Shown here in pieces: positions 1 to 64,000 of a DNA stretch of 64,000 nucleotides. The translations under genes and the position numbers were made by a program. Each line of letters opens with the position of its first letter. The first letter of the stretch is position 1. Under the pieces are notes generated by a model. That model searched no databases, was not told the origin of the DNA, and saw nothing but the letters and a program-made list of their open reading frames with translations. The DNA is from Tistrella mobilis KA081020-065 (GTDB lineage: Bacteria > Pseudomonadota > Alphaproteobacteria > Tistrellales > Tistrellaceae), in contig NC_017956.1 in NCBI RefSeq assembly GCF_000264455.2, positions 3,392,001 to 3,456,000 on the forward strand, in the 5' to 3' direction.

Positions 1-74
1 CTCTGATCTCCGGCCACTTCTCCCGCAACCAGACACCGACGGGCGCCCGCCGCCCCCGCATCCGGTACAGGACG

Positions 75-1316
75 ATGACCGACAGCATCCATTACGACGA
101 CCGTGAGACCATGGATCCCGAGCGGCGGGAGGCGGGACTGTTCGCACGGCTGCCGGCGCAGATCGCTCTCGCCAAGGCCAAGGCGCCTGCCATGGCCCGG
201 CTTCTGGCCGAGGTGGACGCCCCGGCGATCCGGGATCGCACCGCCCTCGCCACGCTGCCCGTGCTGCGCAAATCCGAACTGACCGCCCGTCAGGCCGCAG
301 AACCGCCGTTCGGTGGGCTCAATGCCGAGGGACCGGGCGAACTTGCCCATCTGTTCATGTCTCCGGGGCCGATTTACGACCCGCAGGGCTCGGGGCCTGA
401 TCCCTTCCGCTTCGCCCGCGCCTGCTGGGCGGCGGGTTTCCGGCCCGGCGACGTGGTGCACAACACGCTCGCCTACCACTTCACCCCCGGCGGCTGGATG
501 TTCGACACCGGCGCCCGTGCCGTCGGCTGCGCAGTGATCCCGGCCGGTGGTGGCAACACGGAACAGCAGCTGGCGGCCATCGCCCAGCTGAAGCCCACCG
601 CCTTCACCGGCATGCCCTCCTTCCTGAAGCTGCTGCTGGAGCGGCAGGAAGAGGCCGGACAGGCTGCCACCATCACCAAGGCGCTGGTGACCGGTGAAGC
701 CCTCACCCAGACACTGCGTCAGGAACTGGGGCGGCGCGGGGTCACCGTGGGTCAGGTTTACGGCACGGCGGATCTGGGCCAGATCGCCTATGAGGGCCCG
801 ACCTCGGAAGGCATGATCCTGGACGAGGATCTGATTGTGGAGATCGTCCGCCCCGGCACGGGGGATCCGGTGCCCGAGGGCGAGATCGGCGAGGTGGTCG
901 TCACCACCTTCAGCGGCACCTATCCGCTGATCCGCTTCGCAACCGGAGACCTGTCGGCCTTCATGGCCGGCACCAGCCCCTGCGGACGTACCGGCATGCG
1001 CCTGCGCGGCTGGCTGGGCCGGGCCGATCAGACCACCAAGATCCGCGGCATGTTCGTCCATCCCGGGCAGGTCGCCCAGGCGCTGAAGGCCGTGGGCGGC
1101 ATCTCGCGCGCCCGGCTGGTGGTCACCAACCCCGAGGGCCGGGACACGGCGGTCCTGCGCTGCGAGGTGCCGGAGGCCGGTGCCGATGACCTCGCCGGCC
1201 GGCTGGCCGACGCCTTCCGCACGGCAGCCAACCTCCGGGCCGAGGTGGAACTGGTGACCCCGGGTGCCCTCCCCGGCGACGGCAAGGTCATCGAAGATGC
1301 CCGGATCTATGATTGA
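75..1316 (+). CDS. PaaK-like AMP-binding / acyl-CoA ligase family protein
   Basis: This 413-residue protein resembles the phenylacetate-CoA ligase branch of adenylating enzymes, which activate a carboxylic acid as an acyl-adenylate and pass it to CoA. Visible family motifs are VYGTADLG (about residues 228-235), PLIRFATGDLS (284-294) and the hinge-like GRADQTTKIRGMFVHP (315-330), followed by a small C-terminal domain. The usual serine/glycine P-loop (SSGTTG) is absent. Its place is taken by MSPGPIYDPQGSGPD near residues 95-109, so this may be a divergent subfamily, and the substrate is unknown. The ATG is preceded only by a weak AGGA two bases upstream. A strong terminator follows. Nothing certain can be read in the first 74 bases, although a TGA at 4-6 could end an upstream gene. 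Confidence 0.75.
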   Translation: MTDSIHYDDRETMDPERREAGLFARLPAQIALAKAKAPAMARLLAEVDAPAIRDRTALATLPVLRKSELTARQAAEPPFGGLNAEGPGELAHLFMSPGPIYDPQGSGPDPFRFARACWAAGFRPGDVVHNTLAYHFTPGGWMFDTGARAVGCAVIPAGGGNTEQQLAAIAQLKPTAFTGMPSFLKLLLERQEEAGQAATITKALVTGEALTQTLRQELGRRGVTVGQVYGTADLGQIAYEGPTSEGMILDEDLIVEIVRPGTGDPVPEGEIGEVVVTTFSGTYPLIRFATGDLSAFMAGTSPCGRTGMRLRGWLGRADQTTKIRGMFVHPGQVAQALKAVGGISRARLVVTNPEGRDTAVLRCEVPEAGADDLAGRLADAFRTAANLRAEVELVTPGALPGDGKVIEDARIYD

Positions 1317-1352
1317 GTGAGCCTTCCTTTCCATCCTCCCGCAGCCCATCTC

Positions 1353-1387
1353 GCGGGGCCGGCCCAGGGCCGTGCCCCGCTTTTTTT
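1353..1387 (+). terminator. Intrinsic terminator after the PaaK-like gene
   Basis: A GCGGGGC...GCCCCGC stem, extended by CGGCC/GGCCG with one bulged base, is followed directly by seven T residues. It ends the plus-strand gene and separates it from the convergent sugar-acid cassette. Confidence 0.85.
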
Positions 1388-1422
1388 GAGCGGATGGATG
1401 AAGGGCGGCTCACCCTCCAGGA

Positions 1423-2148
1423 TCATTCCCCGGTGTCGCGCCGCCAGTCTTCATAGGCGTCGAGGTTCTCCTGCTTCGTCGCAGGATAGAGGCCGATGAT
1501 CGTGTCTCCCGCTTTCACCCGCTCCAGCACGAAATCCTCGTAGCTCTCCATGGCGGAGCACTCCGCCGCCAGCTCGTCGGCAAGATGGGCCGGGATCACC
1601 ATCACGCCATCGGCATCGCCGACCAGTACGTCGCCGGGGAAGACCGCGACATCGCCGCAGGCGATCGGCCCGTCGATCTCGATCGCCTCGTGCAAGGTGA
1701 GGTTGGTGGGCGCCGAGGGACGGGCGTGATAGGCCGGCATCTCCAGCCGGCCGATCCCTTCGGCATCGCGAAAGCCGCCATCGGTGACGATGCCGGCGCA
1801 GCCGCGCATCTGGAGCCGGGTGACCAGGATCGAGCCGGCCGAGGCGGCGCGGGCATCCTTACGGGCGTCGATCACCAGCACATGGCCCGGCGGGCAGGTT
1901 TCCACCGCCACACGCTGCTTGTGCTCCGGATCGCGGAAGACCGTGATCGGGTTGCGATCCTCCCGCGCCGGGATGTAGCGGAGCGTGAAGGCCGGGCCGA
2001 CCATGCTCCGCCCTTTCCAGGCCACCGGCACGGCACCCTGGATGAACTGATTGCGCAGGCCGCGCTTGAACAGCGCGGTCGCGAGCGAGGCGGTCGAAAC
2101 GCGGGCGAGCTTCGCGCGCGTCTCGTCCTTCAGCGGGTGTCCGGTCAT
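1423..2148 (-). CDS. RraA-like / HMG-aldolase family protein
   Basis: This 241-residue protein belongs to the RraA-like fold, which covers RNase E regulators and divalent-metal oxaloacetate or 4-hydroxy-4-methyl-2-oxoglutarate aldolases. The family core GCAGIVTDGGFRD lies at residues 116-128 and carries the Arg/Asp pair used in metal and substrate binding. Position at the end of an IlvD/Edd dehydratase and TRAP operon argues for a carbon-metabolic job, perhaps cleavage or processing of the dehydrated sugar acid, rather than RNase control. That role is inferred. A TTG at 2166 overlaps the dehydratase stop and would add six residues. I prefer ATG 2148, which has AAGG about ten bases upstream. 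Confidence 0.8.
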   Translation of the reverse strand: MTGHPLKDETRAKLARVSTASLATALFKRGLRNQFIQGAVPVAWKGRSMVGPAFTLRYIPAREDRNPITVFRDPEHKQRVAVETCPPGHVLVIDARKDARAASAGSILVTRLQMRGCAGIVTDGGFRDAEGIGRLEMPAYHARPSAPTNLTLHEAIEIDGPIACGDVAVFPGDVLVGDADGVMVIPAHLADELAAECSAMESYEDFVLERVKAGDTIIGLYPATKQENLDAYEDWRRDTGE

Positions 2149-2162
2149 CTGGCGGCCTGCCT

Positions 2163-3902
2163 TCAATAGATCACGGGTTCGTCGACGGGCGCCCCGAAGG
2201 ACGTCTCCAGATAGTCGAAATCGCAGCCCTTATCCGCCTGCTGGATGTGGTTGGTGAACATCCAGCCCCAGCCCCGGTGGAAGCGCGGCGGCGGCGGGGT
2301 CCAGGCGGCCCGGCGCCGGGCGATCTCTTCGTCATCGACCAGCATGTCCAGCCGACGGCCGGGCACGTCGAGGCGCACGATATCGCCGGTCTGCAACAGG
2401 GCCAGCGGCCCGCCGACATAGGATTCGGGCGCCACATGCAGCACGCAGGCGCCGAAGGACGTGCCCGACATCCGCGCATCCGACAGCCGGACCATGTCGC
2501 GACAGCCCTGTTTCAGCAGCGCCTTGGGCATCGGAATCATGCCCCATTCGGGCATGCCCGGTCCGCCCTTGGGGCCGGCATTGCGCAGCACCAGCACGGC
2601 ATCGGGGGTGATGTCCCAATCCTCGTCGTCCAGCTTTTCCTTCAGCTCGGGATAGCTGTCGAAGACTATGGCCGGCCCTTCATGGACCAGGAATCTGGGA
2701 TCGCAGGCCACCGGCTTGATCACCGCACCATCGGGGGCGAGGTTGCCCTTCAGCACCGCGAGCGACCCCTCGTTGTAGATGGGGTTGTCGACCGTGCGGA
2801 TGACGTCGTCGTTCCAGACCTCGGCACCGTCGATCCCCTCGCCCAGCGTGCGCCCGGTCACGGTCAGACAGTCGCGGTGCAACCGGTCGCCCAGCCGCGC
2901 CATCAGCGCCCGCAGGCCGCCCGCATAGAAGAAATCCTCCATCAGATAGGTGGATCCGGCCGGGCGGATATTGGCGATCACCGGGGTCACCCGGCTTTTG
3001 GCATCCAGGTCGTCGAGGGTGAGATCGACCCCGGCCCGCCGGGCCATGGCGATCAGATGCACCACCGCATTGGTCGAGCAGCCGGTGGCCATGGCGACGG
3101 TCACCGCATTGTCGAAGGCCGCCGCGGTCAGGATCCTGGCCGGGGTCAGATCCTCCCAGATCATGCCTACGATCCGCCGCCCGCAGTCGGCCGACATGCG
3201 GATGTGGTTGGAATCGGCGGCCGGAATGGACGAGGCTCCCGGCAGCGTCAACCCAAGCGCCTCGGCGATCGCCGTCATGGTCGACGCCGTGCCCATGGTC
3301 ATGCAATGGCCGTAAGAGCGCGCGATGCCCCGCTCCATGCCCTTCCACTGCGCCTCGGTGATGGTGCCGGCGCGGCGTTCGTCCCAGTATTTGAATGCAT
3401 CCGAACCGGAGCCCAGGGTGCGCCCTTCCCAATTGCCGCGCAGCATCGGCCCGGCCGGCAGATAGATCGCAGGCAGGCCGGCCGAGATCGCGCCCATCAC
3501 CAGGCCGGGGGTGGTCTTGTCGCAGCCGCCCATCAGCACCACGCCGTCGACCGGGTGGGAGCGGATCAGCTCCTCGGTCTCCATCGCCAGCATGTTGCGA
3601 TAGAGCATCGTCGTCGGCTTGACGTAATTCTCGCTGACCGACAGGGCCGGCAGCTCGATCGGGAAGCCGCCGGCCTGAAACACGCCGCGCTTCACGTCGT
3701 CGACGCGCTGCCTGAAATGCTGATGGCAGGGATTGATGTCGGACCAGGTGTTCAGGATCGCCACCACCGGCTTGCCTGCCCAGTCCTGCTCGTCATAGCC
3801 CATCTGCAGGGTTCGGGAGCGGTGCCCGAAGCCGCGGAAATTGTCGGGCGCGAACCAGCGCGCCGAGCGCAGCTCGTCATAGGTCCTGGTCATGGGGGTC
3901 AT
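2163..3902 (-). CDS. IlvD/Edd family sugar-acid dehydratase (L-arabonate dehydratase-like)
   Basis: The 579-residue protein is an Fe-S dehydratase that would remove water from a sugar acid to give a 2-keto-3-deoxy acid. Three cysteines typical of the [2Fe-2S] subclass are visible: Cys59 (NPCHQH), Cys127 (GGCDKTTPG) and Cys200 (GHCMTMGTAS). A catalytic-type serine sits in MSGTSFG near 479. Length and motif spacing fit pentonate dehydratases such as L-arabonate dehydratase better than dihydroxy-acid dehydratase. Its ATG overlaps the stop of the upstream small gene (ATGA), and a second ATG lies nine bases in. The neighbouring TRAP transporter probably imports its substrate. The exact sugar acid cannot be read from the sequence. 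Confidence 0.85.
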   Translation of the reverse strand: MTPMTRTYDELRSARWFAPDNFRGFGHRSRTLQMGYDEQDWAGKPVVAILNTWSDINPCHQHFRQRVDDVKRGVFQAGGFPIELPALSVSENYVKPTTMLYRNMLAMETEELIRSHPVDGVVLMGGCDKTTPGLVMGAISAGLPAIYLPAGPMLRGNWEGRTLGSGSDAFKYWDERRAGTITEAQWKGMERGIARSYGHCMTMGTASTMTAIAEALGLTLPGASSIPAADSNHIRMSADCGRRIVGMIWEDLTPARILTAAAFDNAVTVAMATGCSTNAVVHLIAMARRAGVDLTLDDLDAKSRVTPVIANIRPAGSTYLMEDFFYAGGLRALMARLGDRLHRDCLTVTGRTLGEGIDGAEVWNDDVIRTVDNPIYNEGSLAVLKGNLAPDGAVIKPVACDPRFLVHEGPAIVFDSYPELKEKLDDEDWDITPDAVLVLRNAGPKGGPGMPEWGMIPMPKALLKQGCRDMVRLSDARMSGTSFGACVLHVAPESYVGGPLALLQTGDIVRLDVPGRRLDMLVDDEEIARRRAAWTPPPPRFHRGWGWMFTNHIQQADKGCDFDYLETSFGAPVDEPVIY

Positions 3903-4063
3903 CCGGTAAAGGCGAAAATCAGCCAGGTGAGGGCAGCGGCGGCGAGGCCGCCGGCAATTTCCGGCCAGTTGCCGAAATCGAAGCCGTCGGCCGCCTCTTC
4001 CGCGGCAAAATCGGCGGCGGTCACCGCCTCGTCCTGATCCTGGATCGGGTCGTCGGGTCGCAT
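3899..4063 (-). CDS. Small TRAP-associated membrane protein, unknown function
   Basis: A 54-residue protein with an acidic N-terminal half (MRPDDPIQDQDEAVTAADF) and one C-terminal hydrophobic segment (LAAAALTWLIFAF) that could span the membrane. The start is chosen from a very strong ribosome site, GAGGAGG, which overlaps the stop codon of the upstream dctM gene and lies six bases before the ATG. The 3' end overlaps the dehydratase start by four bases. It is therefore embedded in the operon with translational coupling on both sides, which supports it being real. I do not recognise the family. A membrane or accessory role with the transporter or dehydratase is only a guess. Confidence 0.7.
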   Translation of the reverse strand: MRPDDPIQDQDEAVTAADFAAEEAADGFDFGNWPEIAGGLAAAALTWLIFAFTG

Positions 4064-4073
4064 CGATGCCTCC

Positions 4074-5390
4074 TCATTCCACCAGCGAGGGCAGCCAGAG
4101 GGCGATGTCGGGGAAGGCCAGCACCAGCAGCAGACCAATCGCCTGCAGGGCGATGAACGGCATCACCGCGGCAAAGATCTCCTGCAGCTCGACATCCTTG
4201 GGCGCCACCGATTTCAGAAAGAAACAGGCCGGACCGAAGGGCGGCGACAGGTAGTAGATCTGGATGTTCATCGCGAACAGCACGCCGAACCAGACCGGGT
4301 CGTAGCCCAGATCCTGGACCACGGGGGCGAAGATCGGCACGGTGATGAACAGGATAGCGATCCATTCAAGAAAGGTGCCCAGCACCATCACGATCGCCAT
4401 CATCACCACGATCACCCAGATCGGCGCGATGTCGAGCGAGGTGAGCATGCCGCGCAGGAAGTCGCCGCCGCCGATCCGGTTGTAGATGCCGATCAGCGAC
4501 ACCGCCCCCAGCACCAGCCAGATGATCGAACCGACCGTCAGTGCCGTGCGCCGCATGGCGTCGCGGGCCATGGTCCAGGACAGCTCGCCCCGCACCGCGG
4601 CGACCACGAGCGATCCGACCGCACCGATCGCCGCCGCCTCGGTCACCGTGGCGACGCCGCTGTAGATGACCCCCAGCACCGCCATGATCAGCACGGCCGG
4701 CAGGATGGCGCCGTTCAGAAAACGCAGCCGCTGCACGAAGGGCAGGCCGGTTTCGGGGATGTCGTAGATCGGCGCCAGCGACGGGTTGAGCCGCACCCGC
4801 ACCAGCACATAGGCGATGAACAGCGAGGCGAGCAGCAGCCCCGGCACGGCCGAGGCCGCGAACAGCTTCGTGATCGAGACCTGGGCGGCCAGGCCGTAGA
4901 CGATCAGCACCACCGAGGGCGGGATCAGGGTCGCCAGCGCGCCGGCCGCACAGATGATGCCGATCGACATCTTGCGGTCATAGCCGAGACGCAGCATCTG
5001 CGGCAGGGCGATCAGCCCCAGCATCACGATTTCGCCGCCCATGATGCCGCTCATCGCGGCCAGGACAACGGCCACTACGGTGGTCTGTACGGCGACCGAG
5101 CCGCGGAAACGCCCGCCCAGGATCGCCATGCTTTCGAACAGCGTATGCGCGATCCCCGATCGTTCCAGCACATTGGCCATGAACACGAAGAAGGGCACCG
5201 CGATCAGTTCGTATTTGTGCAGGACCTCGGTGACATTGGCCGAAACGATGAAGAAGCCGGCACGCTCGCCGAAATAGAGCACTGCCGTCACCAGCGACAC
5301 CGTAAGCGTGGTGACGCCGAGCGGAATGCCGATCGCCATCAGGGCCAGCAGGCCCAGGACGATCAGGATGGTGATGATCTCAATGCCCAC
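4074..5390 (-). CDS. TRAP transporter large permease (DctM)
   Basis: This 438-residue, highly hydrophobic protein is the large membrane subunit of a tripartite ATP-independent periplasmic transporter, which couples ion gradients to uptake of an organic acid delivered by a binding protein. Family segments such as GGEIVMLGLIALPQM, LIPPSVVLIVYGL and a C-terminal YYLSPPFGPACFFLK are visible across about 12 predicted membrane spans. The start is GTG and overlaps the small permease gene by 11 bases. The downstream 54-residue gene starts ten bases after its stop. With the dehydratase next door, a sugar acid is the likely substrate. Confidence 0.92.
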   Translation of the reverse strand: MGIEIITILIVLGLLALMAIGIPLGVTTLTVSLVTAVLYFGERAGFFIVSANVTEVLHKYELIAVPFFVFMANVLERSGIAHTLFESMAILGGRFRGSVAVQTTVVAVVLAAMSGIMGGEIVMLGLIALPQMLRLGYDRKMSIGIICAAGALATLIPPSVVLIVYGLAAQVSITKLFAASAVPGLLLASLFIAYVLVRVRLNPSLAPIYDIPETGLPFVQRLRFLNGAILPAVLIMAVLGVIYSGVATVTEAAAIGAVGSLVVAAVRGELSWTMARDAMRRTALTVGSIIWLVLGAVSLIGIYNRIGGGDFLRGMLTSLDIAPIWVIVVMMAIVMVLGTFLEWIAILFITVPIFAPVVQDLGYDPVWFGVLFAMNIQIYYLSPPFGPACFFLKSVAPKDVELQEIFAAVMPFIALQAIGLLLVLAFPDIALWLPSLVE

Positions 5391-5901
5391 CGCCGTCTTC
5401 CTTCTCGGTCCCCTGGAACCAGCGGATCAGGTTGGCGAAGAGCTGCGCGACATAGAGCACGCACCCCGCCAGCAGCACGACCTTGAGGTAGCTGGGCTGG
5501 ATGGAGTTGAGCGCCGTGCCGGAATATTCCGGCCGCGCGATCACGCGCATCGCCGGGCTCCAGATCGCCAGGATCAGGCCGGTTACGGCGCCGATCGACA
5601 CCAGGATCTGGATCAGGCGGAAACGGCGCCAGAGCTTCGGGCCGACCAGGATTTCGAGCATGGTGATCGAGATGTGGCGGTTGCGCTCGGTGACATAGCC
5701 GACCGAGAGCACCCAGGCCGTGGCACAGAGCGCCATGGTCACCTCGATCGACCAGCTTGTGGGGTGATCGAAGCCGTAGCGCATCACCACCTCCAGGGCC
5801 GAGAGGGCGATGCAGGCGAAGAGCAGCGACGCACAGGCCTGGCCGGTGAAGACGCTCACCCGGTCCATGGCCGCGGCGCAGCAGGCGAAGAACCGTCTCA
5901 T
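5380..5901 (-). CDS. TRAP transporter small permease (DctQ)
   Basis: This 173-residue protein with four hydrophobic segments matches the DctQ subunit, which forms a complex with DctM. The family stretch ALEVVMRYGFDHPTSW followed by SIEVTMALCATAWVLS is visible in the first half. The start at 5901 (MRRFFACC) is set by GGAGG seven bases upstream. A longer reading to 6258 would run into the binding-protein gene and is a shadow. It lies between dctP and dctM in the usual P-Q-M order and overlaps dctM by 11 bases. Confidence 0.9.
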   Translation of the reverse strand: MRRFFACCAAAMDRVSVFTGQACASLLFACIALSALEVVMRYGFDHPTSWSIEVTMALCATAWVLSVGYVTERNRHISITMLEILVGPKLWRRFRLIQILVSIGAVTGLILAIWSPAMRVIARPEYSGTALNSIQPSYLKVVLLAGCVLYVAQLFANLIRWFQGTEKEDGGGH

Positions 5902-5930
5902 CGGGCCTCCCGCTGACGGAACCCACTCCA

Positions 5931-5970
5931 GGCCGGTCGCGGCACCGCCAGGGCGACACCGCGACCGGCC
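5931..5970 (-). repeat. Perfect 12-bp inverted repeat between dctP and dctQ
   Basis: Arms 5931-5942 and 5959-5970 (GGCCGGTCGCGG and its complement) are perfect, with a 16-base spacer. There is no T tract. Its place right after the binding-protein gene fits an mRNA-stabilising or attenuating hairpin that lets dctP be made in excess of the permeases. That function is inferred. Confidence 0.7.
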
Positions 5971-5975
5971 GGCGA

Positions 5976-6998
5976 TCACTTCAGCAGGCCGATCTGCTTC
6001 ATGTAGGCGAGGTTGGCGTCCAGGGCCTCCTTGGCGAGCGGACCCTTGGCGGCGAACTTCTCCCATTCGATGCGGGCGACGTCGCGCAGCCTGTCGCGAT
6101 CGGCCTGGGCCCAGTCGATGACCTCGACCTTGCCGGCGGCGGCATCCTTCGCGGCCAGCGCCGCATCCTGTTCGGCGACCACCCGGGTCAGATCGGCCAT
6201 AGCCATGTAGAACCAGTCGCGCAGCGCCTTCCGGTCGGCCTCGGAAAGGTCTTCCCATTTCTCGCGATTGAACGAGAGCTGCATCGACGGCATCGAATGG
6301 ATGCCGGGATAGAGCGGATAGCGCGCGACGTCGTTCAGCCCGGTGCTGGCATTGTTGACATAGGCCGAGGCGTCGGCGGCATCGACGATGCCCTTTTCAA
6401 GCGCACCATAGACTTCCGAGAACGGAATGGAGACCGGGCTTGCGCCGGCCGCCTGGAACACGGCCGAGGCCAGCCCCTCGGGCGCCCGGATCTTCTTGCC
6501 CTTCAGGTCGTCGAAGGTCCGGATCGGCACCCGCGCCGGCAGGGCCTCGCGGCTGTAAGGCGCGCAGCCGACCAGATGCGCCTCGCCGTCGGAAACCTCG
6601 TCCAGCGCCTTCTGCCAGACCGCTTCGCCGGGGCCGTTTTCGCAGAAACCGGCCATCTGCTGCGGCGTGTCGTAGCCCGAGATCAGATCGCCCAGGATGG
6701 CGAAGGCGGGCTCCAGCCCCGAAAAATAGTTGACCGAGGTCCAGTCGCCATCGATCACGCCCAGCCCGACGGCATGGGGCGTCTCCTTGGCCGGCACCAC
6801 AGATCCGTTGGGCGTGAGGGCGATTTCCACCCGGCCGCCGGTCATCTCGGCGATCTTCGGCAACCAGTGTTCGGTGAGGTACTGAGTCGAGAAGTCGCCG
6901 GCATTGAACGACGTCTGGACGGTATAGGTCGCGGCCGTGGCCGGTGCCACGAAGGCGCAGGCCACCAGGCCCGCGAGGGCCGTGATCGTCGGGCGCAT
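5976..6998 (-). CDS. TRAP transporter periplasmic binding protein (DctP)
   Basis: This 340-residue protein begins with a clear export signal (MRPTITALAGLVACAFVAPATAA) and then the DctP-type solute-binding domain. Typical features include the central DLKGKKIRAPEGLASAVF near residue 165, which carries the conserved arginine that binds the carboxylate, and GALEKGIVDAAD. ATG 6998 has GGGAGGATAT just upstream. It is the first gene of the minus-strand cassette and faces the GntR gene across an operator, so its transcription is probably set by that regulator. The ligand is likely the sugar acid processed by the downstream dehydratase (inference). Confidence 0.9.
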   Translation of the reverse strand: MRPTITALAGLVACAFVAPATAATYTVQTSFNAGDFSTQYLTEHWLPKIAEMTGGRVEIALTPNGSVVPAKETPHAVGLGVIDGDWTSVNYFSGLEPAFAILGDLISGYDTPQQMAGFCENGPGEAVWQKALDEVSDGEAHLVGCAPYSREALPARVPIRTFDDLKGKKIRAPEGLASAVFQAAGASPVSIPFSEVYGALEKGIVDAADASAYVNNASTGLNDVARYPLYPGIHSMPSMQLSFNREKWEDLSEADRKALRDWFYMAMADLTRVVAEQDAALAAKDAAAGKVEVIDWAQADRDRLRDVARIEWEKFAAKGPLAKEALDANLAYMKQIGLLK

Positions 6999-7037
6999 TC
7001 CATATCCTCCCTGGGCATCGAGGGTTTGATCACCTCG

Positions 7038-7076
7038 TTGACAAAAGCACTAATATATTAGTTGCCCTGACGCAAC
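7038..7076. promoter_or_regulatory. Divergent promoter/operator region with two palindromes
   Basis: Within this AT-rich island are TTGACA (7038-7043), a perfect 14-bp palindrome ACTAATATATTAGT (7049-7062), and a second inverted repeat GTTGC/GCAAC (7061-7065 and 7072-7076). The 14-mer has the form expected for a GntR/FadR-family operator and sits between the TRAP operon and the regulator gene. Such AT-rich symmetry is striking in a genome this rich in GC. Confidence 0.75.
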
Positions 7077-7122
7077 ATCTGATATGGTCCGGGAAGAGAG
7101 TGCTTCAGGGAGCCCGCCGCCC

Positions 7123-7842
7123 ATGTCCCCCAGGCGATCCGTCCTGCCCGACTTCACCGACATCGCCACGCTGGCCGATCTGGACCGGCGGCCGTTGGCG
7201 TCGCAGGGCATCTATGCCGCACTCAGGCGCCGGATCATCGACCTGGAGCTGAAGCCGGGGGCCCTGCTGTCGCGCACCCAGCTGGCCGAGGAATATGCCG
7301 TCAGCCAGACGCCGGTGCGGGACGCCTTCCTCAGGCTGGAGCGGGAGAAGCTGGTCGAGATCTTCCCCCAGTCGCGCACGGTGGTTGCCAAGATCGATAT
7401 CGCCCATGCCCGCGAGACCCAGTTCCTGCGGCTCGCGATCGAAATCGAGGTCGCCAAAACCATCGCCCGCCACCAGATACCGGCAGACTTGACGGCCTAT
7501 GCCCGTCGCCTGCTGCATCTGCAGGGCCAGGCCTTCGCCGATGGGGATATCGAGCGGTTCTCCATCCTGGACCGGCATTTCCATCTGGCGCTCTACGACG
7601 CCGTCGGCCATCCCGATCTCTGGTACATGATCGCCGAACGCTCCGGCCATATCGACCGGCTTCGCGCGCTGAACCTGGTCGATCCGGGCAAGGCCCAGGG
7701 CATTCTGGACTATCACGGCCGCATCCTGGACCGGATCGATGCGGGCGATACCGCCGGCGTGGAAGAGGCGGTGCGCGGCCATCTTTCAGGCACGCTCAGC
7801 GCCGTCGCCCGGATCATGGAGCGCCATCCCGACTATTTCTGA
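7123..7842 (+). CDS. GntR-family transcriptional regulator (FCD/FadR-like)
   Basis: A 239-residue regulator with an N-terminal winged-helix domain (IYAALRRRIIDLELKPGALL, then SRTQLAEEYAVSQTPVRDAF) and an all-helical FCD effector domain. The effector domain shows ILDRHFHLALYDAVGH and the closing VRGHL histidine, both typical of metal and carboxylate binding. It probably senses an acid intermediate of the divergent sugar-acid cassette and represses from the palindrome at 7049-7062. An ATG at 7084 would add 13 residues but has no ribosome site. ATG 7123 has AGGGAG ten bases upstream, so I prefer it. Confidence 0.88.
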   Translation: MSPRRSVLPDFTDIATLADLDRRPLASQGIYAALRRRIIDLELKPGALLSRTQLAEEYAVSQTPVRDAFLRLEREKLVEIFPQSRTVVAKIDIAHARETQFLRLAIEIEVAKTIARHQIPADLTAYARRLLHLQGQAFADGDIERFSILDRHFHLALYDAVGHPDLWYMIAERSGHIDRLRALNLVDPGKAQGILDYHGRILDRIDAGDTAGVEEAVRGHLSGTLSAVARIMERHPDYF

Positions 7843-7859
7843 GGGCATGTCCGCCCGCG

Positions 7860-7879
7860 TCAGGACCAGTCAGGACCAG
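7860..7879 (-). repeat. 10-bp tandem duplication including the lysE stop codon
   Basis: TCAGGACCAG occurs twice head to tail (7860-7869 and 7870-7879). On the minus strand each copy ends in TGA. The first TGA is the real lysE stop and the second is a spare stop ten bases on. It is one of seven similar 3'-end repeats in the window. Confidence 0.85.
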
Positions 7880-8517
7880 TAGTCGATCCCGGTATAGACC
7901 AGCACACCCGCGCCGATCGCCGCCAGCACGGCACCGGCGCCGCGCTTGATGCGCATCGGCCAGCGCGGCGCGAGTTTGCGGCCGGCATGGGCAGCGCCCC
8001 AGGCAAGACCCGCCCACCACAATGCACCACCCGCCGCAATGCCGCCCAGAAGCGGGATCTTGTCTTCGGCGAAGCGGCCGAGGGTCGCGAACAGGGCAAG
8101 GAAGGCCGCAACCGCCGTCGGGTTGACGATGGTAAGTGCGAAAGTGGCGATACAGCCGGAACAGGCGGCCATCACCCGGTTGCGGCCGTGATAGGTCGGG
8201 TTGGGCAAGGCGGTGATCTGGCCGCCGTCGCGGCTGAGCGCACCGGTCGCGGTCACCAGCCCCATGATCAGCAGCAGCAGGCCAGCGAACAGCTGCAAGG
8301 GCCGCTCGAAGGCATAGATCTGCTCGATCCAGCCGAGCCCCGCCACGGCGATGCCGGCATAGACCAGATCGGCCAGCACGACGCCCAGGCCGGTCACGAA
8401 GCCCACCCGCCAGCCGCGGTCCAGGCTGCGCCCGATCACCATCACCGCCGCCGGCCCCACCGGGGCCGCGACCACCAGACCGATGCCGATGCCCGCGAGG
8501 AAGCTGGACAGGATCAT
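7870..8517 (-). CDS. LysE/RhtB-family exporter
   Basis: This 215-residue protein has about six hydrophobic segments and the family N-terminus GIGIGLVVAAPVGPAAVMVI, with NPTAVAAFLALFATLGRF in the middle. LysE-family proteins export amino acids or related small molecules through the inner membrane, and the substrate here is unknown. It is convergent with the GntR gene, and its start faces ccmA across about 154 bases. The ATG overlaps the TGA of a tiny upstream reading frame that has its own AGGAGG site, which suggests coupled translation. Confidence 0.88.
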   Translation of the reverse strand: MILSSFLAGIGIGLVVAAPVGPAAVMVIGRSLDRGWRVGFVTGLGVVLADLVYAGIAVAGLGWIEQIYAFERPLQLFAGLLLLIMGLVTATGALSRDGGQITALPNPTYHGRNRVMAACSGCIATFALTIVNPTAVAAFLALFATLGRFAEDKIPLLGGIAAGGALWWAGLAWGAAHAGRKLAPRWPMRIKRGAGAVLAAIGAGVLVYTGIDYWS

Positions 8518-8564
8518 GCGCCGATCGTCCGCTCCGCCATCTGTCCTCCTGTCGTCTTTGCCAT
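8514..8564 (-). other. Possible leader mini-ORF coupled to lysE
   Basis: A 16-codon frame (start 8564, internal ATG at 8540) ends MAERTIGA-stop, and its TGA overlaps the lysE ATG as ATGA. AGGAGG (8545-8550) lies four bases before the inner ATG and is the best ribosome site in the region. It may be a coupling leader peptide, or simply the ribosome entry site for lysE. There is no further support. Confidence 0.35.
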
Positions 8565-8671
8565 CTGGATCGGATCCCGGCCTTTTCGCAAAGCGCCCTT
8601 TGGTCTATGCATTGTGGCGCCCCGAAGGCAAGCCCGGAAGCCGTCGACCGAGGCCGTTTCATGAGGATCGC

Positions 8672-9334
8672 GTGACCACGGACCCGCTGGATGAGACCCC
8701 AGACCGGCTGACGCTGCAAGAGCTGGCATGCTTCCGCGGCGACCGGCCGATCTTCATCGGCCTGGATGCGGAGCTGGAGGCCGGCCATGCGCTGGTCGTC
8801 ACCGGCCGCAACGGCGCCGGCAAATCGACGCTGTTGCGCATCCTGGCGGGCTTCGTGCGCGCCGATGCGGGGCAGGTGCTCTGGAACGGCGTCGATCGCG
8901 AGGATCACGACATCCCCTGGCGGGAACGGCTCCACTATCTGGGCCATCGCGACGGCATCGCCGCCGAACTCGCAGCCGGCGCCGATCTCAGGCACTGGGC
9001 AGCGATCCTGGGCGTGCCACGGCCGCTGCGGGCGGCACGGGTGGCCGAAGCGCTGGAGGCCCTCGACATCCCGCATCTGGCCGAGCTGCCGGTGCGGGTC
9101 CTTTCGGCCGGCCAGCGCCGGCGCCTGGCCCTCGCCCGCCTGCTGCTCGCCCGGCGTCCGCTCTGGGTGCTGGACGAACCCACCACCGCGCTCGACCGCG
9201 ACGGTCAGGCGCTGGTCGCCCGGCTGATCGGCGATCATCTCGACCAGGGCGGCATGGTCGTCACCGCCACCCATCTGGCCCTCGGCCTGGACGACCGGGT
9301 CGTGCCGCTCGATATCGAGGAGGCGGCGCCATGA
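8672..9334 (+). CDS. ccmA: Heme exporter ATP-binding protein CcmA
   Basis: This 220-residue ABC ATPase powers the CcmABCD complex, which releases holo-CcmE for cytochrome c maturation. Walker A (GRNGAGKST), the signature LSAGQRRRLALARL and Walker B (LWVLDEP) are all present. The GTG at 8672 is chosen because GAGG lies five bases upstream and the protein then has the usual family length. A longer in-frame reading would run back into the lysE promoter region. Its stop overlaps the ccmB start (ATGA). It is the first gene of the ccmABCDEFGHI cluster. Confidence 0.95.
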   Translation: MTTDPLDETPDRLTLQELACFRGDRPIFIGLDAELEAGHALVVTGRNGAGKSTLLRILAGFVRADAGQVLWNGVDREDHDIPWRERLHYLGHRDGIAAELAAGADLRHWAAILGVPRPLRAARVAEALEALDIPHLAELPVRVLSAGQRRRLALARLLLARRPLWVLDEPTTALDRDGQALVARLIGDHLDQGGMVVTATHLALGLDDRVVPLDIEEAAP

Positions 9335-10005
9335 GCCTGGCCGGCACCTTCAGCGCCATCCTGATCCGCGATCTGGCCCGCACCGCCGGCCGGTCCGGAG
9401 ATGTCGTGGCCGTGCTCGCCTTCTTCGTGGTGGCGGCCACCCTCTTCCCACTGGGTGTGGGCCCCGGCCCGCAGGTGCTGGCGCGGATCGCCTCGGGTGT
9501 GGTCTGGGCATCGGCGCTGCTTGCCGTGCTGCTCTCGCTCGACCGGCTGTTCGATGCCGACCGCAATGACGGGGCGCTCGAAGGTCTGGCCCTCTCCCCC
9601 GCGCCGCTCGCGATCGTGGTGCTGGCCAAGACCGCGGCCCACTGGCTGACCACGGGCCTGCCGCTGATCCTGATGGCACCGCTGGTCGCGATCATGCTGC
9701 AGGCGGAGCTGCGGCTGGTCCCCGCCCTGATGGCCTCGCTCGCCCTCGGCACGCCGGCGCTGTCGCTGATCGGCGCAATCGGTGCGGCCCTCACCCTGGG
9801 CGCCCGGCGGGGGGCGGCGCTGATGCCGCTGCTGCTGCTGCCGCTCTATGTTCCGGTGCTGATCTTCGGGGTCGGCGCGGTCGAAGCGGCGGCGAACGGT
9901 CTGCCCATGGGGCCGCATCTGATGCTGCTCGCCGCGGGCTCGGTGCTTGCCCTCGCCCTGGCGCCGCTGGCCGCGGCTGCCGGGTTGCGCGCGGGGCTGG
10001 ACTGA
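9331..10005 (+). CDS. ccmB: Heme exporter permease CcmB
   Basis: This 224-residue protein with about six membrane segments is the CcmB partner of CcmA. The family features FDADRNDGALEGLALSP, in which the acidic DRNDG stretch is typical, and repeated LAPLAAAAGLRAGLD near the end are visible. The start overlaps the ccmA stop by four bases. It is followed by an unusually long 162-base gap before ccmC, which contrasts with the overlapping genes downstream. Confidence 0.93.
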   Translation: MSLAGTFSAILIRDLARTAGRSGDVVAVLAFFVVAATLFPLGVGPGPQVLARIASGVVWASALLAVLLSLDRLFDADRNDGALEGLALSPAPLAIVVLAKTAAHWLTTGLPLILMAPLVAIMLQAELRLVPALMASLALGTPALSLIGAIGAALTLGARRGAALMPLLLLPLYVPVLIFGVGAVEAAANGLPMGPHLMLLAAGSVLALALAPLAAAAGLRAGLD

Positions 10006-10167
10006 TCGGGGCCTGCGCGCGACACTTGGGCGTTCCGGACCGCGTCCGATGGTCGCGCAGGCCCGGCAAGGCTTGACGCCCGGCCGCCAGGCGTGCACCT
10101 CCTCGCGGGTGCGGGTTCCGGAACCCGTGTTCCATCTGTTCCCTCAGCCGGCGGGGTCCCGTCCGCG

Positions 10168-10895
10168 ATGCATCGCTACGCCAATCCCACCCTCTATGGC
10201 CGCATCGTCGACCGCGTCCGCCGCCGGCCGGGCTGGCGGGGCTGGCGCTGATTCTGGTCGGGCTCTATCTCGGCCTGTTCGTGGCGCCGCCCGACTATCA
10301 GCAGGGCGAAAGCTTCCGAATCATGTATGTCCATGTGCCGGCGGCGTGGATGGCGATGTTCTCCTATGCCGGCCTGGCGGTGTCGAGTGCGGTCTACCTG
10401 ATCTGGCGCCATGGCGTGGCCGACGTCACCGCCAAGGCGATCGCGCCGGCGGGGGCCGCCTTCACCGCCATCGCGCTGGTCACAGGCTCGCTCTGGGGTC
10501 AGCCGATGTGGGGCACCTGGTGGGTCTGGGACGCGCGGCTGACCTCGGTGCTGCTGCTGTTCTTCCTGTATCTGGGCTACATGGTGCTGCGGGACGCCTT
10601 CGATGCGCCCGAACGCGGTGCCAAGGCGGCGGCCATCCTGGCGGTGGTGGGTGTGGTCAACCTGCCGATCATCAAGTTTTCGGTCGACTGGTGGAACACG
10701 CTGCACCAGCCGGCGACGATCTCGAAGCTCGACGCGCCCTCGATCCATCCGTCCATGCTCTGGCCGCTGCTGGCGATGGCGCTGGGCTTCACGCTGATCT
10801 TCGTGGCGATCGTCTGCCTGCGCGCGCGGACGGAACTTCTGGAACGCCGGGCGCGCAGCCTGGAGATGCAGGCGGCGCTCGGCCGCGCCGAGTGA
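10168..10895 (+). pseudogene. ccmC: CcmC heme-handling protein with an apparent frameshift
   Basis: CcmC delivers heme to CcmE on the periplasmic side. The frame from ATG 10168 reads MHRYANPTLYGRIVDRVRR and then ends early in a TGA. The rest of the protein, including the first membrane segment and the heme-binding tryptophan-rich motif WGTWWVWDARLTS, continues in the next frame to 10895. Adding one base in the run near 10219-10230 restores a 242-residue protein of normal family length. Either the assembly lacks one C or G, or the gene is truly broken. A GTG at 10281 could start a 204-residue protein, but this would lack the first membrane span. The six other structural ccm partners look intact, which favours a sequence error. 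Confidence 0.8.
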
Positions 10896-10923
10896 CCGGA
10901 AGAGGCAAATGACCGGAACAGGC
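10893..10923 (+). repeat. 17-bp-period duplication at the ccmC stop codon
   Basis: TGACCGGAAGAGGC (10893-10906, beginning with the ccmC stop) recurs as TGACCGGAACAGGC at 10910-10923, with 13 of 14 bases identical. It matches the pattern of stop-anchored duplications seen elsewhere in the window. Confidence 0.7.
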
Positions 10924-11066
10924 CGGGCCGCCGCGGATTTTTGTCACGCAACTTCCGCGACATAGCGGCGCAAGCCTGCCGCAGCACTGGACGCGGGCCC
11001 CGGCCTGACACTATCTGTTGCGCAAGATCGCGCCGGGCCTGCCGGACGACGATCATTGTTGAGGAC

Positions 11067-11330
11067 ATGACGGCGGTGAACGACCTCGAAACCTTCCTGG
11101 CGATGGGCGGCTATGCCGCCTATGTGTGGCCCTCCTTCGGCTTCGCCCTTGTGGTGCTGGCGGGGGTGTGGCTGCAGGCCCGCGTGGCGCTGCGCCGCGC
11201 CGAGGCCCGCCTGGCCCGGCTCGAGGCGCTGGGGCTGGACCGGCGCGCACGCCGCCGCCGCCCCGCCCCTTCCGCACCGGGCACCGCCGCCCGCACCGAC
11301 GGAGCCACCGACGATGCCGCCCGCGCCTGA
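11067..11330 (+). CDS. ccmD: Heme exporter small membrane protein CcmD
   Basis: CcmD is a small single-span protein that stabilises the CcmABC complex and helps release holo-CcmE. This 87-residue copy has the family features: LAMGGYAAYVWPSFGFALVV with one membrane helix, followed by a basic region. The C-terminal tail (after about residue 55, rich in Arg, Ala and Pro) is longer than usual. ATG 11067 is chosen for GAGG just upstream and for the normal N-terminus. The 3' end overlaps ccmE by 17 bases. A 171-base non-coding gap separates it from ccmC. Confidence 0.85.
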   Translation: MTAVNDLETFLAMGGYAAYVWPSFGFALVVLAGVWLQARVALRRAEARLARLEALGLDRRARRRRPAPSAPGTAARTDGATDDAARA

Positions 11331-11874
11331 AGCTTCCGCCGCCGGACGCGGCACCGCCGCCCGCACGCCTGCCCCACGACGCTTCAACCGCAAGCGTCGC
11401 CGGATGTATGCGCTGGGCGGCATCCTGCTGCTGGTCGCCGTGGCGGTCGCCCTGGTTCTGGGCGCCTTCCGCGACAATCTGCTGTTCTTCTACAGCCCGA
11501 GCGACATTCAGGCGAAGCAGGTGGAACCCGGTACCCGGCTTCGGGTCGGCGGCCTGGTCGAGGCCGGCAGCGTGATCCGAGGCCCCGGTACCAATGTCGC
11601 CTTCACCGTCTCGGACGGTGCCAAGACCCTGGTCATCCATTACGACGGCCTGCTGCCGGATCTGTTCCGCGAAGGCCAGGGCATCGTCGCCGAAGGCCGG
11701 CTGGAGCCCGATGGCACGGTCACGGCCGAACAGGTTCTGGCCAAGCATGACGAGACCTATATGCCGCCCGAGGTGGTCGACGCCATGAAACGTGCCGGCA
11801 CCTGGCACGGCGAAGGTACGCCCGAGGGCAGCCATCAGAAGCTTCTGAAGACCGGCAGCGGGGATCCCAGCTGA
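11314..11874 (+). CDS. ccmE: Heme chaperone CcmE
   Basis: This 186-residue membrane-anchored periplasmic protein carries heme covalently from CcmC to CcmF. After a basic N-terminus (FNRKRRRMYALGG) comes one membrane helix (residues 35-50) and then the beta-barrel domain. The heme-binding histidine is His145 with Tyr149, in LAKHDETYMPPEV, which matches the classical HxxxY type. ATG 11314 has GGAG nine bases upstream and overlaps the end of ccmD. The stop overlaps the ccmF start (TGATG). Confidence 0.95.
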   Translation: MPPAPEASAAGRGTAARTPAPRRFNRKRRRMYALGGILLLVAVAVALVLGAFRDNLLFFYSPSDIQAKQVEPGTRLRVGGLVEAGSVIRGPGTNVAFTVSDGAKTLVIHYDGLLPDLFREGQGIVAEGRLEPDGTVTAEQVLAKHDETYMPPEVVDAMKRAGTWHGEGTPEGSHQKLLKTGSGDPS

Positions 11875-13889
11875 TGATCGCCGAACTCGGCCACTACCTC
11901 CTGGTCCTGGCGCTCGCCATGGCCATCGTCCAGGCGGTGGTGCCGCTGATCGGGGCCGCGCGCGGCGATGCGGCGCTGATGGCCGCCGGTCGCGGGGCCG
12001 CGATGGCCCAGATGCTGTCGATCCTGGGGGCCTTCGCCGCGCTGACCACCGCCTTCATCCAGAGCGATTTTTCGGTGCTGCTGGTCGCGGCCAATTCCCA
12101 CACCGCCAAGCCGCTGCTCTACAAGATCACCGGCGTCTGGGGCAATCACGAGGGCTCGCTGCTGCTCTGGGCCACGATCCTGGCCCTCTATGGCGGCGCG
12201 GTGGCGCTGTTCGGCCGCAATCTGCCGCCCTCGCTTCGGGCGCGGGTGCTCGCGGTCCAGGGCATGATCGCGATCGGCTTCCTGCTGTTCATGCTGCTGA
12301 CCTCCAACCCCTTCGACCGGCTGATGCCGCCGCCGGCAGAGGGGCGCGACCTCAACCCGCTGCTCCAGGACCCCGGCCTCGCCTTCCATCCGCCCTTCCT
12401 CTATCTCGGCTATGTCGGCTTCTCGATCGCGTTCGCCTTCGCGATCGCAGCCCTCATCGAAGGCAAGGTCGATGCCGCCTGGGCGCGCTGGGTCAGGCCC
12501 TGGACGCTGGCGGCCTGGGTGTTCCTGACGATCGGCATCGCGCTCGGCTCGTGGTGGGCCTATTACGAGCTCGGCTGGGGCGGCTGGTGGTTCTGGGACC
12601 CGGTCGAAAACGCCTCGCTGATGCCCTGGCTGGCCGGCACCGCCCTTCTGCATTCCGCGATCGTGGTCGAGAAGCGCGACACGCTGAAATCCTGGACCAT
12701 CCTGCTCGCGATCCTGACCTTCTCGCTCAGCCTGCTCGGCACCTTCCTGGTCCGCTCGGGCGTCATCACCTCGGTCCACGCCTTCGCGAGCGACCCGACC
12801 CGCGGCGTCTTCGTGCTCGGCTTCATGTGCGTGGTGGTGGGCGGCGGTCTCACCCTCTATGCCTGGCGGGCGCCGACGCTGAAGCCCGGCGGGCTGTTCG
12901 CCCCGGTCAGCCGCGAAAGCGGGCTGGTGGTCAACAACCTGCTGCTGTCGGCTCTGGCCGCCACCGTGCTGATCGGCACGCTCTATCCGCTGTTCCTGGA
13001 TGCCTTCGCCGGCGCCAAGGTCACCGTGGGCCCACCCTTCTTCGATGCCACGGTCGTGCCACTCGCGGTGCCGCTGCTGATCGTGGCCGGCATGGGCCCG
13101 TCGCTGGCCTGGAAGCGTGGCGATCTGGGGGCCGTGCTCCAGCGGCTGCGCTTCGCCATGGTCGCGGCCCTGCTTGCCGCGGCGGCCGGGTTCTTCGTCG
13201 GCGGCATTTCGGTCGATGGTGCGCTCGGCGCGCTCGGCCTGATGCTCGGCGTCTGGCTGGTGGCCGCCAGCCTGGCCGATGTCGCAGAGCGCATCCAGAT
13301 CGCGAAGGGTGCGGGCACCGCCTGGCGCCGGGCACGTAACCTGCCGCGTGCAGCCTGGGGCACGGCGGTCGCCCATCTGGGCGTCGGCATTCTGGTACTC
13401 GGGATCACCGGTGCGTCGATCTGGCAGGCAGAGAAGACCGTAACACTCGCCCCCGGTGACCGGGCCGAAATCGGCAGCCGGGTGGTTGAATTCCGTGGCG
13501 TCACCCAGCAGCCGGGGCCGAATTACCGCAGCACCATCGGCGATCTGCGTCTGATGTCGGGCGACGGGCCCGGCGCACGGGCGGTGGCGAAGCTCAGCCC
13601 CGAGATCCGCTTCTATCCCGCCCAGGGCACCACAACCACCGAGGCCGCCATCCGCACCAATGGCGTCGCTGACGTCTATGTGGCGCTCGCCGGCGCCGAA
13701 CCCGTGGACGGGAAGTGGAGTTTCCGGCTCTACCACAACCCGCTGACGCCCTGGATCTGGGGCGGCGCGCTGGTCATGGCACTCGGCGGCATGATATCGC
13801 TGAGCGACCGGCGCCTCAGGGTCGGGGCGCCGCGCCGCGCCCGGACCCCGCAGACCACCGGCTCCCTGCCCCCCGCCCCCGCCGAGTGA
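11874..13889 (+). CDS. ccmF: Cytochrome c heme lyase subunit CcmF
   Basis: This 671-residue polytopic protein ligates heme from CcmE to apocytochrome c together with CcmH and CcmI. The tryptophan-rich signature GWGGWWFWDPVENASLMPW is at residues 234-252. Flanking histidines likely to hold heme include NHEGS (about 91) and HPPFLYLGY (about 172). A periplasmic domain follows near residues 500-600, with a last membrane helix before a basic tail. It overlaps ccmE by one base and is full length. Confidence 0.96.
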   Translation: MIAELGHYLLVLALAMAIVQAVVPLIGAARGDAALMAAGRGAAMAQMLSILGAFAALTTAFIQSDFSVLLVAANSHTAKPLLYKITGVWGNHEGSLLLWATILALYGGAVALFGRNLPPSLRARVLAVQGMIAIGFLLFMLLTSNPFDRLMPPPAEGRDLNPLLQDPGLAFHPPFLYLGYVGFSIAFAFAIAALIEGKVDAAWARWVRPWTLAAWVFLTIGIALGSWWAYYELGWGGWWFWDPVENASLMPWLAGTALLHSAIVVEKRDTLKSWTILLAILTFSLSLLGTFLVRSGVITSVHAFASDPTRGVFVLGFMCVVVGGGLTLYAWRAPTLKPGGLFAPVSRESGLVVNNLLLSALAATVLIGTLYPLFLDAFAGAKVTVGPPFFDATVVPLAVPLLIVAGMGPSLAWKRGDLGAVLQRLRFAMVAALLAAAAGFFVGGISVDGALGALGLMLGVWLVAASLADVAERIQIAKGAGTAWRRARNLPRAAWGTAVAHLGVGILVLGITGASIWQAEKTVTLAPGDRAEIGSRVVEFRGVTQQPGPNYRSTIGDLRLMSGDGPGARAVAKLSPEIRFYPAQGTTTTEAAIRTNGVADVYVALAGAEPVDGKWSFRLYHNPLTPWIWGGALVMALGGMISLSDRRLRVGAPRRARTPQTTGSLPPAPAE

Positions 13890-14438
13890 GTGGCCGCGCC
13901 GATGCTGAAGCGTCTGATCTACGTCCTGCCGGTGCTGGTGTTCCTGGCACTGGCCGGGGTGTTTCTCACCGGGCTCGACCTCGACCCCCGGGCCGTGCCC
14001 TCGGGCCGGATCGACAAACCGGTCCCGGCCTTCGCGCTCGGGCCGATCGAGGGTCGGGAGCAGGGGCTCGCCGCGGCAGATCTGGCTGACGGCCGGCCGG
14101 TGCTGGTCAATTTCTTCGCGTCCTGGTGTGTCCCCTGCCTGGCCGAACACCCGCTGCTGATGAAGATGGCCCGCGAAGAAGGCGTGCGCATCGTCGGGAT
14201 CAACTACAAGGACCGGCCCGAGGATGCCCGCCGCTGGCTGGATCGCCATGGTGATCCCTATACCCGCATCGGTGCCGATATCGACGGCCGGACCGGCATC
14301 GAGTTCGGCATTTCGGGCGTGCCGGAAACCTTCGTGGTCGACGGCCGGGGCCGCATCCTGGCCCAGCATATCGGCGTGCTGACCGAAGAGGCGCTGGAAG
14401 ACCGCATCCGTCCGCTGCTGAAGGAGGCGGCCGAATGA
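13890..14438 (+). CDS. ccmG: Thiol:disulfide interchange protein CcmG/DsbE
   Basis: This membrane-tethered thioredoxin-like protein keeps apocytochrome c CXXCH cysteines reduced before heme ligation. An N-terminal anchor (LIYVLPVLVFLALAGVFL) precedes the thioredoxin domain with the active site NFFASWCVPCLAEHP (Cys80 and Cys83 in the GTG numbering) and the cis-proline GVPETF. The start could be GTG 13890, just after the ccmF stop, or ATG 13902, four codons in. The choice changes little. The stop overlaps ccmH by four bases. Confidence 0.94.
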   Translation: MAAPMLKRLIYVLPVLVFLALAGVFLTGLDLDPRAVPSGRIDKPVPAFALGPIEGREQGLAAADLADGRPVLVNFFASWCVPCLAEHPLLMKMAREEGVRIVGINYKDRPEDARRWLDRHGDPYTRIGADIDGRTGIEFGISGVPETFVVDGRGRILAQHIGVLTEEALEDRIRPLLKEAAE

Positions 14439-15139
14439 CCCGCGCGGCTTGCCTCGCGATCGCCGCCCTGCTGGTCGTCTCCGCCCCGCAGGTGCTGGCC
14501 CAGCAGACCGACGCCCCGGCACAGCGTTCGCCCCAGGAAATGCCGGCCCCCGGCAGCGTGGCCCCCGGCCCGCTCGCCCAGCCCGAGGTTCCGCTGGCCG
14601 ACCCGGCCGAAGAGCAACGGGCGCGCGAGATCTCGAAGGAACTGCGCTGCCTGGTCTGCCAGAACCAGTCGATCGAGGACAGCAATGCCGAACTGGCCCG
14701 CGACCTGCGTCAGGTGGTGCGCGAGCAGGTGGCGGCCGGCCGCAGCCGCGACGACATTCTGACCTTCATGGTCGACCGCTATGGCGACTGGATTCTGATG
14801 CGGCCGCCGGTCAAGTCGACCACCTATCTGCTTTGGGGCGCCCCGGCGCTGGCCCTGCTGATCGGGGCTGCGATCGCGATCGGCTTCATCCGCCGCCAGC
14901 GCCGCGCCTATGCCGCCCGCGCCGCCGAGGATGGCTTCGCCCGCCCGCTCGACGACGACGAGGCCTGGCGCCTGGCCCGGCTGCTCGACGAAACCGGTCC
15001 CGCCCCATCCGGCACGGACGAAGTCTTCGATCCGGCGCCGGACACGACCCGGGCAGCCGGCGCGGATGACGGCGCCCCCGATGCCTCCGGATCCGACGAA
15101 GACGACACGCCGCCCAAGGACGGACGCCCCCAGACATGA
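14435..15139 (+). CDS. ccmH: Cytochrome c maturation protein CcmH (CycL type)
   Basis: This 234-residue protein has a signal-like N-terminus, a periplasmic three-helix domain with the redox motif LRCLVCQNQS (Cys72 and Cys75), and a membrane helix near residues 130-150 (YLLWGAPALALLIGAAIAIG). It reduces or holds the apocytochrome cysteines for CcmF. The C-terminal cytoplasmic tail of about 80 residues is acidic and unusually long. It overlaps both neighbours by four bases. Confidence 0.93.
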   Translation: MTRAACLAIAALLVVSAPQVLAQQTDAPAQRSPQEMPAPGSVAPGPLAQPEVPLADPAEEQRAREISKELRCLVCQNQSIEDSNAELARDLRQVVREQVAAGRSRDDILTFMVDRYGDWILMRPPVKSTTYLLWGAPALALLIGAAIAIGFIRRQRRAYAARAAEDGFARPLDDDEAWRLARLLDETGPAPSGTDEVFDPAPDTTRAAGADDGAPDASGSDEDDTPPKDGRPQT

Positions 15140-16560
15140 CCGGTCTCTGGTTCTGGGCGGTCATCGCCCTGGTCACCCTGCTTGCCCTGACCGTGCTGCT
15201 GCTGCCGGTGCTGAAAGGTCGCGCCCGCGAACGCGGGGCCGCCCGGCTGGGGGACATCGCGATCTACCGCCATCAGCTGGCCGAGGTCGATACCGAACTC
15301 GCCCAGGGCCGGCTGACGGCCGAGGAGGCGACGGCCGCGCGGCTCGAGATCCAGCGCCGGCTGCTTGCGGCCGATGCCGCCCGCGGGGCGGAACCGCATC
15401 ACGCGCCCTCGGGCCGCAAGGAACGACGCCGGGCCAACCGCCTGGCGGCGATCCTGATCCTGCTGGTGCCGATGATCGCCGTCGGCGTCTATCTGCATCT
15501 GGGCCAGCCCGGCCTGCCCGACCATCCGGCGGCGGAACGGCCGCTCGCCCAGGCGAGTGATGCCGATCTGGCGAAGCTGGCCGAAGAGCTTGCGACCAAA
15601 CTTGAAGGCGCCGACAGCGAGGACCCCCGTGGCTGGACCCTGCTCGGCCGCGCGCTGAGCAGCCTGGGGCGCCATGACGAGGCCGCCCGCGCCTTCGCCC
15701 GGGCGCTGGCCCTGGCCCCCGATGACGTCGACCTGCTGACCAGTGCCGCCGCCGCCGAGGTGATCGCCCGCGGCGGGCAGGTGGACGAGCATGCCCGGGT
15801 GCTGTTCGACCGTGCCGTCGCCCGCGATCCCGGCAATGCCGCAGCCCGCTATTATCTGGGCCTTGCCGACGCCCAGGCCGGCCGGATCGCCGAGGCGCTG
15901 GAACGCTGGGTGGCGCTTGCCGCCGACACCCCCGCCGACGCCCCGTGGCGGGCTGAGCTGGAACGTCAGATCCGCCGCGCCGCCGGCGATCTGGGCCGGC
16001 CGGTCGCAAGCCTCATCCCCGAAAGCTGGCGCAACCCGGGCGAGGCCGCAGAGGCACCCGGCGGCATGGCCGTGCCGCCCGCCCAGGCCGAAATGATCCG
16101 CGGCATGGTTCAGGGGTTGGCCTCGCGCCTGGAAAACGCGCCCGAGGATCCCGACGGCTGGCTGCGTCTCGCCCGCTCCTATACCGTTCTCGGTGATCCT
16201 GCCGCGGCACGCGCGGCCCTTGCCCGCGGCGCCGAAGCCAATCCGCGGGTGATGGACCTGCAGCTCGCCCTGATGCAGGCACGGGTCGAGGTTCCGGACG
16301 ACGGCGACCTCGACCCGCGGATCATCACCGCTGCCCGGGCCGCCCGCGACCGGGCGCTGGCGCTGGCGCCCGAACACGACATGGCGCTCTGGCTGGGGGG
16401 CGAGGTCCATGCCCGCGACGGCGAACTGGATCAGGCCCGCGCCCTGTGGCACCGCCTGCTGGACGTGTTGCCCAAGGATTCGCCCGACCGGCGTCAGGTA
16501 GAGGCGCGGATCACAGCACTCGACGACACCACCGGCGACGTGCCGCCCCCTGCCGAGTGA
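15136..16560 (+). CDS. ccmI: Cytochrome c biogenesis protein CcmI, TPR-containing
   Basis: This 474-residue protein is the apocytochrome c chaperone of the heme lyase complex. The first 120 residues form two membrane helices around a cytoplasmic loop with the family pattern IYRHQLAEVDTELAQGRL. The periplasmic part holds TPR-like repeats, for example DPRGWTLLGRALSSLGRHDE near residue 158, DPGNAAARYYLGLADAQAGR and DPDGWLRLARSYTVLGDPA. It ends the ccm operon. About 129 bases follow before the next gene, with no clear terminator. Confidence 0.92.
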   Translation: MTGLWFWAVIALVTLLALTVLLLPVLKGRARERGAARLGDIAIYRHQLAEVDTELAQGRLTAEEATAARLEIQRRLLAADAARGAEPHHAPSGRKERRRANRLAAILILLVPMIAVGVYLHLGQPGLPDHPAAERPLAQASDADLAKLAEELATKLEGADSEDPRGWTLLGRALSSLGRHDEAARAFARALALAPDDVDLLTSAAAAEVIARGGQVDEHARVLFDRAVARDPGNAAARYYLGLADAQAGRIAEALERWVALAADTPADAPWRAELERQIRRAAGDLGRPVASLIPESWRNPGEAAEAPGGMAVPPAQAEMIRGMVQGLASRLENAPEDPDGWLRLARSYTVLGDPAAARAALARGAEANPRVMDLQLALMQARVEVPDDGDLDPRIITAARAARDRALALAPEHDMALWLGGEVHARDGELDQARALWHRLLDVLPKDSPDRRQVEARITALDDTTGDVPPPAE

Positions 16561-16608
16561 TCGGTGCCACTGCCGGTTTCCTCCGGGCCGCCCGCCCGTC
16601 ATAATCCC

Positions 16609-16619
16609 GTCTCAGAGAC
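16609..16619. promoter_or_regulatory. Short palindrome upstream of the polar amino-acid ABC ATPase
   Basis: GTCTCAGAGAC is a perfect 11-base palindrome, with CATAAT just before it (16600-16605) as a possible -10 element. It lies 71 bases before the ATPase start. Operator function is only a suggestion. Confidence 0.3.
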
Positions 16620-16689
16620 AGGCCTCGTCCGAAGGGGCGGCGGGGGGCGGCGAAACCAGAACGGCCGGCGGCGGCCATGAAGGGGGCAC

Positions 16690-17466
16690 ATGACGACGAC
16701 ACGCTGGGCGCTGGAGGTGGAGCGCCTGCACAAGCGCTTCGGTGATCTGGAGGTGGTGAAGGGGGTCTCTCTCCAGGCGGCCGAAGGCGATGTGATCTCG
16801 ATCATCGGCAGCAGCGGATCGGGCAAAAGCACCTTCCTGCGCTGCATCAACATGCTGGAAATGCCCGATCAGGGCGTCGTCCGTGTCGATGGCGAGGAGA
16901 TCCGGCTGAAGCCGGCACGTGGCGGCGGCATGGAGCCGGCCGATCCACGCCAGCTGGACCGCATCCGCGCCCGGCTGGGCATGGTGTTCCAGAGCTTCAA
17001 TCTCTGGCCGCATCTGACGGTGCTCGAGAATGTGACCGAGGCGCCGGTCCATGTGCTCGGCCGCCCCCGCGACGAGGCCTCCGAGACCGCCCGTCGCCTG
17101 CTCGAGAAGGTCGGCATCGGCGACAAGACCGGGCACTATCCTGCGGAACTTTCAGGCGGGCAGCAGCAGCGCGCGGCCATCGCCCGGGCGCTGGCCATGG
17201 ATCCCCGCGTGATGTTGTTCGACGAGCCGACCTCGGCACTCGATCCCGAACTGGTCGGCGAAGTATTGCGTGTCATTCGCAGTCTTGCCGAAGAAGGCCG
17301 GACGATGTTGATCGTCACGCATGAGATGGGTTTTGCGCGGGAGGTGTCTTCGCGGGTCGCATTCTTCGATCAGGGGGTCATCGCCGAAGACGGTCCGCCT
17401 GAACAGGTCTTCGAAAATCCAGTCAACGACCGTTGTCGTCAGTTTCTTGCAAGCCGGCTGCGATAA
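16690..17466 (+). CDS. Polar amino-acid ABC transporter ATP-binding protein (HisP/GlnQ type)
   Basis: This 258-residue ATPase belongs to the polar amino-acid uptake family. Walker A (GSSGSGKST), the Q-loop [16 protein letters not shown], signature [15 protein letters not shown], Walker B (VMLFDEP) and H-loop (VTHEM) are all intact, and the family hallmark RCINMLE follows Walker A. It lies 0.9 kb upstream of a matching binding protein and two permeases (18.3-20.6 kb) but is separated from them by a MarR gene. It most likely energises that transporter, probably for a basic amino acid or opine-like compound. Confidence 0.93.
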
Positions 17467-17481
17467 TTCTGGAGCGCCGGA

Positions 17482-17516
17482 TACACATAGTTAACTCTCG
17501 TGTTATATCTTGTGTA
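17482..17516. promoter_or_regulatory. AT-rich inverted repeats upstream of marR
   Basis: TACACA (17482-17487) and TGTGTA (17511-17516) flank an imperfect palindrome TAACTCTCGTGTTA (17492-17505). The block lies about 90 bases before the MarR gene and directly after the ATPase stop. It is a plausible MarR autoregulatory operator. Confidence 0.5.
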
Positions 17517-17603
17517 CAGGTCGTGACTGATCAGGCGTATCGCTTCATGATCTGCCCGAAATCAGTTGCGCAAGAAACATAACGAACGCATGGAGCAAAG
17601 CTG

Positions 17604-18125
17604 ATGGCATCCTGCACTGAGGGCGGCAGCAACGATCGTGATCTGGAATTGTTCCACTTCGCGTTTCGGTTTCTCGTCGAGGAACCTGATCGCATTCTGG
17701 CCGAGCGGGGCTTGAACCGGTCGCACCATCGGATTCTGTATTTCGTGGGGCATGGCGGCCCCGACATGACGCTGACCGACCTGCTGGACAAGCTCAGGGT
17801 GTCGCGTCAGGCGCTGCATCGGCCGATGCGCCAGCTGCTGGATCAGGGGCTGGTTCTGCTGACGCCGGTGCCGTCGAACCGACGGATGCTGAATGTGCGG
17901 CTCAGCGACGAAGGCGCGAAGCTCGAAGCCCGGCTGTCGGCCCTGCAGACCGGCTATCTCGATAAGGCCTTCGCGGCCGTCGGCCCCGGTGCTGCGGAAG
18001 CCTGGCGGCAGGTGATGGAGGTTCTGGCGGCCGACCCGACCCGGCTTGGCCAGATCGATCGTCCCACGATGCGGGTTGCCGGTCGCGCCCATCACGAGCA
18101 TGGGGCCACGGCCCACGCATCCTGA
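17604..18125 (+). CDS. MarR-family transcriptional regulator
   Basis: This 173-residue protein has the MarR winged-helix arrangement: helix-turn-helix LTDLLDKLRVSRQALHRPMRQLLDQGLV (residues about 58-85, read in two parts) and a wing with PVPSNRRMLNVRLSDEGA. It sits between the ATPase and the binding protein of a polar amino-acid ABC system, on the same strand, and may control both. The first 25 residues are poorly conserved, so the start is uncertain. A histidine-rich tail (AHHEHGATAHAS) is unusual. Confidence 0.85.
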   Translation: MASCTEGGSNDRDLELFHFAFRFLVEEPDRILAERGLNRSHHRILYFVGHGGPDMTLTDLLDKLRVSRQALHRPMRQLLDQGLVLLTPVPSNRRMLNVRLSDEGAKLEARLSALQTGYLDKAFAAVGPGAAEAWRQVMEVLAADPTRLGQIDRPTMRVAGRAHHEHGATAHAS

Positions 18126-18321
18126 CGTTTCACAGGCCTTGCCCGCGTTTTGTCGTTGAACCGGCCCCTGCGGCCCGGCTTTACTAGATCTTAGCAACAC
18201 CGCATCCGTCAGCGGCGGGCCCCCAGGGTTCGGCCGCCGGTTCGGGGGAGCCGGTGGGCCGCGCCTGAAGGCCGGTCCCGGGCGGTGCAGAGGGTCGAGT
18301 ATCGTCGAGGGAGATCGACAC

Positions 18322-19095
18322 GTGGGCATTTTCCGTATCCTGAGCGCCGCCGTCATCGGACTGGGGCTGGCCACCGGCAGCGCTGCCGCGGCCGACAAGA
18401 TCCGCATCGCGACCGAGGGTGCCTATCCCCCGTTCAACTTCGTGAACGAGCAGGGCAAGCTCGACGGCTTCGACGTCGACATCGCCAATGCTCTTTGCGC
18501 GAAGATGAAGGCCGACTGCGAGATCGTCGCCCAGGATTGGGACGGCATCATTCCGGGCCTGCTCGCCAACAAATACGATGCGATCATCGCGGCGATGTCG
18601 ATCACCGAGGATCGCAAGCAGTCGGTGGATTTCTCCAGCAAGTACGCCCTGTCGGCCGGCCAGTTCGTGGCGCCGAAGGACAAGACCTATGACGACACCT
18701 CGCCCAAGGCACTGGCCGGCAAGGTGATCGCCGTCCAGCGGTCGACGACCCACGTCACCTATCTGGAAGACAACTACAAGGACAGTGATATCCGGCTCTA
18801 CGACACCCAGGACCAGGCCAATCTGGACATGGTGTCGGGCCGCGCCGACCTCACGCTTGCCGATCAGCCGATCCTGGGTGACTGGCTTAAGACCAGCGAC
18901 GGCCAGGGCTTCCACTTCGTGGGCAAGCCGGTTGCCGATCCGAAGTGGTACGGCGAAGGCATCGGCGTTGCGGTCCGCAAGGGCGATACCGCGCTTGTGA
19001 CGAAGTTCAACGAGGCGATCGCCGCGATCCGCGCCGACGGCACCTTCAAGCAGATCAACGACAAGTGGTTCAACTTCGACATCTACGGCGAGTGA
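18322..19095 (+). CDS. Polar amino-acid ABC transporter binding protein
   Basis: This 257-residue periplasmic binding protein of the ArgT/HisJ/OccT class has a signal peptide ending near residue 24 (SAAAADK). The mature domain shows the family pattern IRIATEGAYPPFNFVNEQG, GFDVDIANALC and WDGIIPGLLANKYDAIIAAM, with the ligand-binding arginine in ITEDRKQSVDFS. The GTG start has GGGAG ten bases upstream. It is followed by two permeases. The pattern suggests a basic amino acid (Lys/Arg/His) or an opine. Confidence 0.92.
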   Translation: MGIFRILSAAVIGLGLATGSAAAADKIRIATEGAYPPFNFVNEQGKLDGFDVDIANALCAKMKADCEIVAQDWDGIIPGLLANKYDAIIAAMSITEDRKQSVDFSSKYALSAGQFVAPKDKTYDDTSPKALAGKVIAVQRSTTHVTYLEDNYKDSDIRLYDTQDQANLDMVSGRADLTLADQPILGDWLKTSDGQGFHFVGKPVADPKWYGEGIGVAVRKGDTALVTKFNEAIAAIRADGTFKQINDKWFNFDIYGE

Positions 19096-19143
19096 CCGTC
19101 TGCCCGGCCCATGGCCGGGGCCTGTCGACCGGAACCGTCGGAT

Positions 19144-19167
19144 GGCCGGGGCAGCGATGTCCCGGCC
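19144..19167 (+). repeat. Hairpin between binding protein and permease genes
   Basis: GGCCGGG (19144-19150) and CCCGGCC (19161-19167) form a perfect seven-pair stem with a ten-base loop and no T tract. A weaker GC-rich hairpin precedes it. This 140-base spacer probably attenuates or stabilises mRNA after the binding-protein gene. Confidence 0.45.
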
Positions 19168-19235
19168 TTCGCGGTTCGATGGTATCGGCCTGACGCCGGG
19201 CCGATGCACCGCTTTCAGGGAACGGTCCCGCTTCG

Positions 19236-19958
19236 ATGTTCGACTTCAAGGGCTATGGCGGCCTGCTGATCGAGGGGGCGGCCATCACGCTCGCCCTGAT
19301 CCCGCCTTCGCTGGCGCTGGGGCTGGTGCTGGGCCTTGCCGGCGCTCTCGCCAAATCCAGCCGGTCGCGGGTTCTGCGCGGCATCGGCCAGACCTACACC
19401 ACCGTCATCCGCGGCATTCCCGAGCTGCTGGTGGTGCTGTTCGTGTTCTTCGCCCTGCCGGTGATCGTGAACAACGCCCTCACCGCCGCCGGCGCCCAGA
19501 CCCAGGTTTCGGTCAGCCCCTTCGTCGCCGGTGTGGTGGCGTTGGGACTCGCCTATGGCGCCTATGCGACCGAGGTGTTCCGCGGCGCGCTTGCAGCCCT
19601 GCCCAAGGGCCAGATCGAAGCCGCCCGGGCGCTGGGCATGAGCCCACGCCTGACCTTCCGGCGGATCGTCCTGCCGCAGGTCTGGCGGCTGGCCCTGCCG
19701 GGCCTCGGCAATCTGCTGCTGGTGATGATGAAGGATACCTCCCTGGTGTCGGTGGTGGCCCTCGACGAGCTGATGCGCAAGGCCCATGTCGCCGCCGGCG
19801 CCACGCGGGAGCCCTTCACCTTCTTCTTCGCCGCGGCAATCATCTATCTGTTCTTCACCCTGATCGCGGAGATCGGCATCGCCCGTATGGAACGCTGGGC
19901 CGCCCGCGGCACCGGCCGGCGCGCCGCACCGGTGCCCGCCCCCGGCGCGAGGGCCTGA
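19236..19958 (+). CDS. Polar amino-acid ABC transporter permease (HisQ type)
   Basis: This 240-residue inner-membrane permease has about five spans. The EAA loop that docks the ATPase is visible as GQIEAARALGMSPRLTFRRI near residue 127, and the N-terminal AITLALIPPSLALGLVLGLAG fits the family. It pairs with the next gene to form the heterodimeric channel. Four bases separate the two coding regions. Confidence 0.92.
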   Translation: MFDFKGYGGLLIEGAAITLALIPPSLALGLVLGLAGALAKSSRSRVLRGIGQTYTTVIRGIPELLVVLFVFFALPVIVNNALTAAGAQTQVSVSPFVAGVVALGLAYGAYATEVFRGALAALPKGQIEAARALGMSPRLTFRRIVLPQVWRLALPGLGNLLLVMMKDTSLVSVVALDELMRKAHVAAGATREPFTFFFAAAIIYLFFTLIAEIGIARMERWAARGTGRRAAPVPAPGARA

Positions 19959-19961
19959 GCA

Positions 19962-20648
19962 ATGCGATGGGAAGTCATCTTCGACAATTGGGAGCGGCTG
20001 GCCGGCGGTCTGGGAACCACCTTCCAGCTCGTCGCCCTGGCGCTCATCATCGGGGCGGCCCTCGCCCTGGTGGTCGCCATGGCGCGCATCTCGCAGAACC
20101 CGCTGCTCGCCTGGGCCGGTCGCGGCTACATCTTCTTCTTCCGCGGCACGCCGCTGCTGGTGCAGCTGTTCCTGATCTATTACGGCCTGTCGCAGTTTCC
20201 GGCGATCCGCAGCAGTTTTCTGTGGCCGATCCTGCGGGAGCCCTATTGGTGCGCGATCATCGCCTTCGCGCTCAACACCAGCGGCTATACCGCAGAAATC
20301 CTGCGCGGCGCCATCCAGGCCGTGCCCCGCGGCCAGATCGAGGCGGCCCAGGCGCTGGGCATGAGCCGGGCGCTCACCTTCCGCCGGATCATCCTGCCGA
20401 TCGCGATCCGCTACGGCTTTCCGGCCTATAGCAACGAGGTGATCCTGATGATCAAGGCGAGTGCACTCGCCAGCACCATCACCATCCTCGACCTGATGGG
20501 GGTCACCCGCACCCTGATCTCGCGGACCTTCGCCGTGACTGAACTGTTCCTGGCCGCCGGCGTGATCTATCTCGTCATCACCCTGCTGCTGACCCGCGTC
20601 TTCGCCCGTGTGGAGGCCCGGCTCAACCGCCACATGGCCCGCCGCTGA
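19962..20648 (+). CDS. Polar amino-acid ABC transporter permease (HisM type)
   Basis: This 228-residue permease is homologous to its neighbour, with an EAA loop GQIEAAQALGMSRALTFRRI and the segment IFFFRGTPLLVQLFLIYYGL typical of HisM/OccM. It completes the transporter with the binding protein at 18322 and the ATPase at 16690. Its TGA forms a CTGA overlap with the downstream HNH gene. Confidence 0.92.
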   Translation: MRWEVIFDNWERLAGGLGTTFQLVALALIIGAALALVVAMARISQNPLLAWAGRGYIFFFRGTPLLVQLFLIYYGLSQFPAIRSSFLWPILREPYWCAIIAFALNTSGYTAEILRGAIQAVPRGQIEAAQALGMSRALTFRRIILPIAIRYGFPAYSNEVILMIKASALASTITILDLMGVTRTLISRTFAVTELFLAAGVIYLVITLLLTRVFARVEARLNRHMARR

Positions 20649-20950
20649 CCCCGATCTGCCCCATCTGCCGCCGGCCGCTGCCCGATCTGGCGGCGGCCAC
20701 CGACCGGCACCACTGGGTGCCGGTCTCGGAAGGCGGGCGCGAACAGGCCGTACTGCACCGGATCTGCCATCGCATGATCCACCGCCTGTTCGACGAGAAG
20801 CGCCTGGCCCGCGACCTGAACACCGCCGAGGCGCTGCGGGCCGCGCCCGAGATGCAGGGCTTCCTGCGCTGGATCGCGAAGCGGCCGCCGGAGCTGGTCG
20901 ACTGGCCCGAACTGCCGGGCCGCCACGGCCGCAGCCGACGCCGGCGCTGA
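20645..20950 (+). CDS. Small HNH-type zinc protein, probable CTG start
   Basis: This 101-residue protein has an N-terminal zinc knuckle CPIC (Cys5, Cys8), then DRHHWVPVSEGG (His22-His23) and LHRICHRMIH (His38, Cys41, His42, His46), an HNH/HNHc nuclease-like arrangement. The first conventional in-frame start, GTG 20717, lies after the knuckle and the HH pair, so it would delete the likely metal site. The only sensible start is CTG 20645, which overlaps the permease stop as CTGA exactly where ATGA overlaps occur in other operons here. Small HNH proteins of this kind are common in alphaproteobacteria, but their function is not established. Confidence 0.65.
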   Translation: MTPICPICRRPLPDLAAATDRHHWVPVSEGGREQAVLHRICHRMIHRLFDEKRLARDLNTAEALRAAPEMQGFLRWIAKRPPELVDWPELPGRHGRSRRRR

Positions 20951-21026
20951 CATCGGTATCCGAGACATATTGCGCTGCATGTCCGCCCACGAGTCGCGCA
21001 ATCCTGCGCCGATCTGATCACCGAGC

Positions 21027-21056
21027 GCGAAATTTTTGTGCAATGCAGAATTTCGC
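21027..21056. promoter_or_regulatory. Inverted repeat and weak promoter upstream of the liv operon
   Basis: Arms GCGAAATT (21027-21034) and AATTTCGC (21049-21056) flank an inner TGCAATGCA. A TTGACC at 21083-21088 follows and could be a -35 element, with a poor -10 17-18 bases on. The 283-base gap from 20951 to 21233 holds no gene. The region is AT-rich relative to its surroundings and is the likely control site for livH onward. Confidence 0.5.
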
Positions 21057-21233
21057 CATGGGCATCTATTTCAATTAGACGTTTGACCGAGATGAAAATC
21101 CGTCGCTAAGCTTCCGGGACAAATGGCCGGCGTGTTTCGCGCCCGGCCACCGGAGGGCCGGGAAGACGTGCGCGCGCCACGCAGCCGCCACCACCCGAGG
21201 CCTGCCGGGTACACCCTGGGAGGGATGCGCGCG

Positions 21234-22094
21234 ATGGAGCTGTTTGCCCAACAGGTCATGAATGGTCTGGTCTTGGGCAGTGTCTACAGCCTTGTGGCCC
21301 TTGGCGTGACACTGATCTACGGAACGATGGAGATCCCGAACTTCGCCCACGGGCATCTCTATATGCTGGGCGCCTATGTTACCTTTGCCGCCGTCACCGG
21401 GCTGGACCTGCACTACTGGATCGGCATGGTGCTGGCGGTGGCCGCTCTCGCCGTGGTCGGCATCCTGGTCGAAAGGCTGGCCTTCCGGCCACTGCGTCAC
21501 GCCCCCCATGTGAACATGATGATTGCCGCCGTGGGGTTGATGCTGTTCCTCGAGGCCTTCGCGCAGCTGGTCTGGGGAGCGGATTTCCGCCGGCTGCCCT
21601 CGCCCTATGGCGCGGTCGTCGATCTCTGGGGCACCACGGTCACCGAACAGAAGCTGATTCTGATCGTCGCCGGCATGGGGCTGATGGCGGTGCTGTTCCT
21701 GTTCCTGAAGCGCACCGCCCTCGGTGCTGCGATCGAAGCGGTGTCGCAGGACCGGGTGGGCGCGCAGTTGGTCGGCATCGATCCCGAGCGGATCTCGATG
21801 ATCACCTTCGCGCTCTCCGCCGGCCTCGCCGCGGCTGCTGCGGCACTGATCGCACCCATCAACCTGATCTCGCCCTCCATGGGGCTGGTCGTGGGCCTCA
21901 AGGCCTTCGTGATCGTGGTGATCGGCGGCATGGGCAGTGTTGCCGGCGCCATCGTCTGCGGCTATGGCCTCGCCCTCGCCGAAAGCCTGGGCGGTACCTA
22001 TCTCGCGACCGACTATCAGGATCTGATCGCCTTCGCGATCCTGGCGCTCGTGCTGACCGTTCGTCCCTCCGGCCTGTTCGCGAAGGGGGCCTGA
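21234..22094 (+). CDS. Branched-chain amino-acid ABC permease LivH family
   Basis: This 286-residue permease begins MELFAQQVMNGLVLGSVYSL and shows the LivH-type segments ALGVTLIYGTMEIPNFAHGH and AFVIVVIGGMGSVAGAIVCG. ATG 21234 is preferred over ATG 21225 because GGGAGGG ends nine bases before 21234 but only one base before 21225. It is the first of four consecutive liv-type genes. The family moves branched-chain amino acids but also aromatic acids, amides and urea, so the substrate is open. Confidence 0.92.
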   Translation: MELFAQQVMNGLVLGSVYSLVALGVTLIYGTMEIPNFAHGHLYMLGAYVTFAAVTGLDLHYWIGMVLAVAALAVVGILVERLAFRPLRHAPHVNMMIAAVGLMLFLEAFAQLVWGADFRRLPSPYGAVVDLWGTTVTEQKLILIVAGMGLMAVLFLFLKRTALGAAIEAVSQDRVGAQLVGIDPERISMITFALSAGLAAAAAALIAPINLISPSMGLVVGLKAFVIVVIGGMGSVAGAIVCGYGLALAESLGGTYLATDYQDLIAFAILALVLTVRPSGLFAKGA

Positions 22095-22098
22095 GGTC

Positions 22099-23138
22099 AT
22101 GACACGTCCCGATCCCCGCCCGCCGGTCAACCCTGCCCGCCGGCTGGTCAGCCGGGTCTGGCTCGGCCTGTTCCTGGTGGCCGTGCTGGCCCTGCCCCTG
22201 GTCGTCACCAACCCCTATCACATGCAGGTGGTGCTCACCGGCTTCATCTTCGCCATCGGCGCCTACGGGCTCAACATCGCGCTCGGCTATACCGGGCTGC
22301 TCTCGCTCGGCCATGCCGGTTTCTTCGGCATCGGCGCCTATGCCGTGGCCCTGCTGACCACCGATCTCGGCTGGCCCTTCTGGCCGTCGCTGGTGGTCGC
22401 CATTCTGGTCACCGGGTCGATCGGCTTCGTGGTCGGCAGCATCTGCCTGCGTGCCAAGGGCCACTACCTCGCCATCTTCACCCTCGCCGTCGGCATGATC
22501 ATCTATCAGGTGCTCGACAAGTGGGAGAGCCTGACCAACGGCCCGATCGGCGTGGTCGGCATTCCGGGCCCCAGCCCGATCGGGCCGATCACCTTCGACG
22601 ACTTCACCTCGCGCTATTATCTGACCGCGGGCTTCCTGCTGCTCGCCATGCTCTGCGCCTGGCGGATCAAGTCGTCGCTTTTCGGCCGCACCCTGCTCGC
22701 GGTGCGGATGAGCGAGCCGCTCGCCTCGGCATCCGGCATCGACGTGATGTCGGCCAAGCGGCTGGCCTTCACCATGGCCTGCATCTATGCCGGTGTGGCG
22801 GGGGGGCTTTATTCCAGCTTCATCGGCTTCCTCGGCCCCGACATCGCCTCGGTCGACATCACCTTCAACATGCTGCTCTACGTGCTGCTGGGCGGGATCG
22901 CCTCGATCTCGGGGCCGCTGATCGGCACGCTGCTGGTCTACACCCTCACCCAGTTCCTCCAGGCCTTCCAGCAGTACCAGATGCTGGCCTTCGGCCCGGC
23001 GCTGATCGCACTGGTGATCTTCATGCCCTATGGCATCGCCGGCGCCGCCAGTCTGATCCTGCACCGCCTGATGCCCGACCGGCCGCGCCCACGCAGCGCC
23101 GCCCCCGTCCGCGGCCAGACCGGGGAGACCGTCCGTCC

Positions 23139-23142
<4 letters not shown>
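22099..23142 (+). CDS. Branched-chain amino-acid ABC permease LivM family
   Basis: This 347-residue permease has about nine spans and the LivM signature [20 protein letters not shown] near residue 64, with [17 protein letters not shown] in the C-terminal half. It starts four bases after livH and its stop overlaps the ATPase start (ATGA). It is the second half of the translocation channel. Confidence 0.93.
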
Positions 23143-23901
<759 letters not shown>

Positions 23902-23915
<14 letters not shown>

Positions 23916-24609
23916 CGGGGTTTCGGTCCAGTACGGCGCCTTCCGGGTGCTGCAAGACATCTCGATCACGGTGGGTCAGGGGGAGCTGGTGGTGCTGCTC
24001 GGCGCCAACGGCGCCGGCAAAAGCACACTGTTCCGCACGATCAGCGGGCTGCACCGTATCACCCGCGGCCGGATCGTCTTCGACGGCGACGACATTTCCA
24101 AGGCGGCGCCGGCGAAGATCGTGGGCCGGGGCATCGCCCACTGCCCCGAAGGCCGGCGGCTGTTCCCCGATCTGTCGGTCGCCAAGAACCTGATGCTCGG
24201 CGCCTATACCTGCCGCGGCGACCAGGCCGCCGTCGCCCGCACCCTCGCCCGGGTCCACGAGTTGTTCCCGATTCTGGTGGAGAAGGCCGACCAGCCGGCC
24301 GGCTCGTTGTCGGGCGGGCAGCAGCAGATGGTGGCGATCGGCCGCGCCCTGATGGGCCGACCGCGCCTGCTGATGCTCGACGAACCGACGCTGGGCCTGG
24401 CACCGCTGGTGGTCCGCCAGGTGCTGGACGCGGCGGCCGAGATCTGCCGCAGCGGCACCACGGTGCTGCTTGCCGAACAGAACGCCCATGCCGCTCTCGC
24501 CATCGCCGACCGCGGCTATGTGATCGAGACCGGCCGCATCACCACCGAGGGCACGCGCGAGGCGCTGATGTCCGACGACGAGGTCCGCCGCGCCTATGTC
24601 GGCGCCTGA
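23902..24609 (+). CDS. Branched-chain amino-acid ABC ATPase LivF family
   Basis: This 235-residue second ATPase carries a canonical Walker A (GANGAGKST), signature [16 protein letters not shown], Walker B (LLMLDEP) and LivF-type TLGLAPLVV. In contrast to its partner LivG, its signature loop is intact, so the dimer would have one normal and one altered ATP site. It overlaps livG by 14 bases. The binding-protein gene follows 85 bases later. Confidence 0.93.
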
Positions 24610-24694
24610 CGCAGACAGGACGACGACGCTCGAATTGCACCAGGGATCGGCAAACCCGGCACGGAACCGGGACAGTCAAGGGAGGCAAGATGTC

Positions 24695-25903
24695 ATGAAG
24701 ATGGTCATCGACGAGATCCGGAAGACGACCCGCCGCCGGGTTCTGATCGCGGCGGCCGTGGCGGCGGTGATGGCGCTGCCCGGCGCCACGCTGTTCGCCG
24801 GCAGCGCAGCCGAGGCCGCCGACAGCGCCGTGATCGGCTATTCCGGCCCGCTGTCGGGCGGTGCGGCGCTCTATGGCCGCAACGCGCTCCGCGGCCTGGA
24901 GATGGCGGCCGACGATGTGAACGCGGCCGGCGGCATGGATATCGGCGGTCAGAAGGTGAAGCTGGAAATCCAGTCTCTGGACGACCGCTACCTGCCCAAC
25001 GAGACGGCGGTGAACGCCCAGCGCCTGGTCTATCAGAACGGCGCGCGGATCGTGTTCATCCCCCATTCGGGCGGCATCCTGGCGGCGCAGGGCTTCAACA
25101 CCAAGGGGCCGCAGAAGTTCATCATCGGCGCCTATACCAGCGAGCCCGCGATCCTGAAGCAGGGCAACCCGCTGCAGATGATGATCCCGCCGCGCTACAA
25201 TGCTCTGTTCAAGCCCTATGCCGAGGCGGCGATGAGCCGGTTCGGTAAGCGGCTGGGCATGATCCCCGGCACCCACGCCTATGCCAAGGAATGGACCAAG
25301 GGCTTCAGCGCCACCTGGAAGGAGATGGGCGGCGAGGTGCTGACGGACAACGCCGTCGACTATCGCACCACCACCGACTTCTCGGGCGCGGTCGCCAAGG
25401 CGCTGTCGGAAAAGCCCGATGTGCTGTTCATCGGCGGCCCGTCGCAGCCGACCGCGCTGATCGTGCAGGCGGCACGCGAACAGGGCTTCAAGGGCGGCTT
25501 CGTGATCATGGATCAGGCCAAGCCCGAGGAGATGGACAACATCGTCCCCATCGAGATGATGAACGGCCTGGTCGGCAATCTGCCGCTCGAATACTATCCT
25601 TCGAAGAACGCGCCGGCCTTCATCAAGAAATACCAGGAGAAGTATGGCGCCAACGAGGAAGCGGTGGCGGAAATCGGCCTGAACTATACGGCGCTGATGG
25701 TTTTCGTGCGGGCGATGGAACTTGCCGGTACCACCGAGGATCCGGAGAAGATCATGGGCGCGCTGGCCGAAGCCTCCAAAACCCTGCCGGCCGACCGCAA
25801 CCCCTATGAGCTGACCGGCGTCGACGCCGAAAACAACATGGCCAGCGCCTTCCAGATGACGGTGGTCGAGAACGGCAAATACGTGCCGCTGCCGTTCAAG
25901 TAG
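24695..25903 (+). CDS. ABC transporter periplasmic binding protein (LivJ/LivK type)
   Basis: This 402-residue protein has a long signal region (basic MKMVIDEIRKTTRRRV, then a hydrophobic core ending at GSAAEAAD) and a type I periplasmic binding fold starting AVIGYSGPLSGGAALYGRNA. The ATG has GGGAGG nine bases upstream. An upstream ATG at 24596 would overlap livF and break the signal peptide, so it is rejected. It is the last gene of the operon and is followed by a strong terminator. Ligands of this family range from Leu/Ile/Val to aromatic acids and amides, and the motifs do not decide between them. Confidence 0.9.
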   Translation: MKMVIDEIRKTTRRRVLIAAAVAAVMALPGATLFAGSAAEAADSAVIGYSGPLSGGAALYGRNALRGLEMAADDVNAAGGMDIGGQKVKLEIQSLDDRYLPNETAVNAQRLVYQNGARIVFIPHSGGILAAQGFNTKGPQKFIIGAYTSEPAILKQGNPLQMMIPPRYNALFKPYAEAAMSRFGKRLGMIPGTHAYAKEWTKGFSATWKEMGGEVLTDNAVDYRTTTDFSGAVAKALSEKPDVLFIGGPSQPTALIVQAAREQGFKGGFVIMDQAKPEEMDNIVPIEMMNGLVGNLPLEYYPSKNAPAFIKKYQEKYGANEEAVAEIGLNYTALMVFVRAMELAGTTEDPEKIMGALAEASKTLPADRNPYELTGVDAENNMASAFQMTVVENGKYVPLPFK

Positions 25904-25931
25904 GCCGGCAACACCCCTTATATCCGCACGC

Positions 25932-25965
25932 AAAGCCCGGCCGTCGGCCCCGACGGTCGGGCTTT
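25932..25965. terminator. Terminator shared by the liv operon and queF
   Basis: A 16-pair stem with one G-T pair (AAAGCCCGGCCGTCGG and its complement) and a two-base gap that would open into a short loop. The arms begin with AAA and end with TTT, so the structure can act in both directions for the convergent liv operon and queF. Confidence 0.85.
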
Positions 25966-25999
25966 CCGTCCTCAGCCCGGTTTTTTCCGTCCTCAGCCC
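25963..25999 (-). repeat. 21-bp-period duplication including the queF stop codon
   Basis: TTTCCGTCCTCAGCCC occurs exactly twice, at 25963-25978 and 25984-25999. On the minus strand each copy contains GGGCTGAGGACGG, so queF has a second in-frame TGA seven codons after the first. Confidence 0.85.
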
Positions 26000-26478
26000 C
26001 GGCCGCGATAAGGCGGCACGCCCTGATCCGGGATCCAGAGATCGGCCGGCACCGGCCCCGTGGCGTAGAACACGTCGATCGGAATGCCGCCGCGCGGATA
26101 CCAGTAGCCACCGATCCGCAGCCACTCCGGCGCAAGCAGTTCCGCCAGACGCTTGCCGATGCCCACCGTGCAGGCCTCGTGGAAGTCGCCATGGTTGCGG
26201 AAGGCGTGCAGATAGAGCTTCAGCGACTTGCTCTCGACCAGCCAGTCGCCCGGCACATAGTCGATCACCAGATGCGCGAAATCCGGCTGGCCGGTGATGG
26301 GGCAGAGCGAGGTGAATTCCGGGCAGACGAAGCGCACCGCATAGCGCGTACCCGGATGCGGGTTCGCCACCCGTTCCAGCACCGCCTGATCCGGAGAGGC
26401 CGGCAGGTCGGTGCTCCGTCCCAGCTGTTCCAGCCCGGCATAGATGGTTTCGGACGGTCCGGTCACGGAAGCCCCCAA
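25993..26478 (-). CDS. queF: NADPH-dependent 7-cyano-7-deazaguanine reductase QueF
   Basis: This 161-residue cytosolic enzyme reduces preQ0 to preQ1 in queuosine biosynthesis for tRNA wobble bases. The catalytic cysteine is Cys59 in [14 protein letters not shown], with Asp66. The substrate-binding ESKSLKLYL (82-90) and FRNHGDFHE (93-101) motifs are present. Its length fits the short, YkvM-like class. It stands alone between the liv operon (convergent) and tRNA-Ala, with no other queuosine genes in the window. Confidence 0.96.
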
Positions 26479-26516
26479 TACGAACGGCCCAAAAACGAAA
26501 GGTCAGAAACACGAAA

Positions 26517-26534
26517 GGCCGGCAGATGCCGGCC
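26517..26534 (-). terminator. Terminator after tRNA-Ala
   Basis: GGCCGGCA/TGCCGGCC with a two-base centre, flanked by AAA and TTTT, forms a symmetric stem-loop. On the minus strand it lies 25 bases beyond the tRNA 3' end. It also lies close upstream of queF and may partly insulate that gene. Confidence 0.75.
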
Positions 26535-26558
26535 TTTTCGCAACGTTCATGCGGGAAT

Positions 26559-26634
<76 letters not shown>

Positions 26635-26834
26635 GCACCCGCCCCGCCGGAAGCCCGTCGGGCACCGGTGGTGAACGGCGCGGATATTGGCGTGAGGGCG
26701 GGATGCTGTCAAGCGCCTCTCTCAGAGAATCGTCACAATCGACTGGCCGCCCGCGACGGCTGCGCTATACTCCGCCCCGACCCGTCAGAACGCCGCATCG
26801 GACATGCGGCAGCCCGAGTACGAGGGAGCCCCGC

Positions 26835-27149
26835 ATGGCGTCGCTTCTCCAAGGCCTGCTCTTCCTGTTCAATGCCGCGATCGAGATCTACACCTGGATC
26901 CTGATCGCGAGTGTCATCCTGAGCTGGCTGGTGGCGTTCAACGTCGTCAACACCAACAATCAGGTCGTCTACGCGATCGGCAGCTTCATTCACCGGATCA
27001 CCGAACCGGTGCTGCGCCCGATCCGCAACTTCCTGCCCAGCCTCGGCGGGCTGGACCTGTCGCCGCTGATCCTGCTGCTGCTGCTGAACTTCCTTAAGAT
27101 CGTGGTCAATGGCTGGCTCGCGCCTTATGCCTACGGGATGATGTACTGA
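26835..27149 (+). CDS. YggT family membrane protein
   Basis: A 104-residue protein with two hydrophobic segments (LFLFNAAIEIYTWILIASVI and LSPLILLLLLNFLKIVV) around the conserved ITEPVLRPIRNFLP, the YggT/YlmG hallmark. The family is linked to membrane protein or osmotic homeostasis, and its exact role is not known. GAGGGAG precedes the ATG. TATACT at 26766-26771 is a likely -10. It is followed five bases later by the DUF167 gene, a pairing common in proteobacteria. Confidence 0.9.
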   Translation: MASLLQGLLFLFNAAIEIYTWILIASVILSWLVAFNVVNTNNQVVYAIGSFIHRITEPVLRPIRNFLPSLGGLDLSPLILLLLLNFLKIVVNGWLAPYAYGMMY

Positions 27150-27153
27150 TCCG

Positions 27154-27504
27154 ATGAGCGACGATATGACCGGCATGGCGGCTCCTGCGGTCGAACGCGA
27201 GGGGCCGGCCAATGTCTCGATCTTCGTGAAGGTGCAGCCCAAGGCGCGCAAGGCCGCGATAGAACCTGCCCGCGATGACGGCCATGGCCGGATGCGGCTG
27301 CAGGTGAAGGTGACCGCCGCCCCAGAGGACGGCAAGGCCAATGCCGCGGTCGAGCGGCTGGTCGCCGAGGCGCTCGGCATCGCCCGCAACCGGGTTCGCG
27401 TCGTCCAGGGCGTGACCGATCGGGCCAAGCGGCTGGGCATCGAGGGCGAGGGTTTCGCCGATGCCGAAGACATCGCCGCCCGCGCCCGCGGCCTTGGCGC
27501 CTGA
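27154..27504 (+). CDS. DUF167 / YggU family protein
   Basis: This 116-residue protein contains the DUF167 core: ISIFVKVQPKARK-type strand (here SIFVKVQPKARKAAI), LQVKVTAAPEDGKANAAVE and the C-terminal VVQGVTDRAKRLGIEG. Function is unknown. It is usually next to yggT, as here. The stop lies at the start of a three-copy 19-base repeat that fills the spacer before folD. An extra 20-residue N-terminus before the core is not conserved, so a later start is possible. Confidence 0.88.
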   Translation: MSDDMTGMAAPAVEREGPANVSIFVKVQPKARKAAIEPARDDGHGRMRLQVKVTAAPEDGKANAAVERLVAEALGIARNRVRVVQGVTDRAKRLGIEGEGFADAEDIAARARGLGA

Positions 27505-27550
27505 GCCCGACCTCGGTAACCGAGCCCGACCTCGGTATCTGAGCCCGACT
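27502..27550 (+). repeat. 19-bp tandem repeat starting at the DUF167 stop codon
   Basis: Copies begin at 27502 (TGAGCCCGACCTCGGTAAC), 27521 (CGAGCCCGACCTCGGTATC) and 27540 (TGAGCCCGACTC, partial). The first TGA is the DUF167 stop. The array fills most of the 65-base spacer before folD. Confidence 0.85.
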
Positions 27551-27569
27551 CCCGAAGGAGACACATCCC

Positions 27570-28466
27570 ATGGCTTCAGCTGAACTCATCGACGGCAAGG
27601 CCGTCGCTGCGGATCTGCGGTCCGCCACCGCGGCCCGCGTCGGCGGCCTCTATGCCCGCCATGGCATCCGCCCCGGCCTCGCCGTGGTGCTGGTCGGCGA
27701 AGATCCGGCGAGCCAGGTCTATGTCCGCAACAAGCATCGCCAGACCGAAGCGGCCGGCATGCGCAGCCTTGAACACAAGCTGCCGGCCGACACCTCCGAA
27801 GCGGCCCTGCTCGACCTGGTGGCGCAGCTGAACGCCGACCCGGAGGTCGACGGCATCCTGGTCCAGCTGCCGCTGCCCCGCCAGATCGATGCCCAGAAGG
27901 TGATCGAGGCGATCGATCCGGCCAAGGATGTCGACGGCTTCCATCCGGTCAATGCCGGCCGTCTGGCCACCGGTCAGCCGGCCCTGGTGCCCTGCACCCC
28001 GCTCGGCTGCCTGATGCTGCTCGACCGGACCCTGGGCCAGAACATGGCCGGCCGGCATGCCGTGGTGATCGGCCGCTCCAACATCGTCGGCAAGCCGATG
28101 GGCCAGTTGCTGCTCGGCCGCGACTGCACCGTCACCATCGCGCATTCGCGCACCAAGGATCTGCCCGAAATGGTGCGCACCGCCGATATCGTGGTCGCCG
28201 CCGTCGGCCGGCCTGAGATGGTGCGCGGCTTCTGGATCAAGCCGGGTGCGACCGTGATCGATGTCGGCATCAACCGCCTGCCGCCGGCGACCGAAGGCGG
28301 CAAGGACCGCCTGGTCGGCGACGTCGCCTTCGACGAGGCCAAGGCGGTGGCGGCGCATATCACGCCCGTGCCGGGCGGCGTCGGCCCCATGACCATCGCC
28401 TGCCTGCTCTCGAACACGCTGCAGGCCGCCTGCGCCCGCCGCGGCATCGACATGACCCAGCTCTGA
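27570..28466 (+). CDS. folD: Bifunctional methylene-THF dehydrogenase/cyclohydrolase FolD
   Basis: This 298-residue cytosolic enzyme interconverts methylene-, methenyl- and formyl-tetrahydrofolate with NADP. The substrate motif [14 protein letters not shown], with the catalytic lysine, is near residue 52. The [11 protein letters not shown] loop and the nucleotide-binding [17 protein letters not shown] near 167 are intact, as is the closing [11 protein letters not shown]. The length is normal. The start has GAAGGAG eleven bases upstream. Confidence 0.96.
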
Positions 28467-28497
28467 GCGGAACATCAGGGGAGGGGAGCGACGGTCG

Positions 28498-29088
28498 ATG
28501 CTCTATGTCCTCTGCCTCCCGCGTTTCGCTGCCGCCGATGCAGACCGGATCGATGCCTTCCGCCGCCGCCACGAACCGGCACGGGCCACCCTGGTGCCCC
28601 CGCACCTGACACTGGTCTTCGGTGCGGCCATGGCCTGTCGGCCGGCCCTTGAAACCGCCCTGGCTGCCGTTGCGGCCACGGAACCGGCCTTCGATCTGAC
28701 CCTGGGCGATCCGCACACCCATCTGGACGACAGACGGCGCGAATACGCCTTCTATCTGCGCGCACTCGACGGCACGGGGCCTCTCGCCCGCCTTCACGCC
28801 GCCCTGCATGACGGCTCGGGCCTGCCGACCCGCCGCCCGGACACCCCCTTCGATCCGCATCTGACCCTGACCGGCGCCCCGGAAGCGGAGCCGGTCACGG
28901 CAGCCGCCGCGGCTTTCGCCGCCGACGCCTGGCCGTTGCCGGTGCGGGGCCATGTGGATGCGGTAGAGATCGTTCAGCTGCTGGAGGGACGTCTTGACCG
29001 CCTGACGCGCGTCCCCCTGGCCGGAAGTGTCCTCTTGGCCGAAAAGGGCGCAACCGGCGAGGCATGCCCTCAGGACGTACGGTCATAG
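28498..29088 (+). CDS. 2H phosphoesterase / 2'-5' RNA ligase family protein
   Basis: This 196-residue protein has the two HxTx motifs that define 2H phosphoesterases: His36 in PPHLTLVF and His121 in FDPHLTLTG. The family includes the 2'-5' RNA ligase LigT and cyclic phosphodiesterases acting on RNA or ADP-ribose phosphates. The actual substrate is not known. Its 3' end overlaps the convergent PIN gene by 19 bases. It follows folD by 31 bases and may be cotranscribed. Confidence 0.8.
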   Translation: MLYVLCLPRFAAADADRIDAFRRRHEPARATLVPPHLTLVFGAAMACRPALETALAAVAATEPAFDLTLGDPHTHLDDRRREYAFYLRALDGTGPLARLHAALHDGSGLPTRRPDTPFDPHLTLTGAPEAEPVTAAAAAFAADAWPLPVRGHVDAVEIVQLLEGRLDRLTRVPLAGSVLLAEKGATGEACPQDVRS

Positions 29089-29639
29089 AACAGGATCCTG
29101 CCCGCCGGCAGGATCTGATTCATGAGATCAAAGTCGCGGATGTTTCTGGTCAGGACGGTATACCCCTGCTCCAGCGCCTGGAGATAAATGGCGGCGTCGT
29201 TGAACGCGGCGACTTCCTGTCCTTTCGGAAGCCGCCCCAGGCGGAACAGCAGACCGGCCAGAATTCCGGCTTCCAGCAGAACGCCAGAGGTCGGCGCATC
29301 AAGACGGTGGCCTGGAATCGCGTCGACGACCTGGCTCAGCTCTCGAAGGACGTCGGCGCTGCCGGGATGATCAGGGGTCAGGCGCCCGAAATTGTGACAG
29401 AGTTCCCCCACGGCAATGGCACTGTGCTGGATCTGGCGGGTCTCCAGAAGCGCATCAAGTGCAGGACTGGCCGATCCTTCCAGCATGTCGACATAGACCG
29501 ACGTGTCGAGCAGCAAGGGCGGCCCAAGCCTCTGAGCCCGATCGGCAAAGGGCAGGTCCGTGCGGGCACGGCGGGTGAGCGTGCCGGACCACGTCTCGGG
29601 CCGGAGGCGGCGCAATGAACGGGCGAGGCCGACGCGCAA
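29070..29639 (-). CDS. PIN-domain toxin (VapC-like)
   Basis: This 189-residue protein carries a PIN ribonuclease domain with the acidic residues expected for the active site: Asp45 (LLLDTSVYVDM), Glu79 (AVGEL), Asp148 (FNDAAIYLQAL) and Asp169/Asp171 (NIRDFD). The family cleaves RNA, often tRNA, when free of its antitoxin. The start is probably TTG 29639, five bases after the antitoxin stop with GGAAGG upstream. About 40 basic residues precede the PIN core, so a later start is possible. The 3' end overlaps the 2H phosphoesterase gene antisense. Confidence 0.8.
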   Translation of the reverse strand: MRVGLARSLRRLRPETWSGTLTRRARTDLPFADRAQRLGPPLLLDTSVYVDMLEGSASPALDALLETRQIQHSAIAVGELCHNFGRLTPDHPGSADVLRELSQVVDAIPGHRLDAPTSGVLLEAGILAGLLFRLGRLPKGQEVAAFNDAAIYLQALEQGYTVLTRNIRDFDLMNQILPAGRILFYDRTS

Positions 29640-29644
29640 AAGGG

Positions 29645-29938
29645 TCAGCCTTCCAGAGTGCCCTTGGGAACCCGCCCCCGCCGGGCCAGAAGCTGCCGGC
29701 CGAAATCATCCTCCAGCGCAACCTTGCTCAGGGCGTAAAGAAGCAACTCGCTGGTGCTTGCGGCACCGCTGCGGGCCCTGGCCGCCGCAAGGAGCTTCGA
29801 TGGCACACGCCCGCCCACCGCCGTATCGCGGGCGCCGAGCAGCCCTTCTGCGTCAGCGGCCTCGAAGGCGAGCTTCCGGCGGGCTCGCGCGAGATCCTCG
29901 TCCGGTTCGACGGCTGCCTGCACGGTTTCCGGCGCCAT
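29645..29938 (-). CDS. Putative antitoxin partner of the PIN toxin
   Basis: This 97-residue protein sits directly upstream of the PIN gene. Its second half, GGRVPSKLLAAARARSG then ASTSELLLYALSKVALED, resembles a ribbon-helix-helix DNA-binding unit (strand, two helices), and the C-terminal tail could block the toxin. ATG 29938 has AGGAGGG seven bases upstream. A palindrome 42 bases before the start is a likely autoregulatory operator. I recognise the architecture rather than a named family. Confidence 0.7.
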   Translation of the reverse strand: MAPETVQAAVEPDEDLARARRKLAFEAADAEGLLGARDTAVGGRVPSKLLAAARARSGAASTSELLLYALSKVALEDDFGRQLLARRGRVPKGTLEG

Positions 29939-29979
29939 GGCATATCCCTCCTGCGGGTGGCTGGACCGGTGAATTGTCT

Positions 29980-29992
29980 TACAAATTTTGTA
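29980..29992 (-). promoter_or_regulatory. Palindromic operator of the PIN toxin-antitoxin pair
   Basis: TACAAATTTTGTA is a perfect 13-base palindrome 42 bases upstream of the antitoxin ATG, in a short AT-rich stretch. It probably overlaps the promoter and binds the antitoxin or toxin-antitoxin complex. Confidence 0.6.
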
Positions 29993-30036
29993 TTCCGTTG
30001 AACATCCGTCAAGTCCCCACTGCCCCCGGCCAGACA

Positions 30037-30068
30037 AAAGCCCGGCCCGCAATCGCGGGCCGGGCTTT
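30037..30068 (-). terminator. Terminator after homospermidine synthase
   Basis: A perfect 14-pair stem (AAAGCCCGGCCCGC and its complement) with loop AATC ends in TTTTGTC on the minus strand, 28 bases beyond the stop of the synthase gene. It also insulates the toxin-antitoxin operon that starts next. Confidence 0.9.
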
Positions 30069-30095
30069 GTCGTCAGAACCGATCCGGGCTGCGGA

Positions 30096-31511
30096 TCAGC
30101 GCACGATGACGTTCTTGAACGCCCAGGGCTCGTTCCGGTCCAGATCCTCGGGGAAGAGGGTCTCGCGGTCCTCAAGCGGGGTCCAGTTGGTCCAATAGCC
30201 GGCCATGGTGCCGAGATAGGGGGTCGAGATTTCGAGGATGCGGCGCTCGTCGATCTCTTCGGGCTCGACCACGCCGGCATTCGGGTTCTCGATCGCCCAG
30301 ATCATCGCCGCCAGCACCGACACCGTCACCTGCAGGCTGGTGGCGTTGTTGTGCGGGACCAGCTCGCGGGCCTCGTCGATGGTCAGCTGTGAGCCGTACC
30401 AGTAGCTGCCCTTGGCCGGACCGTTGACCAGCACGCCCAGTTCGTCGACGCCGCCGGGCTGGGTCTCGTCCATCAGGATGCGGACGCGGGGCTGCAGCTC
30501 CCAGTTCTTGCCGGCGAATTCGTGCAGCGACAGCACGGCCTCGTCGCAGGGGTGATAGGCGTAATGGCAGGTCGGCCGATAGACCACCTCGCCGGCCTCG
30601 TCGCGCAGCGTGTAATAGTCGGCGGTGGAGATCGACTCGTTATGGGTGATCAGCCAGCCGTGGATCGGGCCTTCGCTCGGGACCCAGGTGCGCACGCGGG
30701 TGCCGGCACCCGGACGCATCAGATAGATCGCCGCGTCGCAGCCGAACTCGTGGCGGCGGCCCTCCGGCGGCAGCTCCGGCTCGTGCGTGCCCCAGCCGAG
30801 TTCCGACGGCTGGCAGCCCTCGCCCACGAAGCCGTTCACCGACCAGGTGTTGACGAACTCGCCGCGCTCCTTGGGCGGCAGGCCCTTCTGTGTGTCGCGC
30901 TCGGCGATATGGACGACCTTCACGCCCAGATCCCGGGCCAGCGCCGCCCAGCCTTCGCGGCTCTCGGGCCGCGTCGCATCCATGCCGCTCGCCTTGGCGA
31001 TGTCCAGCAGCGCCGCCTTCAGGAAGTGCGACACCAGGCCCGGATTGGCGCCATGGGCGATGACCGCGGTCGGCCCGGCACCCAGCTCGCGCTTCACGTC
31101 GAGCGCGCTCTCGCGCAGGGCATAGTTGCTGCGCTGCGAGGGCGAGAGATCGGGGTCGGTATAGCCGCCCGGCCAGGGCTCGACGCAGGTGTCGACGTAA
31201 AGCGCACCCAGCTCGCGGCACTTGCGGATCAGGGCGACGCTCGACACCTCGACCGAGACGTTGCACAGGAAATCGCCCTGGCCCAGCCGCTGCTCCAGCT
31301 CGGCCGCATAGTTCTCGCGGGTCAGCGCCATCTTCAGGAAGGTGACGCCGTATTCCTCCGCGACGGCCTTGCCGGCATCGTCGGGCGAGATGATCGTGAT
31401 CCGGTCCGGGGTGATGTCGATATGGCGCAGGATCAGCGGCAGGACACCCTGTCCGATGCTGCCGAAGCCGAGCATCAGCAGGCGGCCGGGAAGTGCGGCG
31501 TGCTTGGTCAT
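30096..31511 (-). CDS. hss: Homospermidine synthase
   Basis: This 471-residue cytosolic enzyme makes sym-homospermidine from putrescine in an NAD-dependent reaction, a polyamine typical of many alphaproteobacteria. The nucleotide-binding LMLGFGSIGQGV opens the protein, and the family stretches DTCVEPWPGGYTDP, AHGANPGLVSHFLK and HNESISTADYYTLRD follow. A longer reading to 31733 has no similarity in its first 74 residues. ATG 31511 is preferred, with AAGGAG 13 bases upstream. It lies downstream of argG on the same strand, separated by 196 bases. Confidence 0.95.
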   Translation of the reverse strand: MTKHAALPGRLLMLGFGSIGQGVLPLILRHIDITPDRITIISPDDAGKAVAEEYGVTFLKMALTRENYAAELEQRLGQGDFLCNVSVEVSSVALIRKCRELGALYVDTCVEPWPGGYTDPDLSPSQRSNYALRESALDVKRELGAGPTAVIAHGANPGLVSHFLKAALLDIAKASGMDATRPESREGWAALARDLGVKVVHIAERDTQKGLPPKERGEFVNTWSVNGFVGEGCQPSELGWGTHEPELPPEGRRHEFGCDAAIYLMRPGAGTRVRTWVPSEGPIHGWLITHNESISTADYYTLRDEAGEVVYRPTCHYAYHPCDEAVLSLHEFAGKNWELQPRVRILMDETQPGGVDELGVLVNGPAKGSYWYGSQLTIDEARELVPHNNATSLQVTVSVLAAMIWAIENPNAGVVEPEEIDERRILEISTPYLGTMAGYWTNWTPLEDRETLFPEDLDRNEPWAFKNVIVR

Positions 31512-31599
31512 GATGCGAAATGCACTCCTTGGGAGACGCCGGCGGCGCCGGCCGTCCGTCCGTCCGCGGATGCGGACGGTCAGCTCTCTATGGAACGGC

Positions 31600-31629
31600 G
31601 ACGCGCGCGGCTTGTCCACCGCGCGCGTC
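31600..31629 (-). repeat. Perfect 11-bp hairpin between argG and hss
   Basis: GACGCGCGCGG (31600-31610) and its complement (31619-31629) flank an eight-base loop. There is no T tract on either side, so it may be an attenuator or 5'-leader structure of hss rather than an intrinsic terminator. A second stem CCGTCCGC/GCGGACGG lies at 31560-31579. Confidence 0.6.
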
Positions 31630-31707
31630 ACAGATTTCAAGGCTTTGTCATCAAGCGATGCGGGCGGGACCGGTTCACGAAACCGGCGCCGCCCCCGCCG
31701 GGTCCGC

Positions 31708-32922
31708 TCAGCGGCGATCGCCGCGGCGGGCACCGAGACGCAGACGCAGGGCGTTCAGCTTGATGAAGCCCTGGGCATCGCGCTGGTCGTAGACCTGGTC
31801 GGCTTCGAAGGTCGCAAAGGCCTCGTCATAGAGGCTCTTCGGCGACTTGCGGCCGACGACGATCACATTGCCCTTGAACAGCTTCAGCCGGACGGTGCCG
31901 GTGACGTTCTCCTGGCTCCGGTCGATCAGCGCCTGCAGCATCTCGCGCTCGGGCGAGAACCAGAAGCCGTTATAGATCAGCTCCGCATAGCGGGGCATCA
32001 GCTCGTCCTTGAGGTGCGAGGCACCGCGGTCGAGGGTCAGGCTCTCCATCGCGCGATGCGCGACCAGCAGGATGGTGCCGCCCGGGGTCTCGTAGACGCC
32101 GCGCGACTTCATGCCCACGAAGCGGTTTTCGACCAGATCGAGCCGGCCGATGCCGTTGGCGCCGCCCAGATCGTTCAGGCGGGTCAGCAGGGCCGCAGGC
32201 GTCAGCGCCTCGCCGTCGATCGCGACCGCATCGCCCCGCTCGAACGAGATCTCGACATAGGTCGGCTCGTCCGGGGCCGCGGCGGGCGAGACCGAGCGGG
32301 TGAACATCTCCTCGTCCGGCTCGACCCAGGGATCTTCCAGGGCGCGGCCTTCATACGAGATGTGCAGCAGATTGGCGTCGGTCGAATACGGTGCCTCGCC
32401 GCGCTTGCCCTTGGCGATCGGGATCTGATGCTTCTCGGCATAGTCGATCAGTTTGGTGCGGGAGTTGAGATCCCATTCGCGCCAGGGCGCGACCACCTTG
32501 ATGCCGGGCTCGAGCGCGTAATAGCCAAGCTCGAAACGGACCTGATCATTGCCCTTGCCGGTGGCGCCATGGGCGACCGCATCGGCGCCGACCTGACGGG
32601 CGATCTCGATCTGGCGCTTGGCGATCAGCGGCCGGGCGATCGAGGTGCCGAGCAGATAGACGCCCTCGTAAAGGGCATTGGCGCGGAACATCGGGAAGAC
32701 GTAATCGCGCACGAACTCCTCGCGCAGATCCTCGACGAAGATCTCGGAGGCGCCCATCATCTCGGCCTTCGCGCGCGCCGGCTCCAACTCCTCGCCCTGG
32801 CCGAGATCGGCGGTGAAGGTGACGACCTCGCAGCCGTAATTCTCCTGCAGCCAGCGCAGGATGATCGAGGTGTCGAGACCGCCGGAATAGGCGAGGACGA
32901 CTTTCTTGACGTCGCGGCTCAT
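31708..32922 (-). CDS. argG: Argininosuccinate synthase
   Basis: This 404-residue enzyme joins citrulline and aspartate using ATP in arginine biosynthesis. The ATP-pyrophosphatase loop AYSGGLDTS is at residues 11-19, and [13 protein letters not shown] and the [13 protein letters not shown] citrulline-site motif are intact. The ATG at 32922 gives the normal family length. A strong promoter (33043-33070) lies about 120 bases upstream. No other arginine genes are in the window. Confidence 0.97.
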
Positions 32923-33042
32923 GATCTGAAGCCCCCGGGAACGACAGGATGTGGGCGGAAGGTGCGGGCATCGCGGCGCCAGGAACCATACGGACGGCCG
33001 CAAGCGCGCCGCCCAGGCCCCCGAGGGGCCGCGGATCGGCGC

Positions 33043-33070
33043 AGTATAGTGCAAACGCGCGCGGCGGCAA
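33043..33070 (-). promoter_or_regulatory. Likely sigma-70 promoter of argG
   Basis: On the minus strand TTGCCG (33070-33065) and TATACT (33048-33043) are spaced 16 bases apart. The argG ATG lies about 120 bases downstream, leaving a moderately long leader. Confidence 0.6.
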
Positions 33071-33116
33071 CCGGTGCAGGTCGCCCCGTGTTTCTGGCGG
33101 ACGGATATGCTCCCGG

Positions 33117-35879
33117 TCAGTTCGCGATCAACGTGAACGCAGCCCAGGTCTCCTCGGGCACGCCGGCGAGACGCCCCTCCAGCACATCGAGTTTGGTTGC
33201 CCTGAAGGCGGTCTCGTAGCTTTCGCCCGCCGCAAGATGGTCGTAGAACCGGGCCATGAACCGGGCGGCGCCGCGATCGGAGACAGGCCAGCGGGCAAGC
33301 AGGCTGCGTCGGACACCAGCGGTCGCCAGCGCCGAGGGGAGGCCTGCCAGACCTTCGGCATAGCTGCGGTCGCCCTCCGCCGTGTCGCAGGCCGACAGGA
33401 CCACCAGATCGATGCCGTCCAGCGGCCAGGTCGCAAGTTCTGCGGCCGTCAGCCGACCATCATCTCCGTCGCCCGCCGCAAGCAGGACCCCGGCACGGTC
33501 GAGCGGATCATCCGCTCCCGGGTGCAAGGGTTCGAAGAAGCCATGCGTCGCGAAATGCAGGACCCGTTGCCCGGCGGCCGCCCGACGGACAGCGCCGGCA
33601 CGGGCATCCTGTCCGCGCAGCACGACGGGCGGTATGCCCCCGGCCCGGGCGGTGGCGGCGATGCCGTCGATTTCGGCCGCGGTGAAGGGCAGCGGCGATG
33701 CCGTCCCGCCGTAATCCACATCGCCCACCAGAAGCACACCGTTGCGATCGGTATCCTGAGGCATGTCATGGTCCCCGCCGGCCAGCGCCCGGCCGCTGCG
33801 GGCGATGCGAAGATCCAGGCCGGCGATCAAAGGCCACCCCGCCTGATCGACCAGCACGTCGAACGGCACCAGGGTGAGCAGCCCGTCCGGCACCACCGTC
33901 AGGCGGTCGACCCCATCGAGTTCGGACATCACCGGCCGGATCAGCTGGTCATAGAGCCGGCGGCGGGTGTCCTCTTCTGCGGCCGCACCAGAATCCGCCA
34001 TCAGCTCCGACACCGCCGCCACCGGCCCAAGGTCGAAAAGCCGGATCTCTCCCCCGGCCCGGCCGAGCATGACCAGGATGCGCTCCTCCACCCGGTCCGG
34101 TGCCATGCGCATCGGCACGGTCATATAGTCGAGCACGGCATCGCCCGGCCGGAAGGCCGAGAGGATCTCCCCATAATCGAGCGCCTGTTGCGCCTGTAGG
34201 CGGCGCAGACCCGAGACCCGGTCGGCGAGGGCGGCCTCGGCCAGATCGAGCCGGCGTTCGATGGCCTGACGGTCGGCACCGGGGCGCAGGCTCTGTGCCG
34301 TCAGATTCCGGATCTCGGCCACGAGTGCCCGATCCGCCGCCGGGAGTTCCGCAGCCGCCCGGTCGAGAAGGGCGCGCTCCAACGAGCCCGGAGCCTTCCA
34401 GTTCAGCATCACCCGGGCGACCAGTGCGATTGCCCGGGGGTCCGAACGTCCGGCGGCATATCCGTAGGACAGGATGTCGCCCAGAGTTTCGCGGGTGGTC
34501 GCGGCGACCTGCTCAATCACCGCCTGATCCGAGGTCGAGGCATATTCGCGCCGCGCCCAGAGCCGCAACCTTTCCTCCAGCCGGCTATAAGCCGGGGTAG
34601 CCTCGGCGGTCTTCAGCGCACGTTCCGCCCGCGCGACATTGGTCGCCATCGAAATTGCCACCGGATGCAGCGGGCCGAAATGCCGCTCGGCCAGGTCGAG
34701 CGACAGCCGGTGCAGGCGCAGCTCGGCCGCAGGCTCGCCCCGGCGTTCGGCGATGCCGGCCAGACGGTTGGCCAGATACACCGCATCGGCATCGACCGTC
34801 CCGGCGGTCAGCTGCGCTTCAAGCGCCGCGAGATCGCCCGGGTCCCCGGACGGCGCCGCCCCGGTCAGGACCGCGATCATGTCGCGCTCCCGGGCAATGC
34901 GACGCGTCTCGGGATGATCCGGGCCGCGTGTGCGTGCCAGCGTCTCGACGACCTGATCATACAGCCCCGCCGCCTCTTCCGCCCGGTCGAGCCCGATGAG
35001 ATCCAGGGCGAGATTGCGGGCACTGATCAGCGTTGCACCATGGGCAGGCCCAAGATTCGCGCGCCGCCAGTCGAGGGCCGCCCGGTCGAGCGGCTCGGCC
35101 TCGTCATGGCGGCCGAGATCGCGCAGCACCGCCGCCAGATTGTTGGCCTGACGCATGGTCTCGTCCGAGGGGCCGAGCGCCTGGCCGGCGCGTGTCCAGG
35201 CCTCGCGCAGATGCGGCAGGGCGGCGGCAGGCCGCCCGGCCATGCCGTAGGTCTGGCCCAGGGCGCCGATCGCCACAATCGTGTCTTCGGCGTCCGGGCC
35301 TTCCAGACGTTCGAACATCTCGGCCGCGATGCGCCCCTCGGCAATCGCCGCGTCGTAATCGCGCCGGTCGCGATGCAGGGCGGCCAGGTTGAAATGGGTG
35401 ATCGCAAGGGGCACGCTCTCGCCGGCGCCGGCCATCACCGCCACCAGCCGGTCGAAAACCGGCACGGCGCTGTCGGGATGACCGGTGTTCTGAAGTGCGA
35501 TCGCCGTGTTGTTCAGGATCGGCGGCAGACGCTCGGGGTCCACCTCGGCCAGCCGGTCGAAGGCGGCATCGCGCAGCGCCCGCGCCTCCGTGGTCTCTCC
35601 GGCCTGTTCCAGCATGATGGAGAGTGTCAGCCGCGCCGCAAGCGTCGCCGTCGCATCCGCCCCCAGCACCCCGGTCCTGAGCGCCACCAGCTCGCGCGAC
35701 AGCTCGACCGCCTCGGCCCGGCGCCCTCGTGCATCGGCAGTGCCGATCGCCTCTTCCAGCGCCGCGTCACGCCGGCCCGGATCCTCCGCCGCACCCGTCG
35801 GCCATGACAGGAACAGCAGCCCGTTGATCACGAGAGCACCCGCCAGGCGACGTGACAGCGGAACGAGACGACGGATCAT
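33117..35879 (-). CDS. Exported TPR-CHAT domain protein (caspase-like)
   Basis: This 920-residue protein has an N-terminal signal or anchor ([21 protein letters not shown]) and about 400 residues of tetratricopeptide-like repeats, for example [20 protein letters not shown] and [21 protein letters not shown] long helical linker follows, then a C-terminal CHAT domain. The caspase-type dyad is visible as His779 in LHFATHGFF and Cys831 in [15 protein letters not shown] proteins are proteases or scaffolds in signalling and defence. The predicted export argues for an envelope or periplasmic role. It neighbours a membrane cyclase on the same strand, 99 bases away. The substrate is unknown. Confidence 0.88.
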
Positions 35880-35978
35880 CTGACAGGCACTTCCGGAAGC
35901 TCAGGACAGGTCATTCAAGCCCGCAGCGCCGCATCCGGAACAGCGACCTTTCCGTGACCCGTCGGCGATCCGCCCCCA

Positions 35979-37325
35979 CTATGGGGTCACTTCGATCGCC
36001 ACCAGTGTGACCGCGCCGTCGAGCCCGTCGACCGGCGCAGCCCCAAGTCGCCGGAGGCCGACGCCCGGCCCCACCCGCCAGCCAGTCGCTTCCGCGGCAT
36101 CGACCACCGCCGCCTCGGCCAGGGCCGCGACACCGGCCTTGCGGGTGTGCTTCTCGATCTTGGCCGCCAGGTTGACCGGGGCGCCGATCACGGTCAGTTC
36201 CAGCCGGCTTTCATCGCCGACCGCACCGAAGACCACCCGGCCTCCGGCAATGCCGATGCCGATCGCCACCGCATCCAGCCCACCCAGCCGGCGGGCCTCG
36301 TTCCAGCGGGCCACCGCATCCAGCACCGCGGTGGCCGCCGCCATCGCCCGGGCGCCATGGGCCGGATCGGGCGCGACGGCGCCGAAGGTCGCCATGATGC
36401 CGTCGCCCAGGAATTTGTCGATGGCACCGCCCTCGGCCTGGATCACCGGCACCAGCCGGGCCTGGTATTCTGCCAGCAGGCTCATCAGCGCATCCGGCGC
36501 CAGCCGCTCGCTCATCCGGGTAAAGCCGCGGATATCGATCATCATGATCGTCGCCTCGCGCTCGGCCCCCGAACCCGGGGTCATCGCCAGCCCGGTCTCG
36601 GCGATGCGCCGGGCGACGTCGGGCGCGAAGAACCGGGCGAGCGAGGCCCGGGCCGCACCCTCTTCTTCGGCACGCACCAGCAGGGCCCGCGCCCGGGCGA
36701 GGCCCGCCGCCAGCACCACCGTCACCACCAGGATGACCACGATCTTGTCGATCTCGGCGCCGATCAGAACCAGCGGCCCGCTCATATAGGCGACATAGTC
36801 GCGGGTGATCACCCCCATGCCGCCCCCCTCCCAGAGGGCGTAGAACAGCAGCGCCAGCCAGCCGCCTGCCGCGGCCATCCCCGCCAGCAGCACATAGCGC
36901 GGCTCGAAGCGCAGGCAGCGCAGGGCGATGAAGATGAACACATAGATGAAGGTCGGCGCCTTCAGATAGAAGGCGGCCGGCTGGTGGTACTGGATGTGGA
37001 AGCTCCAGATCAGCCCGATCAGCAGCGCCATGTCGGCCACCACCGACAGGGCCAGATACCAGCCCGGCAGCGGCCCCAGATAGGCGAGCTTCAGCCGGAT
37101 GACGGTGAAGACGGTATAGATGCCCAGCGCCCAGGGCACCGGCATGAACATGAGGTCCGAGCCCCCGGCCTTGGGGCTGACCAGATAAAGCGTGCCGAAG
37201 AGCAGGATGATGCCGACCTGCGCCCAGCCGACCAGACGTTCGGCCCCGGCCTCGGCCTCGGCGATCGCCATCTGCAACCGCGCCGGCATGTTGCCCGGCG
37301 GCCGGCGTACCCATCCGAACCTCAT
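35979..37325 (-). CDS. Membrane-bound class III adenylate/guanylate cyclase
   Basis: This 448-residue protein has about six to seven hydrophobic segments (residues 35-210) followed by a class III cyclase catalytic domain. The metal-binding aspartates are Asp264 (MIDIRGFTRMSE) and Asp308 (DKFLGDGIMATFGA). The later GDESRLELTVIGAPVNLAAK supplies the usual substrate and transition-state residues. It should make cAMP or cGMP in response to a membrane signal. No receiver or GAF domain is seen. A weak CCCCA-CTA-TGGGG hairpin follows the stop. Confidence 0.9.
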   Translation of the reverse strand: MRFGWVRRPPGNMPARLQMAIAEAEAGAERLVGWAQVGIILLFGTLYLVSPKAGGSDLMFMPVPWALGIYTVFTVIRLKLAYLGPLPGWYLALSVVADMALLIGLIWSFHIQYHQPAAFYLKAPTFIYVFIFIALRCLRFEPRYVLLAGMAAAGGWLALLFYALWEGGGMGVITRDYVAYMSGPLVLIGAEIDKIVVILVVTVVLAAGLARARALLVRAEEEGAARASLARFFAPDVARRIAETGLAMTPGSGAEREATIMMIDIRGFTRMSERLAPDALMSLLAEYQARLVPVIQAEGGAIDKFLGDGIMATFGAVAPDPAHGARAMAAATAVLDAVARWNEARRLGGLDAVAIGIGIAGGRVVFGAVGDESRLELTVIGAPVNLAAKIEKHTRKAGVAALAEAAVVDAAEATGWRVGPGVGLRRLGAAPVDGLDGAVTLVAIEVTP

Positions 37326-37467
37326 CCCTCGCCCCCCGCGCAGCCTTGTCGCGCTCCGAGCTTAGGGCGAGCCGGTTTCGGGGCCAAGGGTGAGACCGTC
37401 CCCGTCGACAGCGACCACGTTTCGGCCGCATCATGTGGCGCCGCCCCGATCAGGAGATACCGCCCCC

Positions 37468-38160
37468 ATGTATCGTCTGCACATCGCCAACAAGCACTAT
37501 TCATCCTGGTCGCTCCGCCCCTGGGTGCTGATGCGGACGCTGAACATCCCCTTCGAAGAGGTGCTCACCCCCTTCGACGGCGCGATGAACTGGCACCGCT
37601 TCCGGGCCTTCTCTCCCACCGGCACCGTTCCCTGCCTGGAAGCCGGCGACATCGTGGTCTGGGAATCGCTCGCCATCGTCGAATTCCTGGCCGAACGTCA
37701 TGCCGGCGTCTGGCCGGCCGATCCGGCCGCCCGTGCCTGGGCGCGCGCCGCCGCAGCTGAAATGCATGCCGGCTTCTCCACCCTGCGCAACCGCTGCCCC
37801 ATGGCGGTGGGGGTGCGGGTCAGGCTTCGTGACCATCCCCCGGCGCTCGCCCGCGACCTGGCCCGGCTGGCGGAACTCTGGGCCGAGGGTCTCCGCCGCT
37901 TCGGCGGTCCCTTCCTCGCCGGCAACCGGTTCACCGCCGTCGATGCCTTCTTCGCCCCGGTGGCCTTCCGCATCCAAAGCTATGGCCTGGTTCCGGGCGG
38001 TGTGGCCGACGTCTACGCCCGTCACCTGCTCGCCCAGCCGGCCATGGCCGACTGGTATGCCGCAGGCCTGGCCGAACCCTGGCGCGATGCCGCACACGAG
38101 GCCGATATCGCCGCGACCGGCACCGTGCTCACCGACCTCCGCGCGCCCCTGAAAGGTTGA
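37468..38160 (+). CDS. Glutathione S-transferase family protein
   Basis: This 230-residue protein has a thioredoxin-like N-terminal domain with HYSSWSLRPWVLMRTLNIPF, where the SSWSLRPW pattern fits a serine-type active site, then GTVPCLEAGDIVVWESLAI. An all-helical C-terminal domain with GNRFTAVDAFFAPV follows. The family conjugates glutathione to electrophiles or isomerises substrates. ATG 37468 has AGGAG 13 bases upstream. It is divergent from the cyclase gene and may be coupled to the hydrolase that follows. Confidence 0.88.
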   Translation: MYRLHIANKHYSSWSLRPWVLMRTLNIPFEEVLTPFDGAMNWHRFRAFSPTGTVPCLEAGDIVVWESLAIVEFLAERHAGVWPADPAARAWARAAAAEMHAGFSTLRNRCPMAVGVRVRLRDHPPALARDLARLAELWAEGLRRFGGPFLAGNRFTAVDAFFAPVAFRIQSYGLVPGGVADVYARHLLAQPAMADWYAAGLAEPWRDAAHEADIAATGTVLTDLRAPLKG

Positions 38161-38165
38161 GCCGG

Positions 38166-39068
38166 ATGGCCGTCGAGATCCCCTATGTCCGCGAGATGAG
38201 CTTCGACTACGGCCGCCTGGAAGAGGTGGCGCCGGGCCTGCGCCGGATCGTCGCCCGCAATCCCTCGGCCTTCACCTATTACGGCACCGGCACCTATGTG
38301 GTCGGCCGGGGCCGGGTGGCGGTTATCGATCCGGGGCCGCGCATCGCCGCCCATGTCGATGCCCTGCTCGATGGGCTGGGGGACGAGACGGTCAGCCATA
38401 TCCTGGTGACCCACACCCATACCGACCACTCCCCTGCCGCCGCCCTGCTGAAGGCCGCGACCGGCGCCCGAAGCTGGGGATTCGGCCCCCATGGCGCCGG
38501 GCGCGACGACGGTGGAGCGCGGGTCGAAGAAGGCGGCGACCTGGATTTCGATCCCGACCATCGCCTGGCCGACGGCGACATCGTGCAGGGCGACGGCTGG
38601 ACGATCGAGGCGGTGCACACCCCCGGTCATACCTCCAACCACCTCTGCTTCGCCTGGAAAGAGGCCGGGATCCTGTTTTCGGGCGACCATGTCATGGGCT
38701 GGTCGACCAGCGTGATTGCCCCGCCCGACGGCGAGATGGGCAGCTATCTGCACAGCCTGACCAGGCTGCTCGACCGGCCCGAAACGGTCTACTGGCCGAC
38801 CCACGGTCCGGCGATCACCGATGCCCATGCCCATGTCCGGGCCTTCATCGCCCACCGCGCCGAACGCGAGACCCAGATCCTGGACCGGCTGGCGCCAGGC
38901 CCTGCCGGCATCATGGGGATGGTGCGGGAGATCTATGCCGCGGTCGACCCCCGGCTGCATCCGGCGGCCGCCCGTTCGGTGCTGGCCCATCTGCTGCATA
39001 TGCATGACCGCGGTCTGGTGACCGCGGAGGGCGCGCCGGGGCTGGAAGCGATCTGGCGGCGGGTCTGA
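38166..39068 (+). CDS. Metallo-beta-lactamase fold hydrolase (LACTB2/GloB-like)
   Basis: This 300-residue protein carries the binuclear zinc motif HTHTDH (His83, His85, Asp87, His88), with further ligands in VHTPGHTSNH and FSGDHVMGW, and a C-terminal winged-helix-like tail. Relatives hydrolyse thioesters, RNA or related small molecules. The substrate is not evident, but glutathione thioesters are possible given the GST upstream. ATG 38166 is chosen over TTG 38157, which overlaps the GST stop. It is convergent with pqqE, only four bases apart. Confidence 0.88.
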   Translation: MAVEIPYVREMSFDYGRLEEVAPGLRRIVARNPSAFTYYGTGTYVVGRGRVAVIDPGPRIAAHVDALLDGLGDETVSHILVTHTHTDHSPAAALLKAATGARSWGFGPHGAGRDDGGARVEEGGDLDFDPDHRLADGDIVQGDGWTIEAVHTPGHTSNHLCFAWKEAGILFSGDHVMGWSTSVIAPPDGEMGSYLHSLTRLLDRPETVYWPTHGPAITDAHAHVRAFIAHRAERETQILDRLAPGPAGIMGMVREIYAAVDPRLHPAAARSVLAHLLHMHDRGLVTAEGAPGLEAIWRRV

Positions 39069-39072
39069 GGGG

Positions 39073-40137
39073 TCACCGCCCCCGATAGACGTAGCTCTCC
39101 ACCGGCCGTGGCGGCGGCGCCACCCGGTGGTGATGCGGCGAGCGGTGGCAGACCGGATCGGTGGCGGCGGCATCGCCGGTCAGCGCCAGGGCCTGGCACC
39201 GGCAGCCGCCGAAATCGACCGAACGACGGTCGCAGGATCGGCAGGGTTCCGGCATCCAGGCCGTGCCGCGGAAGCGCCGGAAGGCGGGAGACTCCGCCCA
39301 GATCCGGTCGAGCGCATGGTCGCGCACCGACCAGAATGTCAGCCCCGGAATGGTTTCGGCGGCGTGGCAGGGCAGCGCCCGGCCCGACGGCGTCAGATTG
39401 ATCACCCGCCGCCCCCAGCCGCCCATACAGGGCTTGGGCGTATCGGCGAACTGGTCGGGAACGACATGGTCGACGGCGATGCCGGCCCCGGGCGCCAGCC
39501 GCTCCACCAGCCGGACGGCGTCCAGCGCCGCCTGCCGGTCGGGCAAAAGCGCCGCCCGGTTCACCGCTGCCCAGCCGTGATATTGGGCATGGGCGATCTC
39601 CACCCGCCCGGCCCCCATCTCGCGGGCCAGCGCGATCATCTCCGCCAGCCGGGGCAGGTTGGCCCGGTGGACCACAAGATTGACGGTCAGCGGCAGGCCG
39701 GCCGCCACCACATCGGCCGCGACCCGCCGCTTGGTCCGGGCCGCGCCCTGCCGGCCGGCGATCCGGTCGGCCGACGGATCGTCGGCATCCTGGATCGAGA
39801 GCTGAACATGGTCGAGCCCGGCCGCCGCCAGCGCGTCGATCCGCGCGGCGGCCAGCCCCAGCCCCGAGGTGATGAGATTGGTGTAGAGCCCGGCGCGGGC
39901 GGCATGGGCCACCAGATCGACCAGATCGGGCCGCGCCGCCGGCTCGCCGCCCGAAAGATGCAGCTGCAGGACGCCCAGGGCTGCCGCCTGATCGAAGACC
40001 CGGCACCAGGTGGCGGTGTCGAGTTCATCGGAACGGTGTTCGAGCATCAAAGGATTGGAGCAATAGGGACAGGCGAGCGGGCAGCGGTGGGTCAGCTCGG
40101 CAAGCAGGCCCAGAGGAGGCTGAAGGTCTTCGATCAT
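39073..40137 (-). CDS. pqqE: PQQ biosynthesis radical SAM protein PqqE
   Basis: This 354-residue radical SAM enzyme, with PqqD, crosslinks Glu16 and Tyr20 of the PqqA peptide as the first step of PQQ synthesis. The SAM [4Fe-4S] cysteines are Cys19, Cys23 and Cys26 in [12 protein letters not shown]. The SPASM-type C-terminus shows [19 protein letters not shown] plus a later Cys. The start overlaps the pqqD stop by four bases, and the longer in-frame reading to 40500 is a shadow. The tail after the last cysteine is His/Pro-rich. Confidence 0.96.
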
Positions 40138-40424
40138 GCCAGCACCACCAGCCGGCGCCGGGCCAGATCGGCGATCAGCCGCCGGATGTCGGCCTCCACC
40201 AGGGCCCGATCGGCACCAAAGCGGGTGGCCAGATCCGCGGCCATGGCCGCGATGGTCACCTCGCCGGTGCAGGCCTTCAGCACCGCCAGCGCCGTAGGAT
40301 TGGCCTCGATCACACTTTCGGGCGCCAGAAGAACGACCCGGTCGCGCACCGGATCGTGCCGCAGCCGCACCCCCCGGGCCAGAAGCGGACGGGCCTCGGG
40401 AGCGGGCAGATCCGCGCCGCTCAT
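40134..40424 (-). CDS. pqqD: PqqA-binding chaperone PqqD
   Basis: This 96-residue RiPP recognition element binds PqqA and presents it to PqqE. The family core [20 protein letters not shown] and the winged-helix-like [19 protein letters not shown] are present. It overlaps pqqC and pqqE by four bases each, so the three proteins are probably made in fixed ratio. Confidence 0.93.
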
Positions 40425-41185
40425 GTCCAGACGCCCTCGTCATCAGGCGTCCAGGCACCGGGAGGCAATTGCCCCGTGACATAGCCGTGCCAGAGCGCAT
40501 CGAGCTGCGCCCAGAGCACGCCGGTCTTGAAGATCAATGCCTCGACCACCGCCCGCTGGGTTTCCACGGTGGTGGCATGGCGGCGGACATGGTCGAGGGC
40601 GAAGATCACGTCGCGCTCCGCCTGGGGCGGCCGGGCGGTGAAATAGGCGAGCGCCCGGTCGTCGACGAAGTCGTAATGGGCGAGCATGCCGCTCACCCGT
40701 TCGCCGATCACCCTGGGCGAAAAGAGCTCGGTCAACGACGAGGCAATCGCATCGAGCAGCGGCCGGGTGGCGCAGAACTGCACATAGGCCTCGACTGCAA
40801 AATGCGTCGCCGGCAGGGCGGCCCGCCCTGAGACCACCAATGCCCGGTTCAGCCCCAGCGCATCGGTGAGATGCAGCCAGCGGGCGATACCGCCCTCGCC
40901 CTCCGCCTCGCCGTCATGATCGATGATCCGCTGCCGCCAGGCCCGGCGCAGCGCCGGATCCTCCATCCGGGCCAGGATGGTGGCGTCCTTGCGCGGGATC
41001 GCCGCCTGATAAAGATACCGGTTCAGCGCCCAGGCCTGGACCTCGGCGCGCGTGCAGCCGCCGCCATGCAGGCGGCGATGGAAGGGATGGCGGTCGTGAT
41101 ATCGCCGCCGCCCCACCTCGCGCAGCACCGCCTCCAGCCCGTCAGGCGTCAGCGGGGCATCGATCCGGGGTAGCGGGTCGTTCAC
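40421..41185 (-). CDS. pqqC: Pyrroloquinoline-quinone synthase PqqC
   Basis: This 254-residue cofactor-free oxidase performs the last ring closure and eight-electron oxidation to PQQ. Active-site features [39 protein letters not shown] and [17 protein letters not shown] are visible and match the family. The start overlaps the pqqB stop as ATGA. Its length is normal. Confidence 0.96.
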
Positions 41186-42093
41186 AGCACGATCTCCATT
41201 CCGTCATGGGCGACCTCCCAGCCCGCCGCCTCGACCAGGCGGCGTTCGGGCCCGCCCTCGATCAGGATCGGGTTGGTGTTGTTGATGTGGACATAGACCC
41301 GTCGGCCGGCGCGGATATCGGCAAGGCCGGCCAGCGAGCCCCGGGGCCCGTCGATCGCCAGATGCCCCATGCGCCCGGCCGTCTTCGGCGACAGGCCGAG
41401 CCGCGGCATCTCGTCGTCGGTGAAGGTCGTGCCGTCGAAGACCAGCACATCCGCCCCCCGCACACGCGCCAGCACCGCGGGCGTGACCGCGGCGCAATTG
41501 GGCAGGCACACGGCCCGCCGGCCGCCGGCTTCGAACAGGAAACCCAGCACCCGGCCGTCTTCGATCGTCGTCTCCGCCGGATCGACCGTGCCGCCTTCCA
41601 TATAGAGCGGGACCTTGCCCGGGGCGGGGAAGGCCGTCATCGTCAGCCCGCCCGCCAGATCGACCGGCCGGTTGAGGGGCAGCGGCTGCCGCGCCACGAT
41701 ATCCTCGGCCAGCACGTCGAAGATCCGGTTGGCGGCCAGGATGTCCAGCGTGGCCTGGGCCGCATGCAGACGGAAGGGCTGTCGCTCGCGCAGGCTCAGC
41801 AGACCGGCCGTATGGTCGACATCGCCATTGGCGAGCACCACCTCGGCAATCGGGCTGTGCCGGGCCCCCTCTGCCGGATGAAGGGCCGGCGTCGCCAGGA
41901 TCTGGGTCCGAAGATCGGGTGAGGCGTTGAGCAGCACCCAGGACCGGCCGTCATCGCCCGAGAGCGCCAGGCTCGACTGCGTGCGCGGCTGCACCCGCCG
42001 GTCACCCGCCCAGGCGAGCGCACAGACCGGGCAGCGGCAGTTCCATTGCGGGAAGCCGCCACCCGCCGCGGCACCGAGCACGAGGATCCGCAC
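41182..42093 (-). CDS. pqqB: PQQ biosynthesis protein PqqB (metallo-hydrolase fold)
   Basis: This 303-residue metallo-beta-lactamase fold protein hydroxylates the crosslinked Glu-Tyr intermediate. Its N-terminus LVLGAAAGGGFPQWNCRCPVC is diagnostic, including the CxCxxC metal-binding cysteines, and YVHINNTNPIL is seen near the end. It starts with GTG 42093, six bases after the pqqA stop. It overlaps pqqC by four bases. Confidence 0.95.
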   Translation of the reverse strand: MRILVLGAAAGGGFPQWNCRCPVCALAWAGDRRVQPRTQSSLALSGDDGRSWVLLNASPDLRTQILATPALHPAEGARHSPIAEVVLANGDVDHTAGLLSLRERQPFRLHAAQATLDILAANRIFDVLAEDIVARQPLPLNRPVDLAGGLTMTAFPAPGKVPLYMEGGTVDPAETTIEDGRVLGFLFEAGGRRAVCLPNCAAVTPAVLARVRGADVLVFDGTTFTDDEMPRLGLSPKTAGRMGHLAIDGPRGSLAGLADIRAGRRVYVHINNTNPILIEGGPERRLVEAAGWEVAHDGMEIVL

Positions 42094-42099
42094 CCGCCG

Positions 42100-42225
42100 T
42101 CAGCCTTCTGCGCCGGTGGTCTCCGCGTCGGTCGCGTCTTCCGGGGTGATGAAATCGGCCGGCATGTAGCCGTTGATCTCCATGCCGATCCGGGTCTCGA
42201 CGATCTGGGGTGTGGTCCAGTTCAT
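42100..42225 (-). CDS. pqqA: PQQ precursor peptide PqqA
   Basis: A 41-residue peptide beginning MNWTTPQIVETRIGMEINGY. Glu16 and Tyr20, the two residues fused to become PQQ, are spaced exactly as required (E-x3-Y). The C-terminal tail (from MPADFITPEDATDAETTG) is longer and more acidic than in the short 23-24 residue PqqA peptides. GGAG lies ten bases before the ATG. It heads the pqqABCDE operon on the minus strand. Confidence 0.93.
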   Translation of the reverse strand: MNWTTPQIVETRIGMEINGYMPADFITPEDATDAETTGAEG

Positions 42226-42322
42226 GATGCAGGATCTCCGCGATGAGGTGGGTGGCCCACCCGACTCCATATGGAGCCGCCATGCGCCGTCGACACCCCC
42301 AACCTGCGGAAAGCCGGGCGGG

Positions 42323-42348
42323 TTCCCAGAAGCCGTTCCCGGAAGCCG
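42323..42348 (-). repeat. 13-bp tandem duplication just after the rlmN stop
   Basis: TTCCCAGAAGCCG (42323-42335) and TTCCCGGAAGCCG (42336-42348) are head-to-tail copies with one mismatch. They begin three bases beyond the rlmN stop codon and belong to the same 3'-end pattern as the other duplications. Confidence 0.75.
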
Positions 42349-42351
42349 CCC

Positions 42352-43617
42352 TCAATGCAGGGCGAGCGCCGCCGCCATTGCCTCGCGCTCGGCCGCGTCC
42401 ATCACCTCGGGCTCGGGGGCCGCCACGGTCTCGCGACTCTTGCGGGCGCGCTCGCTGGCCGATTTCAGCTGGCCGCAGGCGGCCAGAATGTCGCGGCCAC
42501 GGGGCGTGCGCACCGGCGAGGAATAGCCCTGATCGTTCAGATAGGTCGCGAAATTGCGGATCTGGGTCCAGGACGAGCATTCGAAGGTGGAGCCCGGCCA
42601 GGGGTTGAACGGGATCAGATTGACCTTGGCCGGAATGCCGTCGAGCAGCCGGACCAGTTCGCGGGCATCGGCCAGGCTGTCGTTCACGCCCTTCAGCATG
42701 ACGTATTCGAAGGTGATCCGCCGGGCATTGCTGGCGGCCGGATAGGTCCGGCAGGCCTCCATCAGCTCGGCGATCGGGTATTTCCGGTTGATCGGCACCA
42801 GCACGTCGCGGACATCGTCGGTCACCGCATGCAGCGACACCGCCAGATTGACCCCCAGCTCCTCGCCGCAGCGCTGCATCATCGGCACCACGCCCGAGGT
42901 GGAGAGGGTGATCCGGCGCCGCGACAGCGCCACGCCCTCGCCGTCCATCACGATGCGCATCGCCTTGGCGACCGCATCGAAATTGTACAGCGGCTCTCCC
43001 ATGCCCATCAGGACGATGTTCGAGATCAGCCGGTTGGCATCGGTCGGCGTCGGCCATTCGCCCAGCCGGTCGCGGGCGACCAGCATCTGGGCGGTGATCT
43101 CGGCCGCCGACAGGTTGCGCACCCAGGTCTGGGTGCCGGTATGGCAGAACTTGCAGGTCAGGGTGCAGCCCACCTGCGACGAGACGCAAAGCGCGCCGCG
43201 GCCGTCATCGGGGATGTGCACCGTTTCCACCTCGCGGCCGTCGGCGAAACGCAGCAGCCACTTGGCCGTGCCGTCGCTCGACAGCTGGTCGGTGGTGATC
43301 TCGGGCCGGCCGATGACGAAATGCTCGGCCAGCTTCGCCCGGAATGCCTTCGGCACATTGGTCATGTCGTCGAAGTCGCGGGCGCCGCGGAAATACATCC
43401 AGTGCCAGAGCTGCTTGGCCCGGAACGGCTTCTCGCCCAGGGCCGCCATCTCGGCTTCCAGTTCCTGGCGGTCCAGCCCGATCAGCGTGCGCCGGCCGTT
43501 GCCGGGCACCAGCGTGACCGGGGCGGTGGTCTGCGCGATCTTTTCGGCCGCACCCGGGCGCCGGAGCGCCGCGGTGGCGGTGGTGCCCTCGGGCACCGGC
43601 TGGACGACGATGGTCAT
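42352..43617 (-). CDS. rlmN: Dual-specificity 23S rRNA/tRNA adenine-C2 methyltransferase RlmN
   Basis: This 421-residue radical SAM enzyme methylates A2503 of 23S rRNA and A37 of some tRNAs. The cluster cysteines are Cys151, Cys155 and Cys158 in [12 protein letters not shown]. The methyl-carrying cysteine pair is likely Cys144 or nearby together with Cys381 in [24 protein letters not shown] is also present. An extended N-terminus (first 40 residues) and a basic or acidic C-tail frame the core. It faces no promoter partner and lies downstream of the IalB-like gene's strand. Confidence 0.95.
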
Positions 43618-43663
43618 GGAAAGGTCTGCCAGGGTTGGAGGTGTCGGACAGCGGCAGCCGGGA

Positions 43664-43695
43664 TCAGCTGCCGCAGGCGGGCGTCAGCTGCCGCA
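43664..43695 (-). repeat. 20-bp-period duplication including the IalB-like gene's stop codon
   Basis: TCAGCTGCCGCA occurs exactly at 43664-43675 and 43684-43695. On the minus strand each reads TGCGGCAGCTGA, and the second block holds the actual stop. It is another stop-containing direct repeat. Confidence 0.75.
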
Positions 43696-44238
43696 TTTGG
43701 CGATTTCGCTCATGCCGGCGGTAACGCCACTCAGGCTGTAAGTGTCGGTGGTGGAGACGCTGCCCTCGCGGGCGGTGCCCTTCACGACCATGTTGGCGCC
43801 GGCACGCATGGCATCCAGAAGCTTGCGGTCGGTGTCGGCATCGCGGGCCCAGGCGGTTTCGCCGTCGGTGAACAGCGAGAAGTTGTTGCCGCCGATGGTC
43901 ACGGCCACCTCGCTGCCGGGCTTGTAGGCGTAGCCTGCGAAGACGCTGACCTCGGTGACCATCCGGCCGCCGCTGTTGCGGCGGTTGACCATCACCCGGG
44001 CATCGCCGCGGCCCTTCACCTCGCCCTGGCGCTGCTTGGGCGCGCTCGCGATCCAGCAGGACACGGCCTTGCCCGAGCCGGACTTGAACGCCGTCCAGTC
44101 GCCGAAGGTACCAAGCAGGCTGATTTCCTGCGCCTGGGCCGGCGCAACGCCGGTCGCGGGCAGGGCGACAAGACCCACGGCCGCCACGACGGCGGCCATG
44201 GCAAGACGGCGGAAGGCGGAAGCGGACGGACGGTTCAT
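43684..44238 (-). CDS. Invasion-associated locus B (IalB) family exported protein
   Basis: This 184-residue protein has a signal peptide (LAMAAVVAAVGLVALPATGV, cleaved near APAQAQE). The mature IalB-type domain shows FGDWTAFKSGSGKAVSCWIA, RVMVNRRNSGGRMVTEVSVF and GNNFSLFTDGETAWARDAD, with two cysteines likely paired. IalB proteins are periplasmic or outer-membrane proteins of alphaproteobacteria with poorly known roles. The start is ATG 44238. An upstream reading to 44397 lacks a signal peptide and is rejected. It is divergent from the Bax-inhibitor gene across 274 bases with no gene. Confidence 0.85.
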   Translation of the reverse strand: MNRPSASAFRRLAMAAVVAAVGLVALPATGVAPAQAQEISLLGTFGDWTAFKSGSGKAVSCWIASAPKQRQGEVKGRGDARVMVNRRNSGGRMVTEVSVFAGYAYKPGSEVAVTIGGNNFSLFTDGETAWARDADTDRKLLDAMRAGANMVVKGTAREGSVSTTDTYSLSGVTAGMSEIAKCGS

Positions 44239-44512
44239 CGGATCACCGGAGGTTGGTGGGTCCACCGAAGCGGGGCAGGGGAAAAGGCAGTGCGACGCGG
44301 GGGCGGCCCCGATACATCTCGCCGAAGCCGCCGGCCGGACCCGGAAAGACTGGTCCCGACGGGGCCGGATTTCAAGCACGGGTCCGGATGTTGCCACGGA
44401 TCGGGAGGGCCGCCTCCCTTGATCGGCCGGCCGGGCCCGGCCATATTTGCAGCGGACCCCCGGCCACGGGGGTTATCGCACAGGCCCATAAACGTTTTCA
44501 AGGATGCGGCAC

Positions 44513-45232
44513 ATGGCCTACGACACCCGCAGGGCATACGACGCGGGGGCGGCGTCGAGGGCGGTGGCCTTCGATGCCGGGCTGCGCACCTATATGCTCG
44601 GCATCTACAACTATATGGCCTCGGCGCTGGCGCTGACGGGCATCGTCGCCATTGCGGTGGCAAGCTCGCCGGATGTCTATATGGCGATCATGGGCACCGG
44701 CTTCCGCTGGGTCGCCATTCTGGCACCGCTGGGCTTCGTGCTGGCGCTGTCGGCCGGCATCAACCGGTTCAGCAAGACCACGACCCAGATCCTCTACTGG
44801 CTCTACGCGGCCTCGGTGGGGCTGTCGCTGTCGACCATCTTCATGGTCTATACCGGCTCCAGCATCGCGCGGACCTTCTTCGTGACCGCAGCGGCCTTCG
44901 GCGGCCTCAGCCTCTACGGCTATACCACCAAGCGCTCGCTGTCGGGCCTCGGCTCCTTCCTGATCATGGGGCTGATCGGCATCATCCTCGCCAGCCTGGT
45001 GAACCTGTTCATCGGCTCCACCATGCTGCAATTCGTGGTCTCGGTGGCGGGCGTGCTGATCTTCGCCGGCCTCACCGCCTACGACACCCAGCAGCTGAAG
45101 CAGATGTATGCGGCGAATATGGATGACGAGACCGCAGGCAAGCTCAAGGTGATGGGCGCGCTCCGGCTCTATCTCGACTTCCTGAACCTGTTCATGCTGC
45201 TGCTGCAGTTCATGGGCAGCCAGCGCAACTGA
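44513..45232 (+). CDS. Bax inhibitor-1 / YccA family membrane protein
   Basis: This 239-residue protein has about seven membrane spans and the family features YNYMASALALTGIVAIAVA, GYTTKRSLSGLGSFLIMGL and the closing AYDTQQLKQMY with the acidic pore-lining pair. Relatives are inner-membrane calcium-leak or protease-modulating proteins. ATG 44513 has AAGGA eight bases upstream and is preferred over ATG 44504. An intrinsic terminator follows. Confidence 0.93.
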   Translation: MAYDTRRAYDAGAASRAVAFDAGLRTYMLGIYNYMASALALTGIVAIAVASSPDVYMAIMGTGFRWVAILAPLGFVLALSAGINRFSKTTTQILYWLYAASVGLSLSTIFMVYTGSSIARTFFVTAAAFGGLSLYGYTTKRSLSGLGSFLIMGLIGIILASLVNLFIGSTMLQFVVSVAGVLIFAGLTAYDTQQLKQMYAANMDDETAGKLKVMGALRLYLDFLNLFMLLLQFMGSQRN

Positions 45233-45264
45233 CGCTCGGGATCGCTGATCCGTGCTATGATCGG

Positions 45265-45287
45265 GCCCGCCTCTCCTCGAGGCGGGC
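45265..45287 (+). terminator. Terminator after the Bax-inhibitor-1 gene
   Basis: GCCCGCCTC and GAGGCGGGC form a nine-pair stem with loop TCCTC, followed by TCTTCTTCT. It ends the preceding plus-strand gene. Confidence 0.85.
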
Positions 45288-45329
45288 TCTTCTTCTGTCT
45301 GCCCCCAGCACCGCCGCACCCGGTACCCG

Positions 45330-46481
45330 ATGACCCTCACCCATCGCGAGCGTTTCCGCATCCGGATCTTCCTGGTGATCCTGGCGATCGGCCTAATCGA
45401 CGGCTTCCTTTACAGCTTCAACTATGGCGCCGATCTGCACACCCAGCTGCGAGGCATCACCACCGGCCTGCTGGTCGTGGTCCCGATCGGCCTCTGGGAG
45501 ACCTGGCTGTCGACGGCGGCGATCGGCCGGTTCGTGCGACGCCAGCGCGCCGCCGTCACCGTGCTGATCAGCAGCGGGATCTATCTCACCTCGATCCTGT
45601 TCGGTCTTCATACCGGTGCGGTGCTGTTCGACGATGCCGACAAGGCCAAAGGCCTTCTGGGCGTCATTTCGGACGAAAGCTTCGCCTTCGCCATCGCGAT
45701 CTCGCTGCTGATGAACCTGATCTTCCAGATCCGGCGCATTCTGGGCCCGGATGTGATGGTTCAGTTCCTGACCGGGCGCTATCACCACCCGCGCGAAGAG
45801 GAGCGCGTGATCCTCTTCCTTGACATCCGCGGGTCCACCGCCATCGCCGAGCAGATCGGGGCGCTGCGCTTCCTCGATTTCCTGAACCGCTTCTATGCCG
45901 ATCTCTCGGAACCGATCCTGGAAACCGGCGGCCAGATCTATCGCTATGTCGGCGACGAGATCATCGTCACCTGGCCCATGGAGCGCGCCGCGCGCAATGC
46001 GGGCTGCTTCCGTCTGCTCCAGCTCGCCGAGGCCGTCATCGCCCAGTATGCGGCCCATTACGAGCGCACCTACGGCACGGTCCCGGCCTGGCGCGCGGCT
46101 CTCCATTGCGGCCGGGTCGCCGTGGGCGAACTGGGCGACATCCGCCAGGAAATCGTGCTCATCGGCGATGCGGTGAACGTGACCGCCCGGCTGGTCGATC
46201 ATGCCCGTGCGACCGGCGAAGCGGCCGTGGCGAGCGCCGACCTGGTCCGGCGCCTGCAGATCCCGTCCCCGACGCCCATGCGCCGCCTGGGCACCATCGA
46301 TATCCGCGGCCGGCGGGAACCGCTGGAGGTCTACGGGCTGGGGGCGCTGCCGCCGAACAGATCCGGCATGGCAGCCGCAGGGGCCGCCTCCGCGACCGAC
46401 AGGCCCGGCGCCACGGCCGCATCCAGCAGGCCGAGCGCCGCCGCGGCCGATGTGGCCGGGTCCAGCCAGCCCATCGCCTGA
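45330..46481 (+). CDS. Membrane-anchored class III cyclase (second copy type)
   Basis: This 383-residue protein has about four hydrophobic segments in the first 135 residues and then a cyclase domain with Asp165 (LFLDIRGSTAIAEQI) and Asp209 (YRYVGDEIIVTW), plus IGDAVNVTARLVD. It differs in topology and catalytic-loop sequence from the cyclase at 35979, so the two are not recent copies. The C-terminal 55 residues are low-complexity Ala/Ser. This tail overlaps the convergent SRAP gene antisense by 151 bases, and the true end could be constrained by that gene. Confidence 0.85.
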   Translation: MTLTHRERFRIRIFLVILAIGLIDGFLYSFNYGADLHTQLRGITTGLLVVVPIGLWETWLSTAAIGRFVRRQRAAVTVLISSGIYLTSILFGLHTGAVLFDDADKAKGLLGVISDESFAFAIAISLLMNLIFQIRRILGPDVMVQFLTGRYHHPREEERVILFLDIRGSTAIAEQIGALRFLDFLNRFYADLSEPILETGGQIYRYVGDEIIVTWPMERAARNAGCFRLLQLAEAVIAQYAAHYERTYGTVPAWRAALHCGRVAVGELGDIRQEIVLIGDAVNVTARLVDHARATGEAAVASADLVRRLQIPSPTPMRRLGTIDIRGRREPLEVYGLGALPPNRSGMAAAGAASATDRPGATAASSRPSAAAADVAGSSQPIA

Positions 46482-46978
46482 CCGGCGTCATCGATCAGCG
46501 CCGGCATGCGCGGATGGATATGGGCAATGGCGGGGACGGCGGGCCGGGTGATGACCGTAAAGGCCGGATTGCCGGCGGCATCCCGGCCATAGAGTCCCGC
46601 CATCGTCAGCAGGCCGCCATCGCTGCGGCCGATCCTGACCCGGCCGCGGCCGCGGCCCTCGGTCCAGGCCGTGGCCGGCACCAGGCAGCGCCGGCCCAGA
46701 TGCGGCCGGAAGCTCGGCGCCTCGGCCAGGCGTTCGATCCGGGCATTGAACAGCGGGCTGCCATCCCAGGGCGCCGGCCATCCCCAGGGCACCAGCCCGA
46801 CCGCCGCTTCGCCCGCGGCATCGATCAGCAGCACCGGTGCCCGGTCGGTCGGCCGGAAGGCCTGCAGGCCCAGGACGGCGTCGAGCGTGCCGGGCAGGCG
46901 CGGCAACCGGCCCAGCAGGCGGGAAAGCACCGCGGCCAGATCCCCCGCATTCACCGTCAGTTCATAGCGCGAGCACAT
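46331..46978 (-). CDS. SOS response-associated peptidase (SRAP/YedK/HMCES family)
   Basis: This 215-residue protein starts MCSRYEL. The cysteine after the initiator Met becomes the N-terminal residue that forms a thiazolidine crosslink to abasic sites in single-stranded [40 protein letters not shown] and the active-site histidine in HPRMPALI complete the family pattern. It protects abasic DNA during replication. Its 3' portion, after HPRMP, overlaps the cyclase C-terminus on the other strand for 151 bases. Confidence 0.92.
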
Positions 46979-47104
46979 GGGTCTCGGTCCCTTCCGCCGG
47001 ATCTGCCGGTCAGGCTAGGCGGCGCCCCGCATCACCGCAAGCCCGTCCGCCCCTCGACTTGGCAGCCCCTCGACTTGGGCCCGGCCTGCTCCATAATCTT
47101 CGGG

Positions 47105-48133
47105 ATGACAGCCGACCTGCTTCCGCCACCGGCGCTCGATACCCAGAGCCCGACCACCGCCGCCCGGCCCTCGCGTCGGCGGCGTTGGGGCGGCTTCGCC
47201 GTCAAGCTGGCGGTCACCGTCGCAGCGCTGGTCGTCGCCCTGCCGGATGCCGACGGCCGTGCCGTCGCCAACCGGCTGGCGGCGGCGGAGCCCGGCTGGA
47301 TCGCGCTTGCGATCGCCATCGTGCTGGTGCAGACCATCGTCTCGGCCCATCGCTGGCGGCGGGCCGCCCGTGCCACCGGCATCCGGCTGCGCACCCGCAC
47401 GGCGCTTCGGGCGCTGCTGGTCGCCAACGGGCTGGGCCAGGCGCTGCCTGCTTCGATCGGCACCGATGCGGCCAGGCTCGCCCTGATCCGCCGCCCGGAC
47501 CGGCCGATGACGGCGCTGGTCTCGGGTGTCGTGCTCGACCGGGCCGCGGGGTTGACGGGGCTCGCGATCGCGGCGGCGGCCGCCCTCGCCCTTCTGCCCC
47601 GGATCGGCGTTCATGCCGAAGCCGCCCCCGAACTGGGTCTGCTGCCGGTTGCGGCTGCGGTGATCGGCCTCGCCCCGGTGCTGGCGGCGGCCCTGCTTGC
47701 CCGGCGCCGGCCCAGCCGGCAGGCAGGTACCTACGCCCCCACCCGCAGGGCCCGACTGGCTGCAGGGGCGGGGCGGATCCTCGACGATCTCGCCCGGCTG
47801 GGGCGGCGCCCCCGCCTCGCCTGGCAGCTGCTGGCGCCGACGCTCGTCGTCCACGCCCTCACCGGCCTCGCCTTCTGGGCGGTGGCCCGGGCACTGGGTC
47901 TGGATCTCGACCCGCTGGCCGGCATCGCTCTCGGCATCCTGCTCGCCACGGCCGCCACCCTGCCGATCGCCATTGCCGGCTGGGGTGTGCGCGAAGGGGC
48001 CGCCGTCGCTCTGCTGCCGCTTGCCGGCCTGTCTGCGGCCGATGCCTTTGCCGTCTCGATCGCCTTCGGGTTGATGCTGCTTGCCGCCGGCATCGCCGGA
48101 TTGGCGGCCTGGTTGCTTCCGGCGGGCGACTGA
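47105..48133 (+). CDS. Lysylphosphatidylglycerol synthase TM-domain family protein (UPF0104)
   Basis: This 342-residue membrane protein has about eight hydrophobic segments and the family features [32 protein letters not shown] and [16 protein letters not shown]. It corresponds to the flippase-like N-terminal part of MprF without a catalytic synthetase domain. Relatives move lipids or glycolipids or help with hopanoid and envelope lipids. The actual cargo here is unknown. An ATG further upstream would read through the SRAP gene antisense and is rejected. Confidence 0.82.
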
Positions 48134-48240
48134 CCTGCGTGCCGCCCGTCTGGCGCCGCGGGCGATTTCCTGCTATAGCCCCGGCCATTCGCCTGTTGGC
48201 GTATCCCAAGCCCTTGATGCATCGAACGGAGGCCCCTCGG

Positions 48241-49824
48241 ATGGCACCCGCCGGCAACCGCATTTCGCGCGCCCTGATCTCGGTGTCCGACAAGACCGGT
48301 CTGGTCGATTTCGCCCGTTTCCTGGTGGAAAGCGGCGTCGAGATCGTCTCCACCGGCGGCTCGGCCAAGCTGCTGCGCGAGGCCGGCCTGCCGGTCCTCG
48401 ACGTCGCCGACATGACCGGCTTCCCCGAGATGCTGGACGGCCGGGTGAAGACCCTGCATCCCAAGGTCCATGGCGGCATTCTGGGCCGCCGCGACCTGGA
48501 AAGCCATCGCGAGGCCATGGCCGCGCACGGCATCGGCAATATCGATCTGGTGGTCGTGAACCTCTACCCCTTCGAGGCGACCGTCGCTTCGGGTGCGGGC
48601 TGGGATGACGTGATCGAGAACATCGACATCGGCGGCCCGGCCCTGATCCGTGCCGCGGCCAAGAACCATGATTCGGTGACGGTCGTGGTCGATGCCGCCG
48701 ACTATGCGGCGGTGACGGCCGAGATGCAGGCCAATGGCGGGGCCACCACCCTCCATCTGCGCCGGGCACTTGCCGGCCGCGCCTATCGCCGCACGGCCGC
48801 CTACGACACCGCCATCGGCAGCTGGTTCGCGGGGCAGGCCGAAGACACCCTGCCCGAGCGGCTGACGGTCGGCGGCGCCCGTGGCCAGGTGCTGCGCTAT
48901 GGCGAGAACCCGCATCAGCAGGCCGCCTTCTACGTCACCGGCGAAAAGCGCCCCGGGGTCACGTCCTCTGCCCAGCTTCAGGGCAAGGAGCTGTCCTACA
49001 ACAACCTGAACGACACGGACGCCGCCTATGAACTCGTCGCCGAGTTCGACCGTCCGGCGGTGGCGATCATCAAGCACGCCAACCCCTGCGGCGTCGCCGA
49101 GGGGGCCGACCTCAAGTCCGCCTACGAGGCGGCGCTGGCCTGCGACCCGGTGTCGGCCTTCGGCGGCATCGTCGCGGTCAACCGGCCGCTGGACGAGGCG
49201 GTGGCGATCGAGATCGCGAAGATCTTCACCGAAGTGATCATCGCCCCTGAGGTGACCGAGGCCGCCCGCAAGGTGTTCGCGGCCAAGAAGAACCTGCGCG
49301 TGCTGGAAGCCGGCGCCCTGCCCGACCCGGCGGCTCCCGGCCTCGCCGTGCGCTCGATCGCCGGCGGCCTGCTGGTCCAGACCCGCGATTCCGGCCGCAT
49401 CGCCCGCGCCGACCTGAAGGTGGTGACGAAGCGTGCCCCGACCGAACAGGAACTCGACGACCTGCTGATGGCCTTCCGGGTCTGCAAGCACGTGAAGTCG
49501 AACGCGATCGTCTATGTGAAGAACGGCGCCACCGTCGGCATCGGTGCCGGCCAGATGAGCCGTGTCGACAGCGCCCGTATCGCCGCCCGCAAATCCGAGG
49601 ATGCCGCCCAGGCGCTGGGCCGCACCGGCCGGCTGACCGAGGGCTCGGTCGTCGCCTCCGACGCCTTCTTCCCCTTCGCCGACGGCCTGCTGGCGGCGGC
49701 CGCCGCGGGTGCCACCGCGGTGATCCAGCCGGGCGGTTCGGTGCGCGACGAAGAGGTGATCAAGGCCGCCGACGAGCACGGGCTGGCCATGGTCTTCACC
49801 GGCATGCGACACTTCCGGCACTGA
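48241..49824 (+). CDS. purH: Bifunctional AICAR transformylase / IMP cyclohydrolase PurH
   Basis: This 527-residue enzyme performs the last two steps of IMP synthesis. The N-terminal MGS-type cyclohydrolase domain shows [16 protein letters not shown] and [13 protein letters not shown]. The transformylase part shows [12 protein letters not shown], the catalytic KHANPCG and [23 protein letters not shown] 48241 is set by GGAGG eight bases upstream. An ATG eight codons earlier has no site. A terminator follows. Confidence 0.97.
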
Positions 49825-49850
49825 CCGGACGGGGCAGACCTGCCCGATCG

Positions 49851-49880
49851 ACGGCCCCGGCCCTTCAAGACCGGGGCCGT
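49851..49880 (+). terminator. Terminator after purH
   Basis: ACGGCCCCGG and CCGGGGCCGT form a perfect ten-pair stem around a ten-base loop, followed by TCATCTTC. The T tract is weak but the stem is strong. Confidence 0.7.
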
Positions 49881-49898
49881 TCATCTTCAGGGAACAAG

Positions 49899-50384
49899 AT
49901 GGGAAGATCATCCATGCCTGGCCGGCAGATCACCCTCATCGCCCTGCTGGGCATCGGATCGACAGGCGCCCTCGCCGCGACACCGGTCGATCTCGACCTT
50001 TATGTCGGCGCCTATCCCTGGGAAGAAGTGACGACGGCCGGCGGCCGCCATCTGCCGCCGCTCCTTACCCTGAAGACGGTGCGGGCGGCGATCCGCGCGG
50101 CCGCTCCGGCCGGCACCGATGTCGTCCGCCGGGCGCTCGATCCCGACGGTCCGCGCACACCCGTCTATCGGCTGAAGGACCGGATCCATTCCTGGGGCTG
50201 CGAGACCCACAATTGCGGCGCCAACAACTGGGTGGTCATCCTGGCCCCCGACGCCTCGGCGGCCGAGATCTGCCATCAGGATGCCGGTCAGGTGTTCTGG
50301 TACGGGAACGGCACCGGCCGCGAGATGCCCGAGGGCTTTGCGTGCCCGGACAAACCCGACGAGCCCGAGGCGGCGGCGAACTGA
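49899..50384 (+). CDS. Exported Ivy-like protein (possible lysozyme inhibitor)
   Basis: This 161-residue protein has a signal peptide (ITLIALLGIGSTGALAAT) and a small periplasmic domain. WGCETHNCGANNW (Cys101, Cys106) followed by VVILAPDASAAEICH resembles the disulfide loop of Ivy proteins (C-P-H-D-C type), which block lysozyme in the periplasm. In addition Cys125 and Cys149 could pair. Similarity is limited to that block and the overall layout, so the assignment is tentative. The ATG has AGGGAA just upstream. It is convergent with the RES toxin gene, five bases apart. Confidence 0.5.
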   Translation: MGRSSMPGRQITLIALLGIGSTGALAATPVDLDLYVGAYPWEEVTTAGGRHLPPLLTLKTVRAAIRAAAPAGTDVVRRALDPDGPRTPVYRLKDRIHSWGCETHNCGANNWVVILAPDASAAEICHQDAGQVFWYGNGTGREMPEGFACPDKPDEPEAAAN

Positions 50385-50389
50385 CCGGC

Positions 50390-50872
50390 TCAGGCGCCGA
50401 ACAGCCTGTGATCCCAGAAAACCGGATGGTGCAGGCCGGCCGTGATCGTCCGGAACTGTGGATGGGCCGGATTGATCAGGATGTTGTGGTCGAGCCGCGC
50501 GACCACACTGGGCACGATCAGCACCGCACTCCGCCGTTCGCGGCTCCAGGCTTCGCCAAAGCGACGGCTGATGACGGGTGGCATGGCATCCCAGCCGGGC
50601 CAGGCCTCGGGCGCGAACATCTCGTAGCTGGTGCCGGCGGGAATGGTGATTTCGATGAAATGCTGGTTCGGCGGCAGCCTGCCGCTGCCATGGACCAGCT
50701 TTTCAAGCAGGGCTGTGGAATAGTGCTCCGAGGCATAGATCACCGGGCTGCCGCGGGTATTCCATCGCCCGGGAGCGATGGTCGATCCGGTGGCGTCGAA
50801 GATCGGCCAGGTTCCATCCGGATCCCCGATCCGCCAGGCACGGAGCGTTCGGTCAAGGATCTGCGCCGTCAC
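50390..50872 (-). CDS. RES-domain toxin
   Basis: This 160-residue protein is a RES-family toxin, which acts on NAD+ (hydrolysis or ADP-ribosyl transfer). The opening WRIGDPDGTWPIFDATG, GRWNTRGSPVIYASEH and the family glutamate in ALLEKLVH (about Glu57) match the pattern, with Arg14, Tyr46 and Ser52 as likely partners. The GTG start overlaps the antitoxin stop as GTGA, which fixes the start. An upstream reading to 51043 is a shadow. Confidence 0.88.
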   Translation of the reverse strand: MTAQILDRTLRAWRIGDPDGTWPIFDATGSTIAPGRWNTRGSPVIYASEHYSTALLEKLVHGSGRLPPNQHFIEITIPAGTSYEMFAPEAWPGWDAMPPVISRRFGEAWSRERRSAVLIVPSVVARLDHNILINPAHPQFRTITAGLHHPVFWDHRLFGA

Positions 50873-51297
50873 GCAGCACTGCCGTATTTGAGCCGCCCCA
50901 GAATGTCGATCACCAGTTCGGCGCCGAACTCGCTGCGCAGCACCACATCCACCGGGAGTTCGTCTTCCAGCATCGGATGCGGGCGAAACAGGAAGTCGCG
51001 CGCCGCCGCCTCGTCCCGCCAGACATCGACGGCCGCGCTCCACACCTTGGCCAGCCGTGCCACCCGGGTCCCCTGCTCAGGCGACAGCACCCGCGACGCC
51101 TTGCGGCGTTCATAGGTCGCCTTCGGCACCAGACGGTATTTGAACCGGGCGTCATCGGGCGCGACCAACCGCACCACGCGCTCGAGTGTGTCGAGGGGCA
51201 GCCCCTCCTCGATCCGGGCGATCAGGGCGAAGCCGGAGCCGATGGCGGGCGTCGTCGGCAGCCCCAGAACCTCTGCAACCTCGGTCATGCTGGTCAT
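50869..51297 (-). CDS. Xre/MbcA/ParS-type antitoxin
   Basis: This 142-residue protein has a divergent N-terminal DNA-binding part and a C-terminal toxin-binding domain with AARDFLFRPHPMLEDELPVD and RSEFGAELVIDILGRLKYG, the Xre/MbcA/ParS (DUF2384) signature. It should neutralise the RES toxin and repress its own promoter. A large inverted repeat lies eight bases before the ATG. MTSMTEV could start at 51297 or 51288. Confidence 0.88.
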   Translation of the reverse strand: MTSMTEVAEVLGLPTTPAIGSGFALIARIEEGLPLDTLERVVRLVAPDDARFKYRLVPKATYERRKASRVLSPEQGTRVARLAKVWSAAVDVWRDEAAARDFLFRPHPMLEDELPVDVVLRSEFGAELVIDILGRLKYGSAA

Positions 51298-51305
51298 GGG
51301 ATGAT

Positions 51306-51345
51306 CCTTCTCATACGAGACTCAAGATGGTCTCGCATGAGAAGG
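51306..51345 (-). promoter_or_regulatory. Autoregulatory operator of the RES-Xre operon
   Basis: Two 16-base arms, CCTTCTCATACGAGAC and GTCTCGCATGAGAAGG, form an inverted repeat with one mismatch and an eight-base spacer. Each arm is itself nearly palindromic (TCTCATACGAGA), so two antitoxin dimers could bind. It ends eight bases before the antitoxin start codon. Confidence 0.8.
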
Positions 51346-51369
51346 ACATCAAGTGCGGCGACGCGCCGA

Positions 51370-54300
51370 TCAGCCGCCGGCCAGTGCCGTCAATCGCCGG
51401 GCCGCGACGATCAGCATCGCCAGCGTCACGTCGGGTGCCGACAGCACTTCGTCGACCGCCGCCGCAGCGCGGCCCAGGGCTGCCGCTTCCGCCTCGGCCC
51501 AGACATCGACATCGCCCGCCGCATCGCGGGTGAAGATCGACTGGGTGGCCCGACGCTGGACGCCGTAGAGGTCGTCGATGACGCTGCTGACCGCCAGCCG
51601 CTCCCAGGGGTCGTCGACCACGATGGTGCGGGCGGCGTGGCGCAGGGCATGCAGGTGAAGCCGGGGGTCGACGGCATAATAGACCGGCGCCACCTTCTCC
51701 ACCGGCAGGTCCAGGTTCTCGGACAGGGCGGTGAGATCGAAGACCGAGACCAGCGAGCCCAGCTGTGACAGGCAGACCGCCGCCCCCTCTTCAAGCCCGC
51801 CCGAGGTCAGCCTTGCGGCATCAGCACCGATGGCCTCGGCCACCTCGGTCGGCAGCACCTGGGGAAGCACGGCCTGAAGGGCCGCCGCCGTCGGCTGGAA
51901 GCGGCCGATCACCTCGCCCACCGTGGCCGCCCGGCCGCCCCGCACCAGCAGCCAGCGCATGGCCTGGGTCAGGCGCCGCGATACCCGGTCGAGCGCATCG
52001 AGCCGCCGATCGGCCGGCATCGTCGCCTCGGCCGCATCCAGCGCCGACCAGAGCGCCGGCAGGCCCAGGACGTCGCGGGCGACGACATAGGCACGCAGGA
52101 TCTCGGCCGGTCCCTGGCCGGTCTCGTCGGCCAGTTCGCGGGCAAGACAGGGCCCGCCGCGATTGACCATCTCGTTGACCAGATGGGTCGCCAGGATTTC
52201 GGACCGGAGCGGATGGGCCGCGATATGCTCGGGGAAGCGCGCCCGGATCGGCCGCGGGAAATAGGCCGCCAGATCACCGGCCAGCGCCGGATCATCCAGC
52301 AGCGGATCTTCCGCCACCTGATGGGTCAGCTCGATCTTGGCATAGGCGAGCAGCACCGCCAGTTCGGGACGGGTCAACCCCAGCCCCTCGCGCGCGCGCC
52401 GGGCGAGTTCGGCCTCGTCCGGCAGGCGTTCGAGCGCCCGATCGAGCCGCCCGGCCCGCTCCAGCCCGTGCAGCAGCCGGACATGACGGTCCAGCCGGCG
52501 CCCGGCCTCGCGGCTTTCCACCGACAAGGCCTGGTTCTGCAGCTCGTTATTGGCAAGGACCAGGGCCGCCACTTCTTCGGTCATCCCGGCCAGCAGCAGA
52601 TCCCGCTGCTTGCGGGTCATGTCGCCGGCTTCGAGCACGCGGCCGAGCAGGATCTTGATGTTGACCTCGTGGTCGGAGCAGTCGACGCCGCCGGAATTGT
52701 CGATGGCATCGGTGTTGATCCGCCCGCCATTCAGCGCGAACTCGATCCGCGCCGCCTGGGTGAAGCCCAGATTGGCGCCCTCGCCCACCACCCTGGCCCG
52801 CAGCTCCGCGGCGGTGATGCGCAGCGCGTCGTTGCTGCGGTCGCCGGCATCGGCGTCACGCTCCTGCGAGGCGCGCACGAAAGTGCCGATGCCGCCGAAC
52901 CAGAGCAGGTCGACCTCGGCCTTCAGCATCGCCCGGATCAGGGCCGAGGGCGTGATGCGGGTTTCGGCTATGCCGAGCAGGGCCCGGATCTCGGGCGTGG
53001 TCTCGACGGTCTTAGCCGCCCGGTCATAGATCCGCCCGCCGGGCGACAGCACCGCCGGGTCGTAATCGGTCCAGCCCGAGCGCTGGGCGGCGAAGAGCCG
53101 GGCCCGTTCGGCGAAACTCCGCGCCGGATCGGGGTTGGGGTCCAGGAAAATGTGCAGATGGTTGAAGGCGCCGACCAGCTTCACCGAATCCGAGCGCAGC
53201 AGCCCGTTGCCGAAGACGTCGCCGCCCATGTCGCCGACGCCCATAACGGTCACCGGGTCCCGCTGCACGTCGATGCCGGCCTCGCGGAAGTGCCGCCGGA
53301 CCGAAACCCAGGCACCGCGCGCGGTGATCGCCATCTTCTTGTGGTCATAACCGGCGGATCCGCCCGAGGCGAAAGCGTCGCCCAGCCAGAAGCCGCGTTC
53401 CTCGGCAATGCCGTTGGCGATGTCCGAGAAAGTCGCCGTGCCCTTGTCGGCTGCGACGACCAGATACGGATCGTCGCCATCCCGCCGGTGCACGCCCCGC
53501 GGCGGCACCGGCTCACCCGCCTTCAGATCGTCGGTGATGTCCAGCATGCCGCCGACGAAGGCGCGATAGCAGCCGACCACCTCGGCCTGCAGTTCGGGCC
53601 GGGTCGCGGGCGGGCGCTTGACGATGAAGCCACCCTTGGCGCCGGTCGGCACGATCACCGCATTCTTGACCATCTGCGCCTTCATCAGGCCCAGGATCTC
53701 GGTGCGGAAATCCTCCAGCCGGTCGGACCAGCGGATGCCGCCACGGGCGACACGGCCGCCGCGCAGATGCACAGCCTCCACCCGGGGCGAATAGACGAAG
53801 ATCTCGCGGAACGGCCGGGGCGGCGGCAGGTCGGGCAGGCTCTGCCCGTCCAGCTTGATCGCCAGCACCGGCCGGCGGCCGCCATCTGCCTCGCGCAGAT
53901 AGGCATTGGTGCGCAGCACTGCCAGCACCACGTCGCGGTACCGGCTGAGAATCCGGTCCTCGTCCACATTGGTAACGGCATCCAGCCCCTGGGCGAAGGC
54001 CTCGACCAGCCGGTCAGCCTCCGCCTCGGCCGCGGCGGAGGCCTCCGCCGTCTCGTGGCGGGCAGGATCGAGCCTGGCATGGAAGAGCTGCACGATCAGC
54101 CGGGCAAGCTCGCCATGACGGGCAAGCGTCTGCTCAACCGTGTTCTGGGCAAAGGGCAGGCCGATCTGGCGCATATAGCGATAGAGCGCCCGCAGGATCA
54201 CCACCTCATCGGCGGTGACGCCGGCGCGCAGCACCAAGGCATTGAACCGGTCGTTTTCGACCTCGCCCCGCCAGACGCGGGCGAGCGTGTCTTCCAGCAA

Positions 54301-56259
54301 GGGCCCCAGCCGCGCCGGATCGACCGCGCCGCCCTGCTGGTCGACCAGGCCGAAATCGTGCAGCCAGGCCCGGATGCCGCCGGCTTCCGCGTCCTCGATC
54401 GCATAGGGCTGCTCGTCGATCACCCGGAAGCCCAGATTCTCGATCATCGGCAGCACGTCCGACAGCGCGATCGGCCCGCCGGGCCGGCCGAGCTTCAGGC
54501 GCAGCGCCACCGAGGCGCCACCGCCGACGGGGGTATAGAAGGCAATCGAGATCGCCTGCGGATCGCCGGCCAGCGCCTCGAGCCGCAGCAGATCGGCCAC
54601 CGCCTGTTCGGGGCCGAAACGCTCGGCATACAGCGCCGGCAGGCCGCGGCCGGCGCCGCGCAAGAGGGCCAGGCCCCGCTCTTCGCCCACCGCATCGATC
54701 AGCGCCTCGCGCAGTTCGTCGGCCCAGCCGCGCACCATGCGGGCCAGCCGGGCTTCCAGCGCCGCCGCATCGACCTGCGCCGGCTCGGCCTCGGGGTCGA
54801 CCATCAGCACGAAACGCAGCCGCACCAGCGGCGCCTCGGACAGCTGCACCTCGGCCAGATCGGCGGTTTCCTCGGCGAGCGTGCCATGGGTCGCCGCTTC
54901 CAGTTCCGCGAGCACACGCCGCCGCAGCCGGCTGTCGAAGGCGTCGCGCGGCACATAGACCAGCGCGCTCCAGAACCGGCCGAAGACATCGCGGCGCAGG
55001 AACAGCCGGAGACGCTGGCGCAGCTGCAGCTTCAGGATGCCGATCGCGGTCTCATAGAGATCGTCGGTGCCGATCTGGAGCAGTTCGTCGCGCGGATAGG
55101 TCTCCAGCACGTTGAGCAGCGACTTGGCGTCGTGGCTGCCGGGCGCAAAACCTGCCCGCTCTATGATGCCGCGCACCTTGCGGCGGATCAGCGGAATGGC
55201 GCGGGGGTTGCTGTGATAGGCGGCAGAGGTGAACAGGCCCAGGAACAGGCGCTCGCCCTCGACCCGGCCATCGGGGCCGTAGATCTTGACGCCGATATAG
55301 TCCATCGGCACCGCGCGATGCACCGTCGCACGGAAACGCGACTTGGTGATCGTCACCGGCTCGTCGCCGAAGCTCTCGTCGCCGTGGAGCGTGAAGCCGG
55401 CAAGGCCGCGGGGCCGTTCGCGACCGTCATCGCCGCCGGTCCCTTCCATCACGCCCAGGGTGCGCAGCACCTCCACCCGGCGCTGTCCCTGGCCGTCGGC
55501 TTCCGAGAAGCGGCAGTCCTGGAAACCCAGGAAGGTGAAATTGTCGTCGCGGATCCAGCGCAGGAAGGCGGCATGCTCGCTGCGCAGATCCTCAGACAGA
55601 ACCGCATCGGGCAGGCTCTCGACATCGGCGATGGCGCGGTCGATCTCGTCGCGCATCGCCTGCCAGCCGGTGACGGCCGCCGCCACATCGTCCAGCACCT
55701 CGACCAGCCGGCGCCTGACCTGATCCAGCGCCGCCGCGTCGGGGCGTCGGGTGACCTCGATCAGCATGAAGCTCTCAGGTACCGCCCGGCCGCCCGGACC
55801 CGCCGCTTCGTCACCGGCACCGCCCAGGCCCAGATAGCGGCCATCGGCATCCCGGCGGACGGTCAGGATCGGATGGATCAGGCCATGCAGGGCCAGCCCC
55901 ATCTGGTTCAGCGCCGCCACCGTGCTGTCGACCAGGAAGGGCCGGTCGTCGGTGGTGACCATCACCACGCTGTTGCGGCTCTGCCAGCCATGGCGGTCGA
56001 TGTCGGGATTGAAGACGTCGACCAGGGTCTCGCCCGCCGCCCGCCTGCGGGCGAAGGCCAGATGGCCGAGTGCGGCGCCCGCCAGGCGCCGTGGCCCGCC
56101 CGCCGGCAGCTCGTCGAGCCCCGCGGCGTAATAGGCCTTCACGAACTCCATCGCCTCTCGGGCGTCTTCGGGTGCGAAGCGCGCCTCGATCAGCGCTGCG
56201 ATCGCGTCCATCGGCACGGCTCCGGTGTCTTGGACACCAGCCTGACTTGCCTCCGGCAT
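51370..56259 (-). CDS. gdhB: NAD-specific glutamate dehydrogenase, large (180-kDa) type
   Basis: This 1629-residue enzyme oxidises glutamate to 2-oxoglutarate and ammonia with NAD and belongs to the large L-180 class. N-terminal ACT-like regulatory regions (first about 700 residues) precede the catalytic core, which shows GGIRWSDRLEDFRTEILGLM, VPTGAKGGFIVKRPP and GVGDMGGDVFGNGLLRS. A C-terminal helical domain of about 400 residues completes the usual layout. The ATG has GGGAGGAAAC upstream. Two inverted repeats lie in the leader. The symbol follows common use for this class. Confidence 0.95.
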   Translation of the reverse strand: MPEASQAGVQDTGAVPMDAIAALIEARFAPEDAREAMEFVKAYYAAGLDELPAGGPRRLAGAALGHLAFARRRAAGETLVDVFNPDIDRHGWQSRNSVVMVTTDDRPFLVDSTVAALNQMGLALHGLIHPILTVRRDADGRYLGLGGAGDEAAGPGGRAVPESFMLIEVTRRPDAAALDQVRRRLVEVLDDVAAAVTGWQAMRDEIDRAIADVESLPDAVLSEDLRSEHAAFLRWIRDDNFTFLGFQDCRFSEADGQGQRRVEVLRTLGVMEGTGGDDGRERPRGLAGFTLHGDESFGDEPVTITKSRFRATVHRAVPMDYIGVKIYGPDGRVEGERLFLGLFTSAAYHSNPRAIPLIRRKVRGIIERAGFAPGSHDAKSLLNVLETYPRDELLQIGTDDLYETAIGILKLQLRQRLRLFLRRDVFGRFWSALVYVPRDAFDSRLRRRVLAELEAATHGTLAEETADLAEVQLSEAPLVRLRFVLMVDPEAEPAQVDAAALEARLARMVRGWADELREALIDAVGEERGLALLRGAGRGLPALYAERFGPEQAVADLLRLEALAGDPQAISIAFYTPVGGGASVALRLKLGRPGGPIALSDVLPMIENLGFRVIDEQPYAIEDAEAGGIRAWLHDFGLVDQQGGAVDPARLGPLLEDTLARVWRGEVENDRFNALVLRAGVTADEVVILRALYRYMRQIGLPFAQNTVEQTLARHGELARLIVQLFHARLDPARHETAEASAAAEAEADRLVEAFAQGLDAVTNVDEDRILSRYRDVVLAVLRTNAYLREADGGRRPVLAIKLDGQSLPDLPPPRPFREIFVYSPRVEAVHLRGGRVARGGIRWSDRLEDFRTEILGLMKAQMVKNAVIVPTGAKGGFIVKRPPATRPELQAEVVGCYRAFVGGMLDITDDLKAGEPVPPRGVHRRDGDDPYLVVAADKGTATFSDIANGIAEERGFWLGDAFASGGSAGYDHKKMAITARGAWVSVRRHFREAGIDVQRDPVTVMGVGDMGGDVFGNGLLRSDSVKLVGAFNHLHIFLDPNPDPARSFAERARLFAAQRSGWTDYDPAVLSPGGRIYDRAAKTVETTPEIRALLGIAETRITPSALIRAMLKAEVDLLWFGGIGTFVRASQERDADAGDRSNDALRITAAELRARVVGEGANLGFTQAARIEFALNGGRINTDAIDNSGGVDCSDHEVNIKILLGRVLEAGDMTRKQRDLLLAGMTEEVAALVLANNELQNQALSVESREAGRRLDRHVRLLHGLERAGRLDRALERLPDEAELARRAREGLGLTRPELAVLLAYAKIELTHQVAEDPLLDDPALAGDLAAYFPRPIRARFPEHIAAHPLRSEILATHLVNEMVNRGGPCLARELADETGQGPAEILRAYVVARDVLGLPALWSALDAAEATMPADRRLDALDRVSRRLTQAMRWLLVRGGRAATVGEVIGRFQPTAAALQAVLPQVLPTEVAEAIGADAARLTSGGLEEGAAVCLSQLGSLVSVFDLTALSENLDLPVEKVAPVYYAVDPRLHLHALRHAARTIVVDDPWERLAVSSVIDDLYGVQRRATQSIFTRDAAGDVDVWAEAEAAALGRAAAAVDEVLSAPDVTLAMLIVAARRLTALAGG

Positions 56260-56288
56260 GTTTCCTCCCCTTCGGGCTCTTGCTGGAA

Positions 56289-56347
56289 CGACGTCCCGTC
56301 ATGGGACGTCGACGGCCCGGGTAAGGGTGGTATCGAACGCCGTTCGA
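56289..56347 (-). promoter_or_regulatory. Two inverted repeats upstream of the glutamate dehydrogenase gene
   Basis: CGACGTCCC (56289-56297) and GGGACGTCG (56303-56311) form a perfect nine-pair repeat with five bases between. Further upstream TCGAAC (56333-56338) and GTTCGA (56342-56347) form a second repeat with three bases between. They lie 30-90 bases before the ATG and may be operators or a 5'-leader hairpin. Confidence 0.5.
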
Positions 56348-56419
56348 CGCAAGCGCCGACCCGTGACGGATCAGCAGCAAGGCCGTGAATTTTCCACGAG
56401 AGTGGACAAGGCGCACCGC

Positions 56420-57288
56420 TCAGCGCCGGAGCACGAGCAGATTGCCGCACAGGATCACCCCCGCCCCCGCCAGCATGGCCGGTGTGAGCAGCAGCCCTTC
56501 GAACCCCCAGGAGAGCGCCAGGGCCACCACCGGTACCAGGGTCATGGCATAGGCGGCCCGCCCGGGGCCGACACGCCGCACCAGATCGAAATAGATCAGG
56601 AAGTTGAGGCACGAGGCCGGCAGGGCCAGATAGGCGAGGCTCAGCCCATAGCGCCACGACCAGTCGAAGGCGAAGGGTGCCCCCTGAAGCAAAGCGACCG
56701 TCAGGGCGGTGATGCCGCCGATCAGCCCGCCCCAGGCGATGGCCGCCTCGGGTGCCAGCCCTCGCGCCTGATGTCGGGCGCCGATCACCGTGCCGAGCGC
56801 CGCCGCAACGGCAGATACCGCTGCCCAGGCCAGCCCTTCCAGCGCCCGCGGCCCCTCGCCCAGCCGGGCGAGATCGGGGGCGAAGACCAGGGCGACGCCA
56901 CCGATCCCGAGCGCCAGCCCGGCCAGATGACGGCGGGTCAGCGAGGTGCCCAGCAGCGCCCGGCCGATCAACCCGGCGAAGACCGACGAGGTGGAGAGCA
57001 CCAGCGCCGCCGGGCCGCTGGGGATCAGGCGGACGGCACTGTAGAAGGCGACGAAGGCCAGACCGTAAAAGGCGACGCCCTGCAGCACCGTCCATCGCCA
57101 GTCCGTCGCCGTCAGCCTGAGCCGGACGCCGCGGATATGCGCCCAGCCCATCATCAGCAGCCCCGCCGCGACCATGCGCCAGCCCACCGACACCACCGCC
57201 GGTACGGGCCCCGCCTGAAAGGCGGTGGCAAGCGCCCCGCCCCCCAGAGCAGGGCGGTGGAGATGAACAGAAGCGCGGTAACGCCCAT
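56420..57288 (-). pseudogene. EamA/DMT-family transporter with an apparent frameshift
   Basis: EamA proteins are ten-span exporters of metabolites or amino acids. The frame from ATG 57288 reads MGVTALLFISTALLWG, a proper first membrane helix, but then shifts at a run of six G (minus strand; 57240-57245). The rest continues in another frame as ALATAFQAGPVPAVVSVGWR and on to 56420. Restoring one G gives an intact protein of about 289 residues. Alone, the second frame could start at GTG 57196 as a 258-residue protein that lacks the first span. A homopolymer sequencing error or slippage is likely. The rest is well preserved. Confidence 0.8.
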
Positions 57289-57438
57289 GAGCCCGGAACC
57301 CTTGCGGGAATACGATCCGGAAATTCTATCCCGAAGCGTGCACTGCGTGCCAGAGCTTCCGCGAGACGCGTTCGCCGACAGCCTTCGCGATGATTATCCG
57401 GTCACACCCACAGAAGCCGCCAGACACGGGACAAAAGA

Positions 57439-57470
57439 AAACGGGCTGATCGTCACCGATCAGCCCGTTT
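57439..57470 (-). terminator. Terminator after tRNA-Gly
   Basis: AAACGGGCTGATCG and its complement form a perfect 14-pair stem with loop TCAC. On the minus strand it is followed by TTCTTTTGTCC, 22 bases beyond the tRNA 3' end. Confidence 0.9.
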
Positions 57471-57491
57471 CATCTGCGTTTCCGCAATCTC

Positions 57492-57566
57492 TGGAGCGGG
57501 AGAAGGGATTCGAACCCTCGACCCCAACCTTGGCAAGGTTGTGCTCTACCCCTGAGCTACTCCCGC
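57492..57566 (-). tRNA. tRNA-Gly(GCC)
   Basis: A 75-base cloverleaf starts GCGGGAGTAGCTCAGGGG on the minus strand. The anticodon stem CAACC/GGTTG encloses TTGCCAA, giving anticodon GCC. The T arm is GAGGG-TTCGAAT-CCCTT, the acceptor stem pairs GCGGGAG with CTCCCGC, and CCA is encoded. Confidence 0.96.
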
Positions 57567-57661
57567 CCGCTCCGTCAGGCAGCGTCGCTGCCGTCTGTGT
57601 GCGGGATAATATTCACGGCGGCGGCTGGCGCAAGAGGTTTTTTTCAGTTTGACGACGATTT

Positions 57662-58939
57662 TCAGACCGGAGCGTCGAGGGGCACCGGATGCAGCGACGG
57701 TCGCGCGTTGAGGGCATCGCGATCGAAGCCGGCGATGTGCTTATAATCGCCGATGATTCCGTTGAGTTCCGCCGCCGGCAGCACCTTTTCGACCGCCTTG
57801 AACCCGTCCGGCGCCCGCTCCTCGACCAGCTGCATCACCTTCTCGGGCCCGTTGGCACGGTTGGCGAGCACGATGCGCGCGGTGGCAGGCAGCCGCTCCG
57901 CCTCGTAGGCGGCAAGCGCCGCATCGACATCGCCCATGGTCGCCAGCCGCCAGACCAGGGTGCGGGCATCCAGAATCGCCTGCGACGCGCCATTGGATCC
58001 GATCGGATACATGGGGTGGGCGGCATCGCCCATCAGCGTCACCCGGCCATGGGTCCAGGCCTCCAGCGGATCGCGATCGACCATGGGGAATTCGAACACC
58101 CGGATCGCGGCCCGAATGATCGCCGGCACGTCCAGCCAGCCGAAATTCCAGCTCTCAAAGGCCGGCAGGAATTCCTCCAGCACGCCGGGCCGGTTCCAGT
58201 CCTCGCGCTCCAGCTTGCGCTCGGGCAGGTTCAGTTCGGCGATCCAGTTGATCAGCGACGCCCCGCGCGCCGCGATGTCGGGATCGATCGGATAGCAGAC
58301 GAATTTCTGATCCTGGTGGCCGGCCATGACCATGCTGCGGCCGTCCAGATAGGGCGGGGCCTCGCTGACGCCGCGCCAGAGGATGCGGCCATTCCATTTG
58401 GGCAGGCCCTCGTCCGGATGGAACTGCGCCCGCACCGCCGAATGGATGCCGTCGGCGGCGATGATGAGATCGGCGGTGTCGTGGCCGAGCGAGGCACCGG
58501 TGGTGCGCGAGACCAGATCGATCCGCGCCCGGCCGTCGGCCTGGGTGGCGACGCGGGCGGCGGCATGATCGGTCAGCACCCGGTCGGTACCCAGCCGGGC
58601 CCGCGCCGCATCGAACAGCAGCATCTGCAGGCGACCGCGATGGATCGAGTACTGGGGCCAGTTATACCCGGCGTCGCGGCCGCGCGCCTCGCGCCAGATC
58701 TCCTGCCCCAGCTTGTTGGTATAGATCAGCGTCGAGGTGGCGACGCCGGTGCGGGCAAGCTCGTCGGCCAGGCCCAGTTCGGTCAGCTCGCGGACCGCAT
58801 GGGGCAGCAGGTTGATCCCCACCCCCAGCGGCCGGATCTCGGGCACCGCTTCGTAAACCACGGTCTCGATCCCCGCGGCATGCAGGCTGAGCGCGGCCGT
58901 CAGCCCGCCGATGCCGGCGCCTGCAATGATGACCTTCAT
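57662..58939 (-). CDS. FAD-dependent monooxygenase (salicylate hydroxylase-like)
   Basis: This 425-residue flavoprotein of the aromatic hydroxylase (UbiH/PhzS) group has an FAD-binding GxGxxG in IIAGAGIGGLTAALSLHAAG (from residue 3), the NAD(P)H/FAD motif LIIAADGIHSAVR (DG motif) and the third motif RVTLMGDAAHPMYPIGSNGA. It would hydroxylate an aromatic or heterocyclic acid. ATG 58939 has GGAGAGG ten bases upstream. It is divergent from a MarR gene, and a TRAP system for acid uptake follows on the other side. The exact substrate is unknown. Confidence 0.88.
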   Translation of the reverse strand: MKVIIAGAGIGGLTAALSLHAAGIETVVYEAVPEIRPLGVGINLLPHAVRELTELGLADELARTGVATSTLIYTNKLGQEIWREARGRDAGYNWPQYSIHRGRLQMLLFDAARARLGTDRVLTDHAAARVATQADGRARIDLVSRTTGASLGHDTADLIIAADGIHSAVRAQFHPDEGLPKWNGRILWRGVSEAPPYLDGRSMVMAGHQDQKFVCYPIDPDIAARGASLINWIAELNLPERKLEREDWNRPGVLEEFLPAFESWNFGWLDVPAIIRAAIRVFEFPMVDRDPLEAWTHGRVTLMGDAAHPMYPIGSNGASQAILDARTLVWRLATMGDVDAALAAYEAERLPATARIVLANRANGPEKVMQLVEERAPDGFKAVEKVLPAAELNGIIGDYKHIAGFDRDALNARPSLHPVPLDAPV

Positions 58940-59033
58940 CGGATCCTCTCCTCCCATCCCGCACCCTGGGCACCGGCTCGGAGCCGGGTGCATTGCGTGT
59001 TTCGGGTCAGGATATATCCGGAGAATGTACGAT

Positions 59034-59054
59034 GTCATTACAATCCGAATTGAC
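59034..59054. promoter_or_regulatory. Possible MarR operator in the divergent promoter
   Basis: GTCATT (59034-59039) and AATTGAC (59048-59054) form an imperfect inverted repeat around ACAATCCG, within an AT-rich stretch. GATATATCC (59011-59019) nearby could be a -10 region for the monooxygenase. The 232-base gap from 58940 to 59171 holds no gene. Confidence 0.45.
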
Positions 59055-59171
59055 GATCATCCGCTCTACGAACTAATCTGAGGAAACCGGCAGAAAACCG
59101 GTTTATGGTGGCCGATGCACCGCCCGGGATCAGAACGAGACCAGCCCGGGCCGGATCATCGGGAGACAGGA

Positions 59172-59669
59172 ATGACACGCGGACGGCGGACGACCTCCAG
59201 CGTCCTGCCGCGGCCGGCCGGCCGCGGTGACGCTTTCGAGCAATGGCCGGAGGACGTTGAGTTCGGGGTGCTGCGCGAGCTGATGGGCTATGCGCTGCGC
59301 CGGGCCCAGATCGCCATCTACGAGGATTTCTTCGCCACCGTCGCGGATCTGGACATCACGCCGCCGATGTTCTCGTCGATGGTGCTGATCCGGAACAATC
59401 CCGGCCTCAGCCAGAGCCGGCTCGGCCGGGTGGTGGGCATTGCCCGATCAGGCACCATGGCCCTGGTCGACCGGCTGGAACGCGCCGGCTATGTCGAACG
59501 CCGCCCCACCCCCGGCGACCGGCGGGTCAACCAGCTGGCCCTCACCCCGCATGGCGAGGAGGTGCTCGACGAGCTGATCCGGCGGATCCGCGCCCATGAC
59601 GACCGGGTCTCGGCGCGGCTCAGCGAGGCGGAGAAGGTCACGCTCCGCGATCTGCTCGCGAGGTTCTGA
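59172..59669 (+). CDS. MarR-family transcriptional regulator
   Basis: This 165-residue regulator has the MarR winged helix: PGLSQSRLGRVVGIARSGTM, then ALVDRLERAGYVERR and the wing PTPGDRRVNQLALTPHGEEV. It probably senses an aromatic acid and controls the divergent monooxygenase and the TRAP genes downstream. ATG 59172 has GGGAGACAGGA directly upstream. An ATG at 59115 has no site. The last seven codons (RDLLARF) and the stop are part of a 27-base tandem array. Confidence 0.9.
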   Translation: MTRGRRTTSSVLPRPAGRGDAFEQWPEDVEFGVLRELMGYALRRAQIAIYEDFFATVADLDITPPMFSSMVLIRNNPGLSQSRLGRVVGIARSGTMALVDRLERAGYVERRPTPGDRRVNQLALTPHGEEVLDELIRRIRAHDDRVSARLSEAEKVTLRDLLARF

Positions 59670-59722
59670 ATACGCGATCTGCTCGCGAGGTTTTGAATAC
59701 GCGAGCTGCTCGCGCGGCTTGA
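59646..59722 (+). repeat. 27-bp tandem repeat spanning the marR stop codon
   Basis: Three copies: 59646-59672, 59673-59699 (one mismatch) and a partial 59700-59722. The unit is nine codons long and in frame with marR. Read through, it encodes RDLLARF-stop, IRDLLARF-stop, IRELLARL. The first stop is the real end of the gene. Confidence 0.9.
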
Positions 59723-59808
59723 GACAACATCAGGCGGCATCCGCAGACAGGGGTGCCGGAGACGAGCGGGGCGACAAGATCCCGCCGCCCAGGGAGGAGA
59801 GGCGCCCC

Positions 59809-60450
59809 ATGTCGAGGGCAGACCCGGCCCCGCACAGCGTGCAGGGCCGCGGTGAGAAGGCGTCGCGGTCCGGCGGCCCCTTCCGCACCGGTTTCGGCCC
59901 CGTCGGGGTCCTGTGCCGTCTGGTCGCCATGGCCGGCGGGCTGATGCTGGTCGCGATCGCCGCGATGTCGGTGATCAGCATCATCGGCCGCTGGTTTGCC
60001 GGCACCAGCATCGGCGGGCTGGAATTCGGGCCCGTGCCGGGCGATTTCGAACTGGTCGAGACGGGCACCGCCATCGCGGTCTTCTGCTTCCTGCCCCAGG
60101 CCCAGCTCGCCCGCGCCCATGTCACGGTCGATCTCTTCACCATGCGCGCCGGCCCAGCTCTGCGCCGGGCGCTGGGCGTCGTCGCCGATCTTCTGTTCGC
60201 GGCCACCACCGCCCTGCTCGCCTGGCGGCTGACCATCGGCCTTGAAGAGCGCCTGACCTATGGCGAAACCACCATGATCCTGGGCCTGCCGCAATGGTGG
60301 GTCTATGTGCCGGGGGTGGCCTTCATGGCCCTGACCGCCCTCGCCTGCCTGACCACGCTCACCGCCACGCTGCGCGGTGCGGTGCCGCCGACCGAGGCCG
60401 AGGCTGCCGCCGCAGAGGCCGGAACGGCCAGCGAGGAGAGCCGGCGATGA
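59809..60450 (+). CDS. TRAP transporter small permease (DctQ)
   Basis: This 213-residue protein has four hydrophobic segments with family features AMSVISIIGRWFAGTSIGGL, GDFELVETGTAIAVFCFLP and QLARAHVTVDLFT. The N-terminal 30 residues and the Ala/Glu-rich C-tail are extra to the family core. ATG 59809 has GGAGG ten bases upstream. It overlaps dctM by four bases. It is a separate system from the one at 4.1-7 kb, with low resemblance between the two. Confidence 0.9.
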   Translation: MSRADPAPHSVQGRGEKASRSGGPFRTGFGPVGVLCRLVAMAGGLMLVAIAAMSVISIIGRWFAGTSIGGLEFGPVPGDFELVETGTAIAVFCFLPQAQLARAHVTVDLFTMRAGPALRRALGVVADLLFAATTALLAWRLTIGLEERLTYGETTMILGLPQWWVYVPGVAFMALTALACLTTLTATLRGAVPPTEAEAAAAEAGTASEESRR

Positions 60451-61766
60451 GCGATACCACCATCGGCCTTCTCGGCATTGCCGGCCTGCTCGTCGCCATG
60501 GCGCTGCGCGTGCCGGTGGGGCTCGCCATGCTGGTGGCCGGCATTCTGGGCAGCATGGCGGTTGCAGGCCCCATGGGCATCATGGCCGGGCTCACCACCC
60601 TGCCGGTGGAGCAGTTCTCCAACCACGCGCTCTCGATCGTGCCGCTCTTCCTGCTGATGGGCGCCTTTGCAGGCCGCGCCGGCCTCTCGCAGCTGCTGTT
60701 CGATGCCGCCCGCGACTGGCTGGGCCATCGCCGCGGCGGCCTCGCCATGGCCGCGATCGGCGCCTGCGCCGCCTTCGGCTCGATCTGCGGCTCGTCTCTC
60801 GCCACCGCCGCGACCATGACCCGGGTCGCCCTGCCCGAAATGCGCCGCCACGGCTATCACGACGGGCTGGCGACCGGCGTTCTGGCGGCCGGCGGTACGC
60901 TCGGCATCCTTATCCCGCCCTCGGTGGTGCTGGTGATCTATGCGGTGCTGACCGGGCAGAACATCGACCGGATGTTCATTGCGGCCCTGGTGCCGGGCGT
61001 GCTCGCCGCTCTCGGCTATATGGCGGCGATCCGGGTGCAGGTGATGCTGAACCCCGACGCCGCCCCGGCCGTTCCCCGGATCGGCTGGTCGGAACGTCTC
61101 CGCGGCCTCGCCCGCACCTGGCCGGTCTTCGTGATCTTCGTGACGGTGATCGGCGGCATCTATGCCGGCGTCTTCACACCGACCGAAGGGGCGGCGGTGG
61201 GGGCCGCGGCCACCGGGCTGTTCGCGCTGGTCCGTGGCGGGCTCCGCCGCGGTGCCTTCACCGAGGTGGTGATGGAGACCGCTTCGGGCACCGCGATGAT
61301 CTTCATGATCGTGCTGGGGGCCGCCGCCTTCAACGGCTTCCTGGCGCTCACCGGCCTTCCGATGCAGGCGGCCGAGACGATCGGCGGGCTCGACGTGCCG
61401 CCGATCGTGGTGCTGGCGGCGATCCTGGCGCTCTATCTGGCGCTCGGCTGCATCATGGACAGCCTGTCGATGATCCTGCTGACCGTGCCGATCTTCTACC
61501 CGCTGATCATGGCGCTGGATTTCGGCCTGCCGCCCGCAGAAGCCGCCATCTGGTTCGGCATTCTGGCCCTGGTGGTGGTGGAGGTCGGCATGATCACGCC
61601 GCCGGTCGGGCTGAATGTCTTCGTGATCAACGCCATGTCGGGCGGCACGCCGATGCGTGACACCTTCGCAGGCGTGATCCCGTTCCTCGTCTCCGACGTG
61701 CTGCGCATCCTGGCGCTGGTGGCCTTTCCGGGCATCACGCTTGGCCTGATGCGCCTGCTCTACTGA
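60447..61766 (+). CDS. TRAP transporter large permease (DctM)
   Basis: This 439-residue channel subunit has about 12 membrane spans. It shows the family segments IVPLFLLMGAFAGRAGLSQL, GSICGSSLATAATMTRVALP, GILIPPSVVLVIYAVLTGQ and GMITPPVGLNVFVINAM. The start overlaps the small permease stop (ATGA). A longer reading to 60294 is in the wrong context. The partner binding protein is at 62360, with the DUF3237 gene in between. Confidence 0.93.
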   Translation: MSDTTIGLLGIAGLLVAMALRVPVGLAMLVAGILGSMAVAGPMGIMAGLTTLPVEQFSNHALSIVPLFLLMGAFAGRAGLSQLLFDAARDWLGHRRGGLAMAAIGACAAFGSICGSSLATAATMTRVALPEMRRHGYHDGLATGVLAAGGTLGILIPPSVVLVIYAVLTGQNIDRMFIAALVPGVLAALGYMAAIRVQVMLNPDAAPAVPRIGWSERLRGLARTWPVFVIFVTVIGGIYAGVFTPTEGAAVGAAATGLFALVRGGLRRGAFTEVVMETASGTAMIFMIVLGAAAFNGFLALTGLPMQAAETIGGLDVPPIVVLAAILALYLALGCIMDSLSMILLTVPIFYPLIMALDFGLPPAEAAIWFGILALVVVEVGMITPPVGLNVFVINAMSGGTPMRDTFAGVIPFLVSDVLRILALVAFPGITLGLMRLLY

Positions 61767-61789
61767 TCTTCAGGAAAGGTCCGCCGCCC

Positions 61790-62284
61790 ATGACCACCGG
61801 CTTTCCCGCCACCCCGCCCGTCCTGTCCCCGGTCGCCCTGATCGAGGCCGAGATCGGCACCCCGCAGGAACTGGGCGCACTGGCCGATGGCCAGCGCCGG
61901 ATCATCCCGATCCTGGGAGGACGGGTCTCGGGCGCCCGGCTGGCCGGGCGGGTGCTGCCGGGCGGGGCCGACTGGCAGACCGTGCGGCCCGACGGGCTGG
62001 CCGAGATCGAGGCCCGCTACACCCTGGCCCTGACCGAGGTCGACGGCGCGGCCGTGGATGCGCTGGTCGACATCCGTAATCCCGGCATGCGCCACGGCCC
62101 CGCCGAGGTGCTGGCCCGGGTGGCGGCGGGCGAGGATGTCGACCCCTCGCTCTATTACTTCCGGACCACCCCACGCTTCACCACCGGCCATCCGGCCCTC
62201 GGCTGGATGAACCGGACCCTGTTCGTGGCCCGCGGCCGCCGGCTGGCGGCGCGGGTCGAAATCGAGGTCTTCGCGGTCGGCTGA
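61790..62284 (+). CDS. DUF3237 family protein
   Basis: This 164-residue protein matches DUF3237: IPILGGRVSGARLAGRVLPGGADW, then EIEARYTLALTEVDGA, RHGPAEVLARV, YYFRTTPRFTTGH and LFVARGRRLA. The family forms a small beta-barrel, and its function is not established. It is often near catabolic or TRAP genes, as here. It sits between dctM and dctP, 24 bases after dctM and in the same direction, so it is very likely cotranscribed. Confidence 0.85.
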   Translation: MTTGFPATPPVLSPVALIEAEIGTPQELGALADGQRRIIPILGGRVSGARLAGRVLPGGADWQTVRPDGLAEIEARYTLALTEVDGAAVDALVDIRNPGMRHGPAEVLARVAAGEDVDPSLYYFRTTPRFTTGHPALGWMNRTLFVARGRRLAARVEIEVFAVG

Positions 62285-62359
62285 CCGCATCAACCAGGCA
62301 TGTCGCCCGCCCAGAAGCGGCAGCCAGCCCACATCAGGCAGATCAGGGAGGAGAAACCG

Positions 62360-63430
62360 ATGACGGATATCGCAACCGGCTGGCGGCGGCTGGCCACACG
62401 GATGGCGGCGGGCGTGGCGGGCCTGGTGGTGGCCGCAGGCATGGCCGGCCAGGCGGCCGCAGCCGAGGTGACGCTGCGCCTGCACCACTTCTTCCCGCCC
62501 ACCTCGGCGGTCCATTCGAAGTATTTCGCGGACTGGAAGCAGCGGGTGGAGAGCCAGTCCGGCGGGCGGATCGAGGTCAAGATCTACCCGGCCATGCAGC
62601 TGGGCGGCACCCCGCCCTCGCTGTTCGATCAGGCGCGCACCGGGCAGGCCGACATCATCTGGACGGTGGTCGGCTACACCCCCGACCGCTTCCCCGAGGC
62701 CGAAGTCTTCGACCTGCCCTTCCTGCCGCGCTCGGCCGAGATCACCAGCCAGGCCGCGCATGAATTCGCCATGAAGCACCTCACCAGCCGCTTCGAAGGC
62801 GTGAAGGTGATCGCAGCCCACACCCACAGCCCCGGGCTGATCCACACCCGCGATCGCGAGGTCCGCACGCCCGAAGACATGAAGGGGCTGAAGCTGCGCG
62901 GGCCGTCGCGGCTGATCAATTCCTTCATCGAGGCGCTGGGCGCCGAGCCGGTCGGCATGCCCGTGCCCCAGACGGCCGAGGCGCTGTCGCGCGGCGTGAT
63001 CGACGGCACGGTTCTGCCCATGGAAGGGCTGGATGCGCTGCGCCTGCAGGAACTGGTCCACCGCCACATGGTGTTCGCGGGCGAGAATGCGCTCTACACC
63101 ACCATGATGCTGGTGGCGATGAACCAGGCGAAATATGACGGCCTGCCCGCCGACCTGAAGAAGGTCATCGACGACAATGCCGGCATCGCCGAGGCCCGCG
63201 CGATCGGCCGCGTGATGGATCAGGCCGATGCGCCGGTGGTAGCCGCGATCGAAAAGTCCACGACCAACCGGATCATCGCGCTGACGTCCGCAGAAACCGA
63301 CCGCTTCCGCGCCGTCGGTGCCGAGGTCGAAAAGGCCTGGGCCGAGCGGATGACCGCCCGCGGCATCGACGGCCCGGCGCTGATCGAGGAAGCCAAGGCG
63401 CTGGTGGCGAAGTACGCAGCCCAGCCCTGA
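62360..63430 (+). CDS. TRAP transporter periplasmic binding protein (DctP)
   Basis: This 356-residue protein has a signal peptide (MAAGVAGLVVAAGMAGQAAA, cleaved before AEVTLRLHHF). The DctP fold shows GGRIEVKIYPAMQLGG, the carboxylate-binding MKGLKLRGPSRLINSFIEAL and LSRGVIDGTVLPMEGLDAL. ATG 62360 has GGGAGGAG eight bases upstream. An in-frame ATG at 62300 would place 20 polar residues before the signal. Together with the monooxygenase and MarR genes it suggests uptake of an aromatic or related acid (inference). Confidence 0.92.
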   Translation: MTDIATGWRRLATRMAAGVAGLVVAAGMAGQAAAAEVTLRLHHFFPPTSAVHSKYFADWKQRVESQSGGRIEVKIYPAMQLGGTPPSLFDQARTGQADIIWTVVGYTPDRFPEAEVFDLPFLPRSAEITSQAAHEFAMKHLTSRFEGVKVIAAHTHSPGLIHTRDREVRTPEDMKGLKLRGPSRLINSFIEALGAEPVGMPVPQTAEALSRGVIDGTVLPMEGLDALRLQELVHRHMVFAGENALYTTMMLVAMNQAKYDGLPADLKKVIDDNAGIAEARAIGRVMDQADAPVVAAIEKSTTNRIIALTSAETDRFRAVGAEVEKAWAERMTARGIDGPALIEEAKALVAKYAAQP

Positions 63431-63534
63431 CGGGGTCCCGGTCGCGGGATCCGGACTTGCAGGCGGGGCGGAGAAGCGGCGATGATCCGCGTCTTCGCCC
63501 CGCCTGATGTCGTTCAAAGACCACCGGATCCGTC

Positions 63535-64000
63535 ATGCCCGCCACCCGCGCCGACCTCTTCGCCCGTCTCGATGCCCTTGGCATCGCGCACGAGACCTAT
63601 GACCATGCGCCGGTTTTCACCGTCGAAGAGGCGGAGGCCGAGACCGGCCATGTGCCGGGGCTGCACGTCAAGAACCTGTTTCTGAAGGACAAGCGCGGCG
63701 ATCTCTGGCTGGCCACCGTCGCCGCCGACCGGCGGGTGGATCTGAAACATCTGCAGGCGCTGCTCGGCGCCGGCCGCTTCTCGTTCGGCAAGCCCGATCT
63801 GCTGATGGAGGTACTGGGCGTCACCCCGGGCTCCGTCACGCCTTTCGCGCTGATCAACGATCCCGATCGCCGGGTGGTCTTTGCGCTCGACCGCCGGGTG
63901 GCCGAGGCGGAGCGGATCAACGCCCATCCCCTGTTCAACGACGCCTCGACCGTGGTGACGGGCGCGGGGTTAAAACGCTTCGTGTCGAGCTTCGGCCACG
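63535..64000 (+). CDS. YbaK/ProX-type aminoacyl-tRNA deacylase, cut by the window end
   Basis: At least 155 residues are present and the frame is still open at the window edge. The protein starts MPATRADLFARLDALGIAHE and shows the YbaK/ProXp family features HAPVFTVEEAE, GLHVKNLFLKDKRGDLWLA (with the conserved lysine) and LGVTPGSVTPFALINDP. Such proteins hydrolyse mischarged tRNAs such as Ala-tRNA(Pro). Family members run about 165-170 residues, so perhaps 10-15 residues are missing here. It follows dctP by 104 bases and may be independent of that operon. Confidence 0.9.
   Translation, partial: MPATRADLFARLDALGIAHETYDHAPVFTVEEAEAETGHVPGLHVKNLFLKDKRGDLWLATVAADRRVDLKHLQALLGAGRFSFGKPDLLMEVLGVTPGSVTPFALINDPDRRVVFALDRRVAEAERINAHPLFNDASTVVTGAGLKRFVSSFGH

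Follow-up and report, generated by a model that had tools for sequence, protein, structure and literature searches.

A predicted exported TPR-CHAT protein of Tistrella mobilis stands apart from an apparent CHAT/CHASE2-cyclase cassette of its distant relatives

P0001, a TPR-CHAT protein encoded in a 64,000-nucleotide stretch of Tistrella mobilis KA081020-065 DNA (the window), is, on the comparisons presented here, a solitary, accessory and exported-looking outgroup, and not itself the gene cassette found among other CHAT proteins. That cassette, in which a TPR-CHAT gene is grouped with a small exported protein or MtxA and with a CHASE2 cyclase, looks real from the genomes compared. The recurrence in many distant relatives of CHAT genes beside CHASE2 cyclases, which sense extracellular signals, hints at a little-noticed bacterial signalling module.

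Results and discussion

A TPR-CHAT protein with an intact dyad and a signal-like N-terminus

The features discussed below, in window coordinates, are as follows.

33117..35879, minus strand: TPR-CHAT gene, 920 aa (P0001); ORF calling and Pfam
35787..35879, minus strand: predicted Sec signal peptide, P0001 residues 1-30/31, without lipobox cysteine; home-made rule
34536..35780, minus strand: helical (TPR) region, P0001 residues 34-448; Pfam TPR_12/TPR_10 and AlphaFold2 helices
33126..33968, minus strand: CHAT domain, P0001 residues 638-918; Pfam PF12770, E 3.4e-58
33543..33545, minus strand: codon of dyad residue His779
33387..33389, minus strand: codon of dyad residue Cys831, the sole cysteine of P0001
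35979..37325, minus strand: membrane class III cyclase P0002, 448 aa, without CHASE2, upstream neighbour; Guanylate_cyc E 1.8e-13
31708..33054, minus strand: argG (argininosuccinate synthase), downstream neighbour, outside the system; Pfam

The P0001 reading frame opens with an ATG at 35877-35879 and closes with a stop codon at 33117-33119. Its CHAT match scores 197.8 bits against a curated PF12770 cut-off of 24, and the repeats match both TPR_12 and TPR_10 above the Pfam cut-off as kinesin-light-chain-type TPRs. An earlier note, made from the DNA letters, had described an intact His779/Cys831 dyad, and both residues are found as it said. An alignment of 86 CHAT domains, each collected through similarity to the family of P0001, keeps His and Cys at these positions throughout.

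The same note had read the N-terminus as a signal or an anchor. By a home-made rule it reads as a Sec signal peptide, with a basic start, a hydrophobic core and then a small-residue cleavage site. The hydrophobicity of the core is moderate: the best 19-residue window has a mean hydropathy of 1.43, and none reaches 1.5. Signal-like N-termini are present in all four full-length orthologs, by the rule or by eye; for the ortholog from a Rhizobiales bacterium the rule picked a doubtful start and the signal was read by eye. P0001 is thus predicted to be exported, and probably is. On the same kind of prediction, export is ordinary and not exceptional among the CHAT relatives of the class: the rule, which misses some lipoproteins, was passed by 47 of the 74 complete class CHAT frames (excluding six of 80 that are open at the 5' end) versus 74 of 377 neighbouring control ORFs. 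Among CHATs linked to a cyclase (see below) 13 of 20 complete frames pass and six more carry a signal or lipobox by eye; among those without such a link 34 of 54 complete frames pass by the rule.

A contrary reading, which we consider unlikely, is that P0001 is N-terminally anchored or cytoplasmic, either through an uncleaved anchor or through a downstream translation start. The moderate hydrophobic core would fit this, the start site is predicted only, and on our own reading P0001 is about 70 residues shorter than its orthologs in the stretch from signal to repeats. The orthologs and Shinella nevertheless have comparable signal-like N-termini, which argue for export, as does the cleavage-like site after the core, and a core of moderate hydrophobicity is also unlike a stable anchor.

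Structure models and comparison with known CHAT proteins

The AlphaFold2 model of full-length P0001 has a mean pLDDT of 66 and is good mainly in the TPR part, and the 50 fold matches listed for it are all TPR or other helical-repeat proteins. A model of the CHAT part has a mean pLDDT of 58, and the dyad region falls below 50 in both. Fold matches to this second model include the Craspase TPR-CHAT protein (Z up to 12.3, the well-aligned matches concentrated on the half that lacks the dyad), DdvA (Z 10.2, covering the half with the dyad), SAVED-CHAT (9.2), separase (8.6) and MALT1 (7.9); with a model of such low confidence these matches may serve as support only, and Z values of about 8 may carry little weight. 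The structure prediction that the earlier note had proposed as a check of the CHAT domain leaves the dyad itself in a poorly modelled region.

When a profile of the CHAT domains of the P0001 clade was compared with PDB sequences, the sole match was 8rot (also 8rw5) at E 3.4e-5. This entry, titled as a transmembrane anti-sigma factor, is DdvA, a CHAT protein tied to the membrane, a topology which we take from the PDB title; the H and C motifs lie inside the aligned stretch. In P0001, unlike DdvA, the predicted cleavage site comes after only about 30 residues, which leaves no room ahead of it for an anti-sigma domain and a membrane helix. A DdvA-type anti-sigma factor was considered for P0001 and rejected, no 19-residue window reaching a mean hydropathy of 1.5.

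To our knowledge, the TPR-CHAT proteins with a solved mechanism all work with RNA-guided complexes. Csx29, of the type III-E CRISPR system Craspase, resembles P0001 in its order of TPR then CHAT, in its H/C dyad and in the fold matches to the low-confidence CHAT model. Passages of one report describe Csx29 in an RNA-guided complex with Cas7-11, where it cuts Csx30, and state that RNA binding repositions H615 and C658 and that the H615A/C658A substitutions abolish cleavage (PMC10028731). P0001 differs in its export-like signal and in its adjacent genes, which are a cyclase and argG instead of Cas7-11 and Csx30. Membership of Craspase was rejected, as neither adjacent gene is Cas7-11 or Csx30.

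Two cyanobacterial proteins also bear comparison. HetF shares a CHAT domain with P0001 and is linked to the membrane; it is described, in the passages of the source available, as a divisome membrane protein with residues 1-555 assigned to the CHAT part (PMC8406250). The other is a fusion of a metacaspase and CHASE2 whose caspase part is predicted, in an excerpt of its source, to be cytoplasmic (PMC3501461).

Orthologs of P0001 share no partner gene

A scan of 84,980 species genomes found four full-length orthologous loci of 50-55% identity, in Inquilinus limosus, in a record labelled Mycobacterium sp. KBS0706, in Paracoccus versutus and in a Rhizobiales bacterium; the P. versutus megaplasmid pTAV3 carries a CHAT protein identical to that of the P. 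versutus locus. Among 385 class genomes searched at E 1e-40, the source genome alone gave a match. In viral contigs, where two peptide patterns gave 40 candidate stretches, no relative was confirmed. P0001 and its four orthologs form one clade on the CHAT tree (five rows, SH-aLRT 98), and by this phylogeny P0001 is placed in a separate, solitary clade apart from the CHATs of the cyclase cassettes.

In the flanks retrieved, no cyclase is present at any of the four orthologous loci, nor beside the pTAV3 copy, and no neighbour gene is common to all four. Inquilinus and KBS0706, which are near relatives and syntenic, are the sole ortholog pair with common neighbours. The earlier note had suggested that P0001 and the adjacent cyclase might be a signalling pair and had proposed conserved linkage as its check, with the lack of a conserved neighbourhood with any partner as one outcome that would tell against it. 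For P0001 the loci examined contain no such neighbourhood, and the suggested pair is not conserved in this comparison, the linkage being found at none of the four orthologous loci and the cyclase having outlived the CHAT gene in both close relatives (below).

The adjacent cyclase is probably not a dedicated partner

The neighbour on the same strand is indeed a membrane class III cyclase, as the earlier note had said; it comes next in coordinates and is upstream in gene order, and the gene that follows P0001 is argG. The gap from P0002 to P0001 is 99 bp and contains no terminator-like site, so co-transcription of the two is possible. P0002 has several hydrophobic segments, and Guanylate_cyc is its entire Pfam content, with no match to CHASE2 or a further domain. 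Residue 382 is A where 19 of 20 CHASE2 relatives have D, and residue 389 is K where all 20 have R; we take both positions to be important in class III catalysis. The 99 bp between the genes hold no small exported gene or mtxA, and MtxA_C has no match in the source genome. The other neighbours identified by Pfam, besides argG, are a GST and a metallo-beta-lactamase-fold protein.

Three genomes, including the source, allow the history of the locus to be followed. P0002 is 97% identical in both relatives, one of the same species (G001) and one of the same genus (G002). In G002 the similarity spans the cyclase and the gap and ends about five codons into the CHAT gene; the sequence past this break is 94% identical over 495 bp to a gene beyond the CHAT remnant in G001. 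On our own reading there is a transposase-looking ORF about 0.7 kb further on in G002. The G001 remnant comprises approximately the first 94 codons and the last 16, the frame being lost at about codon 84, with about 2.4 kb missing from the middle and an overlap of 5 bp where the two parts join; the cyclase is about 1.5 kb away from this remnant, with an epimerase-like gene in the interval. As CHAT remnants stand beside the cyclase, the adjacency appears to be ancestral to the three genomes, while argG is located elsewhere in G001 and G002, so that an argG neighbour is not common to all three. From these three genomes it appears that two separate losses removed the CHAT gene, each with its own end points, and that the cyclase was retained. 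The CHAT gene is therefore dispensable in the two relatives, and since P0002 is retained there without it, P0002 is probably not a dedicated partner of P0001.

In a dedicated pair, a periplasmic P0001 would control P0002 by cutting or binding it and so pass an envelope signal on to cyclic nucleotide levels, the locus being a reduced form of the CHASE2 cassette. The two genes lie 99 bp apart on one strand with no terminator-like site between them, their adjacency is ancestral in the three genomes, and in other clades CHAT genes stand beside CHASE2 cyclases far above chance. The source genome has 10 class III cyclases in 6.5 Mb, and 10 among an assumed 6,000 or so genes would put chance adjacency at an estimated order of 0.3%. 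However, there is no cyclase at any of the four orthologous loci; P0002 is preserved at 97% identity in both G001 and G002 despite the CHAT loss, at about 1.5 kb from the remnant in G001; and it lacks CHASE2 and departs from the CHASE2 relatives at A382 and K389. We hold such a pair to be quite improbable. The ancestral adjacency counts for it and the double CHAT loss beside a conserved cyclase counts against it, and together they leave our estimate unchanged. Conserved pairing of P0001 with P0002 was rejected on the absence from all four orthologous loci and the CHAT losses in G001 and G002.

Another reading is an anti-phage or abortive-infection role, with P0001 as a defence protease, perhaps in a Pycsar-like arrangement with P0002. 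CHAT is named among the effector domains of bacterial defence systems in a passage of one survey (PMC10907252), PycC models of PADLOC match P0002 (best E 9.4e-25), the BovA model matches the CHAT part weakly (E 9.2e-4), and relatives lack the gene or carry it broken. Nine PycC models match P0002, however, as expected for a generic class III cyclase domain, and in the PADLOC scan of P0001 and P0002 no Pycsar effector model matches P0001. An exported P0001 would not meet a cytoplasmic cyclic nucleotide, the neighbours identified by Pfam are argG, the GST and the metallo-beta-lactamase-fold protein, and the 40 stretches of viral contigs yielded no confirmed relative. This role is in our judgement very improbable.

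A proposed envelope sensor

The reading we favour, and to which we give somewhat better than even chances, is that P0001 is a soluble periplasmic TPR-CHAT cysteine endopeptidase acting as a one-protein envelope sensor. It starts from the architecture, the dyad residues, the signal-like N-terminus, the accessory distribution and the lack of a conserved partner gene; from these we infer proteolysis by P0001, a ligand, a substrate and a downstream effect. P0001 would be exported by Sec with removal of about 30 residues, and its TPR solenoid would then bind a peptide or protein ligand. Ligand binding would order the His779/Cys831 dyad allosterically, much as target binding does in Csx29, and the CHAT domain would cut an envelope substrate, encoded at another locus, in one or a few places; no substrate candidate for P0001 was found.

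P0001 may have a functional tie to the adjacent cyclase, but we do not favour this reading and rate its chances as low because P0002 lacks CHASE2, deviates at two positions and is kept where CHAT was lost.

Several observations run against the sensor reading. The hydrophobic core is moderate, the signal rule fires on 74 of 377 controls, the structure models are weak, and the gene is lost in both relatives. The adjacency of P0001 and P0002, ancestral in the three genomes and unlikely by chance, likewise counts against a solitary sensor.

CHAT genes of the same class recur beside CHASE2 cyclases

A CHAT relative is present at E<=1e-8 in 60 of 372 class genomes; we take the class to be the Alphaproteobacteria, to which most of the named orthologs belong. 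From 91 CHAT matches, P0001 included, a first sample of 80 neighbourhoods was taken (53 genomes, 34 family codes); in three of the 80, the CHAT frame was recovered by tblastn after phmmer had missed it. Ten other matches were left out, mostly on account of short contigs or extra copies (G018, G064, G088 twice, G140, G231, G311, G338, G343 and G369); three of these (G018, G140 and G311) have a CHASE2 match no more than about 2.5 kb away on their contig and are not part of the count that follows.

A class III cyclase lies near CHAT in 22 of the 80 regions (21 genomes, 16 family codes), and 21 of the 22 linked cyclases have CHASE2. A Pfam scan of 20 of them found Guanylate_cyc in 20 and CHASE2 in 19; the remaining two (L067 and L094) were assigned CHASE2 by position, outside the scan. 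By chance about 0.8 CHAT-CHASE2 pairs within 7 kb would be expected (59 genomes, 90 CHAT and 153 CHASE2 matches), a figure which, like that for the second sample, is a yardstick and not a P value, the genomes being related. Of the neighbour families within 4 kb, that of the cyclase recurs most often (21 regions, 16 family codes). No cyclase is seen in 58 of the 80 regions, for some of them owing to contig ends. When the cyclase label was traced on the CHAT tree it changed 12 times, versus 19.7 when shuffled, and at least seven times by starred branches; the linkage is clustered on the tree, yet occurs in several separate lineages.

Fourteen regions (13 genomes, 11 family codes) have the CHAT and cyclase frames in the same orientation, 0.5-0.8 kb apart, and a small gene of about 230 codons can be read in the gap in 10 of the 14. 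The other eight of the 22 are convergent, divergent, upstream or further apart. Eleven small middle proteins were aligned, the 10 together with that of L085 in another orientation, and most have signal-like N-termini by eye. In this sample none of them falls into a Pfam family, the two matches obtained having E values of 0.07-0.08, and a PDB search gave no convincing match.

MtxA as the middle gene in a wider sample

Across the phylum, CHAT was found at E<=1e-20 in 101 of 398 genomes. The CHASE2 search covered 63 of the 101, seven others having already been in the CHASE2 search of the first sample, and the 63 genomes contain at least 12 CHAT-CHASE2 pairs, chosen by eye from the match lists and all on the same strand, versus 1.35 expected. 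The CHASE2 domain lies 0.1-1.5 kb downstream of the CHAT domain. CHAT is found at 12 of the 12 loci and the cyclase at 11, the contig of the twelfth ending early, and N-termini of the signal-like or lipobox kind are seen by eye in all 11 CHAT frames read.

The middle gene was scanned in eight loci, and DUF7354, MtxA_IG-like and MtxA_C were found in all eight; a profile of these eight proteins matches solved MtxA at E 1.8e-125. With a ninth locus (G504), where MtxA_C falls in the CHAT-cyclase gap by coordinates, mtxA stands between CHAT and the CHASE2 cyclase in 9 of the 12 pairs. At L152 the intervening protein is a small one like those of the first sample, and at L150 and L153 the cyclase is directly beside CHAT with nothing between. 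Conversely, among 47 MtxA_C matches listed in 41 of 396 genomes, at least 19 have CHAT upstream and at least 17 have CHASE2 downstream within 3 kb, the CHAT matches being those from MtxA-bearing genomes and the CHASE2 matches those seen adjacent. The group of MtxA-bearing genomes could itself be magnetotactic.

MtxA is described, in passages of its source, as a magnetotaxis protein with a signal peptide that is followed by a CHASE2 adenylate cyclase, and its deletion mutant is reported there to have no discernible phenotype in standard culture; the word CHAT is absent from the main text (PMC4439547). The CHAT/CHASE2 cassette gives MtxA a testable context. A description of CHASE2 and CHAT domain linkage was not found in open-licence PMC text, and it may be known outside such text.

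What the cassette could mean

The exported protease and the small partner of the cassette would, we infer, act on the periplasmic CHASE2 domain. An exported class of CHAT proteins linked to CHASE2 receptors would join caspase-like proteolysis to cAMP control. An example of such cAMP control is that of symbiosis in Sinorhizobium, in which CHASE2 cyclases are reported to answer a plant protein by way of NsrA, a protein of the outer membrane (PMC13001267). The general idea of the earlier note, an exported CHAT protein with a membrane cyclase, finds support in other CHAT clades and not in P0001 and P0002.

The P0001 locus resembles these cassettes in having an exported-looking CHAT protein, the same dyad and a class III cyclase nearby. 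It differs in that the cassettes belong to other CHAT clades and usually have a CHASE2 cyclase downstream, whereas the cyclase of P0001 is upstream and without CHASE2. As a CHASE2 cassette the locus was rejected, since P0002 lacks CHASE2, there is no small gene or mtxA, and linkage is found in none of the four orthologs. A broader proposal would nevertheless join the two: exported TPR-CHAT proteases would provide the input to a widespread cyclic-nucleotide system running from periplasm to cytoplasm, in which a small periplasmic adaptor (MtxA in one group) helps and the protease cuts or contacts the periplasmic face of CHASE2, with P0001 and P0002 as a simplified, strain-variable version. We regard this proposal as a long shot.

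Cassette-type CHATs also occur in five regions on named plasmids. A cyclase accompanies two of them, in Niveispirillum and Sphingobium, the former being the same locus as L094 and so not independent; there is none at the CHATs on the Bradyrhizobium, Rhizobium and Pseudosulfitobacter plasmids. On plasmid pMSHV of Sphingobium herbicidovorans the order is CHAT, CHASE2 cyclase and small protein, and this small protein resembles the small proteins of the first sample (hhalign probability 97%).

Conservation of the cyclase beside independent CHAT deletions

In both relatives compared, one of the same species and one of the same genus, the CHAT gene of the window has been removed by independent deletions with differing end points, and in both the neighbouring cyclase is conserved. 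Independent losses of this kind beside a conserved cyclase constitute a natural knock-out series, with the following sites.

Window 33117-35879, minus strand: TPR-CHAT gene
L017 8858-8873: deletion-series site
L018 2016-2347: deletion-series site

The window cyclase (35979-37325, minus strand) carries A382 and K389 in place of the D and R found in its CHASE2 relatives, and may therefore act on an unusual substrate or have an unusual activity. Elsewhere in the window, at 29070-29930, a PIN-domain-like ORF has a small ORF next to it whose product looks, on inspection by eye, like an antitoxin; the two may form a toxin-antitoxin pair.

A recurrent cassette and its middle gene

A cassette of an exported-looking TPR-CHAT protein, a small protein and a CHASE2 class III cyclase recurs across many families of the class (L061, L072, L076, L077, L078, L083, L087, L093, L094, L100 and others); at these class loci the small protein falls in no Pfam family. 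At the phylum-sample loci L145-L148, L151 and L154-L156, the gene between CHAT and cyclase is mtxA, whose product has been described in connection with magnetotaxis (PMC4439547). MtxA may belong to a general envelope-signalling cassette, and the genomes carrying these mtxA loci could themselves be magnetotactic. On Sphingobium herbicidovorans pMSHV (L141 3956-13848) the cassette is flanked on one side by a Crp/Fnr-family regulator gene and on the other by a ShlB/FhaC secretion gene, after which comes a very long gene.

Other caspase-fold proteins and a doubtful record name

The same-genus relative encodes a different CHAT-like protein (L004 1438-3708, ~756 aa) on another contig from its cyclase; it matches the window protein weakly (E 1e-5) and has no obvious signal peptide. 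In genome G287, an ORF adjoining a CHAT gene (L024 2-1522) reads by eye as a signal-peptide-bearing, C14-like caspase, giving an apparent pair of neighbouring caspase-fold proteins. Finally, the name Mycobacterium sp. KBS0706, attached to an ortholog locus (L053), is probably wrong, because most neighbours shared with Inquilinus limosus (L056) are 88-99% identical, the exceptions being one neighbour pair (56%) and the CHAT protein (78%).
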